From: Candidatus Roseilinea mizusawaensis
GTDB lineage: Bacteria; Chloroflexota; Anaerolineae; J036; Brachytrichaceae
Assembly (NCBI GenBank): GCA_016841965.1
Contig: JAEANN010000059.1
Coordinates: 1-64,000, forward strand
Direction: 5' to 3'
Length of the DNA stretch: 64,000 bases
Shown here one piece after another: positions 1 to 64,000 of this stretch. Within the stretch, counting starts at the first letter, position 1, and every line of letters begins with the position of its first letter. The notes under the pieces were generated by a model. That model saw only the letters and a list, made by a program, of their open reading frames with translations. It made no database searches and was not told the origin of the DNA. The translations under genes and the position numbers were made by a program.

Positions 1-84
1 CTCATCACGCACTTTGCTCGGCCATCGTTTGTGCAGCGCGCTGCCGAGCAGGGCGTCATCGTCGTGCAGAGCTTCGAGTGGTAG
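1..84 (+). CDS. C-terminal end of an unidentified gene (partial)
   Basis: The first frame is open from the first base of the window to a TAG at 82-84, giving the last 27 residues of a protein that ends in ...VVQSFEW. The next gene starts about 21 nt later on the same strand, so the two may share a transcript. The fragment is too short to assign a family. It is called coding because it runs into the window edge without interruption and its stop abuts the next start. Confidence 0.45.
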   Translation, partial: LITHFARPSFVQRAAEQGVIVVQSFEW

Positions 85-105
85 CCGGCCGGCTTGCCTG
101 GATTC

Positions 106-1983
106 ATGGTTGCCCCGACATCGCACAGCACGCTCATGACGCCGCGCGCTCGCGCGCTGGTGGTTGGCCTGTTCTTCCTGGCGGCTTTTTTGCACGCCAA
201 CCTGTGGGGCGCGATCGTCCCGCTGTGGCAGATCCCGGATGAGGCGGCGCATTACGAATATGTGCGGCTGATGGTCAAGCTGGGCCGGCCCCCCACGCCG
301 GCCGACGCCGACCCGGAACTTCATGCCCAGATGTTGCGCTCGATGTGGGAGAATCGTTACTGGGAGTATTTGGGCTTTCGCCGTCCGGAGCAGCCGCCCA
401 AGCGCATTTTGCCGGGGGGCTGGACCGCCGGCGGGGCGATTCCGGACACGGCGGTGGTTGACGATGCCTATGTGTACGCCTTCAGCCAGTTGCAGAACAG
501 CACGCCGGCCTATTACGCCATGCTGGCGCCGGTGCAGGCGCTGGTGGTGCATTGGCCGATTGACGATCAGTTGCGCGCGTTGCGCCTGGCCTCGCGGGTG
601 ATTTTTGCGCTGGGGGTGATGTTCATCGTGCTGACCGCCGGCGAGGTGATGGGCTGGCGCACCTGGCCGGTGCTGGGCGCCGGCGCCTTTGCCGTGTTGC
701 AGCCGATGTTTGTGTACATCGGCAGCGGGGTGAACAACGACAACGGGGTGATGCTGTTTGCCTCGGCGGCGGCGTGGCAGTTGGCGGCCGGCTGGCGGCG
801 CGGTTACTCTTGGCGGCGGGTCGCGTTGATCGCGGCTTTGGTTGTGCTGGCGGTGCTGGCCAAGCGCACGGGGGTGTTTCTGGTGGCATGGGCGCCGCTG
901 GTGTTGGGGGCGTGGTGGCTGCGCCGCCGAGCGCCGGCGACGCGCCGGCGGGTTTTGTTGGCGGCCGGCGCCTTGGGGGTGAGCGTGCTGGCGTTGGCCG
1001 GCGCGCTTTACTTCGTCCCCGGCCCGGTCCCGGCCAACTGGCGCAGCGCGGCGCGCTGGGAGCCGGCCTGGACGCAGGAAGCAGCCCGCGATGGCGGGCG
1101 GGCGTTTCGCCTGCGCGCCGGCGCAGCGCCTTCCGCGGCCTGGGTGCGCACTACTGTGCGGCGGCCGGTGGGCTTGGCCGATGGCGCGATGCTGACGCTG
1201 GAGGGCTGGGCGCTGGGATGGGCGGCGGTGCGGCTGGATGACGACGTGGGCAATACGGCGCGCGTTAGCCTAGAGGCCGCCGACTGGCGGCCGCTGCGCG
1301 CGACTATGCCGCTGGACCCCCGCGCGACGCGCCTGACGGTGTGGCTGATGGCGGGCGAGCCGGGGCGGACGGCGTTGTTTGACGGCTTGGCGCTGCGCGC
1401 CGGCGATGTGCGGTTGCCCCTGCCCAATCCGTCTGCCGAGACGGCGCGGCCTTTGCTGGCCGAGCTGTTGCTGGCGGTGGCCGAGCCGTTGGGGGTGTAT
1501 GGCCAGATGGTGCGTTTCGTCAATGACTATCGGGCCAACCTGGCGGCTTTTGGGGAGCGCCTGCCGACGGCGATTGCGTTTGTGCAGCAGAGCTTCTGGG
1601 GCAAGTTTGGCATCTTTGCGCGGGCGGCCAATCCCACCCTACCCATGGGCTGGGTGACTCTGCTGGCGATGGGCGTTGGGGCGGCGTTGGCGTTGGCGGC
1701 GCGCGACGTGGTCGAGCGCCGGCCTGATCCCGACGCGGCGGCGCTGTTGGCGCTGTGGGGCGTGGGTCTGGGCTTGCTGGTGGCGCAGACGTTCGCGCCG
1801 CTGCTCAGCTTTGCCGCCGAGGGCACCTGGCTGCCGCAGGGCCGGTATCTGTTCGGGGGGATGGCGGCGCTGAGCCTGGTCGTCGCAAAAGAGAGTCGTC
1901 TGTCGCTGACCGTGGTTGTATTCGTTCTCGCTGTACTCAGCCTGGGGCTGTTTGGGGATGCGGTGCGCTTTTTCTACAGGTAG
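106..1983 (+). CDS. DUF2142-like polytopic membrane protein (GT-C-type glycosyltransferase fold)
   Basis: This is an integral membrane protein of about 625 residues. An N-terminal helix is followed by the luminal-loop motif PDEAAHYEY, the acidic DE-type motif of DUF2142 and GT39-like proteins that use polyprenyl-phosphate sugars. Several hydrophobic helices follow (about residues 150-310). A soluble insert of about 120 residues (roughly 315-440) looks like a beta-sandwich, and the last helices follow it. I chose the ATG at 106; an in-frame TTG at 94 and an ATG at 136 are alternatives, and none has a clear ribosome site. The 3' end overlaps the convergent phosphodiesterase-like gene by 10 bp. 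In this locus it probably transfers or modifies a surface glycan. The substrate is unknown. Confidence 0.7.
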   Translation: MVAPTSHSTLMTPRARALVVGLFFLAAFLHANLWGAIVPLWQIPDEAAHYEYVRLMVKLGRPPTPADADPELHAQMLRSMWENRYWEYLGFRRPEQPPKRILPGGWTAGGAIPDTAVVDDAYVYAFSQLQNSTPAYYAMLAPVQALVVHWPIDDQLRALRLASRVIFALGVMFIVLTAGEVMGWRTWPVLGAGAFAVLQPMFVYIGSGVNNDNGVMLFASAAAWQLAAGWRRGYSWRRVALIAALVVLAVLAKRTGVFLVAWAPLVLGAWWLRRRAPATRRRVLLAAGALGVSVLALAGALYFVPGPVPANWRSAARWEPAWTQEAARDGGRAFRLRAGAAPSAAWVRTTVRRPVGLADGAMLTLEGWALGWAAVRLDDDVGNTARVSLEAADWRPLRATMPLDPRATRLTVWLMAGEPGRTALFDGLALRAGDVRLPLPNPSAETARPLLAELLLAVAEPLGVYGQMVRFVNDYRANLAAFGERLPTAIAFVQQSFWGKFGIFARAANPTLPMGWVTLLAMGVGAALALAARDVVERRPDPDAAALLALWGVGLGLLVAQTFAPLLSFAAEGTWLPQGRYLFGGMAALSLVVAKESRLSLTVVVFVLAVLSLGLFGDAVRFFYR

Positions 1984-3479
1984 CCTAGCCGGCGCAGGCG
2001 TTGCTCAATGATGGCTTGGTCTTCGGGCGAGACGAACGATTGCTCGTGAATATCACGTTCTCGTCGTTGTGAAGGGGAAGCGGATATATCGAGCGCGTGC
2101 AGCAATCCGGGGGCAATATCAAGCACGCTCTCAGCGCTTTGTAGCGTGTCCAGCGTCGTCCACAAAATTCCGGTGGGGCGGTGGGCGCCGCTCAAGCCGG
2201 CTGATATCGGCGCAACAACTCCGTATTCGCGGAAGTGGCTATCAATCAGAAATCCTGCTTCGGCCTGGATAATTGCGTAGTGACGCCATTCGCTCGTCTG
2301 CGGGAGATCCCATAGGTCTGCCGGGAAGAGCACAGCTTTGATCAAGTGATGACCACTCACGGGGTGTCGCGCTTGTAAGAGCACATCTCGGACTGTTGCC
2401 TCGAAGCCGGGTTGAATTTTCACTATCCCACAATAGCCTCCAGAAAAGACGTAAGCGGGTGAGCGTGCCTCATCAACAAGCCCATCTCTCATGAGGCGAC
2501 TGAGATTTCTCGTTGTCACACGCGGCTGGGCGGAGAACTTCATGCGCGCACGCAGATTGAACACATCCAGGCGTTTAAGCAATCGCTGAATTTGCAGGGA
2601 TCGGCGCAAGTGCTTTTCGCTGACCGATAAAGTGAGCAGTCCATGTTGAAGCAACAACGGGTTGGGGCAAACTGCTTCATAGGCTGATCCAAATCCGTGA
2701 TCGGATAGGATAACAATCTCTTGAGGGTTTAAATTTTCAATCAGTTGGCGCAGCGCTTCGTCCAGCGTCGTGAAGAAGCGTGCAGCGCGTTGCCGTTCAT
2801 GCTCTGGACGGGAGGAGAAACGATAATCATTTGGATCAATCCATGCCCAGAACATGTGCTGGAAGGCGTCTAGAGCTTGGAATTGAACACCAAACACGTC
2901 CCAGCCTCCTCCACCGAACTCCTTGTGCGCCGCCAGCGTGGCTTGTGCGACGGCGCGAATGTGGCGTTCGAGACGCGAGATGCTTCTTTCAGGGTTAACG
3001 ATCGGCGAAGACATCTCTGGGTCTGGCAAGAAACCAGGAATGCTCTTTAAGCGTGCATCAAATTCAGGCGGCCAACTCCAAAGCGCTCCTTGGTGCGGCG
3101 CCGGTAGTCCGCTGACCATCACACCATTGATAGGCTTGGGTGGGTAGGTAAGCGGGAAGGCAATCATCGCGATGCGCCGGTCTTGTACGGAAAGGCGTTG
3201 CCAAAAAGGCTCAGCTTTTAGCGACGTGCTGTTCACCAGGTGTTTGCCTGGAACCGTCGGATCTACAAAGTCGAGCACGCCGTGATCGGCCGGCGTCACG
3301 CCGGTATAAATGGAAGCCCAAGCGGCTGGCGTGGCGTAAGGGGGGATAGATTCCAGAGCGCGTAGGGGGGCTTTAGCAAATAGACCATCTAAGAAAGGCA
3401 TGTGCCCTTGCGCTGCGAACTGGCGCAGTATATCGGCGCTGCCGCCATCTAATCCAATCAGAAGGATTTTTGTGCGCAT
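1974..3479 (-). CDS. Alkaline-phosphatase-superfamily protein (type I phosphodiesterase / nucleotide pyrophosphatase fold)
   Basis: The 501-residue protein begins with LLIGLDGGSAD (metal-binding Asp near residue 11). The segment YATPAAWASIYTG follows, with Thr50 placed as the metal-bound nucleophile of the phosphodiesterase/phosphopyruvate-mutase-like branch, and then TPADHG. A second metal motif, ILSDHGFGS, lies in the middle. These are the hallmarks of PF01663-type enzymes, which cleave phosphodiesters or sulfate/phosphate esters. The start is the ATG at 3479; upstream residues in the longer frame show no conservation and run into the divergent gene's promoter region. No signal peptide is visible, so it is probably cytoplasmic. 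It lies back to back with the sulfotransferase, so it may remove or recycle the sulfate/phosphate group. That link is inference. Confidence 0.75.
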   Translation of the reverse strand: MRTKILLIGLDGGSADILRQFAAQGHMPFLDGLFAKAPLRALESIPPYATPAAWASIYTGVTPADHGVLDFVDPTVPGKHLVNSTSLKAEPFWQRLSVQDRRIAMIAFPLTYPPKPINGVMVSGLPAPHQGALWSWPPEFDARLKSIPGFLPDPEMSSPIVNPERSISRLERHIRAVAQATLAAHKEFGGGGWDVFGVQFQALDAFQHMFWAWIDPNDYRFSSRPEHERQRAARFFTTLDEALRQLIENLNPQEIVILSDHGFGSAYEAVCPNPLLLQHGLLTLSVSEKHLRRSLQIQRLLKRLDVFNLRARMKFSAQPRVTTRNLSRLMRDGLVDEARSPAYVFSGGYCGIVKIQPGFEATVRDVLLQARHPVSGHHLIKAVLFPADLWDLPQTSEWRHYAIIQAEAGFLIDSHFREYGVVAPISAGLSGAHRPTGILWTTLDTLQSAESVLDIAPGLLHALDISASPSQRRERDIHEQSFVSPEDQAIIEQRLRRLGYL

Positions 3480-3592
3480 GTTCTTGTTGTTGAGGCTTGA
3501 GCGATGACCCTTCGGTTGACCGGGAAGATCGTCGGTAAATCTATGGTATGGTTGTTCCTCGCCGAAGCCTGGACATTCAGTCGGAACGACAG

Positions 3593-4552
3593 ATGGAGTA
3601 TTGTAATCAACCCGCTGATGGCAGTCATACACCCGTGGTCCTTCTTATCGTTAGTGCATCGCGTAGTGGCAGCACCGTCCTGTGTAATCTGCTGGGCCAG
3701 ACTAAAGGTGCGTTTGGGGTGGGTGAACTACACCGTCTGTGGGATACAGATGCATTCCCCAATCGCATGTGTAGCTGCGGGGAACTCGTTTCACAGTGTT
3801 CGGTCTGGCGCTCAGTGCTGGAAGCGTGCTATGGCTCGTCTGAGCCAAATTCGTTACGAGCGGTCTTTGCTGAAATTCAACGCCATCGCGATGCCTGCAC
3901 GCGCGTGCGCCATATGCTTGCGCCGTTTCAACCCTCTCAGCTACGCGCGCATCGCCAGCATTATTTGAGTGCGCTTGAAGCGATCTACGCGGCGATTCAG
4001 AAGACGACCGGTTGTCGAGTCGTGGTGGATGCTTCTAAGCTGCCTGCCTATGCAGCCGTTCTGCTCGATTCTTGCAAGTTGGACGTGCGCGTTGTATTCT
4101 TGGTGCGCGATGCACGGGCTACTACCTTTTCCTGGCAGCGGCGCAAGACCACCACAGTTCGTGGTCGTGTGTTCACCACAGCGCAGTACAGCCCGCTGAT
4201 GAGCGCTAAAGAATGGCTCATCACCAACTGGGCGGCGGAGCGCCTGGTTAGCCGTTTGAAGCCCGACCGGTATGTGCGCCTGCGTTACGAAGATCTGATG
4301 CGCCGCCCTCGGCAGTGTTTGTGTCAGATCGCGCGCTGGGCCGGCATGAATGAGGACGACCTGCCGTTGCGCGGCCTTGATCAAGCGTTCCTGTCCACCG
4401 CACACTTGCTGGCCGGCAACCAGAATCGCTTTCGTACCGGCTTGATCTCCTTGCGCCCTGACGAAGAATGGCGTAGCGCGATGGGTCGCTCAGAACGCTG
4501 GCTGGTGAGCTTGCTGACTGGGCCTTGGCTACGACGCTATGGATACCTATGA
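3593..4552 (+). CDS. Sulfotransferase family protein
   Basis: This is a PAPS-dependent sulfotransferase of about 319 residues. The 5'-phosphosulfate-binding loop is SASRSGSTVL near the N-terminus. The 3'-phosphate-binding segment VVFLVRDARATTFSW lies mid-protein and supplies the Arg and Ser ligands. The C-terminus has RLRYEDLMRRP, a feature common to PF00685/PF13469 enzymes. I use the ATG at 3593; the ATG at 3548 would add 15 residues and neither has a good ribosome site. It sits inside a glycan-synthesis locus, so the likely acceptor is the exported polysaccharide or its lipid. Sulfated glycans are not a usual expectation for this kind of bacterium, which makes the gene notable. Confidence 0.82.
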   Translation: MEYCNQPADGSHTPVVLLIVSASRSGSTVLCNLLGQTKGAFGVGELHRLWDTDAFPNRMCSCGELVSQCSVWRSVLEACYGSSEPNSLRAVFAEIQRHRDACTRVRHMLAPFQPSQLRAHRQHYLSALEAIYAAIQKTTGCRVVVDASKLPAYAAVLLDSCKLDVRVVFLVRDARATTFSWQRRKTTTVRGRVFTTAQYSPLMSAKEWLITNWAAERLVSRLKPDRYVRLRYEDLMRRPRQCLCQIARWAGMNEDDLPLRGLDQAFLSTAHLLAGNQNRFRTGLISLRPDEEWRSAMGRSERWLVSLLTGPWLRRYGYL

Positions 4553-4600
4553 CCGGGATCGTCTGAGCCGCAGTTGCTGCTGAAACTAAAGGAGAGCGAT

Positions 4601-5692
4601 TTGGCTTTGATAATTAAGGCTGTGTTTGCCCGTATCCTCTGCATCATTCGGCAGGTTTTAATTTTTGCCGCCGGCGTTGTGTTGATCGGTTGCACTGCCG
4701 ATCACAACTCCCCTGGCTTGCCGACGGCTTCACCTGCTATTACGCAGTCTGCTGTGGCAGCAGGCGCCGAGAGCTTGGCACAGACTCGCGCCCGGTGTGA
4801 GCGCGAGCTGCTTGAGCAGGGGCGTATCCTGTTCACGCGCGCCTTCACTGACACCGATGGTCGTTTGCGATACGATCTTTTCTACCTGGATTTGCAAACG
4901 CGCGCCCTCCAGCGCGCCCTGCGCACCCCTCCATCTGATCGTCTGCCGCCGAGCGGCAATACCGCCCAGGGTTTGTTGATCCCGGGGCGGGTGGGGGGAA
5001 GTCTCTCACCTGATGGAACGCGAATCGCTTACTTCGATTTGACTGCTATCGTCGTGGCCGATGCAGACGGTTCAAATCCCCAGGTGGTGGATACTTCACT
5101 GCTGCGGTTGCATGACAACATTCAATGGGCTCCCGATGGCTCACGCATTGCCTATGCGGATTTCGTCTCGCGCTCGGCACGCATCGCAAGCGTGATGCCG
5201 CCATTTGAAGTACGCGATCTCAAACCAGATATCCGTATCTTGAGCATTGCCTCGCTGAGTTTCCCACACCCACCCCTGCAAGGACGCTGGCTCTATGCCG
5301 CGGGCTGCCCCGTAATAGATTCACAGTGCCCATTCCGTATGAACGCTTATCTCACCCCCCTGCGGGAAGGCTATACCCCGCCGAAGTCGGTAGGCGCTAA
5401 CGCCACTCTCCCTCGGCAATCTCCTGTGTCTGGGCTGATTGCCGCGCTGTGGGTGAGTGGCGATCCTCCTTACCTGAGGCCGGGCGTAGTTGAGTCGCCC
5501 GGCGATGACCCCTGGGTGCCTGCCGAAGCGCTTGTCTCCGGCGGGCTGAGCTGGTCGCCTAATGGTTGTGCCTTGGTTGCGCCCACTCTCGATCAGCGTG
5601 ATCTGTTCCTGTTTGACCTCGGACGCGGCGCTGTTACTTTTGTTGACGTCCCGGACAGCCTACAAAGCTTGCATCCGCAATGGGTAAGATGA
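4601..5692 (+). CDS. Lipoprotein with PD40/TolB-type beta-propeller repeats
   Basis: The start is the TTG at 4601, seven bases after AAAGGAG (4588-4594); a longer frame from 4574 has no ribosome site. The N-terminus carries a hydrophobic helix ending in the lipobox LIGC, so the mature protein should be a lipid-anchored extracellular lipoprotein. The body has WD40-like PD40 repeats (SLSPDGTRIAYFD, WAPDGSRIAYAD, SWSPNG), the blade pattern of TolB and related propellers. Length is about 363 residues. A second propeller lipoprotein follows after 6 nt, so the two are co-transcribed and may act together as binding or scaffold proteins at the cell surface. The ligand is not evident. Confidence 0.75.
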   Translation: MALIIKAVFARILCIIRQVLIFAAGVVLIGCTADHNSPGLPTASPAITQSAVAAGAESLAQTRARCERELLEQGRILFTRAFTDTDGRLRYDLFYLDLQTRALQRALRTPPSDRLPPSGNTAQGLLIPGRVGGSLSPDGTRIAYFDLTAIVVADADGSNPQVVDTSLLRLHDNIQWAPDGSRIAYADFVSRSARIASVMPPFEVRDLKPDIRILSIASLSFPHPPLQGRWLYAAGCPVIDSQCPFRMNAYLTPLREGYTPPKSVGANATLPRQSPVSGLIAALWVSGDPPYLRPGVVESPGDDPWVPAEALVSGGLSWSPNGCALVAPTLDQRDLFLFDLGRGAVTFVDVPDSLQSLHPQWVR

Positions 5693-5698
5693 ATAATC

Positions 5699-6676
5699 AT
5701 GAAAACATCCTATAGATATTTGGTGGTCGGTCTCGCAATCGCCGCAATGATGAGTGCCGTGGGCTGTGGCCCCGCATCGCCTTCGCCTGAACCATCTGCC
5801 CTGTCCTCACCGTTGGTCAGTCCCTTGAATCCCAGTCAATCATCAGATCCGCTGGCCGGCTATGATCTTGTCTATGCCAAGAAGATGGGGGCCGGATACC
5901 AGCTTGCGCTTCAACTCCATGATGGCGCGACGCGCACGTTTCCTGAATTGGGCTTTGTGATAGAGCCGGCCTGGTCGCCAGATGGCCAGCGCATTGCATA
6001 CACCGTCAACACAGATGGAAGCAGCTATAGTGTCTTTATAGTCAATCGTGATGGTACTGGTGCGGCTCCACTCCTCAAGCGTAAGTTCGGTTATACCTGG
6101 GCTGCGGCGTGGTCCCCCGATGGCAGCAAGGTGCTTTTCTCTTCGAACGTCGAGGGGTTCGCTCAAATTTACGTGGTTGATCTCGATGGTACATCGCCGC
6201 AGCCGCTGACTGAACCTACTGCCAATAGCTTTTTTGCAAGTTGGTCGCCCGACGGTCGGCGCATCGCCTTTACCTCGGATCGCAGTGGAGAGGGCGATAA
6301 CGAAATCTTTGTGATGAACAGTGACGGCAGTGCAGTGCAGCAGATCACAAATAATGCCTTTGACGATGCGGCGCCGAGCTGGTCGCCTGATGGTCGCTTG
6401 ATCGCGTATCATTCTTATGCTCATGGGGTAATGAACATCTACCTCTACGATTTGTCAAGCCGCCAGTCGCGTCCGCTCACTAAAGAATCCCTGCCGCTGC
6501 GCTTCCCACACTGGACGCCCGATGGGCGATACGTGCTTGCTACGCAAGAGGTTGTGGTTGACGCGCAGTTTGATGCCGTGGTCATTGACGCCGGCACCGG
6601 CCAAATCGTGCAGCGCATCCCCAATGCGCAATGGCTGCGTGCTTATCTGAGCCAGGGTAGACCATCGAGTAAATGA
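5699..6676 (+). CDS. TolB-like beta-propeller lipoprotein
   Basis: This 325-residue protein has a hydrophobic signal with lipobox SAVGC near residue 23, then a Ser/Pro linker. Five or more PD40 blades follow, each with the pattern WSPDGxxIAFxS (EPAWSPDGQRIAYT, AAWSPDGSKVLFSS, ASWSPDGRRIAFTS, PSWSPDGRLIAYHS, PHWTPDGRYVLAT). This is the TolB C-terminal propeller fold. No TolB N-terminal domain and no Tol-Pal genes are present, so it is a free surface propeller rather than a Tol component. It lies 6 nt after the related lipoprotein and ends the transcription unit before the 238-bp gap that precedes the four-repeat secreted protein. Confidence 0.8.
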   Translation: MKTSYRYLVVGLAIAAMMSAVGCGPASPSPEPSALSSPLVSPLNPSQSSDPLAGYDLVYAKKMGAGYQLALQLHDGATRTFPELGFVIEPAWSPDGQRIAYTVNTDGSSYSVFIVNRDGTGAAPLLKRKFGYTWAAAWSPDGSKVLFSSNVEGFAQIYVVDLDGTSPQPLTEPTANSFFASWSPDGRRIAFTSDRSGEGDNEIFVMNSDGSAVQQITNNAFDDAAPSWSPDGRLIAYHSYAHGVMNIYLYDLSSRQSRPLTKESLPLRFPHWTPDGRYVLATQEVVVDAQFDAVVIDAGTGQIVQRIPNAQWLRAYLSQGRPSSK

Positions 6677-6862
6677 ACCGTTGCTTATGCGACGGTTGCA
6701 GGCGCTTGATCCCGATGACATGACGGCTGATCATCATAAATTGTGTAGCCCTTTCTGCCTCTCAAGCTAGAAGTCTGACGGGCGATTAACCGTGTCTAAC
6801 CCAAAAGCACTATTGCATCTGCGCTCGATCTGGCTCATACTGAGCGCAGGCTATTTGAGGAT

Positions 6863-6885
6863 AGCTTAAAGCTTATGTTTAAGCT
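6863..6885 (+). promoter_or_regulatory. Perfect inverted repeat in the leader of the secreted four-repeat protein gene
   Basis: AGCTTAAA (6863-6870) and TTTAAGCT (6878-6885) are exact reverse complements separated by 7 nt. A second, weaker pair (TCTAG/CTAGA) follows directly and ends in the ribosome site AGAAGGAG at about 6897-6904. The AT-rich stem could be an operator or an mRNA leader hairpin. It is not a GC-rich terminator and has no U-tract. The rest of 6677-6914 shows nothing else I can name. Confidence 0.4.
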
Positions 6886-6914
6886 CTAGTAAGTTCTAGA
6901 AGGAGTGAGTTTCG

Positions 6915-8534
6915 ATGAAGAAAAAGGCCCTTATTTCAATCGGCGCGGCGGCGGCCTTGCTGGTCAACGCCGGCATGGCTATGGCAGCGCCACCTAATCC
7001 CGGCAGCGGCACGTCTTTCGGCCGGGTGATGAATGTCAGCAGCAGTTCTGCAGCGGTGGTCGTTCAGTATGTTGACAGCGCCGGCAACGTGGCTGCTTCC
7101 CGCAGCGTAAACAGCTTGGCCCCTTATGGCGCCACCACCATTGCCCCCAGCGCCGGCGATGTCACTCCCGCCCTGCCCAGCAACTGGTCCGGCTCGGTCA
7201 TCGCCTCTTCTGACCAGCCCCTCGTCGGCTTGACCTATATCAACTGGACCGGCGGCGGGGGTGGCGCAGGCTTTTGCCAGACCGCCACGGGCCTGTGCGG
7301 CGACGATAAGCACAGCGCCGACTACAACGCCACCACCGCTCCCAGCGACAACCTGTTCTTCCCATCGGTTGCACGGCGTGATCAAGAAGCGGGCAAGCTG
7401 TACGTGCAAAACACTAACGCTCCAGGCGGCGCGTCGGCGACAGCTTACTTCAATTTCTATGACCGCTTTGGCAATGCCTTCTTGGGCAACCCGGTCATCC
7501 GCACCATCCCTGCCGGCGCACAAGTCACCCTCGATATGTTCACTGCGCCAGAGCTGAATGTTTCATTCTTCAACGATTTCCTCGGCTCGGTGTATGTGAC
7601 GGCCACCCAACCGATCGCCGGCGCAGCCATCCACACCTGGTTCTACGGCTCGTTCGGTTACACCGCCAAGCCGCGCAGCTCGGCCGGCACCAACATCCTC
7701 TTCCCCAAAGTGGTGCGGCGCTGTCTGGCCGGCCAAGGCTGCACCAACGCGGCCAGCCTTACTGAGCCGAACTTCACAGACTCGACGGGCGTGGTGTGCG
7801 CCAATACTTCCGATACCCTCTCGGCCAGCATCACCATCACCTTCACCAACCGCGCCGGCACGGTGGAATCGGCGTACAGCGACACCATAAACCCGCTGTC
7901 CTCGCGCGGTTACAACACCCGCTTCGGCGGCAATTTGCCGGCCGCGCAGCGCGACCTCATTCGCGGTCTAGATTCGGGCGGCACTCCGTCGCAACCCGCT
8001 TTTATTGGCTCGGCGCAGGTCACCTCGAATCAGCCCTTGATCTGCGTCGCCAAGCAGATCTACGACAAAGACAGCACAGCGATCAACACTGGCGCCGGCG
8101 ATCCGGATAGCGTGTCGCGCCAGTCGCTGGGTTACAACGGCATCAACTTGAGCGACGCCAAGACCGAGATCTTCCTGCCGGTGGCCTGGCGCATCAACAA
8201 TCAGCCTTCGTGCGGCTTTTGGCGCTACACCGGCCTGATCGTGCAAAACGCCGGCGCCAGCTCTGCCACCGTGACAGTGCACGCCTATGACACTGCCGGC
8301 GCATTGGTGAATACCTGGAATGATCCCAACCCGCTGGCTCCGCTCACCCCGCGCGGCTACAATACCCGCTTCCCTGGTGGATCGGGGTACAATGGTGCTG
8401 CTCTGGGGCCTAACTTCGACGGCACGCTGCGCCTGGTCTCGACGCAGCCGCTGGTGGCCGTGGCCGAGAGCTGGCAGAACTGCAACAGTGGTTCCAGCCC
8501 GATGACCGACTCGAACATCACCGAGCTGAACTGA
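6915..8534 (+). CDS. Secreted protein with four copies of a beta-rich repeat (unknown function)
   Basis: A clear Sec signal peptide (MKKKALIS..., cleavage near GMAMA-APP) and the strong site AGAAGGAG 7-8 nt before the ATG mark a well-translated exported protein of 539 residues. The mature part seems to be four repeats of about 100-130 residues. Each opens with LFFPxVxRR or a variant, then VxNxxxxxAxVTV, a xxDxxGxxV strand, PxGxxT, and closes with GSxxVxSxQPLxxVA. RGYNTRF occurs twice, in repeats three and four. Scattered cysteines (FCQ..LCG, RRC..GC, SCGFW, QNC) could form disulfides. It is rich in Asn, Ser, Thr and Gly, like S-layer or adhesion proteins. It is monocistronic, with its own terminator. 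No enzyme motif is visible. Confidence 0.75.
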   Translation: MKKKALISIGAAAALLVNAGMAMAAPPNPGSGTSFGRVMNVSSSSAAVVVQYVDSAGNVAASRSVNSLAPYGATTIAPSAGDVTPALPSNWSGSVIASSDQPLVGLTYINWTGGGGGAGFCQTATGLCGDDKHSADYNATTAPSDNLFFPSVARRDQEAGKLYVQNTNAPGGASATAYFNFYDRFGNAFLGNPVIRTIPAGAQVTLDMFTAPELNVSFFNDFLGSVYVTATQPIAGAAIHTWFYGSFGYTAKPRSSAGTNILFPKVVRRCLAGQGCTNAASLTEPNFTDSTGVVCANTSDTLSASITITFTNRAGTVESAYSDTINPLSSRGYNTRFGGNLPAAQRDLIRGLDSGGTPSQPAFIGSAQVTSNQPLICVAKQIYDKDSTAINTGAGDPDSVSRQSLGYNGINLSDAKTEIFLPVAWRINNQPSCGFWRYTGLIVQNAGASSATVTVHAYDTAGALVNTWNDPNPLAPLTPRGYNTRFPGGSGYNGAALGPNFDGTLRLVSTQPLVAVAESWQNCNSGSSPMTDSNITELN

Positions 8535-8578
8535 GTCGGGTGATAGTTCGGGACAATCGGTTTGACGCACCTTCACGA

Positions 8579-8621
8579 TTGCACGGCGGCGCTGTCGCAG
8601 CAGCGCCGCCGTGCAATTTTT
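8579..8621 (+). terminator. Rho-independent terminator after the four-repeat secreted protein
   Basis: A perfect 16-bp stem (TTGCACGGCGGCGCTG at 8579-8594 against its complement at 8601-8616) encloses the loop TCGCAG and is followed by five T residues (8617-8621). It is the strongest terminator in the window. It separates the secreted protein from the glycosyltransferase operon that begins at 8682. Confidence 0.92.
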
Positions 8622-8667
8622 GTAGCGCGCTTTGGGGCCTCATCGGCGTCCGACGTGAGTTTTGTGG

Positions 8668-8673
8668 CACAAT
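8668..8673 (+). promoter_or_regulatory. -10-like box next to the GT4 gene start
   Basis: CACAAT ends 8 nt before the ATG at 8682, there is no Shine-Dalgarno sequence, and the terminator of the previous unit lies just upstream. A new transcript must start here. The spacing suggests it begins at or within a few bases of the start codon. No good -35 hexamer is visible. Confidence 0.35.
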
Positions 8674-8681
8674 CGGGCGGC

Positions 8682-9929
8682 ATGCGCATCTTAGCCATCA
8701 CCCGCACCTATCGCGTCACCGGCGGAGCCGACAGCTACGCCCTGGCCGTGCAGGCGGCGCTGGAGGCGCGCGGGCATGTGGTCATCCCGTTCGCGGCGCA
8801 GCATCCGGCCAACCGCCCCACGCCCTGGGCGCGCTATTTCCCGCCCGATCTGGGGTTCAGCCATTACGGCGCGCGTGACAAGCTGCGCGCGCTGGTGCGC
8901 GCCCTGAGCGGCGGCCCGGCGGTGCGCGCGCTGGGCCGATTGCTCAAGGCCACTCCGGTGGATGTGGCGCACGTCCACACCACCTTTCATCAGGTGATGC
9001 CGCCGGCGGCGTTTGCCCTGCTGCGCCGGCGCGGCGTGCCTGTGGTGATGACCGTCCACGATTACAAGCTGGTGTGTCCCACTTATTGGCAGTATGTGGC
9101 CGATGAAGATGTCATCTGTCGGCGTTGCGGCGGACGGCGCTTCTACCATGCCGCGCTGCGCGGCTGCACGGGCCGCGGCCCGGGCGGTTTTTTGAAGGGC
9201 GTGCTGCTCGCGCTAGAGGCGTATTGGGCGCGCTGGACGGGCGCCTACAACGGTGTGGCCTGCTTCATCTGCCCCAGCGAAGCCATGCGCGCTCAGCTAA
9301 TGACTTACGGTTTGGCCGAACATCGAGTATGCCACTTACCCCACTTGGTGGCGCCAGCAAGCGGTCAAGACCTAAGCTTGACCGAAGACCCCCGCTTGTT
9401 GCTTTTCGTGGGTCGGCTGGTGCCGGAGAAGGGCGGCCTGTGGCTGGCGCAGGCGCTGGTGGGCAGCCCCTGGCAATTGGTGATGGTGGGCGACGGCCCT
9501 CAGCGCGCGGCCATCGAGGCGTTGGCGAGGCAGTTCCCCAACCTGCGCTGTGTGGGGTGGGCGGCGCCTGCGGCGGTGCAAGCCTGGATGCGCCGCGCGA
9601 CCGCCCTGATCGTGCCCTCGCTGTGGCCGGAAAATTCGCCCATGGTGATTTACGAAGCCTGTGCGCTGGGGCTGCCGGTGATCGCCGCTCAAGTGGGCGG
9701 CATCCCGGAGCTGGTGCGCGACGGCGAGAACGGCCTGTTGTTCGCGCGCGGCGACGCCGAAGGGCTGCGCGCTTGTTTAGATCGCCTGGCTAATGAAGCG
9801 GGGCTACGCGCGCGGCTGAGCGCGGGCGCGCAGGCGCGCGCCGCCGAGTGGAGCCCCGAGCGTCACCTGGAGCGCCTGCTGAGCATTTATGAACACGCCA
9901 TCGCTGCCGGCCGTGCTGGCCGTCAATAA
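8682..9929 (+). CDS. GT4 family glycosyltransferase with cysteine-rich insert
   Basis: This is a GT-B fold glycosyltransferase (415 residues). The start is the ATG at 8682; 40 extra codons in the longer frame overlap the terminator and are not coding. The acceptor domain begins MRILAITRTYRVTGGAD. It contains VHDYKLVCPTYW, then the CRRCGGRRFYHA...GC insert typical of a GT4 subgroup found in exopolysaccharide loci. The donor domain carries FVGRLVPEKG and the nucleotide-sugar motif PSLWPENSPMVIYEA, matching the E-x7-E region. It overlaps the next GT4 gene by 41 bp, so the two should be translationally coupled. It probably adds one sugar of the repeat unit to a lipid-linked glycan in the cytoplasm. 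Confidence 0.88.
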   Translation: MRILAITRTYRVTGGADSYALAVQAALEARGHVVIPFAAQHPANRPTPWARYFPPDLGFSHYGARDKLRALVRALSGGPAVRALGRLLKATPVDVAHVHTTFHQVMPPAAFALLRRRGVPVVMTVHDYKLVCPTYWQYVADEDVICRRCGGRRFYHAALRGCTGRGPGGFLKGVLLALEAYWARWTGAYNGVACFICPSEAMRAQLMTYGLAEHRVCHLPHLVAPASGQDLSLTEDPRLLLFVGRLVPEKGGLWLAQALVGSPWQLVMVGDGPQRAAIEALARQFPNLRCVGWAAPAAVQAWMRRATALIVPSLWPENSPMVIYEACALGLPVIAAQVGGIPELVRDGENGLLFARGDAEGLRACLDRLANEAGLRARLSAGAQARAAEWSPERHLERLLSIYEHAIAAGRAGRQ

Positions 9930-11166
9930 GTTCCACTACCGCTTCAGCGGGGTAGAGACCTACCATTTGGGCCTGATAGACCTATTGGAGCAGCGCGGGC
10001 ACCGCGTAGCGGCGTTTGCGATGCGTCACCCGCGCAACGAGCCATCGCCTTGGGCGCGCTTCTTCGTCAGCCAGGTGGATTACGCCGATCCGCGCCCGTC
10101 GGCGCGGCTGCGCGCGGCGGCGCGCGCCTTGTATTCGCTCGAGGCGCGCCGCAGGCTGGGCGCGCTGTTGGCCGAATTTCGGCCCGATGTAGCCCACCTG
10201 CAACATATTTACCGTCAACTGTCGCCTTCGGTATTGGATGTGTTGGCAGCCCATGATGTGCCTGTGGTGCAGACGGTGCATGACTACTGGATGGTGTGTC
10301 CAAGCCGGCAGCTCTATCTCTATTCTCGCCAGGAGATGTGCTATCGCTGTAGGGGGGGGAGGTTCTATAACGCAGCTCGCCACCGCTGTGTGCAATACGG
10401 GTGGCTTGCCAGCGCTCTGGCCGCGCTGGAGGCTTATTTGGCTCGCTGGATGCGCATTTATCAGCGACGCGTGAACCTCTTTGTTGTGCCGTCTGAGTTC
10501 CTGCGTCAAAAACTGATTGAGGGGGGCATTTCCGCGGAGCGCGCGCTGCGACTGCCGTATTTCATCTCTGCAGTGCAGTATTCGCCGATATTTGAGGGCC
10601 AAGGCGTGCTCTATTTGGGCCGATTGGAGGTAGAGAAGGGCCCTACCGTGCTGATCGAGAGCGCACGTATGCTGTCGGATGTCCCTTTCCAGATAGCCGG
10701 TGCAGGTCGCTTGGAGGTAATGCTACGTCGGCGCGCGACACAACTGGGCAATGTGCGCTTCGTGGGTCAGCTTGCCCCAGAGGGCGCGCGTCGGGCTTTG
10801 CAAACAGCGCGCCTGGTGGTGTTACCCTCCACTTGTCACGATGTTGCGCCGTTGGTGTTACTGGAGGCGTTTGCCAGCGGCAAGCCGGTGGTGGCCTCGG
10901 CGGTGGGGGGCATCCCGGAGATTGTACGCCATGGTGAGACGGGGTTGCTCGTCCCGCCCAACGATGCCACGGCGCTGGCTGAGGCCATCGCCGCTTTGTA
11001 TCACGATCCAGCGCGTTGTGCCGCGATGGGGCGCGCCGCGCGCGATTACGTGTCCCGCGCGCATGATCCGCAGCGCCACTACGAGGCGCTGATGGCGATC
11101 TACCAGGCGGCGCGGGAAAGGCGCCCGGCCCCGACGCTTGAGCCGGCATATCCTTATGGTGGTTGA
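9889..11166 (+). CDS. GT4 family glycosyltransferase, sister of the preceding gene
   Basis: The 425-residue protein aligns by eye with its neighbour along its length. It has VHDYWMVCPSRQ, the insert CYRCRGGRFYNAARHRC, YLGRLEVEKGP, and LEAFASGKPVVASAVGGIPEIV, the donor-binding segment of PF00534. The pair probably arose by tandem duplication and then diverged (different loop after the Cys insert). The ATG at 9889 lies inside the upstream gene; a GTG at 9910 would be a shorter alternative. Its 3' end overlaps the WecG-like gene. It should transfer a nucleotide-activated sugar to the growing repeat unit; donor and linkage cannot be read from sequence. Confidence 0.88.
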   Translation: MNTPSLPAVLAVNKFHYRFSGVETYHLGLIDLLEQRGHRVAAFAMRHPRNEPSPWARFFVSQVDYADPRPSARLRAAARALYSLEARRRLGALLAEFRPDVAHLQHIYRQLSPSVLDVLAAHDVPVVQTVHDYWMVCPSRQLYLYSRQEMCYRCRGGRFYNAARHRCVQYGWLASALAALEAYLARWMRIYQRRVNLFVVPSEFLRQKLIEGGISAERALRLPYFISAVQYSPIFEGQGVLYLGRLEVEKGPTVLIESARMLSDVPFQIAGAGRLEVMLRRRATQLGNVRFVGQLAPEGARRALQTARLVVLPSTCHDVAPLVLLEAFASGKPVVASAVGGIPEIVRHGETGLLVPPNDATALAEAIAALYHDPARCAAMGRAARDYVSRAHDPQRHYEALMAIYQAARERRPAPTLEPAYPYGG

Positions 11167-11935
11167 TCTTGGGCCGAGATTGTTGCCCGAGCGTGTGCGT
11201 GTGGGCGCTACGGCGGTGACGCCTCTACGCCTCGAGGCCTTGCTCACCTGGCTGGCCGAACGGCTGGCATCGCATCAGCAATGCGCTGTGCTGTATGTGA
11301 ACGCGCATGCGGTGGTGCTGGCCGAGATGGACGCCGATTTTCGCCGCGCGTTGGCGGCAGCCGAGGTGGTGTTTTGTGACGGTGTGGGGGTGTGGCTGGC
11401 GGCCCGTTGGCTGGGCGCGCCGCTGCCCGAACGCTTCACCCCGCCCGATTGGGTGGATCGGCTGGGGCGGCTCTGCGCGGCGCATGGCCGGTCGGTGTTT
11501 ATGCTGGGTGGAACCCACGACGCCGTGTCGCGCGCTGCGGCAGCCCTGCGGAAATGCGTGCCAGGGCTTGAGGTGCATGCGCATCATGGCTACTTCGATA
11601 AAAGTGGCCCGGAGAACGAGCGGATGATTGCCGCGATTAACGCTGCGCAGCCTGGCGCGTTGCTGGTGGGGTTTGGCATGCCGGCGCAGGAGCTATGGAT
11701 CACGGCGCACCGCGCGCGCTTGAAAGCCACGCTCATCTTGGCCGTGGGGGGCATGTTCGACTATTTGGGTGGATCAAAGACACGCGGCCCGCGCTGGTTG
11801 ACCGACCACGGCTTTGAATGGCTGTGGCGGTTGGCTACCGAGCCGCGCCGGTTGTGGCGGCGCTATGTGCTGGGCCTGCCGCGCTTTGCCTGGATTGTGC
11901 TCAGGCAAAAAAAACGAGCGGGGGCAAAGAATTGA
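11156..11935 (+). CDS. WecG/TagA/CpsF family glycosyltransferase (GT26)
   Basis: This protein of about 259 residues has the GT26 signature. It reads TPLRLEALLTWLAE, then YVNAHAVVLAEMDADFRRALAAAE, then FCDGVGV with the catalytic Asp region, followed by FMLGG, GYFDKSGPEN, LLVGFGMPAQELWI and GGMFDYLGG. This family adds the second sugar (ManNAc, ManNAcA and similar) onto an undecaprenyl-diphosphate-linked sugar. That fits the priming sugar-1-phosphate transferase found later in the locus. I use the ATG at 11156; a TTG at 11138 is also possible. The gene overlaps the preceding GT4 gene and ends in ATTGA, where its TGA stop shares bases with the probable TTG start of the next gene. Confidence 0.88.
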   Translation: MVVDLGPRLLPERVRVGATAVTPLRLEALLTWLAERLASHQQCAVLYVNAHAVVLAEMDADFRRALAAAEVVFCDGVGVWLAARWLGAPLPERFTPPDWVDRLGRLCAAHGRSVFMLGGTHDAVSRAAAALRKCVPGLEVHAHHGYFDKSGPENERMIAAINAAQPGALLVGFGMPAQELWITAHRARLKATLILAVGGMFDYLGGSKTRGPRWLTDHGFEWLWRLATEPRRLWRRYVLGLPRFAWIVLRQKKRAGAKN

Positions 11936-13386
11936 TCGCGCGTTCCTCTACCGCGGCGGGCCATTCTGTGCTGAAACCGCTGGCGTTAATCTTAGTTGGC
12001 TTCGCGCTGCGCACCGTCAACCTGGGCGCCTTTGACTTCTGGTTCGATGAGGTCGGGCAGGTGTTGGCCGGTCGGTCGTTGTCGCCGGTGGGGGCGGTTC
12101 AGGCAGCAGCGGAGCATCTGGGGGCTGCGCCGTTGGACTATCTGGTGACCTGGGCCGGCGTCCGCGTCCTGGGTGAGAGCGAATTTGGGTTGCGCTGGAT
12201 TACCGTGTGTTGGGGCACGCTCACCCTGGCGCTGATTTACGCAGCCGGCGAGCGCATTCAACGCGGTATTGGGGGCTGGGCGGCTTTGCTGGCGGCGCTC
12301 TCGCCGTTGGCAACGCGTTACGCGCAGGAGGTGCGCTTCTATGCCCTATCGCTCATGCTATGTGCGCTTCTCCTGTGGATCGGAGTGCGTTGGCAAGCAA
12401 GGGGAAGAGGGTGGAGCGTGGCTATGGCCGCGTGCATGACGCTGGGCCTGTATGCTCATGCCTACACTGCGCTGGTGTGGCCATTTGTTGGCTGGGTGTT
12501 GATCGTATGTGCACAGGGCGCGCGTCGTCGGGTGCTGGCGCAGTTTATCCTTGCTGCAGCGTTTGCCCTGGCTTGCTTTTCGCCTTGGCTGTTTGGCGAG
12601 TTGTTGACAGAGCGCCTGCCGAACTTCGCAGATGTTGCCGGCTTCAACCTTGAAACAGCGCGTCGAGTTCTGGCCGGCTGGGAAATGCCGAACTTTTCGC
12701 CCGTGGCGCCGAGGAATACTGCCGGCCAGCCGCTGCCTTATCTGATCGGCGGCTTACACCTTATCGCGCTGTTTGAGGCGGTAAGGCGGGTGCGCACAAC
12801 GCCGCTCTGGTTGGGTACGCTGGTCATCTATGGGCTGGCGACGCTAATGGTCGTAGTCAATGACATGCGTGTGGGCTACTTCTTTGCGCCACGCCAGATT
12901 CTGAACTTGCTGCTGCTGCGCGCGATGTTCGGCGGGTGGGTGTTGCGTCAGTTGGCCGAGTTGGCGCAGCGCCGATTGGGCAGGCCGGCGGGTTTGATTT
13001 TGGCCGGCGCCGTGCTCGTTCTCTCAATCCCCTCGCTGCTTGCATACTACTCAAACTGGCGCGATAAGTCCAACGCCGGCCAGGTCGCGGCGTTGATTGC
13101 GGAATGGAAGCCGCAGCACCTCTGGATTGCCCCAGCCTACGATCAACTCACCATGAATTATTACCTGGAACGGCGAGGTTACTCGGCTGCTGTATGGCAG
13201 AGCCTGCTCGACGCGCAGGATGCTCTGCCGGCATTGCGGGTGGATGGGTCGGCCGTAGTAGTATTGCAAGCCGCGTACGCTGAACCGGAAACGGTGCTCA
13301 TGCTGCGAGAGGCAGGGTTCGTCGTTGCATGGCCGGAGTCTGGAGTGACGGGTAATGAACACTTCGTGGTATTCGCGCGGCGTTAA
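11932..13386 (+). CDS. GT39-like polytopic glycosyltransferase
   Basis: This is a membrane protein of about 484 residues. The likely start is the TTG at 11932, which overlaps the previous stop; the longer frame to 11818 lies inside the upstream gene. After the first helix comes FDFWFDEVGQVLAG, the conserved acidic loop of ArnT/PMT-type GT-C enzymes. Many hydrophobic helices follow, and a short soluble C-terminus ends ...VVFARR. Proteins of this kind move a sugar from a polyprenyl-phosphate carrier to an acceptor on the outer face of the membrane. The next gene overlaps it by 32 bp. Confidence 0.75.
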   Translation: MIARSSTAAGHSVLKPLALILVGFALRTVNLGAFDFWFDEVGQVLAGRSLSPVGAVQAAAEHLGAAPLDYLVTWAGVRVLGESEFGLRWITVCWGTLTLALIYAAGERIQRGIGGWAALLAALSPLATRYAQEVRFYALSLMLCALLLWIGVRWQARGRGWSVAMAACMTLGLYAHAYTALVWPFVGWVLIVCAQGARRRVLAQFILAAAFALACFSPWLFGELLTERLPNFADVAGFNLETARRVLAGWEMPNFSPVAPRNTAGQPLPYLIGGLHLIALFEAVRRVRTTPLWLGTLVIYGLATLMVVVNDMRVGYFFAPRQILNLLLLRAMFGGWVLRQLAELAQRRLGRPAGLILAGAVLVLSIPSLLAYYSNWRDKSNAGQVAALIAEWKPQHLWIAPAYDQLTMNYYLERRGYSAAVWQSLLDAQDALPALRVDGSAVVVLQAAYAEPETVLMLREAGFVVAWPESGVTGNEHFVVFARR

Positions 13387-14767
13387 AAGTAAGTTGATGC
13401 GCCGGCTGGGGATCTATGCGGCGTTATTGATGGTGTTTTACCGGGCGGTAGCCGGCCTGGCCAGCGTGCCCCTGCACGTAGATGAGTTCGTTTATATCCA
13501 TCACAGCAACTGGTTGAACGATCTAGGTCGGTCGGGAGCGGCGGTGTATCAGGTAAGCGGCGATACATTGCGCGACCCGCCGATTACACCATTGTTGATT
13601 GGGCTGTCGTTGCGCGCTGGTGGATATACCAGCGCTCCGGCTTATGCGCCGGGCGATGTGTCCTCGAGCGGAGAGGTGGTGGGGGCATACCTACCCGATG
13701 CGCCACAGTTGTGGCTCATTCGTTTTCCGATGGCTGCCCTGTTCACGCTAAGTGCTGCGCTGAGCGCCAGGGTGCTGCTGAGCGCAGCGGGTTTCGGCGG
13801 CGCATTTGTGGGGCTGTTGGCCTTGGCGGGGTCAGCGTATCTGCTTTTGCACGCGCGCCGCGCGATGACCGAGGCGCCAATGTTGCTGTCCTTGGTGGCC
13901 CTGATCTGGGCAGCCGGCAAAGGGTGGGATGCGCTGCGCCGCGCAGGTTGGAAGCGCGCGCTGTTGCTGGCAGCCGGCTTGGGTGGGTTGGCCGGCTTGG
14001 GCGTGGCCAGCAAGCACAACGCAGCCATCAACCTCGTCGTGCTGGGGGGATGGATTGCTTTGGCGCGCGCATGGTCTGACCGGCAGGCTGCGCGCGCCCA
14101 AGATAGGGCAGCCGTCTTACTTGCCGGCGTTGCTATCCTGGCCGGCCTGGCGACATTCGTCGTGCTGACTCCAATTTTGCATGCCGCGCCTGCGGAGCGT
14201 CTGATGATGATGCTCGCCGAGCGCCAGCACCTGCTGGCCCGTCAGCAGGCCGCAAATGACCGGTTCCGTCTGGTCAGTGTAGAGCAGCGTCTGACGGTCA
14301 GCTTTCAGCGCGTGCTGAATCATTATCTGCCGGCCAATTGCGCGCTCAATCCCGGCCAACAACTGTTCTGGGACCCGAATGCCAGGGCATATCGGGCGTC
14401 GGCCGGTGGTGTGCCTAGTCCGCTGGTTGGCACACCGCTGTGCGCCTCATTGCTGGGATGGTTGACCCCGCTGGGTGCGATTCATGTTATTCTCATTGTG
14501 CTGGGTGGGTGGCGGCTGTGGCGCGCCGGCAGCGTAGCTCCCCTGGCGAGGGCGTTGTTGGTCTTCGGCGGTGTTAATGTGGCGTTCACCATGCTGCTTA
14601 TCCCGCTGGACTGGGATCGCTATCACCTGCTGACGGTGTTCTTCGGCACACTGCTGGCCGCAGTAGGCACTGCAGAGGCGGCGCGCCGTCTGGTGAATCG
14701 AGTTGCCGCGCCGTGGGTGCGCAAGCGAGAATCCGCAAGCGGGTCTAGCGCATATCGCTCCAAATGA
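13355..14767 (+). CDS. GT-C-like polytopic membrane protein (glycosyltransferase-like)
   Basis: This 470-residue protein has about ten predicted membrane helices and the early-loop motif VPLHVDEFVYI, again the DE motif of PMT/ArnT-like proteins. An AHAR-type segment (LLLHARRAMTEAPM) is typical of these enzymes. The ATG at 13355 overlaps the previous gene; ATG 13397 would place the start directly before the first helix and is equally plausible. It is probably the last gene of the 8682-14767 operon, because a 68-bp gap follows. Confidence 0.7.
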   Translation: MNTSWYSRGVKSKLMRRLGIYAALLMVFYRAVAGLASVPLHVDEFVYIHHSNWLNDLGRSGAAVYQVSGDTLRDPPITPLLIGLSLRAGGYTSAPAYAPGDVSSSGEVVGAYLPDAPQLWLIRFPMAALFTLSAALSARVLLSAAGFGGAFVGLLALAGSAYLLLHARRAMTEAPMLLSLVALIWAAGKGWDALRRAGWKRALLLAAGLGGLAGLGVASKHNAAINLVVLGGWIALARAWSDRQAARAQDRAAVLLAGVAILAGLATFVVLTPILHAAPAERLMMMLAERQHLLARQQAANDRFRLVSVEQRLTVSFQRVLNHYLPANCALNPGQQLFWDPNARAYRASAGGVPSPLVGTPLCASLLGWLTPLGAIHVILIVLGGWRLWRAGSVAPLARALLVFGGVNVAFTMLLIPLDWDRYHLLTVFFGTLLAAVGTAEAARRLVNRVAAPWVRKRESASGSSAYRSK

Positions 14768-14835
14768 GCCGAATACTTACATGAACCAACATATTGCTGT
14801 AGGGGCCTAAATCGCCGAACACCTTGTAGAGACAA

Positions 14836-17064
14836 ATGGCTTTTGCTATCAATATCAATCGGCTCAGAGACATGTTAGCCGGGCTTGCACAGCGGTTGCG
14901 TTGGTCCAGGCTCGTGCACCTGGCCGGATGGGCGGCGTTTATTGCCGTTCTGGTGTGGTTCTATCGCATCCCGCCGTGGATGTGGGCGACGCATATGCCG
15001 GCTCCTCCGGACCCGCTGGAGGCGCTGTGGCAGATTGAATTTTGGCGTCATGCTGTGCTGACGGCAGATTTTGATCTGGTGTCCGTCACGGCGATGTATC
15101 CGCTGGGCTTGCATCAGATGACTATCGCCCACAGCGGCACCGGTCTGCTGCTACTGCCGATTGCGTTGCTTGCCGGCAGCGCGGTTGCGCTGAATGTTGG
15201 TTTTGTCGGTGGGCAAATCCTCTGCTTCCTGGGTGCGCGGTACTTTCTCAAGCAACTCGTCGCTTCTACAAGCCTCACTTACATCGGCGCAATCGTTTTT
15301 ACCTTCGCTTTCGGACGCACCGTTCATACCCGCATTCATCTCAATATGCTGCTGGGCTCTGCGCTAAGCGTGTGGATGGCGGCATTGTTGCTGCGCTTGG
15401 GCCGTCAAGAGCACGCCCATCGTGAGCGTGGTCTGGCTATTGCCAGCGGTGTGTTGTGGGGAATGGCCATTCTGGCGCAGGCATACGCGCTCTTTCACAA
15501 TCTCCCCCTGTTCGTGTTACTGGGACGACGATGGCAGGCGTGGAGGTATCTGCCCCTGATTGGCGCGACAGCGCTGGTGGTGAGCGGGCCGTTCCTGTAT
15601 GCCTTGTTCCAGGGCAGCGCCTACATGTCATTCATTGGGCCGTCACTGGCGTCCATTGTTTACTTCCAGTCCGCGCCGGCAAGTTTTGTAGGCTGGGGGC
15701 CGTTCAGCAATTGGCGTCTGCTGGCCGATTGGACTGCTGCCTGGAGACAAGTGCTCGCGGAGCAATATGCCCAAAATTGGGGTGTGGTTGCGCCTGCGCT
15801 GGCTGCGATCGGTGGCGTCATAAGCTGGCGAGCGAAGTGGGCGCGCTCGCTTGTTATTCTGCTCCTGGTGAGTGCGGTGCTTTCTTTTGGGCCTTTGTGG
15901 GAGAGTCCGCCGTTGGTGGGACGTGGGGCCTTCGCTTCGATCAACGAGTCAATCTGGCAGGTGGGGCGTCAGCTCAAGCCACGCCTGTTCAGTCCCCGTT
16001 CAGAAAGCCTGAAGGCCGATACCATGCCGCTGCCTTCTATGGCGCTGCTCGTCTTCGTGCCCCGTTACGAGTTTGCCAGAGTGCCGGGGCGCTATGCGAT
16101 ATGGCTTGGTCTGGCCGTTGTGGCGCTGACTGTCGCTGTGCTAGGTCGCTTCCCCGGACGATGGGGCGTTGCTATTGGCTGTCTGTGGCTGCTGGAGTTG
16201 CTGCCTCTGCCGCAGGCTGCGCATCCTGTGCCCACACGCCCACATCCTGCGCATGCGTGGGCAGCCGAGTGGATGCGGACACAACCGCGCACTGATTTGG
16301 GAGTGTACAGCCCGCCGGGAATCATTTCTACCTACTCGCACTATCTGTCAGGTGATCTGCCTGGTGCCATCACATTTGGGTCGTTTGTTGCGGCTCATCT
16401 GCGATATACACGACCGTGGATTACATTCGCGCACATCCCGGTTGACCCGCCCCTTGAAGCGCTCGCCGACCCGTCAAATGTAGCTATCCTGCGCCGCGCT
16501 CAGATCGGCCTGGTGTTGCTCAGGCCAGAGGCGGCAGCGCTGGCAAAACAAAATACGGCGCTGCGCTTTGTGCGATGTTTCGATCCCGGCCCTGAGGTTG
16601 AGACATACTATCCCTATCCCCTGTGCGCTTTCGAGGTATTACCCAGGGATGATGACTTCTTCAACATTCAGCCGGTCAATGGTTTTGGGGAATTCAACGC
16701 CAACTCTACGTGGGTAGTGGAGACCCACGCCGGCGCTGGCTGGCGCACGACTTGGCCGGCGCCTCATACTGTTGAGCTGATCTTGCACCCTCGCTGCCCA
16801 TTGGATGGTCAGCTCTCCGTGCAAGTTTATCTTAACGGTCGTCTGCTTGGTGCGCATACCTGGCCCGGTGCCAATAGTTGCGGGGAGCCTTGGGTGGCTT
16901 CATTGGGGGTTAACGCAGCACAACTGAAGTCTGGCTGGAATGCTCTTGAATTGCGGGTTGTGCTTGGTTCCTCGGATGAGGCCAATCTCATTCAATCGCC
17001 TTATCTCGAAGTAAAGCGTCTACGGGTCTCGCGCCAGGATGATTCGCCAGGCTTAGAACGATAG
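14836..17064 (+). CDS. Large polytopic membrane protein with C-terminal beta-sandwich-like module
   Basis: The 742-residue protein opens with a cytoplasmic stub and a first helix, then the loop YRIPPWMWATHMPAPPDPLEALWQ. About 10-12 helices run to near residue 460. An extracytoplasmic part follows that includes YSPPGI and ILRRAQIGLVLLRPEA. It ends with a module of about 100 residues (VQVYLNGRLLG...LKSGWNALEL...VKRLRV). It is a clear paralogue of the minus-strand gene at 19901-22093, with the same opening, the same core and the same tail. The fold resembles GT-C glycosyltransferases, but I see no catalytic motif strong enough to name a reaction. Confidence 0.7.
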   Translation: MAFAININRLRDMLAGLAQRLRWSRLVHLAGWAAFIAVLVWFYRIPPWMWATHMPAPPDPLEALWQIEFWRHAVLTADFDLVSVTAMYPLGLHQMTIAHSGTGLLLLPIALLAGSAVALNVGFVGGQILCFLGARYFLKQLVASTSLTYIGAIVFTFAFGRTVHTRIHLNMLLGSALSVWMAALLLRLGRQEHAHRERGLAIASGVLWGMAILAQAYALFHNLPLFVLLGRRWQAWRYLPLIGATALVVSGPFLYALFQGSAYMSFIGPSLASIVYFQSAPASFVGWGPFSNWRLLADWTAAWRQVLAEQYAQNWGVVAPALAAIGGVISWRAKWARSLVILLLVSAVLSFGPLWESPPLVGRGAFASINESIWQVGRQLKPRLFSPRSESLKADTMPLPSMALLVFVPRYEFARVPGRYAIWLGLAVVALTVAVLGRFPGRWGVAIGCLWLLELLPLPQAAHPVPTRPHPAHAWAAEWMRTQPRTDLGVYSPPGIISTYSHYLSGDLPGAITFGSFVAAHLRYTRPWITFAHIPVDPPLEALADPSNVAILRRAQIGLVLLRPEAAALAKQNTALRFVRCFDPGPEVETYYPYPLCAFEVLPRDDDFFNIQPVNGFGEFNANSTWVVETHAGAGWRTTWPAPHTVELILHPRCPLDGQLSVQVYLNGRLLGAHTWPGANSCGEPWVASLGVNAAQLKSGWNALELRVVLGSSDEANLIQSPYLEVKRLRVSRQDDSPGLER

Positions 17065-17171
17065 GGCGCCGTGCGGGCGCTGGCATGTCCTAAATGTGGT
17101 AGGTGGCTCACCGATGCCGCTTCCCCTCTGGTCAAGGCGATTGTGTCATAGTGACGGAAGCTGATGCTCAT

Positions 17172-19565
17172 TCAATTCCCCCCTGCTTGCAGGCTGAGCC
17201 TGCGGATCCCGATGGTACAGGTGGGCGAATGCTTGCTCAGGTGGATTTCTAACAAATTCCAACCTGTCTTAGTGTGTGCAGGGGGCAGGGAGAAGGTTGG
17301 CGTCCAGTGCGCTGACTGATCGAAGGCGTGAGAAGCGATCCTGTGAGAGTTAAGGTACACCTCGGCACTGAGGTTACCCTCATTGCATAGCGAAAGCGCG
17401 TCGAGTGAGAGGGTGTACTGCGTGGACGCGCCTGCCCACCACACTCCGCCCATCAAGTCTGCGATCAGTTTGAGCTGGTCTTGTGACTTTGCCCAAAGTG
17501 GACCCTCGAGGCCGATGGTCTGCGAGAGCGTGATGCGGTAATTGAGCAGTTGGGGGGCGACAACTTCGCGCGCAAATTGTCCGAGCTGTCGCACATAGCC
17601 AGCCGCAGGCGCAGGGCCGGGGTGCTGGGGCTTGAGACGCAGAATGCCGGGTTGTGCGTTGGTGCTTTCGGGTATTGCGACGAACCTGATCACTGCTTTG
17701 CTGGAGGGTTCGACAGCAGGCAGAGTAAACGTAAGCTGGCTATGCTCATCTTCATCCTCGTAACCTGCAAGGCTCAGGGTGTAGCTTGTCGCTGCGTCGG
17801 TGTAAAGTAGAATGCCATCGAGCCGGTCGTTGCTGCGCCGCACAATAGTCAGCCCCTCCGGATAGGGAACCTCAAGCCATTTTGCAGCAAGGCTATTAAC
17901 GTCTTGGTCGCGCGGCGTTCGGCTTAAGGCAGATAAACTGATTTGGGGTGGACGCAGATTGATCCTGATGATTGATTCGAGTCGTTTTGTATCCCACAGC
18001 GGGCCACGTGTGATGAGGTCCAGCTCATCGTAGAGCCAGCGAAGGGTTTCGTCGCTCAGGTAATTGCGACCATACAGGCGGGATAGGAGATAGCCGTCGG
18101 GCATAGGGCGCGTAATATGCCCAACTCGCCAATTATGGGTGTCGAGGGTGGGCAGTCTGGCCATCAGGGCATCGGCCAGTGCGAAAGCGTCCATCGTGCG
18201 AAGCTGCGCGCCCCCATAGAAGCCGTGTAATCCTATCCCAAGAGTGTGACTAACTCTGGCGTTATGCTTGCGTAGCCATTTGGCTTCCTGTACCTCTGGG
18301 CGAGAATCGAGTGTCGTGGCTTCAGTCAGGTGCCTCCAAAGGCTGGTAGCGTGAAAGAAAGACTGTCGCTCATCAACGATGTCTCGAAAGGATTGCAATC
18401 GGGGGAATGAGAACCGGAGCGTCTGATATAGACCAATTGTCCTCTTGCTCGCGCTTGTCCACACAGATGGGCGAGTAAGATTCCCCGTTTGTGGGTTGGT
18501 GAAGGCCCAGGTTGGGGTGGGATAACCGAGCAGGCTGAGCGCGAACAAACCAGCGACTCCGACTGGTGCCAGGCGTAGTTGGCGCTCGCGCAGGCTGGCG
18601 GCCAAGCAGAACAGCGCGATGACAAACGCTGGCGTGAACATGCGTCCTTGCATAAAGTCCCCGCCGATCCAGACGACGTAAACGGCATAAACCAGACCGC
18701 CGAGCGCAAGCGGCCACATGGCAGGTTGGCGATGTGTAAGGGCCAGGGGCAGGCTCAGCAGGATCACCACAGCCGTGAGTGGGTCGTGTAACAGCAGGCT
18801 GAGGGTGTAGGCCAGGCCACGCTCGATGAACTCGATACGCGGGATGCCGGCCGCTTGCTTGGCGTAGTAGGTGTTGGGGAACGGGAAGCCGTAGTAGAAC
18901 GTAGAGAAGGCCAGCCAGGCGAGTACGGGAGCAAAAGCGAAGAGCGCTAGCTGGAGGCGAATAGACCAGGAGTTGAGGCGTATCAGGCGCTCGGCAAGGG
19001 CAGGGACGACGAGGAAGCCAAGGTCAAGGCGGTTGAGCATGAGCGCAGCAGCACATGCGCCGAGCGGCAAGACGGTTTGTGAGTTCTGGTGAGCGCGCCG
19101 GTAGGCCAGGGCGAAGAGGACGATGAGCAGGTGGGTGAGCGGATTTTCCAGGCCGGAGGTGGAGTAGTCCACGAATCCCTTGGAGCCGATGGCGGCGACG
19201 CCGATGAGCAGGGTAAGCCAGAAGTGGCCAGCGGTGATGCGCAGGAGTGCAGCGAAGGTGACGATGGAGATGACTAGGCAAAGCGCGAGGGTGGTGAAGT
19301 AAGGCTCGCGAGTGAGGGCGTAGGGCAGGCTAAGGACGAAGAGCCAGAGGGGGTGGGTGTAAGTCTGGACGCGCTCGTCGGTATTCCAGGTGAGTCCGAA
19401 ACCGTTGACAAAGTTATCCACGACGCGGAGGGTGATGAAAGCATCATCGCCAGTCCAGGCAGTTCGCAGCAGGATGAAGGTGAAAAGGAGCAGCAGTACG
19501 AGAGCCACAACGAACTGCCGCCGAGTTAGTCGAGAAGTTACCTGCGTAGTGCGTTGTAAGTTCAT
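17172..19565 (-). CDS. AftB-like polytopic arabinofuranosyltransferase-family protein
   Basis: This is a protein of about 797 residues. After the first helix comes GDDAFITLRVVDNFVNG, then LTWNTDERVQTYTHPLW, closely resembling the DDA...N-G-ER-V...T-LW loop of AftB-type GT-C enzymes, which move sugars from polyprenyl-phosphate donors. Nine to eleven helices follow, then a soluble C-terminal half. The last 90 residues (EVYLNSHRIASH...KTGWNLLEI...IRRLSL) match the terminal module of the two flanking polytopic proteins. I start at the ATG at 19565 rather than 19583. The upstream 336 bp contain palindromes but no gene, so it may have its own promoter or be read from the operon above. Confidence 0.7.
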   Translation of the reverse strand: MNLQRTTQVTSRLTRRQFVVALVLLLLFTFILLRTAWTGDDAFITLRVVDNFVNGFGLTWNTDERVQTYTHPLWLFVLSLPYALTREPYFTTLALCLVISIVTFAALLRITAGHFWLTLLIGVAAIGSKGFVDYSTSGLENPLTHLLIVLFALAYRRAHQNSQTVLPLGACAAALMLNRLDLGFLVVPALAERLIRLNSWSIRLQLALFAFAPVLAWLAFSTFYYGFPFPNTYYAKQAAGIPRIEFIERGLAYTLSLLLHDPLTAVVILLSLPLALTHRQPAMWPLALGGLVYAVYVVWIGGDFMQGRMFTPAFVIALFCLAASLRERQLRLAPVGVAGLFALSLLGYPTPTWAFTNPQTGNLTRPSVWTSASKRTIGLYQTLRFSFPRLQSFRDIVDERQSFFHATSLWRHLTEATTLDSRPEVQEAKWLRKHNARVSHTLGIGLHGFYGGAQLRTMDAFALADALMARLPTLDTHNWRVGHITRPMPDGYLLSRLYGRNYLSDETLRWLYDELDLITRGPLWDTKRLESIIRINLRPPQISLSALSRTPRDQDVNSLAAKWLEVPYPEGLTIVRRSNDRLDGILLYTDAATSYTLSLAGYEDEDEHSQLTFTLPAVEPSSKAVIRFVAIPESTNAQPGILRLKPQHPGPAPAAGYVRQLGQFAREVVAPQLLNYRITLSQTIGLEGPLWAKSQDQLKLIADLMGGVWWAGASTQYTLSLDALSLCNEGNLSAEVYLNSHRIASHAFDQSAHWTPTFSLPPAHTKTGWNLLEIHLSKHSPTCTIGIRRLSLQAGGN

Positions 19566-19797
19566 GTGCACAATCGCGAGCATTCTACTCGTTCGTCAAA
19601 CTTATTTGACTGAGCAGATGAATTGTTGAAGATGCCGGTTGCCGCATCTGTCTCCTTGAGCCGAAGCAGCTTGAATTCTTTCCGACTGAGTCTGTGGCTG
19701 TAGCTTGGAAAGGTTATCTCTAAAATAATGTAGATGATCTGCTTTCTCGGTCAATTTATTTGCGCTTGCTAAGAAACAGCGGGCTTGCCTTTTGTGG

Positions 19798-19885
19798 GAC
19801 AGCCTTCCAGGCTGTCTAGGACAGGCCAGAAGTCCTGTCCTACGTTTGGCTGTTTCATGCGGTTGGAAGGCAGGCCGCGCCTGCC
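19798..19885. repeat. Cluster of three palindromes (REP-like)
   Basis: Three back-to-back inverted repeats lie in the non-coding gap 19566-19900. They are GACAGCCT/AGGCTGTC (19798-19816, 3-nt loop), TAGGACAGG/CCTGTCCTA (19817-19842, 8-nt loop) and GGCAGGC/GCCTGCC (19869-19885, 3-nt loop). The shared core words (GGACAGG, GGCAGGC, CCTGTC) and intergenic position fit a repetitive extragenic palindrome. None is followed by a T-run, so these are not classic terminators. A weaker AT-rich inverted repeat (GTCAAA/TTTGAC) sits at 19595-19610. I see nothing else in this 335-bp gap. Confidence 0.6.
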
Positions 19886-19900
19886 AGGGAGTGTTGCAGT

Positions 19901-22093
19901 TCATCGCGATTCAGGTTGCTCTGTATTCACTGGTATTACCCGCAGTCGCTCGATCATCACTGACAATGTACGACGGTCAGCGTTGTTTGGATCGTGCAAG
20001 TAAGGCTGTGCGGCTGAGTCCGCCTCAATCTCGATAAAGTTCAACCCCGGCTTTAACAGTTCAGGAGCAACGCTGAGCGTGGTGCCCCAAGCATCCCAGC
20101 AATTTTTCGACCACTCATGCGAGGTAATAGACCGGCCGTTGATCTTCACTACCACAGCTTGTTTGTTTGTAGCGGGGCAGTAGGCCCGCATAGAGATTTC
20201 GATCATGTGTGGTCTGGGGTAGCTGATTCGCCAGGCTGACCGAGCGCGTTTGCCTTCGACCCATACCGACGCCGGCTCGAAAAACGAGAAGCCGGTCAGA
20301 GGCTGGACAGTGAAGAAATTATCCGGATCTGGCAGCACGTCGAAAGCGCACAATGTGTCCTCGTAGTACGGCTGGGAAGGTGCCGGCTCGAAACACCGTA
20401 CGAAACGCAGAGCCGTATTTTTTTGCGCTGCTTCAGCCGCTGCGGGCCGTAACAACACTATTCCTACCTGGGCCCGTCTTAGGATCGAGACATAAGCTGG
20501 GTCAGTCAAAGCTATTTCCGGAGGATCAATCGAGTGATTGTCAAAAGTGATCCATGGGTAGCCTGACAATGTGTAGGTTGACGCGAACGGCCCGTTCACG
20601 TTTGCCCCTGCCAAATTATTAGCAAGATAATGCGAGTAGATCGATAGCATACCAGGCGGGCTGTAGACAGAGCGATCCTGCCCTGCGATTTGTTGCGCTG
20701 CCCAGGCATGGGCAGGATGTGGTGTTTGGGGGAAAGGTGCAGGCTGACGTGGCTTTGGCAGCATTTCGAGCGCCGACAGGCAAACTAGAACGATTGCCCA
20801 TCTTCTCGGTAGGCAGTTCAGGGCTGCTATTACCAGGATGACTGCTGCCAGGCTAACCAGAATAGAGTAACGACCGGCCACACGCGCAAATTCATAGCCT
20901 GGTAATAGTAAGATCGGTAGCATCCCGGGCAGAGGCAGGGAATTCTCCCCAAGGCTCAGCGTTGAATCATTGAACATGGCTGGCTTCAGCCTGTTTCCCA
21001 GCAGCCATATCATATTATTGATGTTCTTGACAAATTCATTGGGAGAGTCGATCAACACGAGTGGCCCCATCGAGAGCACACCCGCGGTCGCCAACACAAC
21101 GATAATTGCACGCATTGATTTTGTGCGCCAGGCTTGAAGAGCGCCAGCAATTGCAAGGGCAGGAGTTATGACGCCCCAATTTTGCACGTCTGCCTCGGAC
21201 AGCATTCGCCGCCATCCAATACTTAGATCAGCCAAGCCCCTCCAGACAGTCAGTCTTCCCCAGCCTAGATAGCTGCCGGGTGTGGCGCTAAAGGCGTGTA
21301 GTGTCTTCAGACTAGGCGGCAATGAGCCCATGTATGCGGAACCTTGTGCTACCAGCAGCAAGAACGGGCCACATGTTGCCAGCGCGACAAACAAGACAAG
21401 TGGCGCGTATTTCCAGGCCGTGCGCTGTGTTCCGAGCAGGAGCATGAGCACGGCGTTCAAAAAGGCAAAATATGGCTGGGCAATGGCGGATATTCCCCAG
21501 CATATCCCGCTCCCAACAGCCCATCGCCAGACGTGCTGTTTGCCCATGTGTTGGCGCAGTCCCATCAACAGGGCTGCCATCCATACACTAGCTGTTGAAG
21601 CCACTGCTACGTTTATGTGGAAGTGAATATGAAAAGTGCGTCCCAGCCCAAAGGTGAATACTATAGCTCCTATTGAAGCTAACAAGGGTGAGGATGTGAA
21701 GTGTTTCAAAAGCGATTTACCGCCGACGAAGGTCAAAACTATTCCTACGATAAATCCTAAATTGATCGCTACAGCACTATTGGTCATCAACGCAATTGGC
21801 AGTAACAGCAAACCAACACCCGCATGCGCTAAAACCATTTGATGCATTCCAAGCGGGTACATTACCTCCAGGCTTACAAGTTCGAATGAGCCGCTTAGCG
21901 CTGCATTGCGCCAGAACTCGGTCTGCCATAGTGCTTCGAGGAAATCGCCGGGTGCTGGTAAATGGGTTGCCCACATCCAGGGTGGGTTCCGGTAAAACCA
22001 TGCCAGTGTGCCTATGAAGGCCAACCATCCCAGCAACTGTTCTATACGTTTTTGCTGCAATAAAGCAGACCAATTCTTTGTGTATCTGAACAT
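19901..22093 (-). CDS. Large polytopic membrane protein, paralogue of the 14836 gene
   Basis: The 730-residue protein shares its whole architecture with the plus-strand gene at 14836-17064. The opening loop is YRNPPWMWATHLPAPGDFLEALWQ, and MYPLGMHQMVLAHAGVGLLLLPIAL is also nearly shared. The mid-part has YSPPGMLSIYSHYLA and ILRRAQVGIVLLRP. The tail module has KINGRSITSHEWS...LKPGLNFIEIE...IERLRV. Inverted orientation around the AftB-like gene suggests duplication. Spacing to the upstream sugar transferase is 38 nt, so it is probably part of the long leftward operon. Confidence 0.72.
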   Translation of the reverse strand: MFRYTKNWSALLQQKRIEQLLGWLAFIGTLAWFYRNPPWMWATHLPAPGDFLEALWQTEFWRNAALSGSFELVSLEVMYPLGMHQMVLAHAGVGLLLLPIALMTNSAVAINLGFIVGIVLTFVGGKSLLKHFTSSPLLASIGAIVFTFGLGRTFHIHFHINVAVASTASVWMAALLMGLRQHMGKQHVWRWAVGSGICWGISAIAQPYFAFLNAVLMLLLGTQRTAWKYAPLVLFVALATCGPFLLLVAQGSAYMGSLPPSLKTLHAFSATPGSYLGWGRLTVWRGLADLSIGWRRMLSEADVQNWGVITPALAIAGALQAWRTKSMRAIIVVLATAGVLSMGPLVLIDSPNEFVKNINNMIWLLGNRLKPAMFNDSTLSLGENSLPLPGMLPILLLPGYEFARVAGRYSILVSLAAVILVIAALNCLPRRWAIVLVCLSALEMLPKPRQPAPFPQTPHPAHAWAAQQIAGQDRSVYSPPGMLSIYSHYLANNLAGANVNGPFASTYTLSGYPWITFDNHSIDPPEIALTDPAYVSILRRAQVGIVLLRPAAAEAAQKNTALRFVRCFEPAPSQPYYEDTLCAFDVLPDPDNFFTVQPLTGFSFFEPASVWVEGKRARSAWRISYPRPHMIEISMRAYCPATNKQAVVVKINGRSITSHEWSKNCWDAWGTTLSVAPELLKPGLNFIEIEADSAAQPYLHDPNNADRRTLSVMIERLRVIPVNTEQPESR

Positions 22094-22131
22094 TGTAGCC
22101 AGTGTGTCACTGGGGATCCTTTGGCGCTACC

Positions 22132-23514
22132 TTAAAATGCCCCTCGTCCGCTGAGCACCGCCGGCACGGTCTTCAGCAAGATCAGCATATCCAGCCATAG
22201 CGAGTAGTGGCGGATGTAATACAGATCATCCTCGACGTGCAGGTGCATCGGACGGTCGCTGCGCCCGTTGACCTGCCACCAGCCGGTCATGCCGGGCGGC
22301 ACGGCAAAGCGCCGGCGCTGCCAGGTCTCGTAGCGATCCACCAGCCAGGGCAGCTCCGGGCGCGGCCCGACTAGGCTCATCTCGCCTTTCAGCACATTGA
22401 TCAACTGCGGCAATTCGTCTAGGCTGTAGCGGCGCAGAAAGCGCCCCAGCCGCGTCACGCGCGGGTCGTCTCGCCGCTTGTGCGGCAAGCCATGCTCTGC
22501 GTTGTGCTGCGCATCGGCGCGCATCGTGCGGAACTTCAACATCTCGAACAGCCGGCCGTTTTCCCCCACGCGCTGCTGGCGGATCAGCGCCGGGCCGGGC
22601 GAATCCAGCTTGATCAGCAACCCGATCAGCGCCATGAGCGGGCCGGCCAACGCCAACCCCAGGGCCGCGAGCGCAATGTCCATCACGCGCTTCACCGCCC
22701 GCGCCGGCCCGTCCAGCGGCGACTCGCGCAGCCGCAACAGCGGGATGCCGTTGAGGTCCTCCACCCGCGTCATGAACCAGGCCAGGTCCAGCACATCGGG
22801 TGCCAAGCTGACCTGGATGGGCAATGCCTCCATCTGCGCGATCAGCGTTAACAGGCGAGCTTGGGCGTCGCGCGGCAAGGCCAGGATGACTTCCGAGGCG
22901 CCGGCCTCGACGGCCACGCGCGGCGCATCGTCAATGCGTCCCAGCACCGGCGCGCCGGCGCAGACTTGGGTGTGTTTCGGGAGCTGATCGTCCAGAAAGC
23001 CGATCACCAGCGCCTCGCCCGGCGCGCCGGCCATGATGCGCTCGGCCAGTTCGCGTCCAATGCCCGTTGCGCCGACGATCAACACGCGCCAGACGTCGCG
23101 CGCAGCGCCCGACCGCCGGCGCAAGAAGCGGACGCCATGTGCGGCGTTCAATAACGCGATGTTGATCACGCCGAAATAGATAAACTGTAAGCGCGAGACC
23201 TGTCGGAAGCTCAAATACAACGCGCCGGCCAAAATCAGCAGCGCGGTCAGCACGGCCAAGCTCAACGCACGCGATTCTTCGCGAAAGCGCGCACGGCGTC
23301 GCGAGTATAGATTGAACTGGGCCAGCACGATCCCCCAGATCACCGCGGCCAACGCATACACAGGCCAGCCTAACGCTACATTGGGTGCATTCAGGTCCTG
23401 TCCAAACGGCAGCCACAACCGTATCTGCGCCGACAGCCAGAGTGATATGAGGGTTAAAGCCAGGTCCAGCCCGATAGCGATCAGCACGCGATTGGTTTTG
23501 ATCGGGATGCTCAT
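22132..23514 (-). CDS. Undecaprenyl-phosphate sugar-1-phosphate transferase (WcaJ/PssY-type priming enzyme)
   Basis: This 460-residue polytopic initiating transferase has four N-terminal helices (about 1-110), then a Rossmann-like CoA-binding-3 segment (VLIVGATGIGRELAERIM). The membrane re-entrant helix and catalytic PF02397 domain contain KRVMDIALAALGLALAGP, FEMLKFRTM, RRYSLDELPQLINVLKGEMS and LVGPRPELP, which carry the family's conserved Asp/Glu and Arg residues. It ends PAVLSGRGAF, a usual C-terminus for the family. It loads the first sugar phosphate onto undecaprenyl phosphate, starting the glycan that the other enzymes of this locus extend. It is the best anchor for calling the region a polysaccharide locus. 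Confidence 0.93.
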   Translation of the reverse strand: MSIPIKTNRVLIAIGLDLALTLISLWLSAQIRLWLPFGQDLNAPNVALGWPVYALAAVIWGIVLAQFNLYSRRRARFREESRALSLAVLTALLILAGALYLSFRQVSRLQFIYFGVINIALLNAAHGVRFLRRRSGAARDVWRVLIVGATGIGRELAERIMAGAPGEALVIGFLDDQLPKHTQVCAGAPVLGRIDDAPRVAVEAGASEVILALPRDAQARLLTLIAQMEALPIQVSLAPDVLDLAWFMTRVEDLNGIPLLRLRESPLDGPARAVKRVMDIALAALGLALAGPLMALIGLLIKLDSPGPALIRQQRVGENGRLFEMLKFRTMRADAQHNAEHGLPHKRRDDPRVTRLGRFLRRYSLDELPQLINVLKGEMSLVGPRPELPWLVDRYETWQRRRFAVPPGMTGWWQVNGRSDRPMHLHVEDDLYYIRHYSLWLDMLILLKTVPAVLSGRGAF

Positions 23515-23538
23515 CGTGCCTGCTCCGCTGCACCAGAG

Positions 23539-24348
23539 TTAGCTGCTGGCGCTGGTGTAGCGCGACACGGCGGCTCGCCAGACGAGCGCGCTCAACACGA
23601 GCGCGGCGCCGGCCCACGCCAGGCCGTAGAGCGCCGTTGCCGGCGTGAGGCGTCCCAGCAACGCTTCAGCCGGCACGGTGCTGACGAAGGCGATCGGAAT
23701 CACCAGCGAGATGATCCCGCGCACCGGCTCGGGAAAGGCCTGCGCCGGAAAGCGCGCCACGTCCAGCACGCCGAACACCAGCTCCTCGATATTGGCAATA
23801 TCCACCACCCAGAAGCATAACGCAGATAGCATGGCCATCAAGGCGTAAAGCAGAATCAGCGCGGCCAACCCCAGGCCCAGAAAGGCGATCCATCGCTCCG
23901 GTCCGGGCCACAAGCGCAATTGGGCCAGCGCATACCCGATCAACGCCAGCCCAACCCCCAGGCTGGACAGCTTCTCCAGCCGGAAGCGGCGCAGGGTTGC
24001 GTGGAACATCGGACTGATGGGCTTGATCAACACGTAGTCCATCGCGCCGGTGCGCACGGCTTCGATCACATCGCGCAAGTTGGGCTGCAAGAAAGCGTCC
24101 AGAAAGCCGGAGGCGATGAAAAACATGCCGACCACGATCATCGCTTCTGGGAAGCTCCAGCCGCCGAGGGTGGCGCGATGGCTGTAAAACAACACTGCGC
24201 CGCCCACCGCCCACAGCGCGTCGAGCAGCGACATGAGCAGCGCGCCGGCGAAGTTGACGCGGTATTCCAGGTTGGTCAGCACGCTGTTGTGCGCGAACAG
24301 CTTGAGCAGGCCGACGTAACGCCCGATGGTGCGCGGAATGGCGTGCAT
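23539..24348 (-). CDS. ABC-2 family permease (PF06182 type), second of a pair
   Basis: This is a six-helix membrane protein of 269 residues. The motif region LRDVIEAVRTGAMDYVLIKPIS is diagnostic of the DUF990/ABC2_membrane_6 group, whose members always come in pairs with an ATPase. I start at the ATG at 24348, two bases after the TGA of the partner permease, which implies translational coupling. The longer frame overlaps the partner out of frame and is rejected. No ABC ATPase gene lies in the window, so the ATPase must be encoded elsewhere. The substrate is unknown; the neighbourhood suggests lipid-linked glycan or a related hydrophobic product. Confidence 0.85.
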   Translation of the reverse strand: MHAIPRTIGRYVGLLKLFAHNSVLTNLEYRVNFAGALLMSLLDALWAVGGAVLFYSHRATLGGWSFPEAMIVVGMFFIASGFLDAFLQPNLRDVIEAVRTGAMDYVLIKPISPMFHATLRRFRLEKLSSLGVGLALIGYALAQLRLWPGPERWIAFLGLGLAALILLYALMAMLSALCFWVVDIANIEELVFGVLDVARFPAQAFPEPVRGIISLVIPIAFVSTVPAEALLGRLTPATALYGLAWAGAALVLSALVWRAAVSRYTSASS

Positions 24349-24350
24349 GA

Positions 24351-25157
24351 TCAGGCTCCCACTGCGCTGTAGTCGCGCAGGCCGGCGCGCCAGAGCAAGC
24401 GCGCACCAAGCGCAATCAGGGCGACCCAAGCTGCACCGATCGCCAGCCGCAGCAAGCTCTGTTCTGCGCTCAGCCGGCCGGTCAGGATTTCCACCGGCAG
24501 CGCCACGCTGCTCTGAAAGGGCAGCCAGATGATCAAGCCGGACACGGCGGGCGGGAACAGCGCGAGCGGCACGATGTAGCCGCCCAAGAATGCCTTGACG
24601 AATTGGTAAGCCGCCGCGATGCCCTGCGTTTGCACGATCCAAAAAGCCAGGCCGGAGAGCAGCCACTGGGCGTAAAACTCAAAGAGCAGCCCGATCCCAC
24701 AACTGAGGGCGAAGCGCATCAGCGTTGCTGGGCGCAGGTCAAATTGGGAGCCGGGAATCGCCAGGATGGCCAGCGCCACAGGCGCCAACAACATGGGCGC
24801 CACCACAACTCGCCCGGTCAAGACGCGCGCGAAGAAGTGATGCACGACGTCCAGCGGGCGAAACAAATAGACGGACAATTCACCGCTCCTCACCAATCGC
24901 TCTGCGTCTTGCACGATGCCGACGCCGGTGAGGCGACGGACCAAGACGGCGGCCAGGTAGTAGCCGGCGAAGTCAGGTGCGCTGAAACCGGCCACCGGTC
25001 CATCTTGCGCCATGCCAATCCAGATCGCCATCATCACCAGCGGGAAGATGGCGTTGAGCAGCGATACGGCGAACACGGCGCGGTAGGCTACCGCGCGCTC
25101 CCAGTAGGCGCGCAAGAGGGCCGGGTAGATGACAAGCAGTCGCGTGAGCTTGTGCAT
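24351..25157 (-). CDS. ABC-2 family permease (PF06182 type), first of a pair
   Basis: The 268-residue, six-helix protein is from the same family as its downstream partner. It contains QDAERLVRSGELSVYLFRPLDVV, the counterpart of the partner's LRDVIEAVRTG loop. The start MHKLTRLLVIYPALLRAYW at 25157 is chosen because upstream residues are not hydrophobic and overlap the small upstream gene. Together the two permeases should form a heterodimeric membrane channel driven by an ATPase encoded elsewhere. Confidence 0.85.
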   Translation of the reverse strand: MHKLTRLLVIYPALLRAYWERAVAYRAVFAVSLLNAIFPLVMMAIWIGMAQDGPVAGFSAPDFAGYYLAAVLVRRLTGVGIVQDAERLVRSGELSVYLFRPLDVVHHFFARVLTGRVVVAPMLLAPVALAILAIPGSQFDLRPATLMRFALSCGIGLLFEFYAQWLLSGLAFWIVQTQGIAAAYQFVKAFLGGYIVPLALFPPAVSGLIIWLPFQSSVALPVEILTGRLSAEQSLLRLAIGAAWVALIALGARLLWRAGLRDYSAVGA

Positions 25158-25162
25158 AGAGC

Positions 25163-25417
25163 CTATGGCTGCGGCGGCGCATCGGATGCCTGGCGTGTAG
25201 TGCCCTGTGCTGGCGACGTGGCACGCACGCAGCGACCGATAATTATCAGGCATAAAATCAGGCATAGGCTCCAGAGAACGAACAGTCGCCAATCTGCGCC
25301 GAGCCGGTCGGCCATTGCCCTGAATGCTGCCCCGGCATCAAAGGCTCGCAGAAGTGTGAGCGCGGCCAGGCCGTTCTGCGCCTGTTCAGCATAGTGAATG
25401 CTATAAAGGACGCCCAA
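25163..25417 (-). CDS. Small putative single-span membrane protein
   Basis: This 84-codon frame fits exactly between the upstream methyltransferase stop (25440) and the permease start (25157), with gaps of 22 and 5 nt. It contains one strong hydrophobic helix (LFVLWSLCLILCLIIIGRC, about residues 45-63) and a polar Pro/Thr tail. The start would be a TTG at 25417; an ATG at 25315 would leave a 50-residue protein that still contains the helix. Operon fit and the clean helix favour a real gene, but no family is recognised. Confidence 0.5.
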   Translation of the reverse strand: MGVLYSIHYAEQAQNGLAALTLLRAFDAGAAFRAMADRLGADWRLFVLWSLCLILCLIIIGRCVRATSPAQGTTRQASDAPPQP

Positions 25418-25439
25418 TGCGTCTTTCTAGTGCCCTGGC

Positions 25440-26702
25440 TCATCTCTTGTGAAAAGCCATGATCAGCTCGCCGCGCAAGATGTAGCGTGTCGCTTCGTGC
25501 GCGAATCCACGTGACTCAAAGAAATCCAACAGTTCCTGCCGGCTGTAATGCGCGATGTGCTCATCGGCATACCCGCCCGGCGCAAAGGTCGCATACAACC
25601 TTTCGGTGACGCGCCATTCCCAGTGCGCATAATCTGGCGTGCCGATCACCAGACGCCCGCCCGGCCTTAACACACGGCACAGCTCGCTCAAAATTGGTGA
25701 CGACTTCGGCACATGCTCGATCACCTGCGAGCAAACAACACAGGGAAATGCTCCATCGGCCACCGGCAGATGAAAGCCCGATGCCTGGATCAGTGTCGTC
25801 TTGAAGCGCCGCGCATAGCGCAGCTTGCGGAGCAGGATGTCCACGCCGATGCTGCCTTCCGGCAAGGCGCTGAGGATGCGGCTGGAGCCGCACCCGACAT
25901 CGAGCACGGCGCCCTCTCCCGCGATCAACTCCGTGATCAAGCGGTAGCGTTGACGCTGCCAGTAGCGCTGTAGCGGGATGATGCTGTCGTAGGCGCGGTC
26001 GTCGTAGTCAGCCGATAGGATCGAGTTGCGCCGTTGCCACAATGACGCCAGATGTCGCAGCTTGGGCCAGACAGAACCCCCTTCGATCGCGCGGGCCGGC
26101 GCTTGCCCGGCAACGTTGACCTCATACGCTTGATAACCCTCTGCGGCGATGTGCAACAACAGTTCGAGATTCGCCGCCGCTCCACTTTCCTGTGGCAGCC
26201 GGCTGCGCAGCGCCGTCAGCATATCTCGACGGTACAAGCGCCAGGGGCTGAATACATCTCGCACAGGCAAACTCAACACCCGTTGGAGCAGCCGCCCTTG
26301 AAAGCCGGCCCGATCCATCACACCCCTCTTCGGAAAACGACCGGCGATCACCAGATCAGCGCAATAACGATTGCGCCACATTGCCGCGATCACCTCGACA
26401 GGAGGCAACACGTTATCCCTCGCCACACAAGCCAACACAAATGGGTGCGCTGCATGCACGCTGGCAACGCGGGCCAGCGTAGCCGGGGATGTCCCGGCTG
26501 CATGCACGAATTCTGCCCCGCACTGGGTAGCGGCCTGCTCGGCGCGCCGGTCGCCAGGGGGAGCAACCACCACAAGCTGCAATCGGCCTGTGACCCCCGG
26601 CAGCGCAACGCGAATCTGATCCAGCCAGCCATTCAGCCTGGCAGGTGAATGCATTCCTCCAATGACAATCGTCAACCCGGCGCAGTCGTCCTGATTGGTC
26701 AT
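25440..26702 (-). CDS. Fusion of a degenerate GT2-like domain and a class I SAM methyltransferase
   Basis: Residues 1-220 look like a GT2 fold (start LTIVIGG, late DVFSPWRLYRRDML as in dolichol-phosphate-mannose-synthase-like proteins), but the metal-binding DxD is missing and is replaced by ACVARDN. Residues about 225-420 are a type 11 methyltransferase. Motif I is VLDVGCGSSRIL, followed by GVDI, VCSQVIEHVPKSSPILSEL, VLRPGGRLVIGTP and a C-terminal YILRGELIMAFHK. The first half may bind rather than transfer sugar, with the second half methylating a glycan or lipid-linked sugar. The gene overlaps the upstream YfhO-like gene by 4 bp (ATGA). Confidence 0.8.
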   Translation of the reverse strand: MTNQDDCAGLTIVIGGMHSPARLNGWLDQIRVALPGVTGRLQLVVVAPPGDRRAEQAATQCGAEFVHAAGTSPATLARVASVHAAHPFVLACVARDNVLPPVEVIAAMWRNRYCADLVIAGRFPKRGVMDRAGFQGRLLQRVLSLPVRDVFSPWRLYRRDMLTALRSRLPQESGAAANLELLLHIAAEGYQAYEVNVAGQAPARAIEGGSVWPKLRHLASLWQRRNSILSADYDDRAYDSIIPLQRYWQRQRYRLITELIAGEGAVLDVGCGSSRILSALPEGSIGVDILLRKLRYARRFKTTLIQASGFHLPVADGAFPCVVCSQVIEHVPKSSPILSELCRVLRPGGRLVIGTPDYAHWEWRVTERLYATFAPGGYADEHIAHYSRQELLDFFESRGFAHEATRYILRGELIMAFHKR

Positions 26703-29143
26703 GAAGACCTCGAAGCGGGACGGCGTAGCCCTTGTGACACCACCAGCGCCCCGGCCAGCCCTAATCCGAGGACGCTCATGGCAACCCCTGTCTTGAAAGC
26801 GTCTGGATCGTAATAGAACTCGATCACGCTCTCGCCGGCCGGCAGTGGTATGGCGCTAAAGGTGTAGTTGGCGCGCAACACAGGCTGCATCCCGCCGTTG
26901 ACTTTGGCCTTCCAACCAGGATAGTGGGTCATGGCCAGGACAAGGTATCCCGGCCGGTCGCGCGTTGCTCTAAGCTGGACGTAGTTTCCCGCGTCAACGA
27001 TGACTTGCGCCGGACGCGCGGGGCCGGCTTGTCCGGCGCCCCCGGACAAAGCGGCCGCTTCATCGGCCATCAAAAGTACGAAGCGCGAGGGGTCGAATTC
27101 CGCAGATTGCGCGATCTGCCACGCTTGCGCCTGATCGGCGGCCGGCACAAAATCATCTACCATGAAATAGCGCGTCAGGCTTTTTGTAAACCGATACAAG
27201 CGCATCTGGCCTTCTTGCCACAACAATTCAAAATCGGGACTACTGGCAATTTCTGAATTCTCTTGGCCGATTGTCGCAACGAACTCCACGCCGAACATTT
27301 GCAGCGCGCGTGGATCAGCCCGGCCAGCAGGGATCAACGCGCTCGGTGGCGCATCGAACAGGACACGATAGAGCCGCCGCTGCGCACGTCCCCAGAAGCC
27401 ATCATAGTTCGTGAGCATCCTCAGTCGGTAGACCAGATTGACATTCGGCGGGATGGTGTCCTGCCCCACGATTACAAGCGTTGCGTCTCCGACATCGCGT
27501 TGCAAGCGCTGTAACGCTGCGGGGCGAGGATAGAACAGCTCTTCTCTGGCAATTGGGTTGTATGGCTTGAATACATAGCCGCCCTGATAGAACACGAGCG
27601 CAATCAGCGCGCTGGCCACAACCCCTTTCCAACGACGACTGGAAATGAGAAACAGGGCTGCCGTGAGCGTCATGCCCAGCGCAAATGAGACGCTCATGGT
27701 AGCCAAATGCGTCAGGCCATGCTCCACGAACGCAGTCCCATTTTGGAGTGCTATGTCAGCGAATTGGCGCAGCAAGGTAACTGCTCCCAGCCAGGCCGAC
27801 GCCAGCAGCGCTGTTCCTGCTCCCATCACGGCCATCACCCACTTGGGGCGAGCCGTTCTGGACTGCAGTGCGTGGTCAAGGAACAGCGCGGCGCTGCAAC
27901 TTGCGCTGAAGAGCCAAATATCGTAGGTTCTGATCGGCAATACGATAGATGCGCCCGGAATTAGTTTGAACCACGCTCGCGTTGAGAACAGGTCAAAGAC
28001 ATACACCAGCCACAGCAATGCAGCCAGCCCGAAAAATCGCGCCGGCCAACTGCGGCGCGCCAGAGGCAGCGATGCTATCGCCAGCATTAATGTGATTCCA
28101 CCCAGGTAGAGGCTGTTGCTCTCTGGGAAATTCCACAGCGCGCCTTGGGTCTGGAGGATCGGATGATAAGGCCCCGATGGGTTGCCCAGGAGGTTGGGGA
28201 AGAACAACAACGGCAGTATGCTCAGCGGCAGCGCCACCTGTGATTTGCCGGTCGGATTGCCCATGCTGTGACCCAGATACTCCAAAAAGGGCAGCAACTG
28301 CGCGCCGGCAATGAGCGGGACGATCAATGCTGCCGCCATGAATTGGCCGCCCGTCACCAGCGTTTTGACGATGGACTGTTTGCTCCAGCCCAGATGCCTC
28401 AGCCGGCGGATTAGGCCAAAGGCGACATAGGCTGCGGTCAATACCAAGGCAGCGTAAAAAGTCTCCGGGTGGCCGGCCAACAACCCAACCAGCAGACTGC
28501 CGCTAAAGCCGGCCAGCAGCCAGAAAATGCCTTTCTTCTCCTTCTCCTCGGCGGCCTCCAGACGATTGAAAATTGCCTGGCTAAAAAACAGAGCTGCCGG
28601 CAACGCCGCACCCGAACCGACCAACGGCAGCCAGCCCAGCCAAATGACGTGGTAGCCGCCGAACAGATAGCTGACCGCCCCGGCAAGTGCTGCCGCTTGA
28701 TGCAGGCGAAGCTGTTTCAAGAAAGCAAAGGCAAAGAAGCCGTGTCCCAACAGCGCCAAAAATGAGGCGACCAGCACGGCCGCTTTGAAATCCAAAACGT
28801 AGAACGGCAGTGTGAATACCGAGAAGATAGCCGACTGAAAGTTGGCCAGATGGGGCGCGCCGTTTCCGTTATACGGATTCCACAGCGGCAACTGGCCGGC
28901 CTGAAGGCTGTCGCGGTTATATAGCAGCCAGGGATGAATGACGTACACCACGTCGCCCAGATAGGGATTCACCCAGGGTGGATTTTCGGTGAGGCGTGTC
29001 AGCGTATTGCTTTGCAACAAGCCCACCGGCGACAAGATGTGGTCTGGATAGTTAAGAATCGGCCAGCTCAGAAAGAAAAGGCAGATGGCGCTCAACACGC
29101 CGATGCCCTGGAGGTGCTCGTTTCTAGCCAAGCGTGACAGCAT
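26699..29143 (-). CDS. YfhO-family membrane protein
   Basis: This 814-residue polytopic protein has 12 or more helices. It contains the PF09586 (YfhO) landmark LPLWNPYNGNGAPHLANFQSA in the first large loop and SYLFGGYHVIWLGW. A soluble C-terminal segment (FVEFVATIG..., YVQLRATRDRPGYLVLAMTHYPGW, VNG, YTFSAIPLPAGESVIEFYYDP) follows, then a last helix. The family is linked to sugar decoration of teichoic acids or glycolipids from undecaprenyl-phosphate-sugar donors in Gram-positive bacteria. A role in glycan modification outside the membrane fits this neighbourhood. It is coupled to the next gene by a 4-bp overlap. Confidence 0.85.
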   Translation of the reverse strand: MLSRLARNEHLQGIGVLSAICLFFLSWPILNYPDHILSPVGLLQSNTLTRLTENPPWVNPYLGDVVYVIHPWLLYNRDSLQAGQLPLWNPYNGNGAPHLANFQSAIFSVFTLPFYVLDFKAAVLVASFLALLGHGFFAFAFLKQLRLHQAAALAGAVSYLFGGYHVIWLGWLPLVGSGAALPAALFFSQAIFNRLEAAEEKEKKGIFWLLAGFSGSLLVGLLAGHPETFYAALVLTAAYVAFGLIRRLRHLGWSKQSIVKTLVTGGQFMAAALIVPLIAGAQLLPFLEYLGHSMGNPTGKSQVALPLSILPLLFFPNLLGNPSGPYHPILQTQGALWNFPESNSLYLGGITLMLAIASLPLARRSWPARFFGLAALLWLVYVFDLFSTRAWFKLIPGASIVLPIRTYDIWLFSASCSAALFLDHALQSRTARPKWVMAVMGAGTALLASAWLGAVTLLRQFADIALQNGTAFVEHGLTHLATMSVSFALGMTLTAALFLISSRRWKGVVASALIALVFYQGGYVFKPYNPIAREELFYPRPAALQRLQRDVGDATLVIVGQDTIPPNVNLVYRLRMLTNYDGFWGRAQRRLYRVLFDAPPSALIPAGRADPRALQMFGVEFVATIGQENSEIASSPDFELLWQEGQMRLYRFTKSLTRYFMVDDFVPAADQAQAWQIAQSAEFDPSRFVLLMADEAAALSGGAGQAGPARPAQVIVDAGNYVQLRATRDRPGYLVLAMTHYPGWKAKVNGGMQPVLRANYTFSAIPLPAGESVIEFYYDPDAFKTGVAMSVLGLGLAGALVVSQGLRRPASRSS

Positions 29144-29203
29144 GGGTATTTCTCAGCCTTGTTGCTGTATTAAGCCAACCGCGCTAATGTGCATGTGTCA
29201 GCG

Positions 29204-31081
29204 TCATGGACATCCGTCCAGCACATACACCTTGCGGATCGGATCAATGCCGGGCTGCTCCCGGGCGGCTGCCATCGCCGCCATCGCGCTGACCCAGCGC
29301 GCTTGTTCGTCCTCGGTCATCTGGCGCATGTTCAACACGATGTAGCGCGCGCCCCAAGAGCACAGCGCCGCCACAGCCTCCGGCGCCGGCAGTTGCTCGA
29401 TGATAGCGCGCCGTTCCACGCTGGCCGCCGGCGGGAACGAGCCGCTCAATCCTAACACCAATGGTTGCTTGTGCTCGATGCGCGCGTACACACTCCGTCT
29501 CTGTGTGGCGTCGCGCAGCGGGAGTTCCAACACCGCCCCAAACGGCTGCCCGGCCAGCCAGCGATCCACCTCGCGCGCCGTTAAGCGCACGGCCTGGTGC
29601 GGCTTCTGCCAGTATTCCGCGATGATCAGCCCGCCGGCGCATAACACCAGCGCGGCCAGCGCCCAACGCGTGCGCCGTGACGTGCCTGTGCGCACAGACC
29701 AGCGCCGAACCCACGCATCTGCGCCCAGCGCAGCCAGACCGCATACAGCAAAGTTCATCAGAATGGCAAACCGCCCCACCGCCCGCATGGATGAGATGAT
29801 CGGCAAGCGGTGCAATAGCGCATAGGGCAGCGGCACCACCACACCTTGCCCGGCCCGCATGCCGGCGGCCACCTCCGGCCCGAACCATTGCCCGGCTGCT
29901 TCCACCACGCCGGCCTGCTCCAGCCAGCGCATCGTGGAAGCCGGCACAGCGACCCACACCGGCTTACCGGTGTGATCCACCAGCACCGGCCCCATCGCCC
30001 CAATCACTCCCACGCCGGCCAGGCCGCACAACGCCCAGATCATGCGACGACGCCGGCGCAGGTGCGATCGGCTGATCGCCACGCCGGCGCCGGCAATCGC
30101 CAGCATCAGATAGCCGGGCATCACCACCCGCTCCACGATGTTCTGCTGTTGCGCAATGGGCAGGTGTGCGGCGGCCCATTCACCCCACAGCGGGTGTCGG
30201 ATGCTGAGCGTCACGAACTCCAGCGGGCTGATTGATCCGTGCATGATCTCGGCCGCCGATCGCGTGCGATCCTCGCTGCTTTGAGCGCGCAGATATGGCA
30301 TGGCCACCGGTGCGATTAGTGTAATGGCCGCTGCTGCCCCTGCGATCGCATCGCGGCGGGCGGCGGACGTTCGCACAATCTGTCTCACGAGGCCAGGCGC
30401 GCGCAACAGCACATACACCGGCAGCCCCAGCGCGATGAAGACCAGCGTGTACCATGACGACAGCGCATTCAACCCCACCATCACACCCACGCCGACGGCC
30501 CAGCGCGTTTGTCGTGTGCGTATGTAACGTTCGACCGCGTAGAAGCACAGGGGAATCCACTGCGTTGCCATCTGTGGTAGGTGACCGGGCAGATGCGCCA
30601 GACGATAGGGGAAGAACGCGCTGGCCAGGCCGAAGGCCAGCGCGACCACATTGTTGCCCGTCATCGCGCGGATCCATAGAAAGGTGGCATAGGACGTGAG
30701 CGCGAAGGATGCCAGCAGCACAACGTTGTAAGCCGCCACCGGCCCCGTCAGCAGCGTCGCCGGCAGCGCCAGCACGGTGTTGGCCAGCGTCGTTTCGATG
30801 GCGGACATGTCATATCCCAGCGGATAGTAGGAATGCGGGTCGAAGAAAAGCGACGCGCCGGCCGTCGCCGCCTGTTTCAGCCAATGCACCAACCAGACGT
30901 ATTCAAGGTTGTCACCCGGCCAGCCCGGCACGCGGGTGGTGATCTCGGCCGCGATGGGCCAGGTCTGCAGGCATGCCAGGGCCGGCGCAATGACCAGCGC
31001 CGCCGCGTGCCACACCCACGCCTGGCGCAGGATTGGAGCGCCGCCGGCGGATCTGATCTGCGAAGCGGAAATTCTGGTCAT
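29204..31081 (-). CDS. Polytopic membrane protein related to the locus's large GT-C-like proteins
   Basis: The 625-residue protein has about ten helices. Conserved-looking segments include GDNLEYVWLVHWLKQA, FFDPHSYYPLGYDMSAIETTLANTVLALPATL, FFPYRLAHLPGHLPQMATQWIPL and late YIVLNMRQM. The second segment parallels MYPLGxHQM and LLLLPIAL in the 14836 and 19901 proteins, so it is a distant member of the same group, but it lacks their C-terminal module. It is the first gene of the leftward polysaccharide operon; the 214 bp upstream separate it from the P-type ATPase. The reaction is unknown. Confidence 0.7.
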   Translation of the reverse strand: MTRISASQIRSAGGAPILRQAWVWHAAALVIAPALACLQTWPIAAEITTRVPGWPGDNLEYVWLVHWLKQAATAGASLFFDPHSYYPLGYDMSAIETTLANTVLALPATLLTGPVAAYNVVLLASFALTSYATFLWIRAMTGNNVVALAFGLASAFFPYRLAHLPGHLPQMATQWIPLCFYAVERYIRTRQTRWAVGVGVMVGLNALSSWYTLVFIALGLPVYVLLRAPGLVRQIVRTSAARRDAIAGAAAAITLIAPVAMPYLRAQSSEDRTRSAAEIMHGSISPLEFVTLSIRHPLWGEWAAAHLPIAQQQNIVERVVMPGYLMLAIAGAGVAISRSHLRRRRRMIWALCGLAGVGVIGAMGPVLVDHTGKPVWVAVPASTMRWLEQAGVVEAAGQWFGPEVAAGMRAGQGVVVPLPYALLHRLPIISSMRAVGRFAILMNFAVCGLAALGADAWVRRWSVRTGTSRRTRWALAALVLCAGGLIIAEYWQKPHQAVRLTAREVDRWLAGQPFGAVLELPLRDATQRRSVYARIEHKQPLVLGLSGSFPPAASVERRAIIEQLPAPEAVAALCSWGARYIVLNMRQMTEDEQARWVSAMAAMAAAREQPGIDPIRKVYVLDGCP

Positions 31082-31216
31082 CAGTACTTTGTCCGATGCG
31101 CTGATTGAGTAACTTCACCGAAAGTGCGAAGATGCTGTGAGGAGTGTGCGAGGACACTCGATCGCTGCATTTTGTCGTGGGCCGATTATAGTAAGCAAGA
31201 AGAGTGGTTATGAATG

Positions 31217-31288
31217 TCAATCTTTTGCCTTCGGCTGCTCGAAGAAATTCTGTACCGCACCCGTCGCCAGGCTGCGCGCGGCCCGCAT
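31217..31288 (-). CDS. Candidate 23-residue ORF just after the P-type ATPase gene
   Basis: An ATG at 31288, 7 nt after the ATPase stop, opens a 23-codon frame ending at TGA 31217-31219. The predicted peptide (MRAARSLATG...FFEQPKAKD) is amphipathic and basic. It could be a small coupled protein, or merely an unused frame, or the remnant of a longer gene. Nothing else is seen in the 31082-31295 gap except an AT-rich stretch at 31180-31215. No ribosome site is clear. This is listed because the composition looks coding-like and the spacing fits coupling. Confidence 0.25.
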   Translation of the reverse strand: MRAARSLATGAVQNFFEQPKAKD

Positions 31289-31295
31289 GAGGCGC

Positions 31296-34259
31296 TCAGC
31301 GCCAACCTTTCTTCCGCGCCACCGCTTTCGTGATCTCGGCCACAAGGGCCGGCGCAAAGATGGCCGGCAGCACCAGCGCCCAGTGTTGCCATGTCAGCGG
31401 CGCAGTGTCGAACACCGGGTTGAGAAACGGAATGTAGATCACCGCCAGCAGGCCGGCGATCGACGCCAGCACGGCCCACTGCATCGCGCGATTGGAGAAC
31501 AGCCCGATGCGCGCGACAGCGTATCGCTCAGAGCGCGATGTGTATGCCAAGGGCAATTCGGCAAATGCCAGCGCCGCAAACGCCATGGTCTCGGCCTGCG
31601 CAGGGAACATCTGTAACGCGATGGCGTAGACGCCCAGCACAGCCACCATCAGCGCCACAGTCTGAGTCGCCATGCCCAGCACCATGCGCCGATTGATGAT
31701 CGGCTCTTTGGCCGGCCGGGGCGGGACCTTCATCACATCGGGATCGCCTTTCTCCAGCCCCAGTGCCAGCGCCGGCGCGCCATCCGTCATCAGGTTCAGC
31801 CACAACAACTGAATGGCTGTGAGCGGGCTGCGCAGGCCGGCCACCGTCGCGCCCAGGATGATGAAGATCTCGGCCACATTGCAGCCCAGCAGATAGAACA
31901 CAAACTTGCGGATGTTGGAGTAGATAATGCGCCCCTGTTCCACGGCGCTGACGATGCTGGCGTAGTTGTCATCGGTCAGCACCATGTCGGCGGTCTCTTT
32001 GCTCACGTCGGTGCCGGTGATGCCCATGGCCACGCCGATATCTGCCCGCTTCAGCGCCGGCGCGTCGTTCACGCCGTCGCCGGTCATGGCTGCCACCTGA
32101 TTATTGTTGCGCACGGCTGTGACAATGCGCACTTTGTGCTCGGGCGCCACGCGCGCGAAGACGCTGGTTGTTTTGACCCGCTCGCGCAGCGCATCATCTG
32201 ACATGGCCTCAAGCTCAGTGCCGGTCACTACCTCTGGGTTGCGGGTCGCCGACGTTGGCAGGTCGCCGTGGGCCTCTTGATGTCCATCCTCTGTCAGCAA
32301 ACCGATTTGCCGGGCAATGGCCTGCGCCGTCATGGGGTAGTCGCCCGTGATCATGATGGTGCGGATGCCGGCTTCTCTGGCATGCCGAATCGCCGGAATC
32401 ACTTCTGGCCTGGGCGGGTCGATCATGCCCAGCAAGCCCACAAAGGTCATGTCGCGCTCGACTCTGTCGGCTAGCGCCGGCCCGCCGCCCGCGTCCTCGG
32501 CCTGCTTCAGTTCTGCCTCGCTGACTGCGCGTGTCGCCACGGCCAGCACCCGCAGCGCCTGCGCAGCCAGCGCCGCGTTTTTCTCCAGCCACATACCACG
32601 ATCGGCTTCAGTCAATGGCTTGACCTGGCCATCCATCAGCCAGTGGCTACAGCGCGACAGCACGATGTCGGGCGCGCCTTTGGTGTAGGCGACAAGCGCG
32701 CCGTTGTTGCGGTCGCGGTGAACGGTTGTCATCATCTTGCGGTCCGCGTCGAAAGGCGCCTCCGCAATGCGCGGCAGCAATTGTTCCAGATCGTGGCGCC
32801 ACAGGCCGGCCTTGGCCGCCGCAACGACCAGCGCGCCTTCAGTCGGATCGCCCACCATGCGCCAGGTAGGCTGGTTATCGTGCGCCCCGCTGAGTTCCAG
32901 CGTTGCGTCGTTGCACAACAATGCCCCGCGCAACAGCGTCATCAAATCGGGCCCAGAGCCGGCGTCCGGCTCGCGCGCGCCAATCTCGCGGATTTCGCCT
33001 TTTGGATCATAGCGTTCGCCGGTCATTGTGTACTCGCGCCGGCCGGCCACGATGCGCGTCACATTCATCGCGTTCTGGGTCAGCGTGCCGGTTTTGTCTG
33101 TGCAGATCACCGTCGCGCTGCCCAGCGTCTCGACTGCCGACAGCCGGCGAATCAGCGCATTGCGTTTGACCATCTCGCGCATGCCCAGCGCCAGGTTGAT
33201 CGTCACCACTGCCGCCAGCCCTTCCGGCACTGCCGCTACGGCCAGGCTGACCGCCAGAATGAAGAAGTCGGTGATCGCCTTTGAGTAAGTGGCCAGATAG
33301 ACGGCAACCCCCTGTGTGACAATCACCCCCAGGTCGGTGTTGCGCGCTACTTCGATCACGAACACCAGCGCGCACAGCACGAGCGCAATCAGGCTCAAGG
33401 TTTTGCCCAGTTGGTTGAGGCGCTTTTGCAGGGGCGTGCTTTCCTCTTCGATCTCGCCCAGCATTTTGGCGATCATGCCGATCTCGGTGCGCTGGCCGGT
33501 TGCGGTCACGATGCCTTTGCCGCGCCCGTAAGTCACGACGGTGCTGCTGAACGCCGTGTTGAGCCGGTCGCCGATTGGCGCGCCGGCTTCGATCACGCGA
33601 TCGGCGCGTTTGGCCACCGGCTCGCTTTCGCCGGTCAGCGCCGACTCGTTGATTTGCAAGTTGAATGACTCGGTTAGTCGTATGTCCGCCGGCACATAGT
33701 TGCCGGCTTCCAGAAACACAATGTCGCCCGGCGCCACCTCTCGCGCCGGCACTTTGACCCGCTTGCCGTCGCGCAGCACAAAGGCGTCCGGCGCAGCCAT
33801 CTTCTTCAGCGCTTCCAGCGCCTGATCGGCCTTGCGCTCTTGCACCAAACCGATGATCGCGTTGAGAATGACGATCGCCATGATGGCCACTGCTTCCAGC
33901 GTGTCGCCTAACAGGGCAGACACGAGCGAAGCCACGATCAACAGCAGCACCACAAAGTCCTTGAACTGGTCGATGAACAATCGCCACAGCGGCGTTCTGG
34001 ACGCCGCCGGCAACTCGTTGGGCCCATGAATCTCCAGACGCCGGCGCGCTTCCTGCTCGCTCAAGCCGGTTTCCAGATGCGCTTCGAGGTGTTGCACTGC
34101 CCAGTCGATCGGCTGACTGTAAAACGCATCCGTTGCGTCATTGGCAGCGGCTGCTGGGGCAGCGGTTGCCGGGGCAGCGGCTGCCGGGGCAGCGGCTGCT
34201 GGGGCAGCGGCTGCCGGGGCAGCGGCTGTGGCAGTGGTAGAAGAGGAGATCGCAGACAT
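31296..34259 (-). CDS. P-type Ca2+-transporting ATPase (type IIA) with Ala/Pro-repeat N-terminus
   Basis: This 987-residue pump has the actuator TGES at 209-212 and the phosphorylation motif DKTGT with Asp388. The hinge is [17 protein letters not shown]. Ca2+-site residues are present in M4 ([11 protein letters not shown], Glu346), M5 ([10 protein letters not shown]) and M6 ([13 protein letters not shown]), the set found in SERCA-like pumps, so Ca2+ export is the best call. The C-terminal cation-ATPase domain is complete. The first 40 residues are an unusual AAAAP repeat encoded by a 15-bp tandem repeat. It is probably transcribed alone; a 132-bp gap separates it from the upstream translin-like gene. 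Confidence 0.92.
34142..34234. repeat. 15-bp tandem repeat encoding AAAAP units
   Basis: About six imperfect copies of GGGGCAGCGGCTGCC (plus strand) lie at the 5' end of the ATPase gene. The unit length is a multiple of three, so gain or loss of copies keeps the frame and only changes the length of the Ala/Pro tail. Confidence 0.75.
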
Positions 34260-34391
34260 GGTGACATCACGCGCCTATGCGCGAATCAGGGTTTAATGAA
34301 TCAAGACTCAAAAGATTCAGTGTAGGGGCGGGGCGTTAACGCTGTATTAGCGCGAATGGCAGGCGGGCCATTGTGCCGGATGGTGGGGGCG

Positions 34392-35033
34392 TCAGGCTGT
34401 TTGCAGCTTTTCGCGCAAAGCATCGACCGCTGCTTTCAATTCGGCCTCGCGGAAACTGACGGTGACATCGCCGCGCGTGCGTTCGAGCACGCCGCGCACC
34501 ATGTCGGTGTTGCGGCGCAGGTTGCCGGTGATGGCGTCGGGGAAGTCCATCGTGACCAGCAAATCGTAGATATCATCCATTGCGGCCAGCAGGCGTTCGC
34601 TCTCGGCATTGTGCCCGCCGCGAATCTTGTCCAGCGCACGCCGGCGCAATTCGCCGGCTGCCTCGGCCAGCCCGTTCAAGTAGGCCGCGTACTCGACGCC
34701 GATATCCTGCGGCAGGGGAAAATCGTTGCCTTGCGCCAGCGCCAGCGTGATATGCGCTTCGGCCAGTTCCTTCAGCGCATCCTGCGTGTAGCCGGTGAAA
34801 TACAGTTCGGGGTAGGGCTTCACCCTGGTGATCAGGTCGCCGGCGATCCGGCGCGCCTCGCCCAACAGACGCGCCGCTTCGTCCCATTCATCGCGGTGTG
34901 AGGCGCGGATCGACAACGAGCAATAGCGGATCAATTCGCGGGAGATGGTGACTGCCGCATCGCGCGCGGCAGTTTTGGCGACGAAGTCGGCGCGAATCTG
35001 CTCGCCGATTGTCTGCAAGGTCTGAGTGGTCAT
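34392..35033 (-). CDS. Translin family protein
   Basis: This 213-residue all-helical protein is built like translin/TRAX. It has ARDAAVTISRELIRYCSLSIRA near the N-terminus, GLAEAAGELRRRALDKIR in the middle and MDFPDAITGNLRRNTDMVRGVLERTRGDVT near the C-terminus. The last two match the GELRR...AL and FPDAITGNLRRKxDxxR patterns of translin. In eukaryotes translin/TRAX form an octameric ssDNA/RNA-binding nuclease (C3PO); homologues occur in archaea and some bacteria without a known role. I start at the ATG at 35033. A TACAAT box lies 7 nt upstream and there is no Shine-Dalgarno, so the transcript may be leaderless. A TRAX-like partner is not visible here. Confidence 0.85.
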   Translation of the reverse strand: MTTQTLQTIGEQIRADFVAKTAARDAAVTISRELIRYCSLSIRASHRDEWDEAARLLGEARRIAGDLITRVKPYPELYFTGYTQDALKELAEAHITLALAQGNDFPLPQDIGVEYAAYLNGLAEAAGELRRRALDKIRGGHNAESERLLAAMDDIYDLLVTMDFPDAITGNLRRNTDMVRGVLERTRGDVTVSFREAELKAAVDALREKLQTA

Positions 35034-35040
35034 GCGGGAT

Positions 35041-35046
35041 ATTGTA
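35041..35046 (-). promoter_or_regulatory. -10-like TACAAT box before the translin-like gene
   Basis: On the minus strand TACAAT ends 7 nt before the ATG at 35033, and no ribosome site intervenes. The box lies within the 19-nt gap after the upstream kinase gene, so it would be an internal promoter giving a leaderless mRNA. Confidence 0.35.
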
Positions 35047-35052
35047 GTCTTC

Positions 35053-36030
35053 TCATCCCGCATCTCGAACGACGGCCTGCCAGTTGCTATGGCCGGGGGT
35101 CAAGCGGCCGGCCTGCAACAAGCGGGCTGCTGCGACCGCGCCAATCACCGGCGCCTCCACCGCGCGCAACTCGGCCTGACCAATGTGCCGTTGAACTGCT
35201 TGGGCGAACAGCGCGCGATAGAAGGCGTTCTTGACCAGCAGGCTGCCGGTGTATGCCAGCACCAGCGGCGGTTTCAGTCCCACCCCGCGCATGCCGGTTG
35301 CCGCGCTGAGCGCCAGTTCGTCTGCGCCGGCGCGGGCGATGGACAGCGCCACTGCATCCCCGGCTTCGGCGCACGCCAACAGCACACGCGCCAGGGGCGC
35401 AATCTCCGAGGGTTCCCAACGCCGGCTGTACAGGCGCACAATCAGCCCGTGCATATCCGGCAATTGCCAGTGCTCCAGCACGCGCGCCATCAGCGCCGTC
35501 TGAGGGCCGCGCCCGTCCTCTGCGCGTGCGATGTGGCGCAGTGTCTCATTGCCTAGCCAGTAGCCTCCGCCTTCATCACCCATCAAGTAGCCCCAGCCCG
35601 ACGCACGGGTGACGCGCCCCTCGCGCGTGGCGGCCCATACAATCGTGCCGGTGCCGGCCACGATGCCCACCCCCTCTCCATTTGGGCACGCGGCGTAGAT
35701 CGGCAACATGCCATCGTTGATGACCACGAACGAGCGCGCCCAGCGATGTTGCGCTGCCCATCCGCTCATCTTCGCAATCTCCTGTGGCGTGTCGGCCCCG
35801 CCGAACCCAAAGCCGGCGAAATCGACCGGCCGGCGTTCCAGCCCCGCCTGAGCGAACGCCTGCCCGATCGCCTCGTTCATGGCTTGCAACGCGCGTTCTT
35901 CACCCACGTACTGATAGTTCGATGCGCCGGCGGCGCCGCTGCCGATCTCGCGCCCTTCCGCGTCCGCCAGGATCACGCGCGTTTTCGAGCCGCCGCTATC
36001 GATGCCGAGCAACAGAGTGTTCTGGGTCAT
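35053..36030 (-). CDS. N-acetylglucosamine-kinase-like protein (BadF/BadG/BcrA/BcrD ATPase family)
   Basis: The 325-residue ASKHA-fold kinase starts with LLLGIDSGGSKTRVILAD (phosphate-1 motif). It continues with GFGFGGAD, the phosphate-2 region INDGM, GIVAGTGTIVWAA and SGWGYLMGDEGGGYWLG, then the adenosine region LVLAYTGSLL. This pattern fits GlcNAc kinases of PF01869, which phosphorylate amino sugars from wall recycling in the cytoplasm. I start at ATG 36030; GATAAT lies 10 nt upstream. It is divergent from tpiA, with an 88-bp shared promoter region. Other sugars are possible substrates. Confidence 0.82.
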   Translation of the reverse strand: MTQNTLLLGIDSGGSKTRVILADAEGREIGSGAAGASNYQYVGEERALQAMNEAIGQAFAQAGLERRPVDFAGFGFGGADTPQEIAKMSGWAAQHRWARSFVVINDGMLPIYAACPNGEGVGIVAGTGTIVWAATREGRVTRASGWGYLMGDEGGGYWLGNETLRHIARAEDGRGPQTALMARVLEHWQLPDMHGLIVRLYSRRWEPSEIAPLARVLLACAEAGDAVALSIARAGADELALSAATGMRGVGLKPPLVLAYTGSLLVKNAFYRALFAQAVQRHIGQAELRAVEAPVIGAVAAARLLQAGRLTPGHSNWQAVVRDAG

Positions 36031-36040
36031 GGCAGGCGTG

Positions 36041-36046
36041 ATTATC
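36041..36046 (-). promoter_or_regulatory. -10-like GATAAT box before the kinase gene
   Basis: On the minus strand GATAAT ends 10 nt before the ATG at 36030, with no Shine-Dalgarno between. It sits in the divergent region shared with tpiA, so transcription in both directions must start within these 88 bp. Confidence 0.4.
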
Positions 36047-36118
36047 ATCTACAATCAAGCGGCGCGCGTCGCAGAGGCCCGCGCGGTCTGCAAACCCATC
36101 CCATCACGGAGCAAAACC

Positions 36119-36868
36119 ATGAGAACACCTTTTATCGCCGGCAACTGGAAAATGAATAAGACCATTGCAGAAACCCAGGCGCTGATTGCAGAATTGCGCA
36201 GCGCGTTGCCGGTTGGCGAGTCGGTCGAAGTTGCAGTGTGCCCGCCGTTTGTGTCGCTGGCGGCAGCCAAGACTGCGCTGGCCGGCTCGACGATCAAGCT
36301 GGGCGCGCAAAATGCGCACCCCGAGCCAAAAGGCGCCTTCACCGGCGAAGTCTCGGTCAACATGTTGATCGGGCTGGTGGACTACGTCATCATTGGCCAC
36401 TCCGAGCGCCGCCAGTTGTTCTGCGAGAGCGACGCCTTTGTCAACGCGAAGGTGCTGGCTGTGCTGGCTGCCGGCCTCAACCCCATCCTATGCATCGGCG
36501 AGACGCTGGCTGAGAACGAAGCCGGGCACACCGAGGCAGTGCTAGAGCGCCAGGTGCGCGACGATCTGGTGAATGTGAGCGCCGCCGACGCCGCGCGGAT
36601 CACCATTGCCTACGAGCCGATCTGGGCCATCGGCACCGGCCGCGCCGCAACTGCCGCCGACGCGCAGAGCCGCATCGCCTTCATCCGCGCGCAGCTCCGC
36701 CAGAAGTACGGCGCCGTGGCAGACCAGATGCGCATCCAGTATGGCGGCAGCGTCACCGCTGCGAACGCCAAAGATATCCTGTCGCAGCCCGACATCGACG
36801 GCGCGCTGGTCGGCGGGGCCAGCCTCAAAGCCTCCGACTTTGCGGCGATCGTGGCTGCCGCCCGCTGA
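36119..36868 (+). CDS. tpiA: Triosephosphate isomerase
   Basis: This 249-residue TIM barrel interconverts dihydroxyacetone phosphate and glyceraldehyde 3-phosphate in glycolysis. Catalytic residues are visible: Lys11 in AGNWKMN, His94 in IIGHSERR and Glu166 in AYEPIWAIGTG. The C-terminal phosphate grip is YGGSV...DGALVGGASL. The start at 36119 has the site GGAG at 36108-36111; the longer frame back to 36002 lies over the divergent kinase and is not used. The M50-like gene follows after 18 nt. Confidence 0.97.
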   Translation: MRTPFIAGNWKMNKTIAETQALIAELRSALPVGESVEVAVCPPFVSLAAAKTALAGSTIKLGAQNAHPEPKGAFTGEVSVNMLIGLVDYVIIGHSERRQLFCESDAFVNAKVLAVLAAGLNPILCIGETLAENEAGHTEAVLERQVRDDLVNVSAADAARITIAYEPIWAIGTGRAATAADAQSRIAFIRAQLRQKYGAVADQMRIQYGGSVTAANAKDILSQPDIDGALVGGASLKASDFAAIVAAAR

Positions 36869-36886
36869 TGAATTCAAGATCGCCAC

Positions 36887-37633
36887 ATGCTTGTCAGCCT
36901 GCTCGCATTTCTGATTGCATTTGGCGCGCTGCTTGTGCTGGAGCGCGCGGCGCACCGCAAGCTGCAAGAGATTGCGCTGCTGCTCACCGGCCATGCGGAT
37001 GTGGCGATCTACCTGTACTCCATACCGTTGTTGCCGGGTGTGGCGTTGCACGAACTCAGTCATGTGGCAATGGCGAAGCTGCTGGGTGTGCGCGTGCGTG
37101 CCATGACGCTTTTTCCACAGCGCCAGCGCGGCGGCACGGTGCGACTAGGCTCCGTCGAAGTGCTGCGTTCGGACACCCTGCGCAGCGCCCTCATCGGCGC
37201 CGCGCCTCTCATCACCGGCCTGTTAGCGCTGGGTTTGATCGGCCTGCACGTGTTCGATGGATCGGCAGTCGCCGAGGCGCTCATGAGTGGCAACGTCGGC
37301 GCGATCGTGGGCAGCATTGTGGCGACACTGCAAGCGCCCGACTCGTTGCTCTGGTTCTACATCGTGTTTGCCATCGCCAACAGCATGATGCCTTCGGCGT
37401 CGGACACACAGTCCTGGCCGCCGGTGTTGGGATGCCTGGGCATTCTGACTGCAACGATTGTTTTGTTTGCTGTTGACCTTGCCCAGACGCTGGCGCCGGC
37501 AGTCGAGATGACATTGCGTTGGTTGGCGGCTGCGCTGTCTATCACTGCGTTCATCGATCTGGTGGTGATTGCGTTGCTTGCTTCAATCGCTGCGGTTGTG
37601 GCGCGCGCCACCGGCCGGCGGGTGGAATATTGA
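36887..37633 (+). CDS. Membrane HExxH protein (M50-like putative metalloprotease)
   Basis: This 248-residue protein has six or so helices and the zinc motif in a helix, LPGVALHELSHVAMAKLLG. The later segment ANSMMPSASDTQSWPP could supply the third ligand, as in the NxxPxxxxD arrangement of site-2-type proteases. It lacks a PDZ domain and is shorter than most RseP proteins. It may be an intramembrane protease or a catalytically inactive relative. It follows tpiA closely and precedes a gene of unknown function, so all three may be co-transcribed. Confidence 0.65.
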   Translation: MLVSLLAFLIAFGALLVLERAAHRKLQEIALLLTGHADVAIYLYSIPLLPGVALHELSHVAMAKLLGVRVRAMTLFPQRQRGGTVRLGSVEVLRSDTLRSALIGAAPLITGLLALGLIGLHVFDGSAVAEALMSGNVGAIVGSIVATLQAPDSLLWFYIVFAIANSMMPSASDTQSWPPVLGCLGILTATIVLFAVDLAQTLAPAVEMTLRWLAAALSITAFIDLVVIALLASIAAVVARATGRRVEY

Positions 37634-37660
37634 GGCGCGCACACGCGCGCGCATCCTGAT

Positions 37661-38440
37661 ATGACATTCGACGATCTGCTATCGCTGGAAGTGAACTGTG
37701 AAGTCGTCGCCTCTGACACGGCGGCACTGGTATTGCTGGAGGCAGACGCCGGCCATGCAGCAAGCCTGACTCTGGCCGGCGCGTTGTGCCAGGCCGGCGA
37801 CGCTCCGGCTGCCCTATCGCTTACACATGTGCCAGCGCCGGCCAGGCTGTATTTCGGCCTGCCAATTCTCACTGCGCCTTTTCCCATCCTGGCGCACTCC
37901 TTGATGACCGAGCACAACACGCAGCTCGATCAGTTGTCATTGTTTGGCTGGATCGAAGACAACGCCATCCTGGAACCGCGCGCAGAAATGATCGGCCTGA
38001 CGCCGCTGGGCGAGCAACCCGTGCTTTTCCTGCGCGATCTGGATCTGGATCGGCCTCCACAGGCTTGGCTGTGTGTGGGTCAGCCGGCTCGCTGGTTGCG
38101 CGTGTCCGGTGTGGCGCTGCTCGACCCAACCCATGCCGGCTCGCCTTTGCCGCTCGTCGGCGATGAAGCGGCCTTGGCTGCTCTGGCGTTTGTCTTGCCC
38201 TCCGAAGCCTCACAGTTCCTGGCCGGCCTGCGCGCGGCTGTGGCCGGTGGCGTTGCCTTGCGGGTTGCCTTGCGCCAGCGTCGCAAGACCAGCGCCCCCG
38301 CATGGATGCGCCTGTGCGATGGCTGGCGCGTGCTGTCGCGCGCAGCGCCTTTTGCGCGGCTTGATCCAAGGTGTGAACCAGAGCGGATGCGCAGGCAGGT
38401 GGCGCAAACCTTTCGGCTGAGCCTGCCGCGCGCATGGTAG
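37661..38440 (+). CDS. Protein of unknown function
   Basis: This 259-residue soluble protein has no signal peptide or helix long enough to span the membrane. Its N-terminal half is rich in Ala and Leu, with ordered-looking segments (TFDDLLSLEVNCEVV, LTHVPAPARLYFGLP, EHNTQLDQLSLFGWIEDNAILEPRA). The C-terminus is basic (RRKTSAPAWMRLCDGWRVLSR). Good codon structure and tight spacing after the M50-like gene (27 nt) support it as real. I do not recognise the family and see no catalytic motif. Confidence 0.6.
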   Translation: MTFDDLLSLEVNCEVVASDTAALVLLEADAGHAASLTLAGALCQAGDAPAALSLTHVPAPARLYFGLPILTAPFPILAHSLMTEHNTQLDQLSLFGWIEDNAILEPRAEMIGLTPLGEQPVLFLRDLDLDRPPQAWLCVGQPARWLRVSGVALLDPTHAGSPLPLVGDEAALAALAFVLPSEASQFLAGLRAAVAGGVALRVALRQRRKTSAPAWMRLCDGWRVLSRAAPFARLDPRCEPERMRRQVAQTFRLSLPRAW

Positions 38441-38571
38441 GGCGGCCTGTCTGCTATCTATGGGCTGATTGTCAGCCGGCGCGCCCTGCTGTGTGTGCTC
38501 AGCCGGGGTAAGATTGATCCAATTGGAGGAGCCTGCCCGCTCGCCAGGCGCGACCTTGCGAGGGGGTGACC

Positions 38572-38985
38572 ATGGCAAGAGGTGATCGTATGCCGTTTAA
38601 CCAGAATTACGACCCGAATCAATCTGCCCGGCCAAATATGAACCTTTTCATGTCGCTGGTCAATCGTTTGCGATTGACATGGCGGCTGATGCTCGATGGC
38701 CGTGTGCCGATTTTCCTGAAGGTGATTCCCTTTGCACCCATCGCCTACCTGCTGTGGCCGATCGACCTCTTGCCGGATCTCTTTCCCTTCCTCGGCCAGG
38801 TGGATGATCTCGGCATGTTCATTGTGGGGATGGAAGCCTTCATCGCGCTAGCGCCCCGGCATGTCGTGCAAGAGCATCAGGCTGAACTCGAGGCTGGCAG
38901 CGCGGCGGGCAGTTCACGCCAGCAGGCCCGCCCGCGCCGAACCTCCAATGATGTGATTGATGGGGACTGGCGGCGTGTGAAGTAG
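38572..38985 (+). CDS. DUF1232 (YkvA-like) protein
   Basis: The 137-residue protein has the DUF1232 core: WRLMLDGRVPIFLKVIPFAPIAYLLWPIDLLPDLFPFLGQVDDLGMF. Here the hydrophobic hairpin with the conserved PIDLLPD and G-x-DD residues is clear. The family is widespread and of unknown function, thought to be membrane-associated. I use the ATG at 38572, preceded by GAGGGGGTG; an in-frame GTG lies two codons earlier. The 131-bp gap before it contains TAAGAT near 38513, a possible -10 box. The C-terminal 40 residues are low complexity and basic. Confidence 0.85.
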   Translation: MARGDRMPFNQNYDPNQSARPNMNLFMSLVNRLRLTWRLMLDGRVPIFLKVIPFAPIAYLLWPIDLLPDLFPFLGQVDDLGMFIVGMEAFIALAPRHVVQEHQAELEAGSAAGSSRQQARPRRTSNDVIDGDWRRVK

Positions 38986-39046
38986 CTGCGCATCCAACAT
39001 CTTGTCCACTCGCCTGCCGGGTGTGATCTCGCAAGAAGGTGAGCCG

Positions 39047-40834
39047 TCACTCCATTTGATCGAAATGCCAGGGTAGGATTGCCCACGCGGCGCGCGATCC
39101 CAGCAGCCGGTTTGCAACTGTGAACCAGTCTGCGCGGATGGTGCCCGTGCGGATTGCATCGGCCAGCGATGAGAGGGAAAAGCGGGCCGGCAGGAGGGGT
39201 CTACGAGGCGGGCCGACGATCACGGCGTGCACACACAGGTCTGACGGCAAGCCGGCCAGTTCGCGCGCCTTTTCCACGGCCCGGCTGAAGTCGCCCAACT
39301 CATCCACCAGTTTCCGTTCCAGCGCCTGCCTGCCGGTCCATACGCGCCCGCCGGCCAGCGGCTCGATCTCGCCGGGATCGATCGCGCGGCCTGCCACTAC
39401 AACCTGTTTAAAGTCGTCGTAGGCGCGGCCAAGCGACCCCAGAATGGCGCTGCGTTCGTCATCGCTGAGCGGGGTAGATGCGCTCAACAGACCGGTGCGC
39501 CCACCGCGTTGCAGCACGGTGCGATGCAAGTTCAGCCGCTCGTCTAGCCCCGCAGCGTTTGGGCGAAGCACGATCACGCCAATGCTGCCGGTGATCGTCA
39601 GCGACTGGGCAATGATGGCGTTGGCCGGCGCAGACACGTAGTATCCCCCCGACGCCGCAGCGCCGCTCATGTAAGCCACCACGGGCTTTTTGATGCGCAC
39701 CCGCTTCACCTCGCGCGCGATCAGGTCCGAGGCCAGCGCCGACCCGCCGCCAGAATCCACGTGTAGGATCACAGCCGCGATGCTGTCGTCCTGTTCGGCG
39801 TGGCGCAGCGCCTGGGCGATAGTGTCGGAGCCGGCCAGCCGCTCGCCAACGAATGGAATCGGAATGGGCAGCGGCAGGGGCAGCGATTGACTGCTGCCCT
39901 CGACGATCAACCCTTCCACGCCGATCACCCCAACCACTTTGTCGGCATAGCGCCTGTAGGGGATGAGGATCGATTTCCTCACCTCGTTGTACAGGCCGAT
40001 GACGGGCCGTGTCGTGCCGCGTGACCTGGCGCGTGCCGGATCGTCGGGCGATTCAGCGCCCGCGCCCGGTGACAGCAATCCCTCCAGTTCGTCCTCGTAC
40101 AGGGCGGCGTCCAGCAGGCCGCTCTCGACTGCGGCTCTGGCGCTCAGCGGGGCGCTGTTGATCAACATTTCCACGCGCGCTTCGCTGAGCCGGCGTCCCT
40201 CGGCGATGCCGCGCAATAGTTCGCGCCATGTGTCTTCCAGCAACCACTCAGCCTGCGCGCGCGATTCCTCGGAGAAATCAACGCGCGTGAATTGATCGCC
40301 GGCTGACTTGAACGGCGAGACATTAAACACATCCACGCTCAGGCCTACTTGCGCCAGCGCGTCCTTCAAGAACACATATTCCCGCCGCAGGCCCAGCACA
40401 GACCACTCGGCGCTGGGGGGCATCACGATCTGGTCGCACGCGCTGGCCAGGTAATACTGAAAAGGCCCGAAGCCGGTGGCATAGGCGATGACGCGCTTGC
40501 CTTTCGCCCGCAAATCCAGCACTAGCTGGCGCAGGTTTTGATACACCGCTGCGCTGGCCGTACATCCGATGCGCAGCACAACGCCCTCAATGCGGGGGTC
40601 GAAGGCGATCTGGTCGAACAGCCGGCGCAGGTTGCTCACGGTTGTGGGCGGGGGCGGCAGGAAGAAGTGGGCGAACGGGATGTGGGGCCGGTAGGGAGGT
40701 AATTCGCGGATCTCGCCGCTCAGGCTCAACACCACAAAGCGCGCCATTGGCCGGCGGCGCCGCAGCGCATTCGCCAGACCGATCTGTGCGCGCTCGATTG
40801 CTTCACGCACAGCAGCCACAAATTTCATTGCCAT
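39047..40834 (-). CDS. sppA: Signal peptide peptidase SppA (S49), long form
   Basis: The 595-residue protein is the two-domain 67K form of SppA. The N-terminal S49 domain has the general-base lysine region NVSPFKSAGDQFTRVDFSEESRAQAEW. The C-terminal domain has HVDSGGGSALASDLIAREV and the nucleophile region VAYMSGAAASGGYYVSAPA followed by SLTITGSIGV. The serine lies in SGAAASGG, and the Lys-Ser dyad is split between domains as in E. coli SppA. There is no strong N-terminal signal anchor, so membrane association is not assured. The role is digestion of cleaved signal peptides and other membrane-derived peptides. It starts at 40834 with a GAGGAG site. Confidence 0.9.
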   Translation of the reverse strand: MAMKFVAAVREAIERAQIGLANALRRRRPMARFVVLSLSGEIRELPPYRPHIPFAHFFLPPPPTTVSNLRRLFDQIAFDPRIEGVVLRIGCTASAAVYQNLRQLVLDLRAKGKRVIAYATGFGPFQYYLASACDQIVMPPSAEWSVLGLRREYVFLKDALAQVGLSVDVFNVSPFKSAGDQFTRVDFSEESRAQAEWLLEDTWRELLRGIAEGRRLSEARVEMLINSAPLSARAAVESGLLDAALYEDELEGLLSPGAGAESPDDPARARSRGTTRPVIGLYNEVRKSILIPYRRYADKVVGVIGVEGLIVEGSSQSLPLPLPIPIPFVGERLAGSDTIAQALRHAEQDDSIAAVILHVDSGGGSALASDLIAREVKRVRIKKPVVAYMSGAAASGGYYVSAPANAIIAQSLTITGSIGVIVLRPNAAGLDERLNLHRTVLQRGGRTGLLSASTPLSDDERSAILGSLGRAYDDFKQVVVAGRAIDPGEIEPLAGGRVWTGRQALERKLVDELGDFSRAVEKARELAGLPSDLCVHAVIVGPPRRPLLPARFSLSSLADAIRTGTIRADWFTVANRLLGSRAAWAILPWHFDQME

Positions 40835-40906
40835 TTGCTCCTCTACGACGATGCAGTCCGCTCATTGCCTGTGCTTTCAACTTTAACCACGTTCAGCCGG
40901 CGCCCC

Positions 40907-41710
40907 TCAACTCACAAAATCAATCTCGACCCGCTCGCAAGGGGCAATCGGCTCGATCAGCCGGATGATACGCGCTGTGGCCGTGCGGCTGCTAGGTGAT
41001 GCACCATCGCTCGCCTGGCCCGGCTGATGAATACAGGTCAGGTCGGCTTGGTTTGGCGCGTTGCAAATCCAGACCGGGTAGATTCCGGGTGGGGGCAGGG
41101 CGTGGTGGGGTGGAACTTGCGCATGATGCGCGTCGAGCCGGTTTCCGATCACCCGGAATGGCCGGCCCAGGCAAAGGTTCACATCGCGCAGGTCGCCGCG
41201 CGCCAGCGACTGCCGGATGCGCGTGCTAGAGATGCGCTCTGGGCCGACGTTGACCGGCGGCAGCACATTCAGCTCGAACCCCCGCGCGCGGCCCAGTTCG
41301 GCCAGGTATTGCGCGTTGCCCTGGCGTTGCTTGCCCAGCGCGAAATCCGGCCCGATCCACAGGCTGACCATGCGCAGCCCGTCGATCATCTGCTGAATGA
41401 AGTCGGTGGCGCTGATTTGTTGCGTGCGCTCATTAAAAGGAAAGATGACCAGCGTATCGACGCCCAGGGCCTGCATTTGCTCTGCTTTCTCTTCCGGCGT
41501 GGTGAGATAGATTGCCGGAGCGCGCCCCAGAAAAATGCGCGGATGTGGATAGAACGTGACGACCACAGACTGCGCGCGTTGCGCGCGGGCCTGGTTGACC
41601 ACTGCGTGGATCAGTTGTTGGTGGCCGAGGTGAACCCCGTCAAATGCTCCGACGGTGCAGATCGATGCGTTTGGCAAGCCGGGGTGAGACAGGGAATGCA
41701 GGATGTGCAT
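40907..41710 (-). CDS. ribF: RibF-like FAD synthetase with a decayed riboflavin kinase domain
   Basis: The first 185 residues form a good FMN adenylyltransferase domain: TVGAFDGVHLGHQQLI, VVTFYPHPRIFLG, LTTPEEKAEQM, the WIGPDFALGKQRQGN loop and ISSTRIRQSL. The riboflavin kinase domain should follow with GxPTANI and NxGxxPTF. Here only CLGRPFRVIGNRLD and GIYPVWICNAP can be aligned, and the ATP/Mg2+ Thr and Asn residues are missing. The protein (267 residues) is about 40 shorter than full RibF. It may make FAD from FMN only. It is the last gene of the nusA operon, 29 nt from truB. Confidence 0.8.
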   Translation of the reverse strand: MHILHSLSHPGLPNASICTVGAFDGVHLGHQQLIHAVVNQARAQRAQSVVVTFYPHPRIFLGRAPAIYLTTPEEKAEQMQALGVDTLVIFPFNERTQQISATDFIQQMIDGLRMVSLWIGPDFALGKQRQGNAQYLAELGRARGFELNVLPPVNVGPERISSTRIRQSLARGDLRDVNLCLGRPFRVIGNRLDAHHAQVPPHHALPPPGIYPVWICNAPNQADLTCIHQPGQASDGASPSSRTATARIIRLIEPIAPCERVEIDFVS

Positions 41711-41739
41711 AGCGCGAGGGAAGGATGGCCTGCACGGGG

Positions 41740-42726
41740 TCAGGGCTGGGAAAAGCCCCCCTTGTGGATTGCATCCGCAGCCGGCCTGGGCTGCTCGAAC
41801 ACTTTGGCCGGCTTGAGCAAGCCGCGCCCGGGGTCATAGAGTCCCAGCGCCACAAACTGGCCTCGCCCGTCGTACACGCGGCACATGATGCCTGGCCCAT
41901 TGCGCGCGCCGTAGCTCGCATCTATGGGGTGAGCCAACGTCGGTGCGCCGGTCACAAACTGGCCCATTTGCAGCCGGCGCGCTGTGTCATCATCCAGATC
42001 GCAACGCGGCATATCCGCCACAGCGCGATCGGTCGGCAACAGGCGCTGCGCCAAAGCGCCGGCCTGGGCAGCCTGTTCCAGTTGTTCCAGCGTCAGTGCG
42101 TCGGCCAGTGTGAATGATCCGCTGCGCACCCGGCGCAACGCTGTTAGGTGTGCGCCGCATCCGAGCATTTCGCCGATATCGCGCGCCAGCGCGCGGATGT
42201 AAGCGCCGGCAGAACAGGTGACCTGGAACTCAATCTGATGGATCAACGGCGTCGTCAGTGGATCGATCACCGGCGTCAGCGTTAGTTCGTGTATGGTGAC
42301 GCGCCGGGGGGACAGATTGACCTGCTCCCCCCGGCGGGCCAGTTTGTAGGCGCGCCGGCCCTGCACCTGAATGGCCGAATACTGCGGCGGCATTTGCAAA
42401 ATTTCACCAATGAACGCCGGCGTCACGCGCGCCAGCTCTTGGGCTGTGACTTGCGGGTCGCGTCGTTCGACGACCTCGCCCTCTGCATCGTCAGTGGTGG
42501 TGCGTTCACCCAGTTTGATGCAGCCTGTGTAGGTTTTGTCTTTGCCGAGCAGATATTCACTCAGTCGGACGGCGTGGCCGATGCACAGCACCAGCAGGCC
42601 GGTGGCCATGGGGTCCAGTGTGCCGGCGTGGCCGATCTGGCGGATGTGCGTCAAGCGCCGGACGCGGGCCACCACATCGTGCGAGGTCATGCCTGCGGGC
42701 TTGTCAATCAAGAGGAGGCCGTGCAT
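41740..42726 (-). CDS. truB: tRNA pseudouridine(55) synthase TruB
   Basis: The 328-residue enzyme makes pseudouridine 55 in the tRNA T-loop. The N-terminus is LLLIDKPAGMTSHDVV. The catalytic Asp38 is in IGHAGTLDPMATGLL, followed by KTYTG, MPPQYSAIQVQGRRAYKLAR and CSAGAYIRALARDIGEMLG. The start at 42726 is the one that abuts the family's conserved first strand; a TTG at 42777 would add 17 residues read out of a 7-bp repeat array and is unlikely. It follows nrnA after 57 nt and precedes ribF in the classic nusA-infB-rbfA-truB-ribF order. Confidence 0.95.
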   Translation of the reverse strand: MHGLLLIDKPAGMTSHDVVARVRRLTHIRQIGHAGTLDPMATGLLVLCIGHAVRLSEYLLGKDKTYTGCIKLGERTTTDDAEGEVVERRDPQVTAQELARVTPAFIGEILQMPPQYSAIQVQGRRAYKLARRGEQVNLSPRRVTIHELTLTPVIDPLTTPLIHQIEFQVTCSAGAYIRALARDIGEMLGCGAHLTALRRVRSGSFTLADALTLEQLEQAAQAGALAQRLLPTDRAVADMPRCDLDDDTARRLQMGQFVTGAPTLAHPIDASYGARNGPGIMCRVYDGRGQFVALGLYDPGRGLLKPAKVFEQPRPAADAIHKGGFSQP

Positions 42727-42727
42727 C

Positions 42728-42773
42728 GATTTTGGGTTTTGGATTTTGGGGTGCTGCGCTAGAATCCAAAATC
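42728..42773. repeat. 7-bp short tandem repeats in the nrnA-truB spacer
   Basis: On the minus strand the spacer ends with three CAAAAYC units (CAAAATC, CAAAACC, CAAAATC) directly before the truB ATG. An inverted copy of the same word (GATTTTGGATTCT) lies 9-10 nt upstream, so the array can also pair as an imperfect hairpin. The repeat type is the same as the two arrays inside guaA. Confidence 0.75.
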
Positions 42774-42783
42774 GCAAGCCGGC

Positions 42784-43800
42784 TCACGCTTCGCGGATAA
42801 CCTGCCGCAGACGCGGCAAGACCCGGTTGACGGCGTCGCGCATCGGGCCGGGAATGGTGCAGCCGGCGGCGGCGGGATGTCCGCCCCCGCCCAACTCGAA
42901 AGCTACCTGCGACACATCGTAGCCGGGCGCCGAGCGAAAGCCGATTTCGATTGTCCCATCGGGATTTTCGACGAACACGGCGGCGATGCGCGCTTCCGTC
43001 GCTGTAATGAGGGTGCCGACCAGATTGCCGTCGCCGCGATCTTCTCGTGTGCCGATTTCCCGGCGCAGCTTGCGCGTGATGCAGGCCCACACAATCCCGT
43101 CTTCCATTTGCGAGGCCATGATGCCGGCAGCCATAAACTTGAGCGAGTCGTATGTGCGCAACACCAGCGACTTGCGCGTGATGTCGGCCAGCGATACGCC
43201 CGTCTTCATCAGCTCCATCGCAGCAGCCAATGTGTCGGGCGTCGTGCTCGAAGTGCGAAAGGCCAACGAATCCGTTACCACGCCGGTGAGTAGCGCGGCC
43301 GCAATGTCGGGCGTCAATGTCAGACCGAGCCGTCGGATCAGCTTGAGCACCAGTTCTGAGGTTGACGACACATTCGGCTCGACCACGTTGACAACGCCGA
43401 ACAGGGTGTTAGTAACGTGATGATCGAACACCACAATCGGAAGGCGCCCGTGTAGGCCGGGAACAAACACACTGCCCAGCCGCTGCAAGTCGCTAGAGTC
43501 CAAGGCAACGATCAGATCATAGGCGCCGTCTGCCGACTGTTTGATCTCGTGCACGCCGTTCAGGTACTCATACCTGACCTGGGCTGAATCCTGACAGGCC
43601 GGCGTGACCAGCTTGCCCATGCCGCGCATGGCAAGTGTGAACCCCAGTAGGCTGCCGATAGCGTCTCCATCTGGCGACACATGGGTAATGGCGAGAATGT
43701 GTTGCGCGCGTCGAAGATAGCCCTCGGCGGCGTCCCACTCGCGCTGCAATTGATAGTCGGGTGCAAGGTTCTGGCTGACCATGACGTGTTGCCGGCTCAC
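42784..43800 (-). CDS. nrnA: DHH-DHHA1 phosphoesterase, NrnA-type nanoRNase/pAp phosphatase
   Basis: The 338-residue protein has the DHH metal motifs in order: ITHVSPDGDAIGSLLG, LIVALDSSDLQRLG, VVFDHHVTN and GVVTDS. The DHHA1 substrate motif FELGGGGHPAAAGC lies near the end. NrnA degrades 2-5-nt RNA and dephosphorylates 3'-phosphoadenosine 5'-phosphate. Its place between rbfA and truB is typical of Firmicutes and Chloroflexota. pAp is also the by-product of PAPS-dependent sulfotransfer, so it could serve the sulfotransferase of this region. It overlaps rbfA by 4 bp. Confidence 0.92.
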   Translation of the reverse strand: MSRQHVMVSQNLAPDYQLQREWDAAEGYLRRAQHILAITHVSPDGDAIGSLLGFTLAMRGMGKLVTPACQDSAQVRYEYLNGVHEIKQSADGAYDLIVALDSSDLQRLGSVFVPGLHGRLPIVVFDHHVTNTLFGVVNVVEPNVSSTSELVLKLIRRLGLTLTPDIAAALLTGVVTDSLAFRTSSTTPDTLAAAMELMKTGVSLADITRKSLVLRTYDSLKFMAAGIMASQMEDGIVWACITRKLRREIGTREDRGDGNLVGTLITATEARIAAVFVENPDGTIEIGFRSAPGYDVSQVAFELGGGGHPAAAGCTIPGPMRDAVNRVLPRLRQVIREA

Positions 43801-44207
43801 TGCTGGTTGGCTGGCGCAGCATTGCCGGTGTCGGGTTGAGATGCTGGGGCTGTCATGCTGGGCGCATTGTTGCGCAGGGTGTCAAGAAGCTGAGCCATGC
43901 GCTCGCCGCGTTCCAGAGACTCATCGAAGATGAAAATCAGCTCCGGCGTGTTGCGGGTGCGCAGGTGCGCGCCGAGTTCTCGACGCAGCCAGCCGGCTGC
44001 GCTTTCCAGGCCGAGCGTAGCCTGGCGCCTGGCTTCCTCGTCTCCGATCAAGCTATAGTACACCCTGGCCAGTCGTGTGTCAGGCGTCACCTCGACGTCT
44101 GTCACGGTCACCCCGGCCACGCGCGGATCTTTGATGCGTGTCTCGATCAGTGTTGAGAGGTAGGTGCGCACCAGTTCACTGATGCGTCGCTCGTATTTCT
44201 TGCTCAT
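43797..44207 (-). CDS. rbfA: Ribosome-binding factor A
   Basis: This 136-residue KH-like cold-shock protein is needed for 30S maturation. Landmarks are RISELVRTYLSTLIETRIKDPRV, TVTDVEVTPDTRLARVYYS, and RTRNTPELIFIFDESLERGERMAQLLDTL, all standard for RbfA. The last 25 residues are a Pro/Gln/Ala tail not usual for the family. It overlaps infB by 4 bp and nrnA by 4 bp, so the three genes are translationally coupled. Confidence 0.95.
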   Translation of the reverse strand: MSKKYERRISELVRTYLSTLIETRIKDPRVAGVTVTDVEVTPDTRLARVYYSLIGDEEARRQATLGLESAAGWLRRELGAHLRTRNTPELIFIFDESLERGERMAQLLDTLRNNAPSMTAPASQPDTGNAAPANQQ

Positions 44208-46195
44208 GCTGGCCGCTGCTCTTCCTCAACAAAGAACTCGATTGTGTCGCCTGGCTTGTAATCGCCGAATCCCTCGATGCTGAGGCCGCACTCAAAGCCC
44301 TGACGCACTTCTTGCACATCCTCAGTGAGACGCTTGAGCGAACCGACCTTGCCGGTGTAGATCTCCTTGCCGGCGCGCAGGATGCGCACCTGGGCGTTGC
44401 GCTGAGCCACGCCGCTGCGCACAATCAATCCGGCCACCACGCCAATCCTGGAGATCTTGAAGGTCTGCTTGACTTCAGCCACGCCGACGGTGCGCTGCAC
44501 AATCTTGGGCGCCAGCATACCTTTCAGCGCCAATTCCACATCTTCGATGAGTTTGTAGATCACATCGTAGGTGCGGATATCCACTTTGTTCACATCGGCC
44601 TTTCGGCGCGCAGCGGTATCCATGTCCACTTCGAAGCCCAGGATCACCGCGCCTGAAGCGACGGCCAGCTCAACGTCTCCTTCGGTGATCCCGCCGATGC
44701 CCCGGTGAATGATCTCGATCGACACTTCAGCGTTGGGGGTGTTCAGTCGCAATAGCGAGTCGACGATTGGTTGCAAGGATCCGTCGTTGTCGGCCTTGAC
44801 GATCAGCAGCAGTTTGCGCGCCTTGCCGGCCTTGGCCTGGGCAAAAAACTCGTCCAGCGTGGTTGCGCGAGACGGGCCGGCTTCGCGCGTTTTGGTAGCT
44901 GCGCGTTGAGCTGCCAGGGCGCGCGCTGCCCGCTCGTCTTCCACAACTTCGAGAATATCGCCGGCTGCGGGCACATCCGACAACCCCAGGATGCTGACAG
45001 GCATGGATGGCGTTGCCTTCTTGACGCGGTGACCTCGAAAGTCGAACATGGCGCGCACCTTGCCGGCCACACTGCCGACAACCACAGCATCGCCCAAGTT
45101 CAGGGTTCCGTTCTGGATGAGCACGGTGGCCATCGGGCCGCGCGATTTGTCCAGTTCGCTTTCGATGATAGTTCCAATTGCCGGTCGGGCCGAGTTGGCG
45201 CGGATGGTGTCCATCGATTCAGCCACCAGCAGAATTGCCTCCAGCAGATCGTCGATGCCTTTGCGCTGCTTGGCCGACACCGGCACAACCATTGTGTCTC
45301 CGCCCCACTCGTCCGGCACCAGGCCGTTTTCAGACAGTTCCTTCTTCACCCGTTCTGGGTTGGCATTCGGTTTGTCGATCTTGTTGAGCGCCACGATGAT
45401 GGGCACTTGGGCAGCCTTCGCGTGTGAGATGGCCTCTTTGGTCTGGGGCATTACTCCGTCATCTGCGGCGACGACCAGCACGGCGATATCGGTCACTTGT
45501 GCGCCGCGCGCGCGCATGGCAGTGAATGCTTCGTGGCCGGGTGTGTCGATGAACGTGACCTTGCGCCCTTCGTGCTCGACCTGGTAGGCGCCCACGTGTT
45601 GTGTGATGCCGCCGGCCTCGCCGGCAGCCACGTTTGTTCTGCGAATTGCATCGAGCAGTGAGGTCTTTCCGTGGTCTACATGGCCCATAACGGTGACAAC
45701 CGGCGGTCTGCGCTCGCGCATATCACTGGCTTCTTTCGCCAACAGACGCTGACGCAGGGTGCTCAGCGTGCCAGGTGCAGCTTCGCCGGTTGCCGGGTCA
45801 ATCACGGGTTGCTCGGCGCTTGGCGTTGCCACCACAATTTGTTTGGGCTTGGCTTCATAACCAAACCCGCTGGCCACAATCGCGGCCGTGTCGAAGTCGA
45901 GCTGTTGATTGATATTGGCCATCACGCCGTTGTTCATCAGCTCACGAATGACGTTGATCGGACTGACGTTGATCAGCGTTGCCAGATCGCGCACGGTGAT
46001 CTGGTCGGGCAGTTCAACGAGCTTGGGTTCGGCCGCGCGCCTATCTTGGCCACCAGGCCGGCGATCCGATGGTCCGCGCGGACTACTGCGCCGGTTGTCT
46101 CCCGGCCCACTGCTTCGGCGGACGCCGTCTGCATTGTCACGACTACTGGCCGGCCCAGCCGGCTTTGGCGTGGCATCTTTGATCACAGTTGCCAT
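44204..46195 (-). CDS. infB: Translation initiation factor IF-2
   Basis: The 663-residue GTPase brings initiator tRNA to the 30S subunit. After a short basic disordered N-terminus (about residues 10-60, rich in Arg/Ser/Pro) comes the IF2-N domain ([35 protein letters not shown]). The G domain has [20 protein letters not shown] and NKIDKPNA. Domains II, III and IV follow, ending [21 protein letters not shown]. It is shorter than proteobacterial IF-2 because the N-terminal region is reduced. The start ATG at 46195 follows an AGAGAGGTG site, with two hairpins upstream in the leader. Confidence 0.97.
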
Positions 46196-46212
46196 ATCAC
46201 ACCTCTCTTTGC

Positions 46213-46268
46213 TTGCAGGCGCTCAGGGGCCTGCAACAACAACGCAGGCTAACCAGCCTGCGTTGTTG
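46213..46268 (-). promoter_or_regulatory. Two adjacent hairpins in the infB leader
   Basis: A perfect 14-bp stem (46237-46250 with 46255-46268, 4-nt loop) is followed, in the direction of infB transcription, by an 8-bp stem TTGCAGGC/GCCTGCAA (46213-46220 with 46229-46236). The second stem ends 17 nt before the infB ATG. Neither is followed by a U-run. They could regulate translation or protect the mRNA, or be a processing site. The remainder of the 288-bp rnpM-infB gap (46269-46483) has no gene I can support; ylxQ, which often lies here, is absent. Confidence 0.55.
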
Positions 46269-46483
46269 TCGCGAATATCCATCGTCCCGCGAAACCGGGT
46301 TGCCGGCGCATGGCGACTGCTGTAGCTGCCGGCGGATGGCTGCTCCCGGCGCACAAGCGGCGCGCCGCGAGTCGTCATCAGATTAGGTTCTCATGGCTCA
46401 ACGCAGATACTGTCTGCGCCATGTGGGCGTGGCTTGCTGCCAGCCCCAACCGGTCTCGCGCGACACGTTTCTCATCAACATCG

Positions 46484-46786
46484 CTAGGTCGCATCAAACT
46501 GGCTTACGTAAGCCAGAATCGCTTCGATTTCTTCTGTGGATAACGGCTGGCCGAACTCGGCTTCGATCCGCTTGTGCTTGATGGCGGCCTCTGCCGCCGC
46601 CCGGCTCTTCATCAGATATGCGCCTCGACTGCCGCCCAGTTTGCCGGTAGGATCCACCACCACCCGGCCCTCGCGCGTCCGCACCAGCCGCACCAGGTCG
46701 CGTTTCGGGTGCACGGTCAACGTGCCCAAACAGGTGCGCATCGGCACATGCTTTGGACGCGGCGCACTATTCTTCTTCGAGGTCAT
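46484..46786 (-). CDS. rnpM: YlxR/RnpM (DUF448) RNA-binding protein
   Basis: This 100-residue protein has the DUF448 core: PMRTCLG (usually RxCxxC; here one Cys remains), LVRLVRTREGRVVVDPTGKLGGSRGAYL and AAIKHKRIEAEFGQPLS. The family member RnpM modulates RNase P in Bacillus. The start is the ATG at 46786, inside the end of nusA (20-bp overlap), which is normal for the operon. It lies between nusA and infB as in most bacteria. Confidence 0.9.
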   Translation of the reverse strand: MTSKKNSAPRPKHVPMRTCLGTLTVHPKRDLVRLVRTREGRVVVDPTGKLGGSRGAYLMKSRAAAEAAIKHKRIEAEFGQPLSTEEIEAILAYVSQFDAT

Positions 46787-48755
46787 CGATGAAGCCTTCC
46801 CGTCCAGGCTTGCGCAACCGTTGTACGACGGTGCGCCCCAATTCTTCATCATATATTAGCACACGATCGCGCGCACCTTTCTTGCCCTTGTCTTTATCGG
46901 CTTTCTTCCTGGCGCCATGGGTTGAAGAAGGCGCGCCTTGCTCGTCGCTGTCTTCGGCCATTGCCTCGAGGAAAATTTCCTGTGGCGAGCGACCGTCGTC
47001 GTCTGTAATCGGTTCAACCGCGTTGGCCGGCTGCGATGAGGCGACTGCTGTAGCTGTGTCTGCCCGCGCCGCGCCGTCAATGGCGATGCCAGACGCCATG
47101 GGAGCCGCTTTCGCAGTTGCCGGCATGGCGTGCGTTGCGGTCTCTGCCTGGTTGATATCCCTGATTGCGGTCGTGCTCTCACCGGGCGCGGCTTGAGTCG
47201 GTGCATGCGAGGGAGCAAATGTGCCCAGCACCTTGTCCATAGCCAGCTTGATCTCGCTCAACGCCTTGGCGCCGATGCCCTCGATTGACAGAAGCCCTTC
47301 ATCGCCGCTGAGTCTGCGCTCCATCAGATCGCCAACCGACAGAATGCCGGCTGACGTGATATGTTGCAACACACGCGCAGACAGTTCGAGTTTCTCGACT
47401 GGCATGGCGTATGCCGCGCGCGGAATCTGCGCCAATGCCGCCTGGCGCGCATCTTGGCGCTCGGCATCTGCTGCGCTGCGTTGCGCTGATGCCTGCTCTG
47501 CGCTTGTCGAAAGCGATTCTTGCAAGGTCGCATACTTGTGAAGGGCATCCACAATGCGCTTCACCATCAGGAACTCTTCCGGGTTGAGCGGGGCCGGCAT
47601 AGCGCGCTGACGCACCAGCAATTCGCGCGCCGTCGGCACAGCTTGCACGATGTCCGCGCCAATCCACTGCTGGAGCTTTTCGTCTTCAGCAATCTTCACC
47701 AGCGCTTCACTCAATGCCTCGCTCCCGCTCTTAATGTCGATGTGCCACCCGGTCAGCTTGGCTGCCAGCCGGGCATTTTGTCCCTCGCGGCCAATCGCCA
47801 GCGACAATTGGTCGTCTGGCACAATCACCGTCGCGCTTTTGGTCTTGGCATCCTGATTGGGATGTACTGCCAATACCTTGGCCGGCCCGAGCGACTTGGT
47901 GATGTATGCAGCCGGGTCGTCGCTCCACTCGATCACGTCAATTTTCTCGCCGTTCAATTCGTTGACGATGCTCTGAATGCGCGCGCCGCGCTGGCCCACG
48001 CAAGCGCCCACCGGATCGATGCCGGCCTGCAGCGCGGCGACGGCTACCTTCGACCTCGAACCCGGCTCTCGCGCAATCGACTTGATTTCGACCTGGCCCT
48101 TGCCGATTTCGGGCACCTCGATCTCCAGCAGCCGCCGCAGCATGTTCTTATGCGCGCGCGACAGCATGATCTGTGGGCCGCGGTTGCTGCGTTTCACTTC
48201 GGTTACGTAAGCACGCATGCGTTGCTGTAACTCGATACGCTCGCCCGGAATTTGCTCCTTGCGCAGCAGAATGCCCTCAGCGCGACCCAGGTTGAGCACC
48301 ACACCGGTTGGCGTTATGTTGTGCACAATGCCGTGAACGATCTCACCTTCTCGCTCGGCAAAGGTGTTGTACTGAAAATCACGCTCGGCTTCGCGCAACT
48401 TCTGGACGATCATCTGTTTCACATTCTGCGCCGCAATTCGGTCGAAGTCTTTTGGCGTCACATCCACCATGACGCAGTCGCCGATTTGGGCCTCGGGGTT
48501 CGCCAGGCGAGCTTCTTCGAGCGACACCTCCGTGCGTTCGTCCATAACGCTATCGACCACTTCCTTCTCAACGAAGACGCGCGTGTCGCCGGAATCGATA
48601 TCGACCTTTACTGCCACATGTTGACTGTTCATAATGTTGGCGTTCTTGCGGTAGGACGTGGCTAGCGCACTCTCGAGCACCTGCGTGATAATCTCCTTGG
48701 GCAGGTTACGCTCAGAGCAGATTTGATTCAAGGCTAACGTGAATTCACTCTTCAT
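46767..48755 (-). CDS. nusA: Transcription factor NusA with extra C-terminal region
   Basis: The 662-residue protein has the standard core. The N-terminal RNA polymerase-binding domain (1-125; [30 protein letters not shown]) comes first. The S1 domain ([20 protein letters not shown]) follows, then KH1 and KH2 with [21 protein letters not shown] and [19 protein letters not shown]. After KH2 there is a helix-rich linker and an RNA-polymerase-alpha-CTD-like segment ([11 protein letters not shown]...SVGDLM...[13 protein letters not shown]). A long Ala-rich acidic stretch and a conserved-looking basic/acidic end ([21 protein letters not shown]) follow. It is about 200 residues longer than usual. 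It starts the operon; rimP is missing from its usual place upstream. Confidence 0.95.
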
Positions 48756-48773
48756 CGCTATTTCACCACGTTA

Positions 48774-48838
48774 CGTGTCTGGACACAGCAGGTTATCCTG
48801 CTCAGAGAAAAGCAAGAGTGGGTTGTTCGCCCACTCTT
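48774..48838 (-). promoter_or_regulatory. Hairpin leader of the nusA operon, with an attenuator-like stem
   Basis: In the direction of transcription the nusA leader first forms a 9-bp stem AAGAGTGGG/CCCACTCTT (48814-48838, 7-nt loop) followed by GCTTTTCTC, which resembles a weak terminator. It then forms AGCAGG/CCTGCT (48787-48802, loop TTAT) and a short GTGT/ACAC pair (48775-48786). About 109 nt of leader lie between the predicted start of transcription and the ATG. Such leaders on nusA operons often provide autogenous control; that role is inferred here. Confidence 0.5.
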
Positions 48839-48870
48839 CACGTCGATGCGCCAGAAGTTGTAACGCCCTA

Positions 48871-48900
48871 AGTTTACCAGACCGTCGGTGTGCTTGTCAA
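48871..48900 (-). promoter_or_regulatory. Sigma-70-type promoter of the nusA operon
   Basis: On the minus strand, TTGACA (48895-48900) is followed by an 18-bp spacer and TAAACT (48871-48876). Transcription should begin near 48864, giving the hairpin leader before nusA. This is the clearest -35/-10 pair in the window. Confidence 0.7.
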
Positions 48901-48934
48901 TGATCCGTTAATCGTTGATTTAAGGTGTTTTAAG

Positions 48935-49759
48935 ATGAGCCGCGCGCCGATGCAGTCTATAATCGCCTTTGTGTCTGATCTCGTTGCATTGCTGGATCGC
49001 CTCTCGCGTTTGGCCACGCCGCCGCTTCTGGCCGCCCTAACGGCCTCAGTGCTTTTGATTGTGCTGGTGCGCAACTGGCGGATTGCGCTGCCGGCCTTGA
49101 TCATCCAATATGTGCTGGTCGGCATTATGCTGGCGCGCGCTATTGATCCCGGCGTGGCGCTGATCAAGCCGCTGGCCGGCTCTCTTGTCTGCGTAGCGCT
49201 CAGCATCGCCGCCCAGTACGCCGACACGCGCCGCGCCGGCCGGGGCGAATCCATCGCTATCGAGCGCATTCGGCGCATTGCGTGGCACAGCGTGCCGGCC
49301 CAGGTTCTGCTGCGCGCTGTTGCTGCCGCGGTGGTGTTGACGGCCGCCTTTGGCGCCGCTGTGCGTTTCCCCTTACCGGGCGATGCGCGTGAATTGGGTT
49401 TGGGCGCCTATATCCTGATCAGTTGCGGCATTCTTCTCATCGCTACAACCTCCGAAGCGCTCAATGTTGGCATTGGGCTGTTGGTCTTCCTGTCCGGCAT
49501 TGAACTGGCCTACACCCCCCTTGAACCGAGCATCAGCGTAAGCGTTCTGCTGGGTTTCATGACCTTGCTCGTGGGCGTTGCCATCGCTTACCTGACCCTG
49601 GCCGACGGCGAGGCGCTAGCCGAAAGTGAGTTGCCCGATGGCGGGCAGCCCCGCGCGGCCCTGCAGGGGCGGCTGGGTGGGCGCGCTTCTCGATTCGCTC
49701 GGCTCCTGTTTCAGCCGCGCGCGGTGGATCGCGGCGTCGCTGCCAATCAGCCTGAATGA
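48935..49759 (+). CDS. Polytopic membrane protein, HyfE/NuoK-like partner of the next gene
   Basis: This is a protein of about 274 residues with seven or eight helices, the last ones carrying in-membrane acidic residues (LLVFLSGIELAYTPLEPS...LLGFMTLLVGVAIAYLTLAD). This recalls NuoK/MrpC/HyfE subunits that sit beside the antiporter-like subunits. It is coupled to the downstream NuoN-like gene by ATGA. The start is uncertain: ATG 48935, ATG 48950, or the GTG at 48971 that lies 7 nt after a perfect TATAAT (48958-48963), which would give a leaderless message and still keep the first helix. No other complex I or hydrogenase genes are in the window. Confidence 0.6.
   Translation: MSRAPMQSIIAFVSDLVALLDRLSRLATPPLLAALTASVLLIVLVRNWRIALPALIIQYVLVGIMLARAIDPGVALIKPLAGSLVCVALSIAAQYADTRRAGRGESIAIERIRRIAWHSVPAQVLLRAVAAAVVLTAAFGAAVRFPLPGDARELGLGAYILISCGILLIATTSEALNVGIGLLVFLSGIELAYTPLEPSISVSVLLGFMTLLVGVAIAYLTLADGEALAESELPDGGQPRAALQGRLGGRASRFARLLFQPRAVDRGVAANQPE
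48958..48963 (+). promoter_or_regulatory. TATAAT box before an in-frame GTG
   Basis: A perfect -10 hexamer is followed after 7 nt by the in-frame GTG at 48971. If it is the promoter, the true start is this GTG and the mRNA has no leader; if a farther promoter is used, the box is inside the coding region. No convincing -35 element is present. Confidence 0.4.
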
Positions 49760-51204
49760 TGCTTACATCCGCGTCATTGCCTGCGTCACTGCTCGTCGTT
49801 CTAATTCCGCTCGCAGCGGCTGTTCCCGCCTATCTGTTCAGGCGCTGGCGCAGCGTTGAGGTGCTGGCCGCTCTCATTGGATGCGGGCTTGTCATGGCGC
49901 TGCTGTCCCAGCCGGCCACAGTGACAATTCCCGTGCCTGGCCTGCCAATCGACGTGGGAGGCCGGCTCGATTTGCTTGGCCGCACACTGACCGTGCAGGA
50001 AGCCGATCGCTTGCCGCTGGTGGTGTTGTTCGCATCGGCTCTGGTGATGTTTGGTCTGTCCTGGCGGCTGCCTCAGGGCCGGCTGTTCGTGCCGCTGGGG
50101 CTGGGCATCCTGGCGCTGGTTTGCGCCGGCATCATGATCCGGCCGTTCGTGTTTGCCGCGCTGGCGTTCGAGGCAGCGGCGGCTTTGGCTGCCGTTCTGA
50201 TTCAAGCGGAGCGCATGGGGCCGCTGAGCACGCTTGGGGCGCAGCGCTATCTGGCGCTCAGCTCGCTGGCCCTGCCGGCGTTTTTGGGCGCCGGGTACGT
50301 CATCGGCCAAGCTGCAGAGGTCACCGACCCCGCGTTGCAGTCTGCCGCGTATCAACCGGCGGCGTTGTTGCTCGCTCTCGGTTTCGCGCTGCTTGCGGGC
50401 GCGGTGCCGCTTTACACGTGGACTCATGCCGTCGCCAATCAGGCTTCGCCCCTGGTGACAGCCTTCCTGTCCACGGTTGTGACCGGCGCTGTCACGTTCC
50501 TGTTTTTGGAGTTCAAACAGCAGTTTGACTGGTTCCGCGGCAGCCCGGATGTGCGCGAGGCAATCAACCTCTTCGGCATCACGACACTGCTCCTGGGCGG
50601 CGTGATCGCGTGGGCGCAGCGCTCGTGGGGCCGGATTCTGGCCTGCTGCCTGAGCGTTGATCTCGGCGTGGTCTTGCTGATACTCAACCATGAAACGCCG
50701 GCATCTGTCGAGGCGGTGGCGTTTGCGATTGCGGCGCGCGGCGTGTCGCTGGGCGTGTTTGGCGCCGGCCTGTCAGTGTTCCGCTCTTACGCAGGAAGTG
50801 ACGACTTCGCGCGTCTGCGCGGCGCCGGACGCCGCTATCCCTTGGCTGCGCTGGCCATGGCGCTGGGCGCTTTCTCCATCGCCGGCCTGCCGGGCACGGT
50901 GGGTTTTGTTGTTCGTTGGCTGAATGTGCGTGTGCTGAGCGGCACAGACCTTGAAGTCATGATGATCATGCTGTTGGCCGGCATCAGCATTGGGTGGGGA
51001 GTGCTGCGCGGCCTGTTCAGTCTGCTGGCAGACCCGCCGGAAGATGCCGGCAACGTTGCGCGCCCGCCATCCTTCTTCTTGCCGCGCGGGGTGAGCGTCT
51101 CACTTCTGCTGGGGGCGCTGGTCGTCGTGCTGCTTGGGCTGGCGCCGGGCTTGCTGGCGGAGTTGGCCCGCGCTATTGCTTCGGCTTACACGTTCTATCG
51201 CTGA
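49756..51204 (+). CDS. NuoN/MrpD/HyfF-like proton-translocating membrane subunit
   Basis: This 482-residue protein has about 14 helices, of the Proton_antipo_M family. The core segment reads ALLAGAVPLYTWTHAVANQASPLVTAFLSTVVTGAVTFLFLE. It matches the family's P-L-H-x-W-L-P-D-A-H...A-P-x-x-x-S-A-x-x-S region, though the Asp-Ala-His part is changed to THAVANQ. AFSIAGLPGTVGFVVRWLNV matches the SLAGIPPxxGFxxK region, with Arg where the pump lysine is expected. It may work in an orphan ion-translocating complex with the preceding protein. Its last 105 bp overlap the fur-like gene in the opposite direction. Confidence 0.75.
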   Translation: MMLTSASLPASLLVVLIPLAAAVPAYLFRRWRSVEVLAALIGCGLVMALLSQPATVTIPVPGLPIDVGGRLDLLGRTLTVQEADRLPLVVLFASALVMFGLSWRLPQGRLFVPLGLGILALVCAGIMIRPFVFAALAFEAAAALAAVLIQAERMGPLSTLGAQRYLALSSLALPAFLGAGYVIGQAAEVTDPALQSAAYQPAALLLALGFALLAGAVPLYTWTHAVANQASPLVTAFLSTVVTGAVTFLFLEFKQQFDWFRGSPDVREAINLFGITTLLLGGVIAWAQRSWGRILACCLSVDLGVVLLILNHETPASVEAVAFAIAARGVSLGVFGAGLSVFRSYAGSDDFARLRGAGRRYPLAALAMALGAFSIAGLPGTVGFVVRWLNVRVLSGTDLEVMMIMLLAGISIGWGVLRGLFSLLADPPEDAGNVARPPSFFLPRGVSVSLLLGALVVVLLGLAPGLLAELARAIASAYTFYR

Positions 51205-51633
51205 GCGGCACCCCTGGCACCAGCCCATGACCTCGATCGCCCCGGCCTGCGCCCGAAAGCCTGCCTCAAGCATGATTTGCTGCAGGGCATCCGCCGCCTG
51301 ATCGACCTCGATTTCGGTCACGGCGTGGCACTTGCGGCACACCAGGTGATAGTGCAGCTTCTCATCGGGGCAGGCGGTGATGTAGGTCTTGCCGTTGATC
51401 TGCACGCGCTGGAAATAGCCGATGCGGTCGAGCATGTCGATACAGCGGTACACCGTCGCCAGGCCCACACGCGGATGAATGCGGCGCGCGCGCATGAGTA
51501 TCTCATCTGTGCTTAACAGGCGCCTTGCGCGCGACACGACTTCTATGACCGCTATGCGCGGTCGGGTCAGGCGATACCCGGCTGCGCCGAGCACACCGGC
51601 CATTTTCTCTGTGGATGCGGGACGCTTCGACAT
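51100..51633 (-). CDS. Fur-family metal-responsive repressor
   Basis: The 177-residue protein has a winged-helix domain (KMAGVLGAAGYRLTRPRIAVIEVV, then ARRIHPRVGLATVYRCIDMLDRIG) and a metal-binding dimerization part (KLHYHLVCRKCHAVTEIE with the CxxC, and MGWCQGCRSAIE). The second CxxC gives a four-cysteine structural zinc site. His residues are fewer than in Fur proper, so the sensed metal (Fe, Zn or peroxide) cannot be fixed. The start is the ATG at 51633; TATAAT lies at 51704-51709 upstream. The Gln/Arg-rich tail of 27 residues overlaps the neighbouring gene tail to tail. Confidence 0.88.
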   Translation of the reverse strand: MSKRPASTEKMAGVLGAAGYRLTRPRIAVIEVVSRARRLLSTDEILMRARRIHPRVGLATVYRCIDMLDRIGYFQRVQINGKTYITACPDEKLHYHLVCRKCHAVTEIEVDQAADALQQIMLEAGFRAQAGAIEVMGWCQGCRSAIERVSRSNSAGQLRQQARRQPKQHDDQRPQQK

Positions 51634-51746
51634 TTTCCAGCCACGCCGACCCCGCCTGCCGATTGCGCGGGCGCGGCGATTGCGGGCGCGGCGTTGCGAT
51701 TGGATTATACCGGCAGCAGCGCCAGGATAGCGGCGCCAGGATGTCC

Positions 51747-52505
51747 CTATTCCAGCAGCGCGGCGCGCAGCCACTCGATTTGCCGGCTTGACACGCCGGC
51801 TGCGCCCAGATACGCCTGTGCGCCGCCGTATCGCTCGCGCACGTGCGCGAGCGTGCGCCGCATGATTGCCGGGTCGGTGTCCAGCAGGCGGTTATACCAA
51901 TCCATGTCCAACCCATCGCGGGCAGCCTGCGCGCGCAGTTCGGCCAACAGCGGGGCCAGGTAGGCGCCGCTCAGGGCATAGTCCTCGACGATGGTTTCAT
52001 CCGGCACGCCCAGCGTCCCCAGGATGAGCGCAATCACCATGCCGGTGCGATCTTTGCCGGCCGTGCAATGCACCAGCGCCGGCAGCGCGCCGGGTTTCGT
52101 CAGCGTGTCGATCACGCGCCTGATCTGCGGTTGCGCGTGCGCCAGGATCATGCGGTAGACCTCGTCCAGGTTCTGAGGCCGATAGGCGACAATGGCCGGG
52201 TCGTCCAGCTCATAGAGCGCGATGGGGCAATATTGGATGCGCGGCGAGCCGATGAACACATTTGGAGCGCCGGCCAGCTCTTCACGGTAGCGCAGATCGA
52301 TCACACTGCGCAGCCCCAGATCGAGCAATTCCTGCTGGGCGTTTGGTGTCAGGCGATGCAGGCTGTCTGATCTGAACAGGGCGCGCCATTTGGTGCGGTG
52401 TCCGTCCGTTGTCGTGTATCCGCCGATGTCGCGCAGGTTATACACGCCGGCGAGTGGGAGCCGGCGCGCCTGCGTCGGCGTCCCGGCAGTCTGAGTCAGT
52501 GTCAT
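51747..52505 (-). CDS. Tyrosine/serine protein phosphatase (PF13350-type)
   Basis: This 252-residue enzyme has the early signature VYNLRDIGGYTTTDGHRTKWRALFRSDSLHRLT and the P-loop VHCTAGKDRTG with nucleophile Cys147. These are characteristic of the Y_phosphatase3 family, which acts on phosphotyrosine, phosphoserine and sometimes phosphoinositides. The Asp general acid lies further along as LDTDPAIM. It has no signal peptide, so it is cytoplasmic. It is probably monocistronic and divergent from the Memo/AMMECR1 gene, with GATAAT at 52540-52545 on its strand as a possible -10. Confidence 0.88.
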   Translation of the reverse strand: MTLTQTAGTPTQARRLPLAGVYNLRDIGGYTTTDGHRTKWRALFRSDSLHRLTPNAQQELLDLGLRSVIDLRYREELAGAPNVFIGSPRIQYCPIALYELDDPAIVAYRPQNLDEVYRMILAHAQPQIRRVIDTLTKPGALPALVHCTAGKDRTGMVIALILGTLGVPDETIVEDYALSGAYLAPLLAELRAQAARDGLDMDWYNRLLDTDPAIMRRTLAHVRERYGGAQAYLGAAGVSSRQIEWLRAALLE

Positions 52506-52667
52506 TGCGTCTGATCCTGGGTCAAATTGCTGTCGCCCATTATCGCCTCCTACTCCCCCGCCACAGGCTGCGGCATATAATCATTTTTGACAGTGGGCGT
52601 CTATTCGATCTGGCGCTGCATTGGCCCCACATGATGTGTTGCGGTCAGACCTGCAGGAGGTGTTGAG

Positions 52668-54086
52668 ATGGCGCGCACAGAAACCCATCAGACGGCCATT
52701 CGACCGGCTGCGCTGGCCGGATCGTGGTATCCCGCAGACCCGGCTGAACTGGCGCGCACGGTGGATCGCCTGCTGGCTGCGGTGGAGCCGGTGGACGGTG
52801 CACCGATAGCACTGATCGTCCCTCATGCCGGCTACGCCTATTCGGGCCGCATTGCGGCGGTCGGCTGGCGTCAGGTTGAGGCCGGCCAATACGATCTGGC
52901 GGTGATTCTGGCGCCGGCCCATCGCGTGCGCCCGCGCAAGCCGCTGGCCGTTTGGGAAGATGGCGCATTCAGCACCCCGCTCGGCGATGTGCCGGTGGAC
53001 GCCGGGGTGTGCCGCGCGCTGTTGGACGCATGTCCCCATGTTGTGGCCGATCGCGCGGCCCATCTGCCCGAACATGCCATCGAGATTCAATTGCCGTTTT
53101 TGCAGCGCGTTTGCCCCACATGCCGCATTGTGCCGCTGGTGATGGGCGATGGCGCAAAGGATGATGGCGTGATCGACAGCGTGGCCCAGGCGCTGACCCG
53201 CGTCACGGCGGGACACCGTCCGGTGATTGTGGCCAGTTCTGACCTGTCGCACTATCCATCCTATCGAAACGCCCTGGCGTTCGACCACGCGACGTTGGCC
53301 GCTATCGAAACCGGACAGCCGGATCACGTGCGGGAAACACTCCTCGACGCGCTGGAGTCGGGAACACCGAACCTGTTGACTTGCGCGTGCGGAGAAGGCC
53401 CGATTCTGGTTGCCATGCGCGCGGCAGCCTTCATGGGCGCCGAGACTGTCACAGTGCTGGACTACGCCAATTCGGGCGATGCGCCGCGCGCAGACCGCCG
53501 ACAAGTGGTGGGGTATGGGGCGGTCATGTTCTGGCACTACGAGCCGCCGGCTTTCACCCCGGCGCAACAGGCGGTGTTGTTGCGCCTGGCCCGTGAAGCG
53601 ATCGCGGCCTATTTGCGAACGGGCAATCTCCCCCCTGTGACGCCTGACGATCCTGCGCTCAGCCGGCGCGCGGGCGTGTTCGTCACGCTGTGGCAGGGCG
53701 AAGAACTGCGCGGTTGCATCGGCCACATCAAGGCCGATCGCCCGCTGTATCGCGCTGTGCAAGAGATGGCGGTTTCGGCTGCGACGAGCGACACGCGCTT
53801 CGACCCGCTCAGCCTGGATGAACTGGGCAGCCTGACGGTGGAGATCTCTGTGCTGTCGCCGTTGCGGCGCATCACCAGCATCGAGCAGGTGGAAGTAGGC
53901 CGGCACGGGCTGGTGGTTGCGAAGGAGGGCCGGCGCGGCTTGTTGTTGCCCGAGGTGGCAACCGAGCGGGGGTGGGATCGCTATACGTTTGCCGACGCGG
54001 TATGCTGGAAGGCCGGATTGCCGGCCGGTTGCTGGCGCGCCGGCGCGACCCTGCACACGTTCACCGCTGTTGTGTTCAGCGGGTAG
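52668..54086 (+). CDS. Memo-AMMECR1 fusion (AmmeMemoRadiSam system proteins B and A)
   Basis: The 472-residue protein has two domains. Residues 1-280 are Memo-like: ALAGSWYPADPAEL, IVPHAGYAYSGRIAA, ILAPAHRV, PEHAIEIQLPFLQ, ASSDLSHYPSYRNAL and the Cys region CGEGPI, the metal-site His/Cys set of the Memo family. Residues about 290-472 are AMMECR1: GVFVTLWQGEELRGCIGHI, SAATSDTRFDPLSLDEL and RGLLLPEVATERGWD. Many archaea and bacteria encode these with a radical SAM partner; that gene is not in the window. The start has an AGGAGGTG site. TATAAT at 52576-52581 is a candidate -10. The 3' end overlaps the sensor kinase gene by 11 bp. Confidence 0.93.
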   Translation: MARTETHQTAIRPAALAGSWYPADPAELARTVDRLLAAVEPVDGAPIALIVPHAGYAYSGRIAAVGWRQVEAGQYDLAVILAPAHRVRPRKPLAVWEDGAFSTPLGDVPVDAGVCRALLDACPHVVADRAAHLPEHAIEIQLPFLQRVCPTCRIVPLVMGDGAKDDGVIDSVAQALTRVTAGHRPVIVASSDLSHYPSYRNALAFDHATLAAIETGQPDHVRETLLDALESGTPNLLTCACGEGPILVAMRAAAFMGAETVTVLDYANSGDAPRADRRQVVGYGAVMFWHYEPPAFTPAQQAVLLRLAREAIAAYLRTGNLPPVTPDDPALSRRAGVFVTLWQGEELRGCIGHIKADRPLYRAVQEMAVSAATSDTRFDPLSLDELGSLTVEISVLSPLRRITSIEQVEVGRHGLVVAKEGRRGLLLPEVATERGWDRYTFADAVCWKAGLPAGCWRAGATLHTFTAVVFSG

Positions 54087-55503
54087 CCGGACTGAATCGC
54101 TCGTGATCGACTTGCTGCGTCGCCGGCAACGCAACCCAGAACCGGCTGCCCTGGCCGGGTGCGCTCTCCAAGCCGATGTGTCCCCCCATGGCTTGCGTCA
54201 AGGCGCGCGCAATGGCCAGCCCCAGGCCGCTGCCGCCGCTCTCCCGCGTGCGCGAGGGATCGCCGCGATAGAAACGATCGAACACGCGCGCTGCTTCTTG
54301 TGCTGTCATGCCGGGGCCGGTGTCGCGCACGCTGATCTCGATCATCGTGTTTGTCCGCGCAACTGCCAGTGTCACCCGTCCGCCGGCCGGCGTGTAGCGC
54401 AGCGCGTTGCTCAGCAGGTTGCGCAGAATTTGCGCCAGCCGGTCGGGGTCGGCCTGCACCAACATCGCCGAGGGATCTGACGCAATTTCAAGTGTGATGC
54501 CGCGCGTCTCGGCCAGTGGCATGAACCGTTCGGCTGCGGCGCGCACGCGGGCTGCTGCATCGACCGTTTGCATGTTGAGAGTGATCTGGCCGGCCTCCAT
54601 CAGCGCCAGCTCGCGCAAGTCGTCAATCAGCCGGTTCAGCAGCAGCGTCTCATCATGAATGGTGGCGATCTCGGATCGCTCCAGGGGATACACGCCGTCG
54701 AGCATGGCGCGCAGGTTGCCTTGAATGATGGCCACCGGCGTGCGCAGCTCGTGGGCGATATCGGCCACCATGTTGCGGCGCAGCATCTCTTCGCGCTGAA
54801 GTGATTCGGCCATGTCGTTGAACGCGCCGGCCAGTTCGGCGATCTCGCGCGGGCCATTGGGCCTGACGCGATGCGCCCAATTGCGCGCTGCAAAAGCCTG
54901 CGCGCTGCGCGTTAACTCGGCCAGCGGCATTGCCAGCGCCCGGCTGATTGCCGGCCCCAGCGCCAGAGCCAGCCCGCCGGCGATCAGCGCAGCCACAACG
55001 ATATTGCCGCGCAATTCGTCCAGAAACGCCTGCTGTGCCTGATCTAACATCCCTCGCCCCGGCGACATGAGCGCCAGATACCCCACCACGACATCGTTGA
55101 CTCTGATGGGCGTCGCGCCGGCCTGCTCGGCCGGCGTCAGCGCCGCGCCCGGATTGGCGCCATAGACGACGACATGATTGGCATCGGCCAATGTAAAGGT
55201 TGCGCCCGTCCGGCCCATGCCCCGCCGGCCTGCACCTGGCCCCATGCCAAAGCCCGGCCGCGAGGCGGGTGGCTCTGTCGCGCTGCTATCCAGCACAGCC
55301 GCCACGCCATCCCAACTGCCGTTTTGGGCGTAGAACGTCTCCAGCGTCTCGATCAATGCGCTCTGATTGGCCATCTCCTGGCGCGTCAAATAGCGCCGGA
55401 ACTGGTCGTTGGCAGCCGCATTAGCCAACCAGGCCACCGTCGCCACGCCGATCAACGACACGGCGACGAAGGCCAGCGTCAGGCGCGCCCACAAGCGATT
55501 CAT
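54076..55503 (-). CDS. Membrane sensor histidine kinase
   Basis: The 475-residue BaeS-like kinase has TM1 at 8-28 and an extracytoplasmic sensor of about 140 residues with a striking Gly/Met/Arg loop (RPGFGMGPGAGRRGMGRTG, near 82-100). TM2 lies at about 168-190, then a HAMP domain. The H-box is IAHELRTP with His251, the N-box LRNLLSNALRYTP, and the G boxes DTGPGMT and GSGLGLAI. It would autophosphorylate on His251 and pass phosphate to the response regulator encoded 10 nt upstream. It is the last gene of the five-gene minus-strand set. The signal is unknown; the Met-rich loop could bind soft metals, which is a guess. Confidence 0.93.
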   Translation of the reverse strand: MNRLWARLTLAFVAVSLIGVATVAWLANAAANDQFRRYLTRQEMANQSALIETLETFYAQNGSWDGVAAVLDSSATEPPASRPGFGMGPGAGRRGMGRTGATFTLADANHVVVYGANPGAALTPAEQAGATPIRVNDVVVGYLALMSPGRGMLDQAQQAFLDELRGNIVVAALIAGGLALALGPAISRALAMPLAELTRSAQAFAARNWAHRVRPNGPREIAELAGAFNDMAESLQREEMLRRNMVADIAHELRTPVAIIQGNLRAMLDGVYPLERSEIATIHDETLLLNRLIDDLRELALMEAGQITLNMQTVDAAARVRAAAERFMPLAETRGITLEIASDPSAMLVQADPDRLAQILRNLLSNALRYTPAGGRVTLAVARTNTMIEISVRDTGPGMTAQEAARVFDRFYRGDPSRTRESGGSGLGLAIARALTQAMGGHIGLESAPGQGSRFWVALPATQQVDHERFSPATR

Positions 55504-55513
55504 GCCTTTGGCC

Positions 55514-56203
55514 TCATTCGCGCAGCCGATACCCTACGCCGAACACGGTTTCGATGTAGATGGGGTTGGCGGGATCGGGTTCGATCTTTTTGCGCAGATT
55601 TTTCACGTGCGAGTCGATAGTGCGCTCGAAGCCTTCATAGACATAGCCCAGCGCCGCGTCGATCAACTCGCCGCGCGTGAAAGCGCGGTTGGGATGTTGC
55701 ATCAGGGCGCGCAACAGATCGAACTCGGTGGGGGTCAATTCGACGCTTCGGCCGGCAACGCTAACCTGTCGCTGTTCTACATCCATGCGCAGGCCGCGAA
55801 TCTCGATGATGGGCGAGGGGCGCAGCGCCCCGCTCGCCCGCCGCAGCAACGCCCGCGCGCGCGCCACCACCTCCTGGGGATTGAACGGCTTAGTGAGATA
55901 GTCGTCTGCGCCCAGGTCTAACCCGCGCAGCTTGTCAGCGTCTTCCACGCGCGCGGTGAGCATCAGGATAGGAATGCCGGCCAGGGCCGCATCGGCGCGC
56001 AACAGGCGCACCAGCTCGAAACCGTCACGCCGGGGCATCATTACGTCCAGCACCAGCAGATCGGGCCGGTCGTGACGGATGATGTGTAGCGCCTGCTCGC
56101 CGTCGCCGGCTGTGAGCACCTGAAAGCCGGCCTGCTCCAGGTATGACCGCACCAGGCGCGTGATGTGCGGATCGTCGTCGGCAACCAGAATTCGCGCAGC
56201 CAT
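55514..56203 (-). CDS. OmpR-family response regulator
   Basis: This 229-residue regulator has a receiver domain with the acidic pocket VADDD, phosphoacceptor Asp53 in LLVLDVMMPRRDG and Lys in YLTKPF. A winged-helix DNA-binding domain follows (SVELTPTEFDLLRALMQHP, GYVYEGFERTIDSHVKNLRKKI). It partners with the kinase 10 nt downstream. The ATG at 56203 lies one base after the TGA of the KGxM-repeat gene, and TACAAT lies 9 nt upstream, so it could also have an internal leaderless promoter. Confidence 0.95.
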   Translation of the reverse strand: MAARILVADDDPHITRLVRSYLEQAGFQVLTAGDGEQALHIIRHDRPDLLVLDVMMPRRDGFELVRLLRADAALAGIPILMLTARVEDADKLRGLDLGADDYLTKPFNPQEVVARARALLRRASGALRPSPIIEIRGLRMDVEQRQVSVAGRSVELTPTEFDLLRALMQHPNRAFTRGELIDAALGYVYEGFERTIDSHVKNLRKKIEPDPANPIYIETVFGVGYRLRE

Positions 56204-56204
56204 G

Positions 56205-56906
56205 TCACTTTGATTGTAGTGCGGTCACGGCCTGCTGCGCGTCGCTGAGGCTGGCGATCTGACCTTGTGAGACCAGTTCCCGAATGGGTATGGTGGTGTC
56301 TGTGCCGGCCGGCACATGCAACCCCGCAAGCAGGGCATCGAGTGGCACGGCGCATAGCGCGCTGATTTCTTGCAGCGACATGCGCCCTTTGATCTGACTG
56401 CCGGGCAAGACTTCGCCCGGCGGCAGCGGTGTGGGGCCGGCGTGTTCGCCGGCCTTGTTGCTCTCTTGAGTTTCGTTCTGGGTGGCATCGTTGGAGTCTG
56501 ATGCCGCCGATGTTGGGGCGCCGGTTGGCATTGGGTCAGGCAAGGCCGGCGCGGCAGCCGGCGGCCCCGGTGGTGTCTGGCGCGCTTGCAGCGCATCGCG
56601 CAGCGCATCGCGCAGCGCGCTGACCTCGAATCCCGGCGCGAGTTTTTCCACATCTTTCAGTGCGGTGTCGGCCGGCACATCGCTGGGAATGTTGATCAGC
56701 GCATACAGCTCCGCCTGCGACAGCCCAAAGCCCTCGGCAACCTGTTGCAGGGTCATCCAGCCTTTCACATCCTCTGGGGTGAGTTGTTCGAGGATGACGG
56801 TGGCGCGCCCGCTGGTGGACCACAGGCCGGCACTCTGGGCTATGCTCACCGTGCCTAACAACACAGCGATAAACAAAATGGGAACAAGCAGGGGGTTGAC
56901 TCTCAT
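56205..56906 (-). CDS. Membrane-anchored protein with two KGxM-type repeats
   Basis: This 233-residue protein has an N-terminal hydrophobic segment (VPILFIAVLLGTVSIAQSAG) that is a signal or anchor. It has two copies of a helical repeat of about 45 residues. The first is VKGWMTLQQVAEGFGLSQ...INIPSDVPADTALKDV; the second is IKGRMSLQEISALCAVP...LHVPAGTDTTIPIRELV. A Pro/Asn-rich linker joins them. Repeats of this kind are often encoded beside NapH-like 4Fe-4S proteins and FMN-binding proteins, where their role is not settled. The 52-nt gap to the NapH-like gene and 1-nt gap to the regulator fit one operon. Confidence 0.72.
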   Translation of the reverse strand: MRVNPLLVPILFIAVLLGTVSIAQSAGLWSTSGRATVILEQLTPEDVKGWMTLQQVAEGFGLSQAELYALINIPSDVPADTALKDVEKLAPGFEVSALRDALRDALQARQTPPGPPAAAPALPDPMPTGAPTSAASDSNDATQNETQESNKAGEHAGPTPLPPGEVLPGSQIKGRMSLQEISALCAVPLDALLAGLHVPAGTDTTIPIRELVSQGQIASLSDAQQAVTALQSK

Positions 56907-56958
56907 GGGTGTCCTTCTTTGCTTTCTTTATGGGGATGATGCGCCTGACCGTACTCAT

Positions 56959-57891
56959 TCAGGCGGCAGGCTTCATCGTGTCTGAGGCGGCGGCGCGCGG
57001 GGCAGGCAACCAGGCCGGCGCCAGCTTGACCTCCAGCGCATTGCGGCGCGGGCAGGTCTCGACACAAGCCAGACATCCAACACAATTGCTGCTAATGACT
57101 GAGGCTTTGTCCACGTTCAGCTTGACCGGGCAGGGCCGCGCGCACAGTCCGCACTGCGTGCAGGCGCCGGCAGTGCGCCGGATGCGCAACAAGCTGAACC
57201 GGCCCAGCACACTCATCACACCCCCCAGCGGGCACAGGTAACGACACCAGGCCCGTTCGACAAAGAAAGAGCCGATCAGAACAGCCAGCGTCACCAAATA
57301 CGCCGGCCAACTGGTGAGTAAGTTGAACTCGAACAGCCAGTCCAGCCCGAACAGCGTGCGATAGGGGTCGAGGTCGGCGAACCACAGTCTGGTCAGGCTG
57401 ATGGTCTGGTACAGGATGAGCGCCAGCGTCACAAAGCGGCCATAGCGCAGAACCTTGTCCAGTTTTGCCGGCAGCTCCACCGGCCGGATGCCCAGGCGCT
57501 TGCGGATGCCGTTCAGCCCATCTTGAACTGCGCCGAACGGACAGACCCAGCCGCAAAATGCGCCACCGGCAATGAGTGTGCCGATCACCAGGCCGCCCAG
57601 CAGCACCAGGTTGGAGAGATGCGTCTTGGGCACATATTGCCCGCCGCTGGAAACGAAGCGCCACAAAGTTTCGATGCCGCCAAATGGACACAGGGCGTCG
57701 ATGGAGGGGGTTGCGCCGTCCTCGACGGCGGTTTGGTGCGCGATGCTGCCGAGGATGATGAACAGCGCGAAGCCAAGTTGTGTGAGGTGGCGAGCGCGCT
57801 GCGTCCACACGATGCGCCGGCGCCGCGTTGCGGCCGGCGAGCGATCATTGAAATCGAGCGAGAGTGATTTAAGGATGGGCTGTCGGGTCAT
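56959..57891 (-). CDS. NapH/YccM-like membrane 4Fe-4S protein
   Basis: The 310-residue protein has four or five helices. Two periplasmic-side Cys motifs, FCGWVCPFGAVQ and WCRYLCPLGGVM, are typical of the NosR/NapH/RnfB-related Fer4_5 domain. The C-terminus binds two [4Fe-4S] clusters: CTQCGLCARPCPVKL and CVGCLACVETCPRRNAL. Such proteins carry electrons from quinol or a cytoplasmic donor across the membrane to a reductase or flavoprotein. No reductase catalytic subunit is present here. It is probably part of the set controlled by the two-component system downstream. Confidence 0.9.
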   Translation of the reverse strand: MTRQPILKSLSLDFNDRSPAATRRRRIVWTQRARHLTQLGFALFIILGSIAHQTAVEDGATPSIDALCPFGGIETLWRFVSSGGQYVPKTHLSNLVLLGGLVIGTLIAGGAFCGWVCPFGAVQDGLNGIRKRLGIRPVELPAKLDKVLRYGRFVTLALILYQTISLTRLWFADLDPYRTLFGLDWLFEFNLLTSWPAYLVTLAVLIGSFFVERAWCRYLCPLGGVMSVLGRFSLLRIRRTAGACTQCGLCARPCPVKLNVDKASVISSNCVGCLACVETCPRRNALEVKLAPAWLPAPRAAASDTMKPAA

Positions 57892-57971
57892 CTCAATTGG
57901 CTCCGGGTAGATGTGACATTAGGGTACGGCTCGCTTGTGGAGAAGATGTGCAGACAGCCGGTGTGTCAGAG

Positions 57972-58016
57972 GAGAAAATGCGCAGGGCCGGCTGTCTGTT
58001 CAGACAACCGGCCCTG
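57972..58016 (-). terminator. Terminator after the secreted Met/Gly-rich protein gene
   Basis: On the minus strand a long stem (CAGGGCCGG pairing 58008-58016 with 57983-57991, with an inner TCTG/CAGA pair) is followed by CGCATTTTCTCC. It should stop most transcripts from the 58646-58062 gene. The four genes beyond would then need their own promoter or read-through. The rest of the 57892-58061 gap shows nothing else. Confidence 0.75.
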
Positions 58017-58061
58017 TGACAGAGATTGGACGCTGTTCCGGGTTGGGTGGGTTGCGACTGT

Positions 58062-58646
58062 TCAGCGATTCCAACGCCCGCCGCCGCGATTGGCCGGCGC
58101 CTGTCGGGCCCCGCCATAGTTGTCGCACACGCCGTCGCCATTGGCGTCCACAAAGCTGGCGCCCGCGCCGTCGCATGTGCCATCGCCGTAACCACGCGGC
58201 GTGAAAGGCGCGTTCAACTGTGCGGCGACATTGGCCTTCATCGCGGCGATCATCGCGTCGGCTTGCGCCTGGGTGATGCGGCCTGAAGCAACGGCGCTGT
58301 TGAGGGCGTTCACACGCGGGGCAATGAAGGCATCCACGATCGTGTCGAGCGCCACGCCCTTTTCAGCGGCTACGTTGGCGATCGTCTTGCCGGTCTTGAG
58401 GGTGGCAACCAGATCGGTCTGGCTTACGTTGAGCGTTGTGGCTGCCACGGCGACGAGCGAATTGTCTGGCCCGGCGGCGCGGCCTCGCATCATCATGCCC
58501 AGGCCGGTCGCGGTGGTGTTGCGTCCGCGCGCTTGCGTGTGGGGGGGGACGCTGGTTTGTGCTGCAACACTTTGATTGAACACGACCAGGCCGGCGAGCG
58601 CGGCCACTGCGGCCAGCGCGCTGAGTTTGATCCATTTGCGATTCAT
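58062..58646 (-). CDS. Secreted protein with Gly/Met/Arg stretch and EF-hand-like loop (unknown function)
   Basis: A Sec signal (KWIKLSALAAVAALAGLVVF...VAAQ) leads a mature protein of about 160 residues. It contains GLGMMMRGRAAG, a helical domain (LNVSQTDLVATLKTGKTIANVAAEKGVALDTIVDAFI...SGRITQAQADAMIAAM) common in exported proteins of Firmicutes and Chloroflexota, and a C-terminal calcium-loop-like DANGDGVCDNYG. I start at 58646, placed 5 nt after GGAGG; other ATGs at 58649 and 58658 overlap that site. The Gly-Met-Arg stretch echoes the sensor loop of the kinase in this gene set. Confidence 0.75.
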   Translation of the reverse strand: MNRKWIKLSALAAVAALAGLVVFNQSVAAQTSVPPHTQARGRNTTATGLGMMMRGRAAGPDNSLVAVAATTLNVSQTDLVATLKTGKTIANVAAEKGVALDTIVDAFIAPRVNALNSAVASGRITQAQADAMIAAMKANVAAQLNAPFTPRGYGDGTCDGAGASFVDANGDGVCDNYGGARQAPANRGGGRWNR

Positions 58647-58767
58647 CATATCCTCCATAGAGACTGTTAATTTCTTTGCGCGGATTGGGTTTTCTCAACC
58701 CTGCGCGTTGGCCTGTTTGTACCCGGCAGCTATGGAGAAATGATGGAGAAGGCGCGCCGCAGCTTGC

Positions 58768-60420
58768 CTATTCCCACTCGATTGTGGCGGGGGGCTTGGT
58801 GGTGATGTCGTAGGTCACGCGGTTGACGCCGGCCACTTCATTGACGATGCGGCTGCTGACGCGCGCCAACACGTCGTAGGGGATGCGCGCCCAGTCGGCA
58901 GTCATGAAGTCATCGGTGGTCACGGCGCGGATGGCGACGACCTCGTTGTAGGTGCGGCCATCGCCCATGACACCCACGGCGCGCACCGGCAGCAGCACAG
59001 CAAACGCCTGCGATGTGGCGCGCATGAGGTTGGCGCGCTGCAATTCTTCCTGCAAGATGGCGTCTGCGTCGCGCAGGCGTTCCAGGCGCTCCCATGTCAC
59101 GTCGCCCAGCACGCGCACGGCCAGGCCGGGGCCGGGGAAGGGCTGCCGCCATACGATCTCATCCGGCAGGCCGAGCGCCGAGCCTACTGCGCGCACTTCA
59201 TCCTTGAACAGATAGCGCAGCGGCTCCAACAGCTCGAACTGCATGTCTTTGGGCAGCCCGCCTACGTTGTGATGTGTTTTGATCTTGGCCGCCGCCTGGC
59301 GCTCTGGCCCGCGCGATTCGATGACGTCGGGGTAAAGCGTGCCCTGAGCCAGAAGGATTTTGGATTCTGGATTCTGGATTTGGGATTGGATTTGGGCGAT
59401 CTGAGACTCGAAGACGCGGATGAATTTCTCGCCGATGCGTTTGCGCTTGTCTTCCGGGTCGGTGACGCCTTGCAACGTTTCGAGAAATTCTTCGGCCGCG
59501 TTGACAGCAATCAGGCGCATTCCTTGCGCGCGCTGGAAGGTTTCGACGACCTGTTCGGCCTCGCCTTTGCGCAGCAGGCCGGTGTCCACGAACACGCAGG
59601 TGAGTTGATCGCCGACAGCCCGGTGGACGAGCGCCGCAGTGACGGAAGAGTCCACGCCGCCGGAGAGACCGCAGATCACGGGCCGGTCGCCGACCTGGGC
59701 GCGAATGCGCGCCACGCTTTCGTCGATGATGTTGGCCGGCGTCCAGTCTGCGGGGCAACCGCACACGCCGTGCACGAAATGGCTGATGATCTCGCGCCCG
59801 CGCTGGGTGTGGTTGACTTCGGGGTGAAACTGAAGCGCATACAGGTTGCGCGCGTCGTCGGCCATGCCGGCGATGGGCGAGTTGGCGCTGCGCGCAATGA
59901 CGCGGAAGCCGGGGGGCAACTGCTCCACCCGGTCGCCGTGGCTCATCCACACCGAGATTCTCGATTTTGGATTGTGCGTTGCGTATTCTGTGTTCTGGAC
60001 TCTGGATTCTGGATTCTGGATTCTGTGTTCTGTGTTCTGGCTTCTGTGCGTGTCTTCCCTGGGCAACAGCGCGCAGTGGTCGAATTCCACATCGGACTGA
60101 CCGTATTCGCGCTGGGTGGCCGGCGCAACGATGCCGCCCAGCGCGTGCGCCAGCACCTGCATGCCATAGCAGATGCCCAGCACCGGCAGCCCCGCTGCCA
60201 GCACATAGTCCGGGAGGGTTGGGGCGCCGGCGTCGTACACGCTGTTGGGGCCGCCCGACAGGATGAACCCGCGCGGACGCAGCGCCATGACTTGCTCAGC
60301 CGGCGTATCCCAGGCGAACAGCTCGCAGTACACGTTTGCCTCGCGCACCCGGCGCGCAATGAGTTGCGAGTATTGAGAGCCGAAATCGAGGACGGCGATC
60401 GTGTGGTTGTGCAGCGTCAT
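58768..60420 (-). CDS. guaA: GMP synthase (glutamine-hydrolysing) with two repeat-derived inserts
   Basis: The 550-residue enzyme aminates XMP to GMP. The GATase domain has Cys84 in GICYGMQ and His199/Glu201 in QFHPEV. The ATP pyrophosphatase has the P-loop GLSGGVDSS (about 251-259), [13 protein letters not shown], and the C-terminal dimerization domain with [12 protein letters not shown] and [18 protein letters not shown]. Two in-frame inserts are made of 7-bp tandem repeats: residues about 126-155 (just before VWMSHGD) and about 342-355 (before LAQGT). They account for the extra length over the usual 510-525. TATAAT at 60431-60436 lies 10 nt before the ATG, with no ribosome site. Confidence 0.97.
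59356..59397. repeat. 7-bp tandem repeat inside guaA (second insert)
   Basis: On the minus strand the array reads as AATCCAR units (AATCCAG, AATCCAG, AATCCAA, AATCC and degenerate copies before them). It is translated as QIQNPESKI-like residues and keeps the frame. Confidence 0.85.
59956..60045. repeat. 7-bp tandem repeat inside guaA (first insert)
   Basis: About twelve or thirteen units of consensus CAGAAYM on the minus strand (CAGAACA, CAGAATC, CAGAGTC, CAGAATA, CAAAATC and similar). Because 7 is not a multiple of 3, three units make a 7-residue peptide repeat ([28 protein letters not shown]) without stop codons. Confidence 0.9.
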
Positions 60421-60430
60421 ATCCCAGAAG

Positions 60431-60436
60431 ATTATA
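60431..60436 (-). promoter_or_regulatory. TATAAT box of guaA, 10 nt before the start codon
   Basis: On the minus strand TATAAT is followed by CTTCTGGGAT and the ATG at 60420. Transcription would begin about 3-4 nt before the start codon, so the mRNA is nearly leaderless. No -35 hexamer close to consensus is seen at 16-18 bp. Confidence 0.5.
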
Positions 60437-60497
60437 TGCGCGCTTCTGCTGATTTTTCAGGCTTGACTTATCTTGCCGGGTTAGCGTTTGACCGCTT

Positions 60498-61895
60498 ATG
60501 CGTCAACTGATACACATAGATATGCCTTACTCATCACGCGCGCTGCCTGGTCCTTGTGGACTGCGCGCAGGCTGGCGCAACTTGCGTGCACTTCGCGCCG
60601 ATTTGCCCGGCTTTCTACTCGAACTGGCTCGCACCTATGGCGATTTTGTCCAGTTCGACTTTGGCCCTTTTCGTTCCTACTTCATCAATCATCCCGACTT
60701 GCTGCATCAGGTACTGGTCAGCGACGCCAGTCATTACTTCAAAACGAAAGTCACCAAAGCTTTGCTTCGGCCCTTGCTCGGCGAGGGCTTGTTGATCAGC
60801 GATGGTGACTACTGGCGCCGGCAGCGCAAATTGTTGCAGCCGGCCTTCCATGCCGCGCGCATCGCGGCCTATGCCAACATCATGGTTGAATGCGCTCAGG
60901 AGGCCATGCGCGACTGGCGCCCCGGTCAACAGCGCCGCGTCGATCACGACATGATGACCCTCACCCTCGAGATTGTGATTCGCGCGCTGTTTGGCGAGGC
61001 GCTCTCACCTGCTGAACGCGACGCAGTGGGCCACGCGGTAGATGTAGGCCAAAAGCAAGTCGGCGATGCGTTCAAGATGGTCTTCCGCGTCCCAACCTGG
61101 CTGCCTACACCGGCCAATCTCGAACTGCATCGCGCTGTGCGCGTGATTGATGACCTGATTGACCGCTTCATCACGCGCTACCGCCAAACCGGCCAGGATC
61201 GCGGTGACCTGCTTGCGATGATGATCGCTGCGGTAGACGAGACCGGTCAGATGAACAACACGCAGGTGCGCGACGAAGCGTTTACCCTGATTGTGGCCGG
61301 CCACGAAACCACTGCCAACACCTTAAGCTGGGCCTGGTATCTGCTGGCCACGCATCCGCAAGCCGAGGCGCGCCTGCACGCTGAGCTGGACCAAGTGCTG
61401 GGTGGCCGGCCACCCACTATGGAAGACCTGTCTTATCTGCCCTATACCGAGGCTGTCATCAAAGAGACGCTGCGCTTGTATCCGGCTGCCTACGTTACTG
61501 CGCGCGAGCCGACCACTGATGTTGTGCTGAATGGCTACCGCATCCCCAAAGGGTGCACTGTGCTGATCTCGCCCTATACGGTTCACCGCGACCCGCGCTG
61601 GTTCGAGCGCCCCGACGCTTTTGTCCCCGAACGCTGGCTGGATGACCTGGACAAGCGCTTGCCGCGCCTGGCCTACCTGCCATTCGGGGCCGGCCCGCGT
61701 GTGTGCATCGGCAATGCCTTTGCCATGATGGAGGGCCGACTCATTCTGGCTATGCTGGCGCAGCGGTTTCGCTTGATTCTGCCGCCCGGCCAGACTGTCG
61801 CCACTAACCCAATGGTGACGCTGCGACCGCGCGGCGGCCTGACCATGACAGTAGAGTCACGCACGCCCCAGATTGGCCGGTCAGCCACTGCCTGA
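60498..61895 (+). CDS. Cytochrome P450
   Basis: This 465-residue soluble monooxygenase has all the family marks. The N-terminal proline-rich region is LPGPCG. WRRQRKLLQPAFH is the C-helix. The I-helix is VAGHETTANT (proton-delivery AGHETT at 267-272). The K-helix has ExxR at 323-326 (KETLRLYP), then PERW, and the haem loop is FGAGPRVCIG with the thiolate ligand Cys403. The pattern resembles class E P450s that hydroxylate fatty acids or terpenoids. No ferredoxin or reductase gene is adjacent. An ATG at 60522 is an alternative start. It is divergent from guaA and convergent with the sortase gene. Confidence 0.95.
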   Translation: MRQLIHIDMPYSSRALPGPCGLRAGWRNLRALRADLPGFLLELARTYGDFVQFDFGPFRSYFINHPDLLHQVLVSDASHYFKTKVTKALLRPLLGEGLLISDGDYWRRQRKLLQPAFHAARIAAYANIMVECAQEAMRDWRPGQQRRVDHDMMTLTLEIVIRALFGEALSPAERDAVGHAVDVGQKQVGDAFKMVFRVPTWLPTPANLELHRAVRVIDDLIDRFITRYRQTGQDRGDLLAMMIAAVDETGQMNNTQVRDEAFTLIVAGHETTANTLSWAWYLLATHPQAEARLHAELDQVLGGRPPTMEDLSYLPYTEAVIKETLRLYPAAYVTAREPTTDVVLNGYRIPKGCTVLISPYTVHRDPRWFERPDAFVPERWLDDLDKRLPRLAYLPFGAGPRVCIGNAFAMMEGRLILAMLAQRFRLILPPGQTVATNPMVTLRPRGGLTMTVESRTPQIGRSATA

Positions 61896-61913
61896 TCTTG
61901 GCGCACCGCTTGT

Positions 61914-62483
61914 TCACTGCGCCAGGGCTGGCGATGTTTCGTGCGCTGCGCCCTGGCGTATCTTTGTCTCCAGCGCCGCCTGAACCAGCAAGCGGTGTGT
62001 ATAGCGCCTTTCGACCTCGCTCCACAGCGCGCACGTGAGCAATAGCAATTGTGTCCCGTCTCGACGGTAAATAGAGCGCACCTCACGGTTGTGCAACAGG
62101 CGTTGTCCCTCAACTCGGTAGCGCCAGGCGCGCCCATCCTGAGTGCGCACCATCACCAGATCATTCCGGCGCAAGACACCCAAACCGTAAAACGGGCCAC
62201 GCACATCGCCTTCCAACGTCACATGGCCGGCCAATACCATGGCCAGCGCATCTCCCGGCCAGCGACCGGTGGTTTGCAACAGGCCCACTTCGCGCGCGCC
62301 AAGCCGGCTCTCATCCCACGCCCCATTGACGATGGGCAGCAGCACCACCGGCGCATCGCGCAGCCCAAGCGCCGGGATGCTCAACGCCGCCGGCGGCGAT
62401 GGAGCAACAGCGCCCACCCCCGGCCACGCCAGCATCAGCCCGGCCAGCGCGCGCAATGCCTCGCGCCTGCTGACCGGCCTCAT
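61914..62483 (-). CDS. Sortase family transpeptidase
   Basis: The 189-residue protein has the sortase triad: His87 in LAGHVTL, Cys151 in LLLTCA and Arg164 in YTHRLLVQA. The N-terminus reads VSRREALRALAGLMLAW, a signal-anchor that also resembles a twin-arginine (Tat) signal. The start ATG at 62483 overlaps the stop of the upstream LPGTG protein by 4 bp (ATGA); the longer frame upstream is an out-of-frame reading of that gene. It should attach or cross-link the upstream substrate at the cell surface. The substrate-recognition loop is too divergent to name a sortase class with confidence. Confidence 0.88.
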   Translation of the reverse strand: MRPVSRREALRALAGLMLAWPGVGAVAPSPPAALSIPALGLRDAPVVLLPIVNGAWDESRLGAREVGLLQTTGRWPGDALAMVLAGHVTLEGDVRGPFYGLGVLRRNDLVMVRTQDGRAWRYRVEGQRLLHNREVRSIYRRDGTQLLLLTCALWSEVERRYTHRLLVQAALETKIRQGAAHETSPALAQ

Positions 62484-63190
62484 CGCCGCCCGGTGCCCGG
62501 CAACTCGGCCGGCACAATCAAGACCGTGACCGCGTTCGATTGTGTCACGCCCTGGCTGCTGGTGAGCACCGCAGTGTTCAGCACGTTCGCCGGCGGCTGG
62601 GCGCGCTCGTTCACCCGCGTGGTGATGGTGAAAACCACCCGCTCGCCCGGCCCCATCGTCCCCAGGGCCAGCGTCCAAGTGCGCGAGCCGGCGTCGAAGC
62701 TGACATTCCCGCGCGGCACGTTGGCGCTCAGATAATCCACCAGAGGCGAGATCGCATCCCCCACCACGACGTTGTCAATGCTCACCGGGTTGGGGTTGAT
62801 CACCTCGATGGTGAACACCACCACATCGCCGGGCCGCGCCTGCTCCAGGTTGACTTGCTTGATGATATACGGATCAAACAGCGCAGGCAGCGGCGTCGCG
62901 GTAGGCACGGCCGGCGGCGGCTGGCTCGTCGGCGGCGTCGCCGTTGGCGTTGGCGTGTGGGTCGGCGTGGGGGTAGGGGTGGGGGTCTCGGTCGGCGTGG
63001 GGGTCTCGGTCGGTGTAGGTGTGTTGGTTGGCGTCGGCGTAGGCGTGTCGGTCGGCGTGGGCGTTTCGGTAAAGCCGGCCGGCGCCTGCGGCATAGTCGG
63101 CGTTCGCGGTGCAACCAGCAAACTCATCACCGCCATCACCGCCAACAGGATCAATCCCAGGGCGAGCGAAGCGAGAGGGCGTTTCATCAT
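62480..63190 (-). CDS. Thr/Pro-rich DUF11-domain surface protein ending in LPGTG
   Basis: This 236-residue protein has an N-terminal signal or anchor (LASLALGLILLAVMAVMSLLV) and a 60-residue Thr-Pro-Glu stalk (40-100). One DUF11/CARDB-type beta domain follows (YIIKQVNLEQARPGDVVVFTIEV, ISPLVDYL, WTLALGTMGPGERVVFTI). The last residues are LPGTGRR (230-236). LPGTG fits a sortase sorting motif, but the usual hydrophobic helix between the motif and the basic end is missing. It is coupled to the sortase gene and 14 nt after the protease gene. It may be a stalk or pilus-like subunit. Confidence 0.85.
   Translation of the reverse strand: MMKRPLASLALGLILLAVMAVMSLLVAPRTPTMPQAPAGFTETPTPTDTPTPTPTNTPTPTETPTPTETPTPTPTPTHTPTPTATPPTSQPPPAVPTATPLPALFDPYIIKQVNLEQARPGDVVVFTIEVINPNPVSIDNVVVGDAISPLVDYLSANVPRGNVSFDAGSRTWTLALGTMGPGERVVFTITTRVNERAQPPANVLNTAVLTSSQGVTQSNAVTVLIVPAELPGTGRR
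62927..63070. repeat. Thr-Pro codon repeat in the DUF11 gene
   Basis: About 48 codons encode an alternating TP/TE/TN/TD stalk with a 6-bp-based near-repeat at DNA level. Such stretches are prone to change in copy number and act as rigid, often O-glycosylated linkers. Confidence 0.7.
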
Positions 63191-63204
63191 GCGTTCACCT
63201 TTTA

Positions 63205-64000
63205 TCAGTGTCTTGTGAGGGGTAGATACAGCGCCTGAGCGGCCCAGCGCGAGCCGGGCGCCAGCGCGGGGTCGCCGAGCAAGGTGTAAGTGTCGAGCAA
63301 ATCGAGGTATAGGCCGCCGCCCGCCAGCGCCAGCTTGCCGGCCAGGGTTGCATCGCCCAGCCGGCTGCCGGCCAGCCAGGCGTCGGTCAGACTCTGCCCC
63401 AGCACATCGTGACCGGCGCTGAGGGTGAGGCCGGTCGCGCCCCAGGTGGCCACTGCGCCGCGCCCATCGGCGCGCAGCAGCGTCTCATCCAACGCATCTT
63501 GCAGCTCATGAAAGCGCGCGGTGTAACAGGTCAGGCCGGCCACAACCGGCAGCGCAGCGCGAGGCGGCAGCGTCGCCACATCGTCGCGGTGGAACAAGCG
63601 CTCGGCGGCCCACTGGCGCGGTGACGCATGGCCAGAGTAAAGCAGCAAACGGGCCAGGTTCCATTGGCTCAGCAATGCGGCGCGCGTCGCGGTGAACGAC
63701 GCGCTGCCGGTGAGCGTCGCCGTCACAGCCACATACGGCGCGGCGACGTGCGCGGCCAGCGCATTGGCCTTGGCCGGGAAGTTTCCGGCCAGATCGGCGT
63801 CATCTGCTGCGATCACCACGCGCCGATCCGCCGGCGTCAGCAGCGCCTCTTCGTAGGCCAGCGTCTTGCTCACAAGCTGCCGCGTCTCGGTCAGCGTGTT
63901 CACCGGCCAGCGCCCTAGCGCGATGTCGGGCAGGGCGTCCTCCCCGTCCACCGTCACAAAGCGATTGTCGGCCGCCGTCTCGCCCAAGAACGGATCCACC
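63205..64000 (-). CDS. Gingipain-type (C25) cysteine peptidase, C-terminal part (cut by window edge)
   Basis: The open frame runs off the right end of the window; 264 residues of the C-terminal part are seen. They contain LPDIALGRWPVNTLTE, a common segment in C25 catalytic domains. The catalytic His is in LLYSGHASPRQW and the catalytic Cys in VAGLTCYTARF. The last part (WGATGLTLSAGHDVLGQSL, YTLLGDPALA) is typical of the family's end. The apparent GTG at the edge is not a real start. It precedes the LPGTG protein by 14 nt, so it may process surface proteins together with the sortase. Export signals would lie outside the window. Confidence 0.85.
   Translation of the reverse strand, partial: VDPFLGETAADNRFVTVDGEDALPDIALGRWPVNTLTETRQLVSKTLAYEEALLTPADRRVVIAADDADLAGNFPAKANALAAHVAAPYVAVTATLTGSASFTATRAALLSQWNLARLLLYSGHASPRQWAAERLFHRDDVATLPPRAALPVVAGLTCYTARFHELQDALDETLLRADGRGAVATWGATGLTLSAGHDVLGQSLTDAWLAGSRLGDATLAGKLALAGGGLYLDLLDTYTLLGDPALAPGSRWAAQALYLPLTRH

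Follow-up and report, generated by a model that had tools for sequence, protein, structure and literature searches.

How does a tandem repeat with a seven-nucleotide unit come to lie within the gene for GMP synthase, although one would expect genes to exclude a repeat whose length is not divisible by three? The locus belongs to Candidatus Roseilinea mizusawaensis AA3_104, a hot-spring metagenome genome of the order Thermoflexales, Chloroflexota (as introduced in PMC8446752). In the window (the whole 64,000-nt stretch of DNA analysed), guaA occupies positions 58768 through 60420 on the minus strand, and its open reading frame has no internal stop throughout its 550 residues. The product is a full-length glutamine-hydrolysing GMP synthase by profile search (NF000848, 764 bits, profile positions 1 through 512 of 512), and its predicted model (mean pLDDT 85.5, pTM 0.85) matches solved GMP synthetases including 1gpm. 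C84, H199, and E201, which we take to be the catalytic triad, are all among the invariant columns of 55 aligned sequences. The full-length match and the intact frame bear out the sequence-only reading, which had named a GMP synthase gene as the host of the repeat.

The array described in that reading (site 1; residues encoded by 59956 through 60046, minus strand) consists of degenerate CAGAAYN heptads that keep the frame of the amidotransferase domain and precede the VWMSHGD motif. On the coding strand, nine units are clear and share a register (CAGAAGC, CAGAACA twice, CAGAATC three times, CAGAGTC, CAGAACA, and CAGAATA), and about four decayed ones lie toward VWMSHGD; the stricter CAGAAYM consensus first proposed fits only seven of the nine. 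Tandem Repeats Finder calls period 7 at 59985 through 60046 (8.9 copies, 83% matches) and period 21 at 59986 through 60048. Self-identity of the loop DNA reaches 0.55 at lag 7, compared with 0.20 to 0.32 at lags 3 through 6 and 8 through 13. The view of a single array was incomplete: guaA also holds a second one (site 2; 59355 through 59396, minus strand), preceding LLAQGT, at a site where some relatives also carry heptads. All units in the two arrays share a single orientation, and identical units never exceed three in a row. The model has pLDDT <50 at residues 129 through 148 of site 1; at site 2 it has a helix up to residue 347 with pLDDT in the 80s. As modelled, the appearance of a disordered loop looks limited to site 1.

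Comparison of GuaA across relatives, based on one genome per species, shows that the site 1 insert is absent or differs in length. The REYG-to-SHGD stretch spans 50 residues in R. mizusawaensis (G000), 41 in its sister species G001 (GuaA 94% identical), 31 in G002 (no heptads), and 21 to 30 in the 23 other family members read; GuaA was not found in 2 of the 28 family genomes searched. The insert is in frame, lineage-specific, and placed in what the model suggests is a loose loop, as had been proposed. It is not the only long loop at this position, since G047 has a 41-residue loop without heptads, which indicates that the loop tolerates length in general. Heptads at these two sites also recur outside Roseilinea. 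At site 2, long inserts built from other heptads (such as CAGGGAT and CGGGAGT) occur in G021, G023, and G027, and a metagenome-assembled genome of the Chloroflexi (L047, GuaA 62% identical) has its own site 1 array with units CAGGAGT and CAGCTTC. When 119 GuaA rows were scanned by lag (threshold 20 of 28; at least five rows are second copies of one genome), 13 scored at lag 7, whereas lag 6 gave 3 rows, lag 8 gave 1, and lags 4, 5, and 9 through 11 gave none. Eight of the 13 lie at site 1 or 2; two are second copies, two have the signal elsewhere (L078 and L090), and one (G044) is a low-complexity palindrome of another kind.

The guaA arrays are not isolated in the genome, which comprises 3,855,811 bases in 59 contigs. 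A lag-7 scan of the window plus 40 position-set stretches (863,972 bp; 22% of the genome) detected 39 arrays. The control lags 5, 6, 8, 9, 10, and 11 gave 1, 7, 4, 7, 4, and 5, respectively, and shuffling the sample in 60-bp blocks left no lag-7 array. Gene calls from a purpose-built Markov model (623 genes, 87.8% of the sample coding) place 18 of the 39 within predicted genes and 21 outside them (54% intergenic). Genes are therefore some eightfold poorer in arrays per base than intergenic DNA, yet far from empty, and the expectation that such repeats are usually intergenic, with guaA the exception, needs revision in its second half. Over the whole genome, the heptad pattern has 203 matches with up to two mismatches, against 9 for a backward control. 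The vocabulary of units in this unbiased sample is broad, with 36 of the 1,172 possible doubled units occurring; the commonest, ACCACTC, is doubled in 6 of the 39 arrays. GGG and CCC are absent from the guaA units and from the 12 commonest units of the sample, except for AAATCCC (doubled in 2 of 39).

Several features beside these counts were seen during the scan. An intergenic inverted pair of guaA-type heptads (CGATTTTGGG.. / ..AATCCAAAATCG; 42727 through 42774) lies hairpin-like between two minus-strand genes, and similar pairs were seen by eye at 12922 through 13081 of stretch L181 and between both arrays at 462 through 875 of L185. Very long intergenic arrays occur at 4361 through 4557 of L180 (197 bp) and 18310 through 18480 of L179 (171 bp), with units TTACTCG/C and GAGTGNT. 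Period-12 repeats, which lay outside the control-lag set (5, 6, and 8 through 11), are also frequent in the window plus L169 through L188, with 21 arrays in 464 kb, of which 18 lie within predicted genes. At 61914 through 63190 of the window (minus strand), a gene that appears sortase-like by eye adjoins a Thr-Pro-repeat protein with an LPGTG end.

The proteins that host arrays are diverse. Within the sample, matches above curated cut-offs identify GuaA (two arrays), RecN, LeuS, HypF (two), PurD, PurB, a GlyA-GcvT fusion, and an Agl23-type protein; a PfkB kinase is assigned by Pfam, and matches below NCBIfam cut-offs suggest DEXH-helicase-like (two), amidohydrolase-like, and FHA-like proteins. 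Three of the 18 in-gene arrays sit in two large predicted proteins. Four of the 18 are at gene ends, three of these with an uncertain start or stop call (the FHA-like protein and the N termini of PurB and PfkB) and the fourth at the C terminus of HypF. Beyond the sample, hosts picked because of their pattern matches include PurL/Q (five arrays), a class-III aminotransferase (two), SsnA, a chelatase-like VWA protein, and a membrane protein; PurL and SsnA also exceed their NCBIfam cut-offs.

What allows such arrays in genes can be read from the arithmetic of the unit. Because 7 leaves a remainder of 1 on division by three, a pure unit leaves either every frame of a strand open or none, and its peptide is independent of phase, so that the only bars to a gene are the net length of the array, its stop content, and the peptide itself. 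Any frame of a pure unit yields one heptapeptide up to rotation: QNPESRI for CAGAATC and QNPKSKI for CAAAATC, with DSGFWIL and DFGFWIL as the respective antisense peptides. Units such as CAGTAGT and GAGTGAT have a stop in every forward frame. The sequence-only reading had stressed that the guaA array avoids stop codons; the array is indeed open, but this is no separate feature, as none of the six frames of the pure unit contains a stop. In the sample, all three coding frames are open in 11 of 18 in-gene arrays compared with 7 of 42 intergenic strands (p = 0.0014); the same is true of 805 of 2000 randomly drawn coding segments of similar length, from which the 11 of 18 do not differ significantly (p = 0.09).

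Orientation is a further property of the in-gene arrays. Mean A+C of the coding strand is 0.69 for the 18 in-gene arrays and 0.49 for 15 co-directional intergenic ones (p = 0.0025), and 27 of the 28 arrays in the union of in-gene arrays exceed 0.5. Where both strands are open, the A+C-rich strand, which encodes the hydrophilic peptide, is the coding one in nine of nine cases (p = 0.004). The sister species G001 has 27 arrays in 193 kb of stretches partly selected for known matches; 15 are in genes, 13 of these with A+C >0.5. The A+C-rich orientation is a Roseilinea trait: the GuaA site 2 arrays of G021, G023, and G027 have A+C of 0.31 to 0.43 and a purine-rich coding strand, the value for L047 is 0.49, and the peptides of all four are, by eye, hydrophilic nonetheless. 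The aromatic orientation does occur in parts of in-gene arrays (DFEISDFGLPI in LeuS; AISDFGF in PurL of G001, A+C 0.34).

Arrays turn over between species in other hosts as well. Array length differs between G000 and G001 at six of seven sites (27, 0, 3, 21, 9, 60, and 12 bp); all differences are multiples of three because intact frames were compared, and this is not an independent test of frame. Only one of the seven equals a step of 21 bp. The 21-bp, three-unit step of the sequence-only reading is no rule for change between species, with 27 bp at site 1 of guaA as an example. The WIGKSEG-to-TTRPDT stretch of LeuS has 30 residues in G000 and 31 in G001 with a different unit (CAAAATC and CAATCGT, respectively), 28 in G002, 79 in G022 and 31 in G009 (both with other heptads), and 14 to 23 in the 14 remaining relatives read; G018 is without one of the motifs. 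The in-frame LeuS insert (L170, 10916 through 10991) is itself an inverted pair, GATTTTG..CAAAATC, and a candidate mRNA hairpin within the coding region. Four stretches of PurL differ in G001 by +7, −3, +20, and +4 residues relative to G000. Heptad peptides are present in both species, and other genera mostly have short loops there; G002 shares heptads at one stretch (QNTQHGAQSTESRIQNSE), and at another G023 carries heptads of its own. The PurD insert is present in G000 and in none of the six relatives with a readable site; five further relatives had no readable site, and G001 gave weak array-like matches only. In the GlyA-GcvT fusion (L198, 6186 through 9437) the linker consists of heptads in G000, G001, and G002. 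We considered whether the array had driven this fusion and rejected the idea, as the fusion occurs without a heptad linker peptide in G009, G022, G014, G018, G006, and G012; it is common to genera g5 and g8, whose linkers are without heptad peptide.

Across the phylum, 48 of 301 genomes contain the CARAAYN pattern with up to one mismatch; within the family, 14 of 28 do. The reversed control pattern outnumbers it in G021, G023, and G024 (62 to 192 control matches), which points to other heptad families there. In G251, a heptad-rich genome of another family, one of ten sampled arrays lies in a gene and lag 8 gives 6 arrays to 10 at lag 7, so neither the intragenic share nor a sharp period of 7 is general.

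Any account of the guaA insert has to accommodate the presence of arrays in frame, their turnover between species, and the orientation bias in Roseilinea, all of which were observed directly. We consider it probable, though well short of certain, that the insert is one of a genome-wide set of STRR-like heptamer arrays that grew by slippage and were kept in genes by four filters, with the peptide tolerated. A limited vocabulary of units (CAAAATC, CAGAATC, CAATCGT, CACTCAN, and relatives) would recur along the chromosome, the arrays growing and shrinking by replication slippage in 7-nt steps combined with some form of spreading. To persist in a gene, an array would need a net length that is a multiple of three, as follows from the intact frames, and a unit whose coding strand has no stop, since the ribosome meets every phase. 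The coding strand would be the one that yields a hydrophilic peptide; in Roseilinea this strand is rich in A+C and gives Q-N-P-K/E-S-K/R-I rather than the aromatic DFGFWIL. The bias itself is observed, and this filter would be its cause. Finally, the site would be a loose loop or linker, which the predicted model supports for site 1 of GuaA and insertion at length-variable sites suggests elsewhere. Judged from sequence, the array peptide most likely has no function of its own and is merely tolerated by its host.

The strongest competitor dispenses with a dispersed family: each array would arise from polymerase slippage of 7 nt in place, and similar units would reflect a mutational word preference. 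According to PMC4679880, a preference for 7-nt slippage was proposed by Mrazek et al. 2007, and several of our results suit this reading. The longest run of units shared between arrays is no longer than in unit shuffles (p = 0.36); an array in PurD and an intergenic one share 41 bp, but 36% of shuffles do as well, and copying judged by unit order was rejected. The flanks of 61 arrays, searched for the common ends of a mobile element, contain no 14-mer in more than two. The 39 arrays, moreover, draw on a broad vocabulary of 36 doubled units, and near relatives fill the same LeuS loop with different units. Against this reading, one doubled unit among 1,172 possible ones recurs in 6 of the 39 arrays, and a universal polymerase preference does not predict the patchy presence of CARAAYN across the family and phylum. 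On balance we regard in-place slippage as unlikely, although a real contender. More doubtful still is the bolder form of the dispersed-array account, in which Roseilinea would possess mobile, translation-compatible heptad DNA, encoding one hydrophilic heptapeptide in three frames, able to enter genes in any phase and forming a standing source of loops and linkers, with the same sites refilled by an active generator.

That the insert has a function, such as that of a flexible linker suited to hot springs, a peptide mediating interactions, or a phase-variable switch in purine synthesis, deserves little credence. The idea of a switch comes from the fact that one unit gained or lost shifts the frame, and purine enzymes are indeed among the hosts (GuaA, PurL/Q, PurD, and PurB) and the hydrophilic orientation is favoured. 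The remaining hosts are unrelated (RecN, HypF, LeuS, and a helicase-like protein), however, lengths are rarely kept between sister species, and model confidence at GuaA site 1 is low. Phase variation in particular was rejected, the guaA tracts being too impure for fast switching. Least probable is an ordinary hypervariable loop that is low in complexity by chance, or an assembly artefact. The equally long, heptad-free loop of G047 and the metagenomic origin of the assembly could be cited in its favour; the specificity of period 7 and the related arrays borne at the same sites by G001, a separate genome, argue against it. Annotators should not assume that low-complexity inserts of this kind in metagenome genomes are assembly errors. 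Arrays at many loci in core enzymes are natural insertion experiments that mark loops of GuaA, LeuS, PurL, and RecN that may tolerate extra residues, and with the intergenic arrays of this genome as reference, slippage and purifying selection become measurable.

Rickettsia palindromic elements are longer palindromes of defined sequence found in frame in many unrelated genes. The Roseilinea arrays likewise enter unrelated protein genes in frame but differ from those elements in having no conserved palindrome with defined ends. Phase-variable simple sequence repeats are slippage-prone tandem repeats in genes, where a long pure tract shifts the frame as it gains or loses length. They resemble our arrays in being slippage-prone and intragenic; those of Roseilinea are short, impure, and in housekeeping enzymes, with frames intact between the species compared, and the guaA arrays contain no long pure frame-switching tract. 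Closer in unit length are the TAACTGA heptamer repeats of Beggiatoaceae, for which it has already been reasoned that stop content per orientation governs where repeats can enter genes; they too form heptamer arrays but occur particularly upstream of start codons, and their forward orientation has a stop (PMC4679880). A search of titles and abstracts of open-licence papers returned no report of in-frame heptamer arrays in Chloroflexota, which does not prove absence, and the main text of the genome description (PMC8446752) contains no word starting with "repeat". The nearest relatives are the STRR, or heterogeneous heptamers, with units GGGAATC (GGGANTN) in Xanthomonas and GGGGA(C/T)T in Nostoc, which share with the Roseilinea arrays a degenerate 7-nt unit, dispersal as numerous arrays on either strand, common inverted pairs, and length variation between near species (PMC4692102). 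The 39 lag-7 arrays have such a degenerate tandem unit and are dispersed in many copies with recurring units. Per base they are enriched outside predicted genes, yet only 21 of the 39 (54%) lie there, whereas the intergenic share is 89 to 93% in Xanthomonas and 68% in Nostoc (PMC4692102). The Xanthomonas and Nostoc units are also G-rich (PMC4692102), with the runs of three or four G per unit of G-quadruplex heptamers, whereas the Roseilinea units have no G runs and their arrays lie in frame in core enzymes. Dispersed heptamers are therefore already known; an intragenic load of this size is new.

Follow-up and report, generated by a model that had tools for sequence, protein, structure and literature searches.

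Sortase signals are taught to include, as a defining feature, a membrane helix at the C-terminus, and computational searches for sortase substrates make use of it. In the published description of sortase substrates (PMC10924467), the motif lies ahead of a transmembrane helix at the C-terminus, an accepted view that counts against reading a protein without such a tail as a substrate. A survey of fibrillar adhesins sought LPxTG only in the last 50 residues of the proteins (PMC8286594), so that a form in which the motif is fused to a sortase would be missed. Self-cleaving srtA-LPETG-target fusions exist as an engineered tool, for which self-cleavage was demonstrated (PMC2901362). In the open-access literature searched, a scope outside which most subscription journals fall, no description of natural LPxTG-sortase fusions or of tailless substrates was found.

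The window, that is, the whole stretch of 64,000 nucleotides analysed here, contains a pair of overlapping genes encoding a small DUF11 protein and a sortase (Table 1). The small DUF11 protein ends in ...VPAELPGTGRR-stop, and no hydrophobic stretch is present in the window sequence between LPGTG and the stop codon. The ATG of the sortase gene is read within the ATGA shared by both genes. These two features had been pointed out in the original prediction, and both hold beyond the window. As in the canonical LPxTG signal, the motif of the window protein is followed by basic residues and is accompanied by an exported sortase with the His, Cys, and Arg residues, and the adjacency of substrate and sortase genes is that of canonical pilus islands. 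Unlike in the canonical signal, no hydrophobic helix separates the motif from the basic end, the protein terminates with the motif, and the anchor, if any, would be N-terminal. The C25 peptidase gene of the same locus extends past the window, its full open reading frame corresponding to 892 amino acids (L071 3206-5884).

Table 1. Coordinates of the features of the substrate-sortase locus within the window
Feature	Position	Strand	Basis
Small DUF11 protein, 236 aa, putative tailless LPxTG sortase substrate	62480-63190	-	PF01345 E 2.3e-13; 12 other genomes/records
DUF11 domain of substrate, residues 109-213	62552-62866	-	Pfam
N-terminal hydrophobic helix of substrate, residues 6-27, probable signal-anchor	63110-63175	-	hydropathy
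LPGTGRR at substrate C-terminus, stop codon immediately after	62483-62503	-	sequence; LP[G/E/R]TGRR-stop in 13/13
ATGA overlap of sortase start and substrate stop	62480-62483	-	sequence
Sortase, 189 aa	61914-62483	-	PF04203 E 2.4e-15; His87, Cys151, Arg164 conserved
Sortase N-terminus MRPVSRREALRALAGLMLAWPGVGAVA, resembling a twin-arginine signal rather than an ordinary membrane helix	62403-62483	-	SRRxx motif
C25 (gingipain-like) peptidase, 3' part	63205-64000	-	PF01364 E 7.3e-40

The search for related loci covered 28 genomes of the same family plus one record from another collection, and resulted in 13 homologous sequences, window included, all of them from Roseilinea/Thermoflexales-type Chloroflexota. 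Each of the 13 carries LP[G/E/R]TG near the C-terminus together with an Arg-Arg-stop basic end, and in each the stop codon lies two residues past LPxTG, with no hydrophobic helix after the motif. The ATGA overlap is identical in 12 of the 13 sequences. The same tailless LPxTG-sortase overlap, proposed originally as something to be looked for in related genomes, is thus present in these relatives, and homologues with a normal hydrophobic tail, which had been named as contrary evidence, were absent from the whole set. Since the tailless end is kept across the homologues, it is due neither to chance nor to a sequencing error, and a local mutation as the cause of the missing tail is ruled out as well.

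Substrate and sortase co-occur strictly: the sortase clade was found in 12 of the 28 family genomes, the DUF11 partner in those same 12, and neither of them in the other 16 (Fisher p 3e-8, the genomes not being independent of each other). The pattern LPxTG[RS][RS]-stop gave 12 true matches, one per genome, and four unrelated ones; the matches in G002, G009, and G024 and the second one in G027 were rejected as chance occurrences inside or across unrelated genes. The operon is also conserved, with the order giant DUF11 protein, C25 peptidase, substrate, and sortase wherever the contig was long enough, G013 excepted. In this genome, the substrate has been relocated and the sortase is on another contig, behind a C25 gene. 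LPGTGRR-stop is retained there despite the sortase being elsewhere, indicating that selection acts on the motif and the end as such. In the window's genome, nothing matched the canonical tailed-anchor Pfam model over cut-off, a result of poor power given the shortness of the model. Owing to their small length, the Gram-positive anchor models PF00746 and TIGR01167 are of little use in deciding on the presence of tailed substrates, with few matches barely over cut-off and with sortase-free control genomes matching too.

A recombination boundary was observed within the window sortase gene at about position 62180. From this point toward the operon start, the locus matches two genomes from a different genus with ~95% identity along 13.5 kb (L071 2181-15707 compared with L074 of G026 and L076 of G017); the first 85 residues of the sortase are 95-100% identical, and the remainder only 51%. 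As a separate observation, the giant DUF11 protein and the C25 peptidase end in short C-termini of a shared type, such as LWLPVVMRAE, ALYLPLTRH, and LYLPLVVK (L071 5895-17507 and 3206-5884; L075, L077, L079, and L165). The same type is also found on a C25 peptidase located beside a sortase in another family (G127), and the LWLPVVMRAE-type C-terminus could be a separate sorting signal of the phylum.

Regarding the enzyme, the window sortase matched PF04203 with 56.8 bits (curated cut-off, 26.6), and the residues H87, C151, and R164 are invariant in its clade (14-row alignment), leaving the active-site residues intact. The best structural matches to its predicted model (mean pLDDT 75) were all sortases, with values of Z 14.7 and rmsd 3.5 over 128 aligned residues for the top match to solved sortases. 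None of the NCBIfam sortase class models C, D, E, F, and GN gave a value over cut-off, the best being class F with 40.8 bits vs 166; the window sortase is weakly similar to classes F, E, and GN, far below their cut-offs, and belongs to a clade of its own. A second stand-alone sortase is encoded in the same genome (G000:C31:102498-102917, L001); it is ordinary-looking, with an N-terminal membrane helix, and substrates for it were not found.

The N-terminus of the window sortase had been proposed to supply the membrane helix that the substrate lacks, an idea that does not hold in general. The 19-residue hydropathy maximum of this region is 1.48 in the window and 0.4-1.2 in the tested relatives of the same type, corresponding to a short Tat-like stretch, and the window model predicts an N-terminal helix for residues 6-18 only, with low confidence. 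As most sortase N-termini are so weakly hydrophobic, they are, as a rule, not the missing helix. The type of export signal varies within the family, being twin-arginine-like in 9 of 13 sequences and Sec-like in G001, G004, G013, and G016. TatC is present in the window's genome and in each family genome checked.

The original prediction had also left room for retention of the substrate in another way, and this alternative is backed by a conserved hydrophobic helix of about 21 residues at the substrate N-terminus. In the window, the uncharged run of this helix comprises 22 residues, with a 19-residue Kyte-Doolittle maximum of 2.82. Runs of 20-22 residues were observed in 10 of the 11 complete substrate N-termini (16 residues in G016), and hydropathy values of 2.3-2.8 in all 11. 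A hydrophobic run of 20-22 residues exceeds the usual core of a signal peptide, and its presence in 10 of 11 N-termini favours an uncleaved anchor as judged from sequence. We infer that the helix acts as a signal-anchor, with the membrane at the N-terminus and LPxTGRR at the free end of the protein; alternatively, signal peptidase may cut after the helix. Directly ahead of the Pro/Thr stalk, each of the 11 complete N-termini has the heptapeptide GFTETPT (window 63056-63076), and in 9 of these its spacing from the end of the helix is constant at 11 residues.

On balance, we slightly favour a reading in which the small DUF11 protein is a sortase substrate built the other way round, anchored N-terminally, tailless, processed by the downstream sortase, and finally tethered at both ends. 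The protein would be held in the membrane by its N-terminal, not its C-terminal, helix, followed by a Pro/Thr-rich stalk, one DUF11 domain, and LPxTGRR at the outer free end. The sortase encoded by the overlapping gene would be exported through its own Tat-like or Sec-like signal, cut the Thr-Gly bond of the motif with release of only Gly-Arg-Arg, and link the Thr to an amino group. The resulting tether would sit in the membrane at one end, and its other end would be bonded to wall material or to a protein of the cell surface, the giant DUF11 protein encoded in this operon being a putative acceptor. Within this scheme, we infer the non-cleavage of the helix, the cleavage of the motif, and the identity of the acceptor. 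From the sequences compared, the tailless substrate and its sortase look like a genuine, little-noticed route of attaching proteins to the cell surface.

Sortase domains with a motif of their own in the same chain were found in other members of the class. Among 396 Anaerolineae genomes, 60 gave sortase matches with E 1e-15 or better, and the strongest of them sit in open frames that are hundreds to thousands of codons long; a search across 400 genomes from the phylum gave strong matches in Anaerolineae only. In G053, a single-contig genome, two large proteins end in LPATGF, a linker, and a sortase, each within one open reading frame. The 35 distinct fused C-termini that we read, which come from 28 genomes, show the pattern LPxTGFAPGxVT, in which T-G-F is invariant, with about 20 residues from the motif to the first core strand of the model. 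No membrane helix was found after the motif in these 35 C-termini (best 19-residue hydropathy, 0.4-1.6). An assembly artefact is ruled out for the fusions by their presence in the single-contig genomes G053, G265, and G351. A third form, in one open reading frame as well, carries LPTTG or LPVTG, then hydrophobic helices with basic residues between them, and then the sortase; it was observed at L154-L157 (G130, G336, G288, and G183), in reading frames of up to ~4,400 codons belonging to two unrelated lineages. An unfused sortase in G071 was considered as another split pair and rejected, being a degenerate relative with no LPxTG upstream.

The window pair, with two open reading frames, differs from the single-frame LPxTGF-sortase fusions and is separated from them in the phylogenetic tree: split-pair sortases form one clade (100/100), tailless fusions another (100/98), and helix-bearing fusions two unrelated pairs. 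An origin of the split pair among the fused proteins was considered and set aside, the clades being separate, and, given this topology, sortases seem to have become coupled to their own substrates on several occasions in Anaerolineae.

An AlphaFold model of a fused C-terminus reached a mean pLDDT of 94.7, with ~96 over residues 11-30, which hold LPATGF; given this high value, the motif is confidently placed in the model against its own sortase domain. Residues 2-184 of the model align with class C sortases (142-168 residues aligned), and residues ~34-184 with class A and E sortases (~130-137 aligned), the N-terminal segment finding its counterpart mainly in sortases with an N-terminus of the lid type. 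The model suggests that LPxTGF sits where class C (pilin) sortases keep their lid: the segment before the core can be aligned from the lid-bearing N-terminus, as in SrtC, but bears the LPxTGF substrate motif instead of the lid, with no tail helix. Like the engineered srtA-LPETG-target proteins, the natural fusions hold enzyme and cleavage site in one chain; their order is target-LPxTGF-sortase, however, and the window pair consists of two chains. A broader reading, which we put forward only tentatively, would be that Anaerolineae substrates each bring their own sortase, either in the same chain with the motif over the active site or as an overlapping pair with a tailless, N-anchored substrate, and that the fused sortase is single-use, its domain being the leaving group.

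These fused proteins bear on a possible but rather unlikely interpretation of the window pair, namely that of a self-contained two-gene module in which translational coupling gives a dedicated 1:1 pair and the sortase serves essentially its partner alone. The resemblance to the one-chain proteins, with their invariant T-G-F, their lack of a helix after the motif, and their confidently modelled motif segment, would fit such a module, as would the order LPxTG, membrane helices, and sortase in one open reading frame in the two further lineages; because of these forms, substrate-sortase coupling appears to have arisen repeatedly. On the other hand, the separate clades give no sign of one form deriving from the other, the split sortase carries its own signal, and G013 has retained both genes in the absence of coupling.

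A lower probability corresponds to an unprocessed motif, in which case the protein would be a DUF11 stalk anchored in the membrane, and its uncleaved C-terminus would bind to the sortase or to some other partner. The lack of a tail would agree with this, since a free C-terminal peptide could serve as a docking signal, but the motif is constant at L, P, T, and G and variable at x (G, E, or R), as is usual for sortase sites, and the adjoining sortase has an intact catalytic triad. Head-to-tail polymerisation, in which the helix would be removed and the Gly of GFTETPT would act as acceptor to join subunits through LPxT-GFTE, is very improbable: the conservation of GFTETPT and the match of the LPxT-GF product to the invariant LPxTGF of the fused family speak for it, whereas the Gly is preceded by A, V, or I, residues poorly suited to signal peptidase, and the substrate helix resembles an uncleaved anchor.

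The least credible option is the ribosomal shift at the overlap put forward in the original prediction, which would fuse substrate and sortase and place a hydrophobic helix after LPGTG: despite the four-base overlap, the genuine LPxTG-sortase gene fusions of relatives, and a one-base difference in G017 that brings most of the DUF11 gene into the sortase frame, no slippery sequence was seen at the overlap, the Arg-Arg codons differ (CGG CGA, CGC AGA, CGC CGA, and CGA CGC) while the residues are constant, sortase-frame stops occur in several relatives as near as four codons upstream of the sortase ATG, the sortase N-terminus is too weakly hydrophobic in most relatives, and both genes are unlinked in G013. 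The difference in G017 (L005, L035), near residue 195 of the DUF11 gene, creates a 406-codon open reading frame with the sortase and without LPxTG, and this single frame is probably an assembly error. The fusion idea is wrong at this locus and, in spirit, right for other members of Anaerolineae.

If an N-terminally anchored, tailless substrate processed by its neighbouring sortase is indeed conserved in these bacteria, along with exoproteins that carry their own sortase, searches based on the tail would miss whole classes of surface proteins, and the question would be raised of how sorting proceeds without a tail. The self-carried sortases would, in turn, be natural self-ligating modules. The surface proteins of Chloroflexota have been little studied, and the phylum is a place where tailless sorting may be put to the test.
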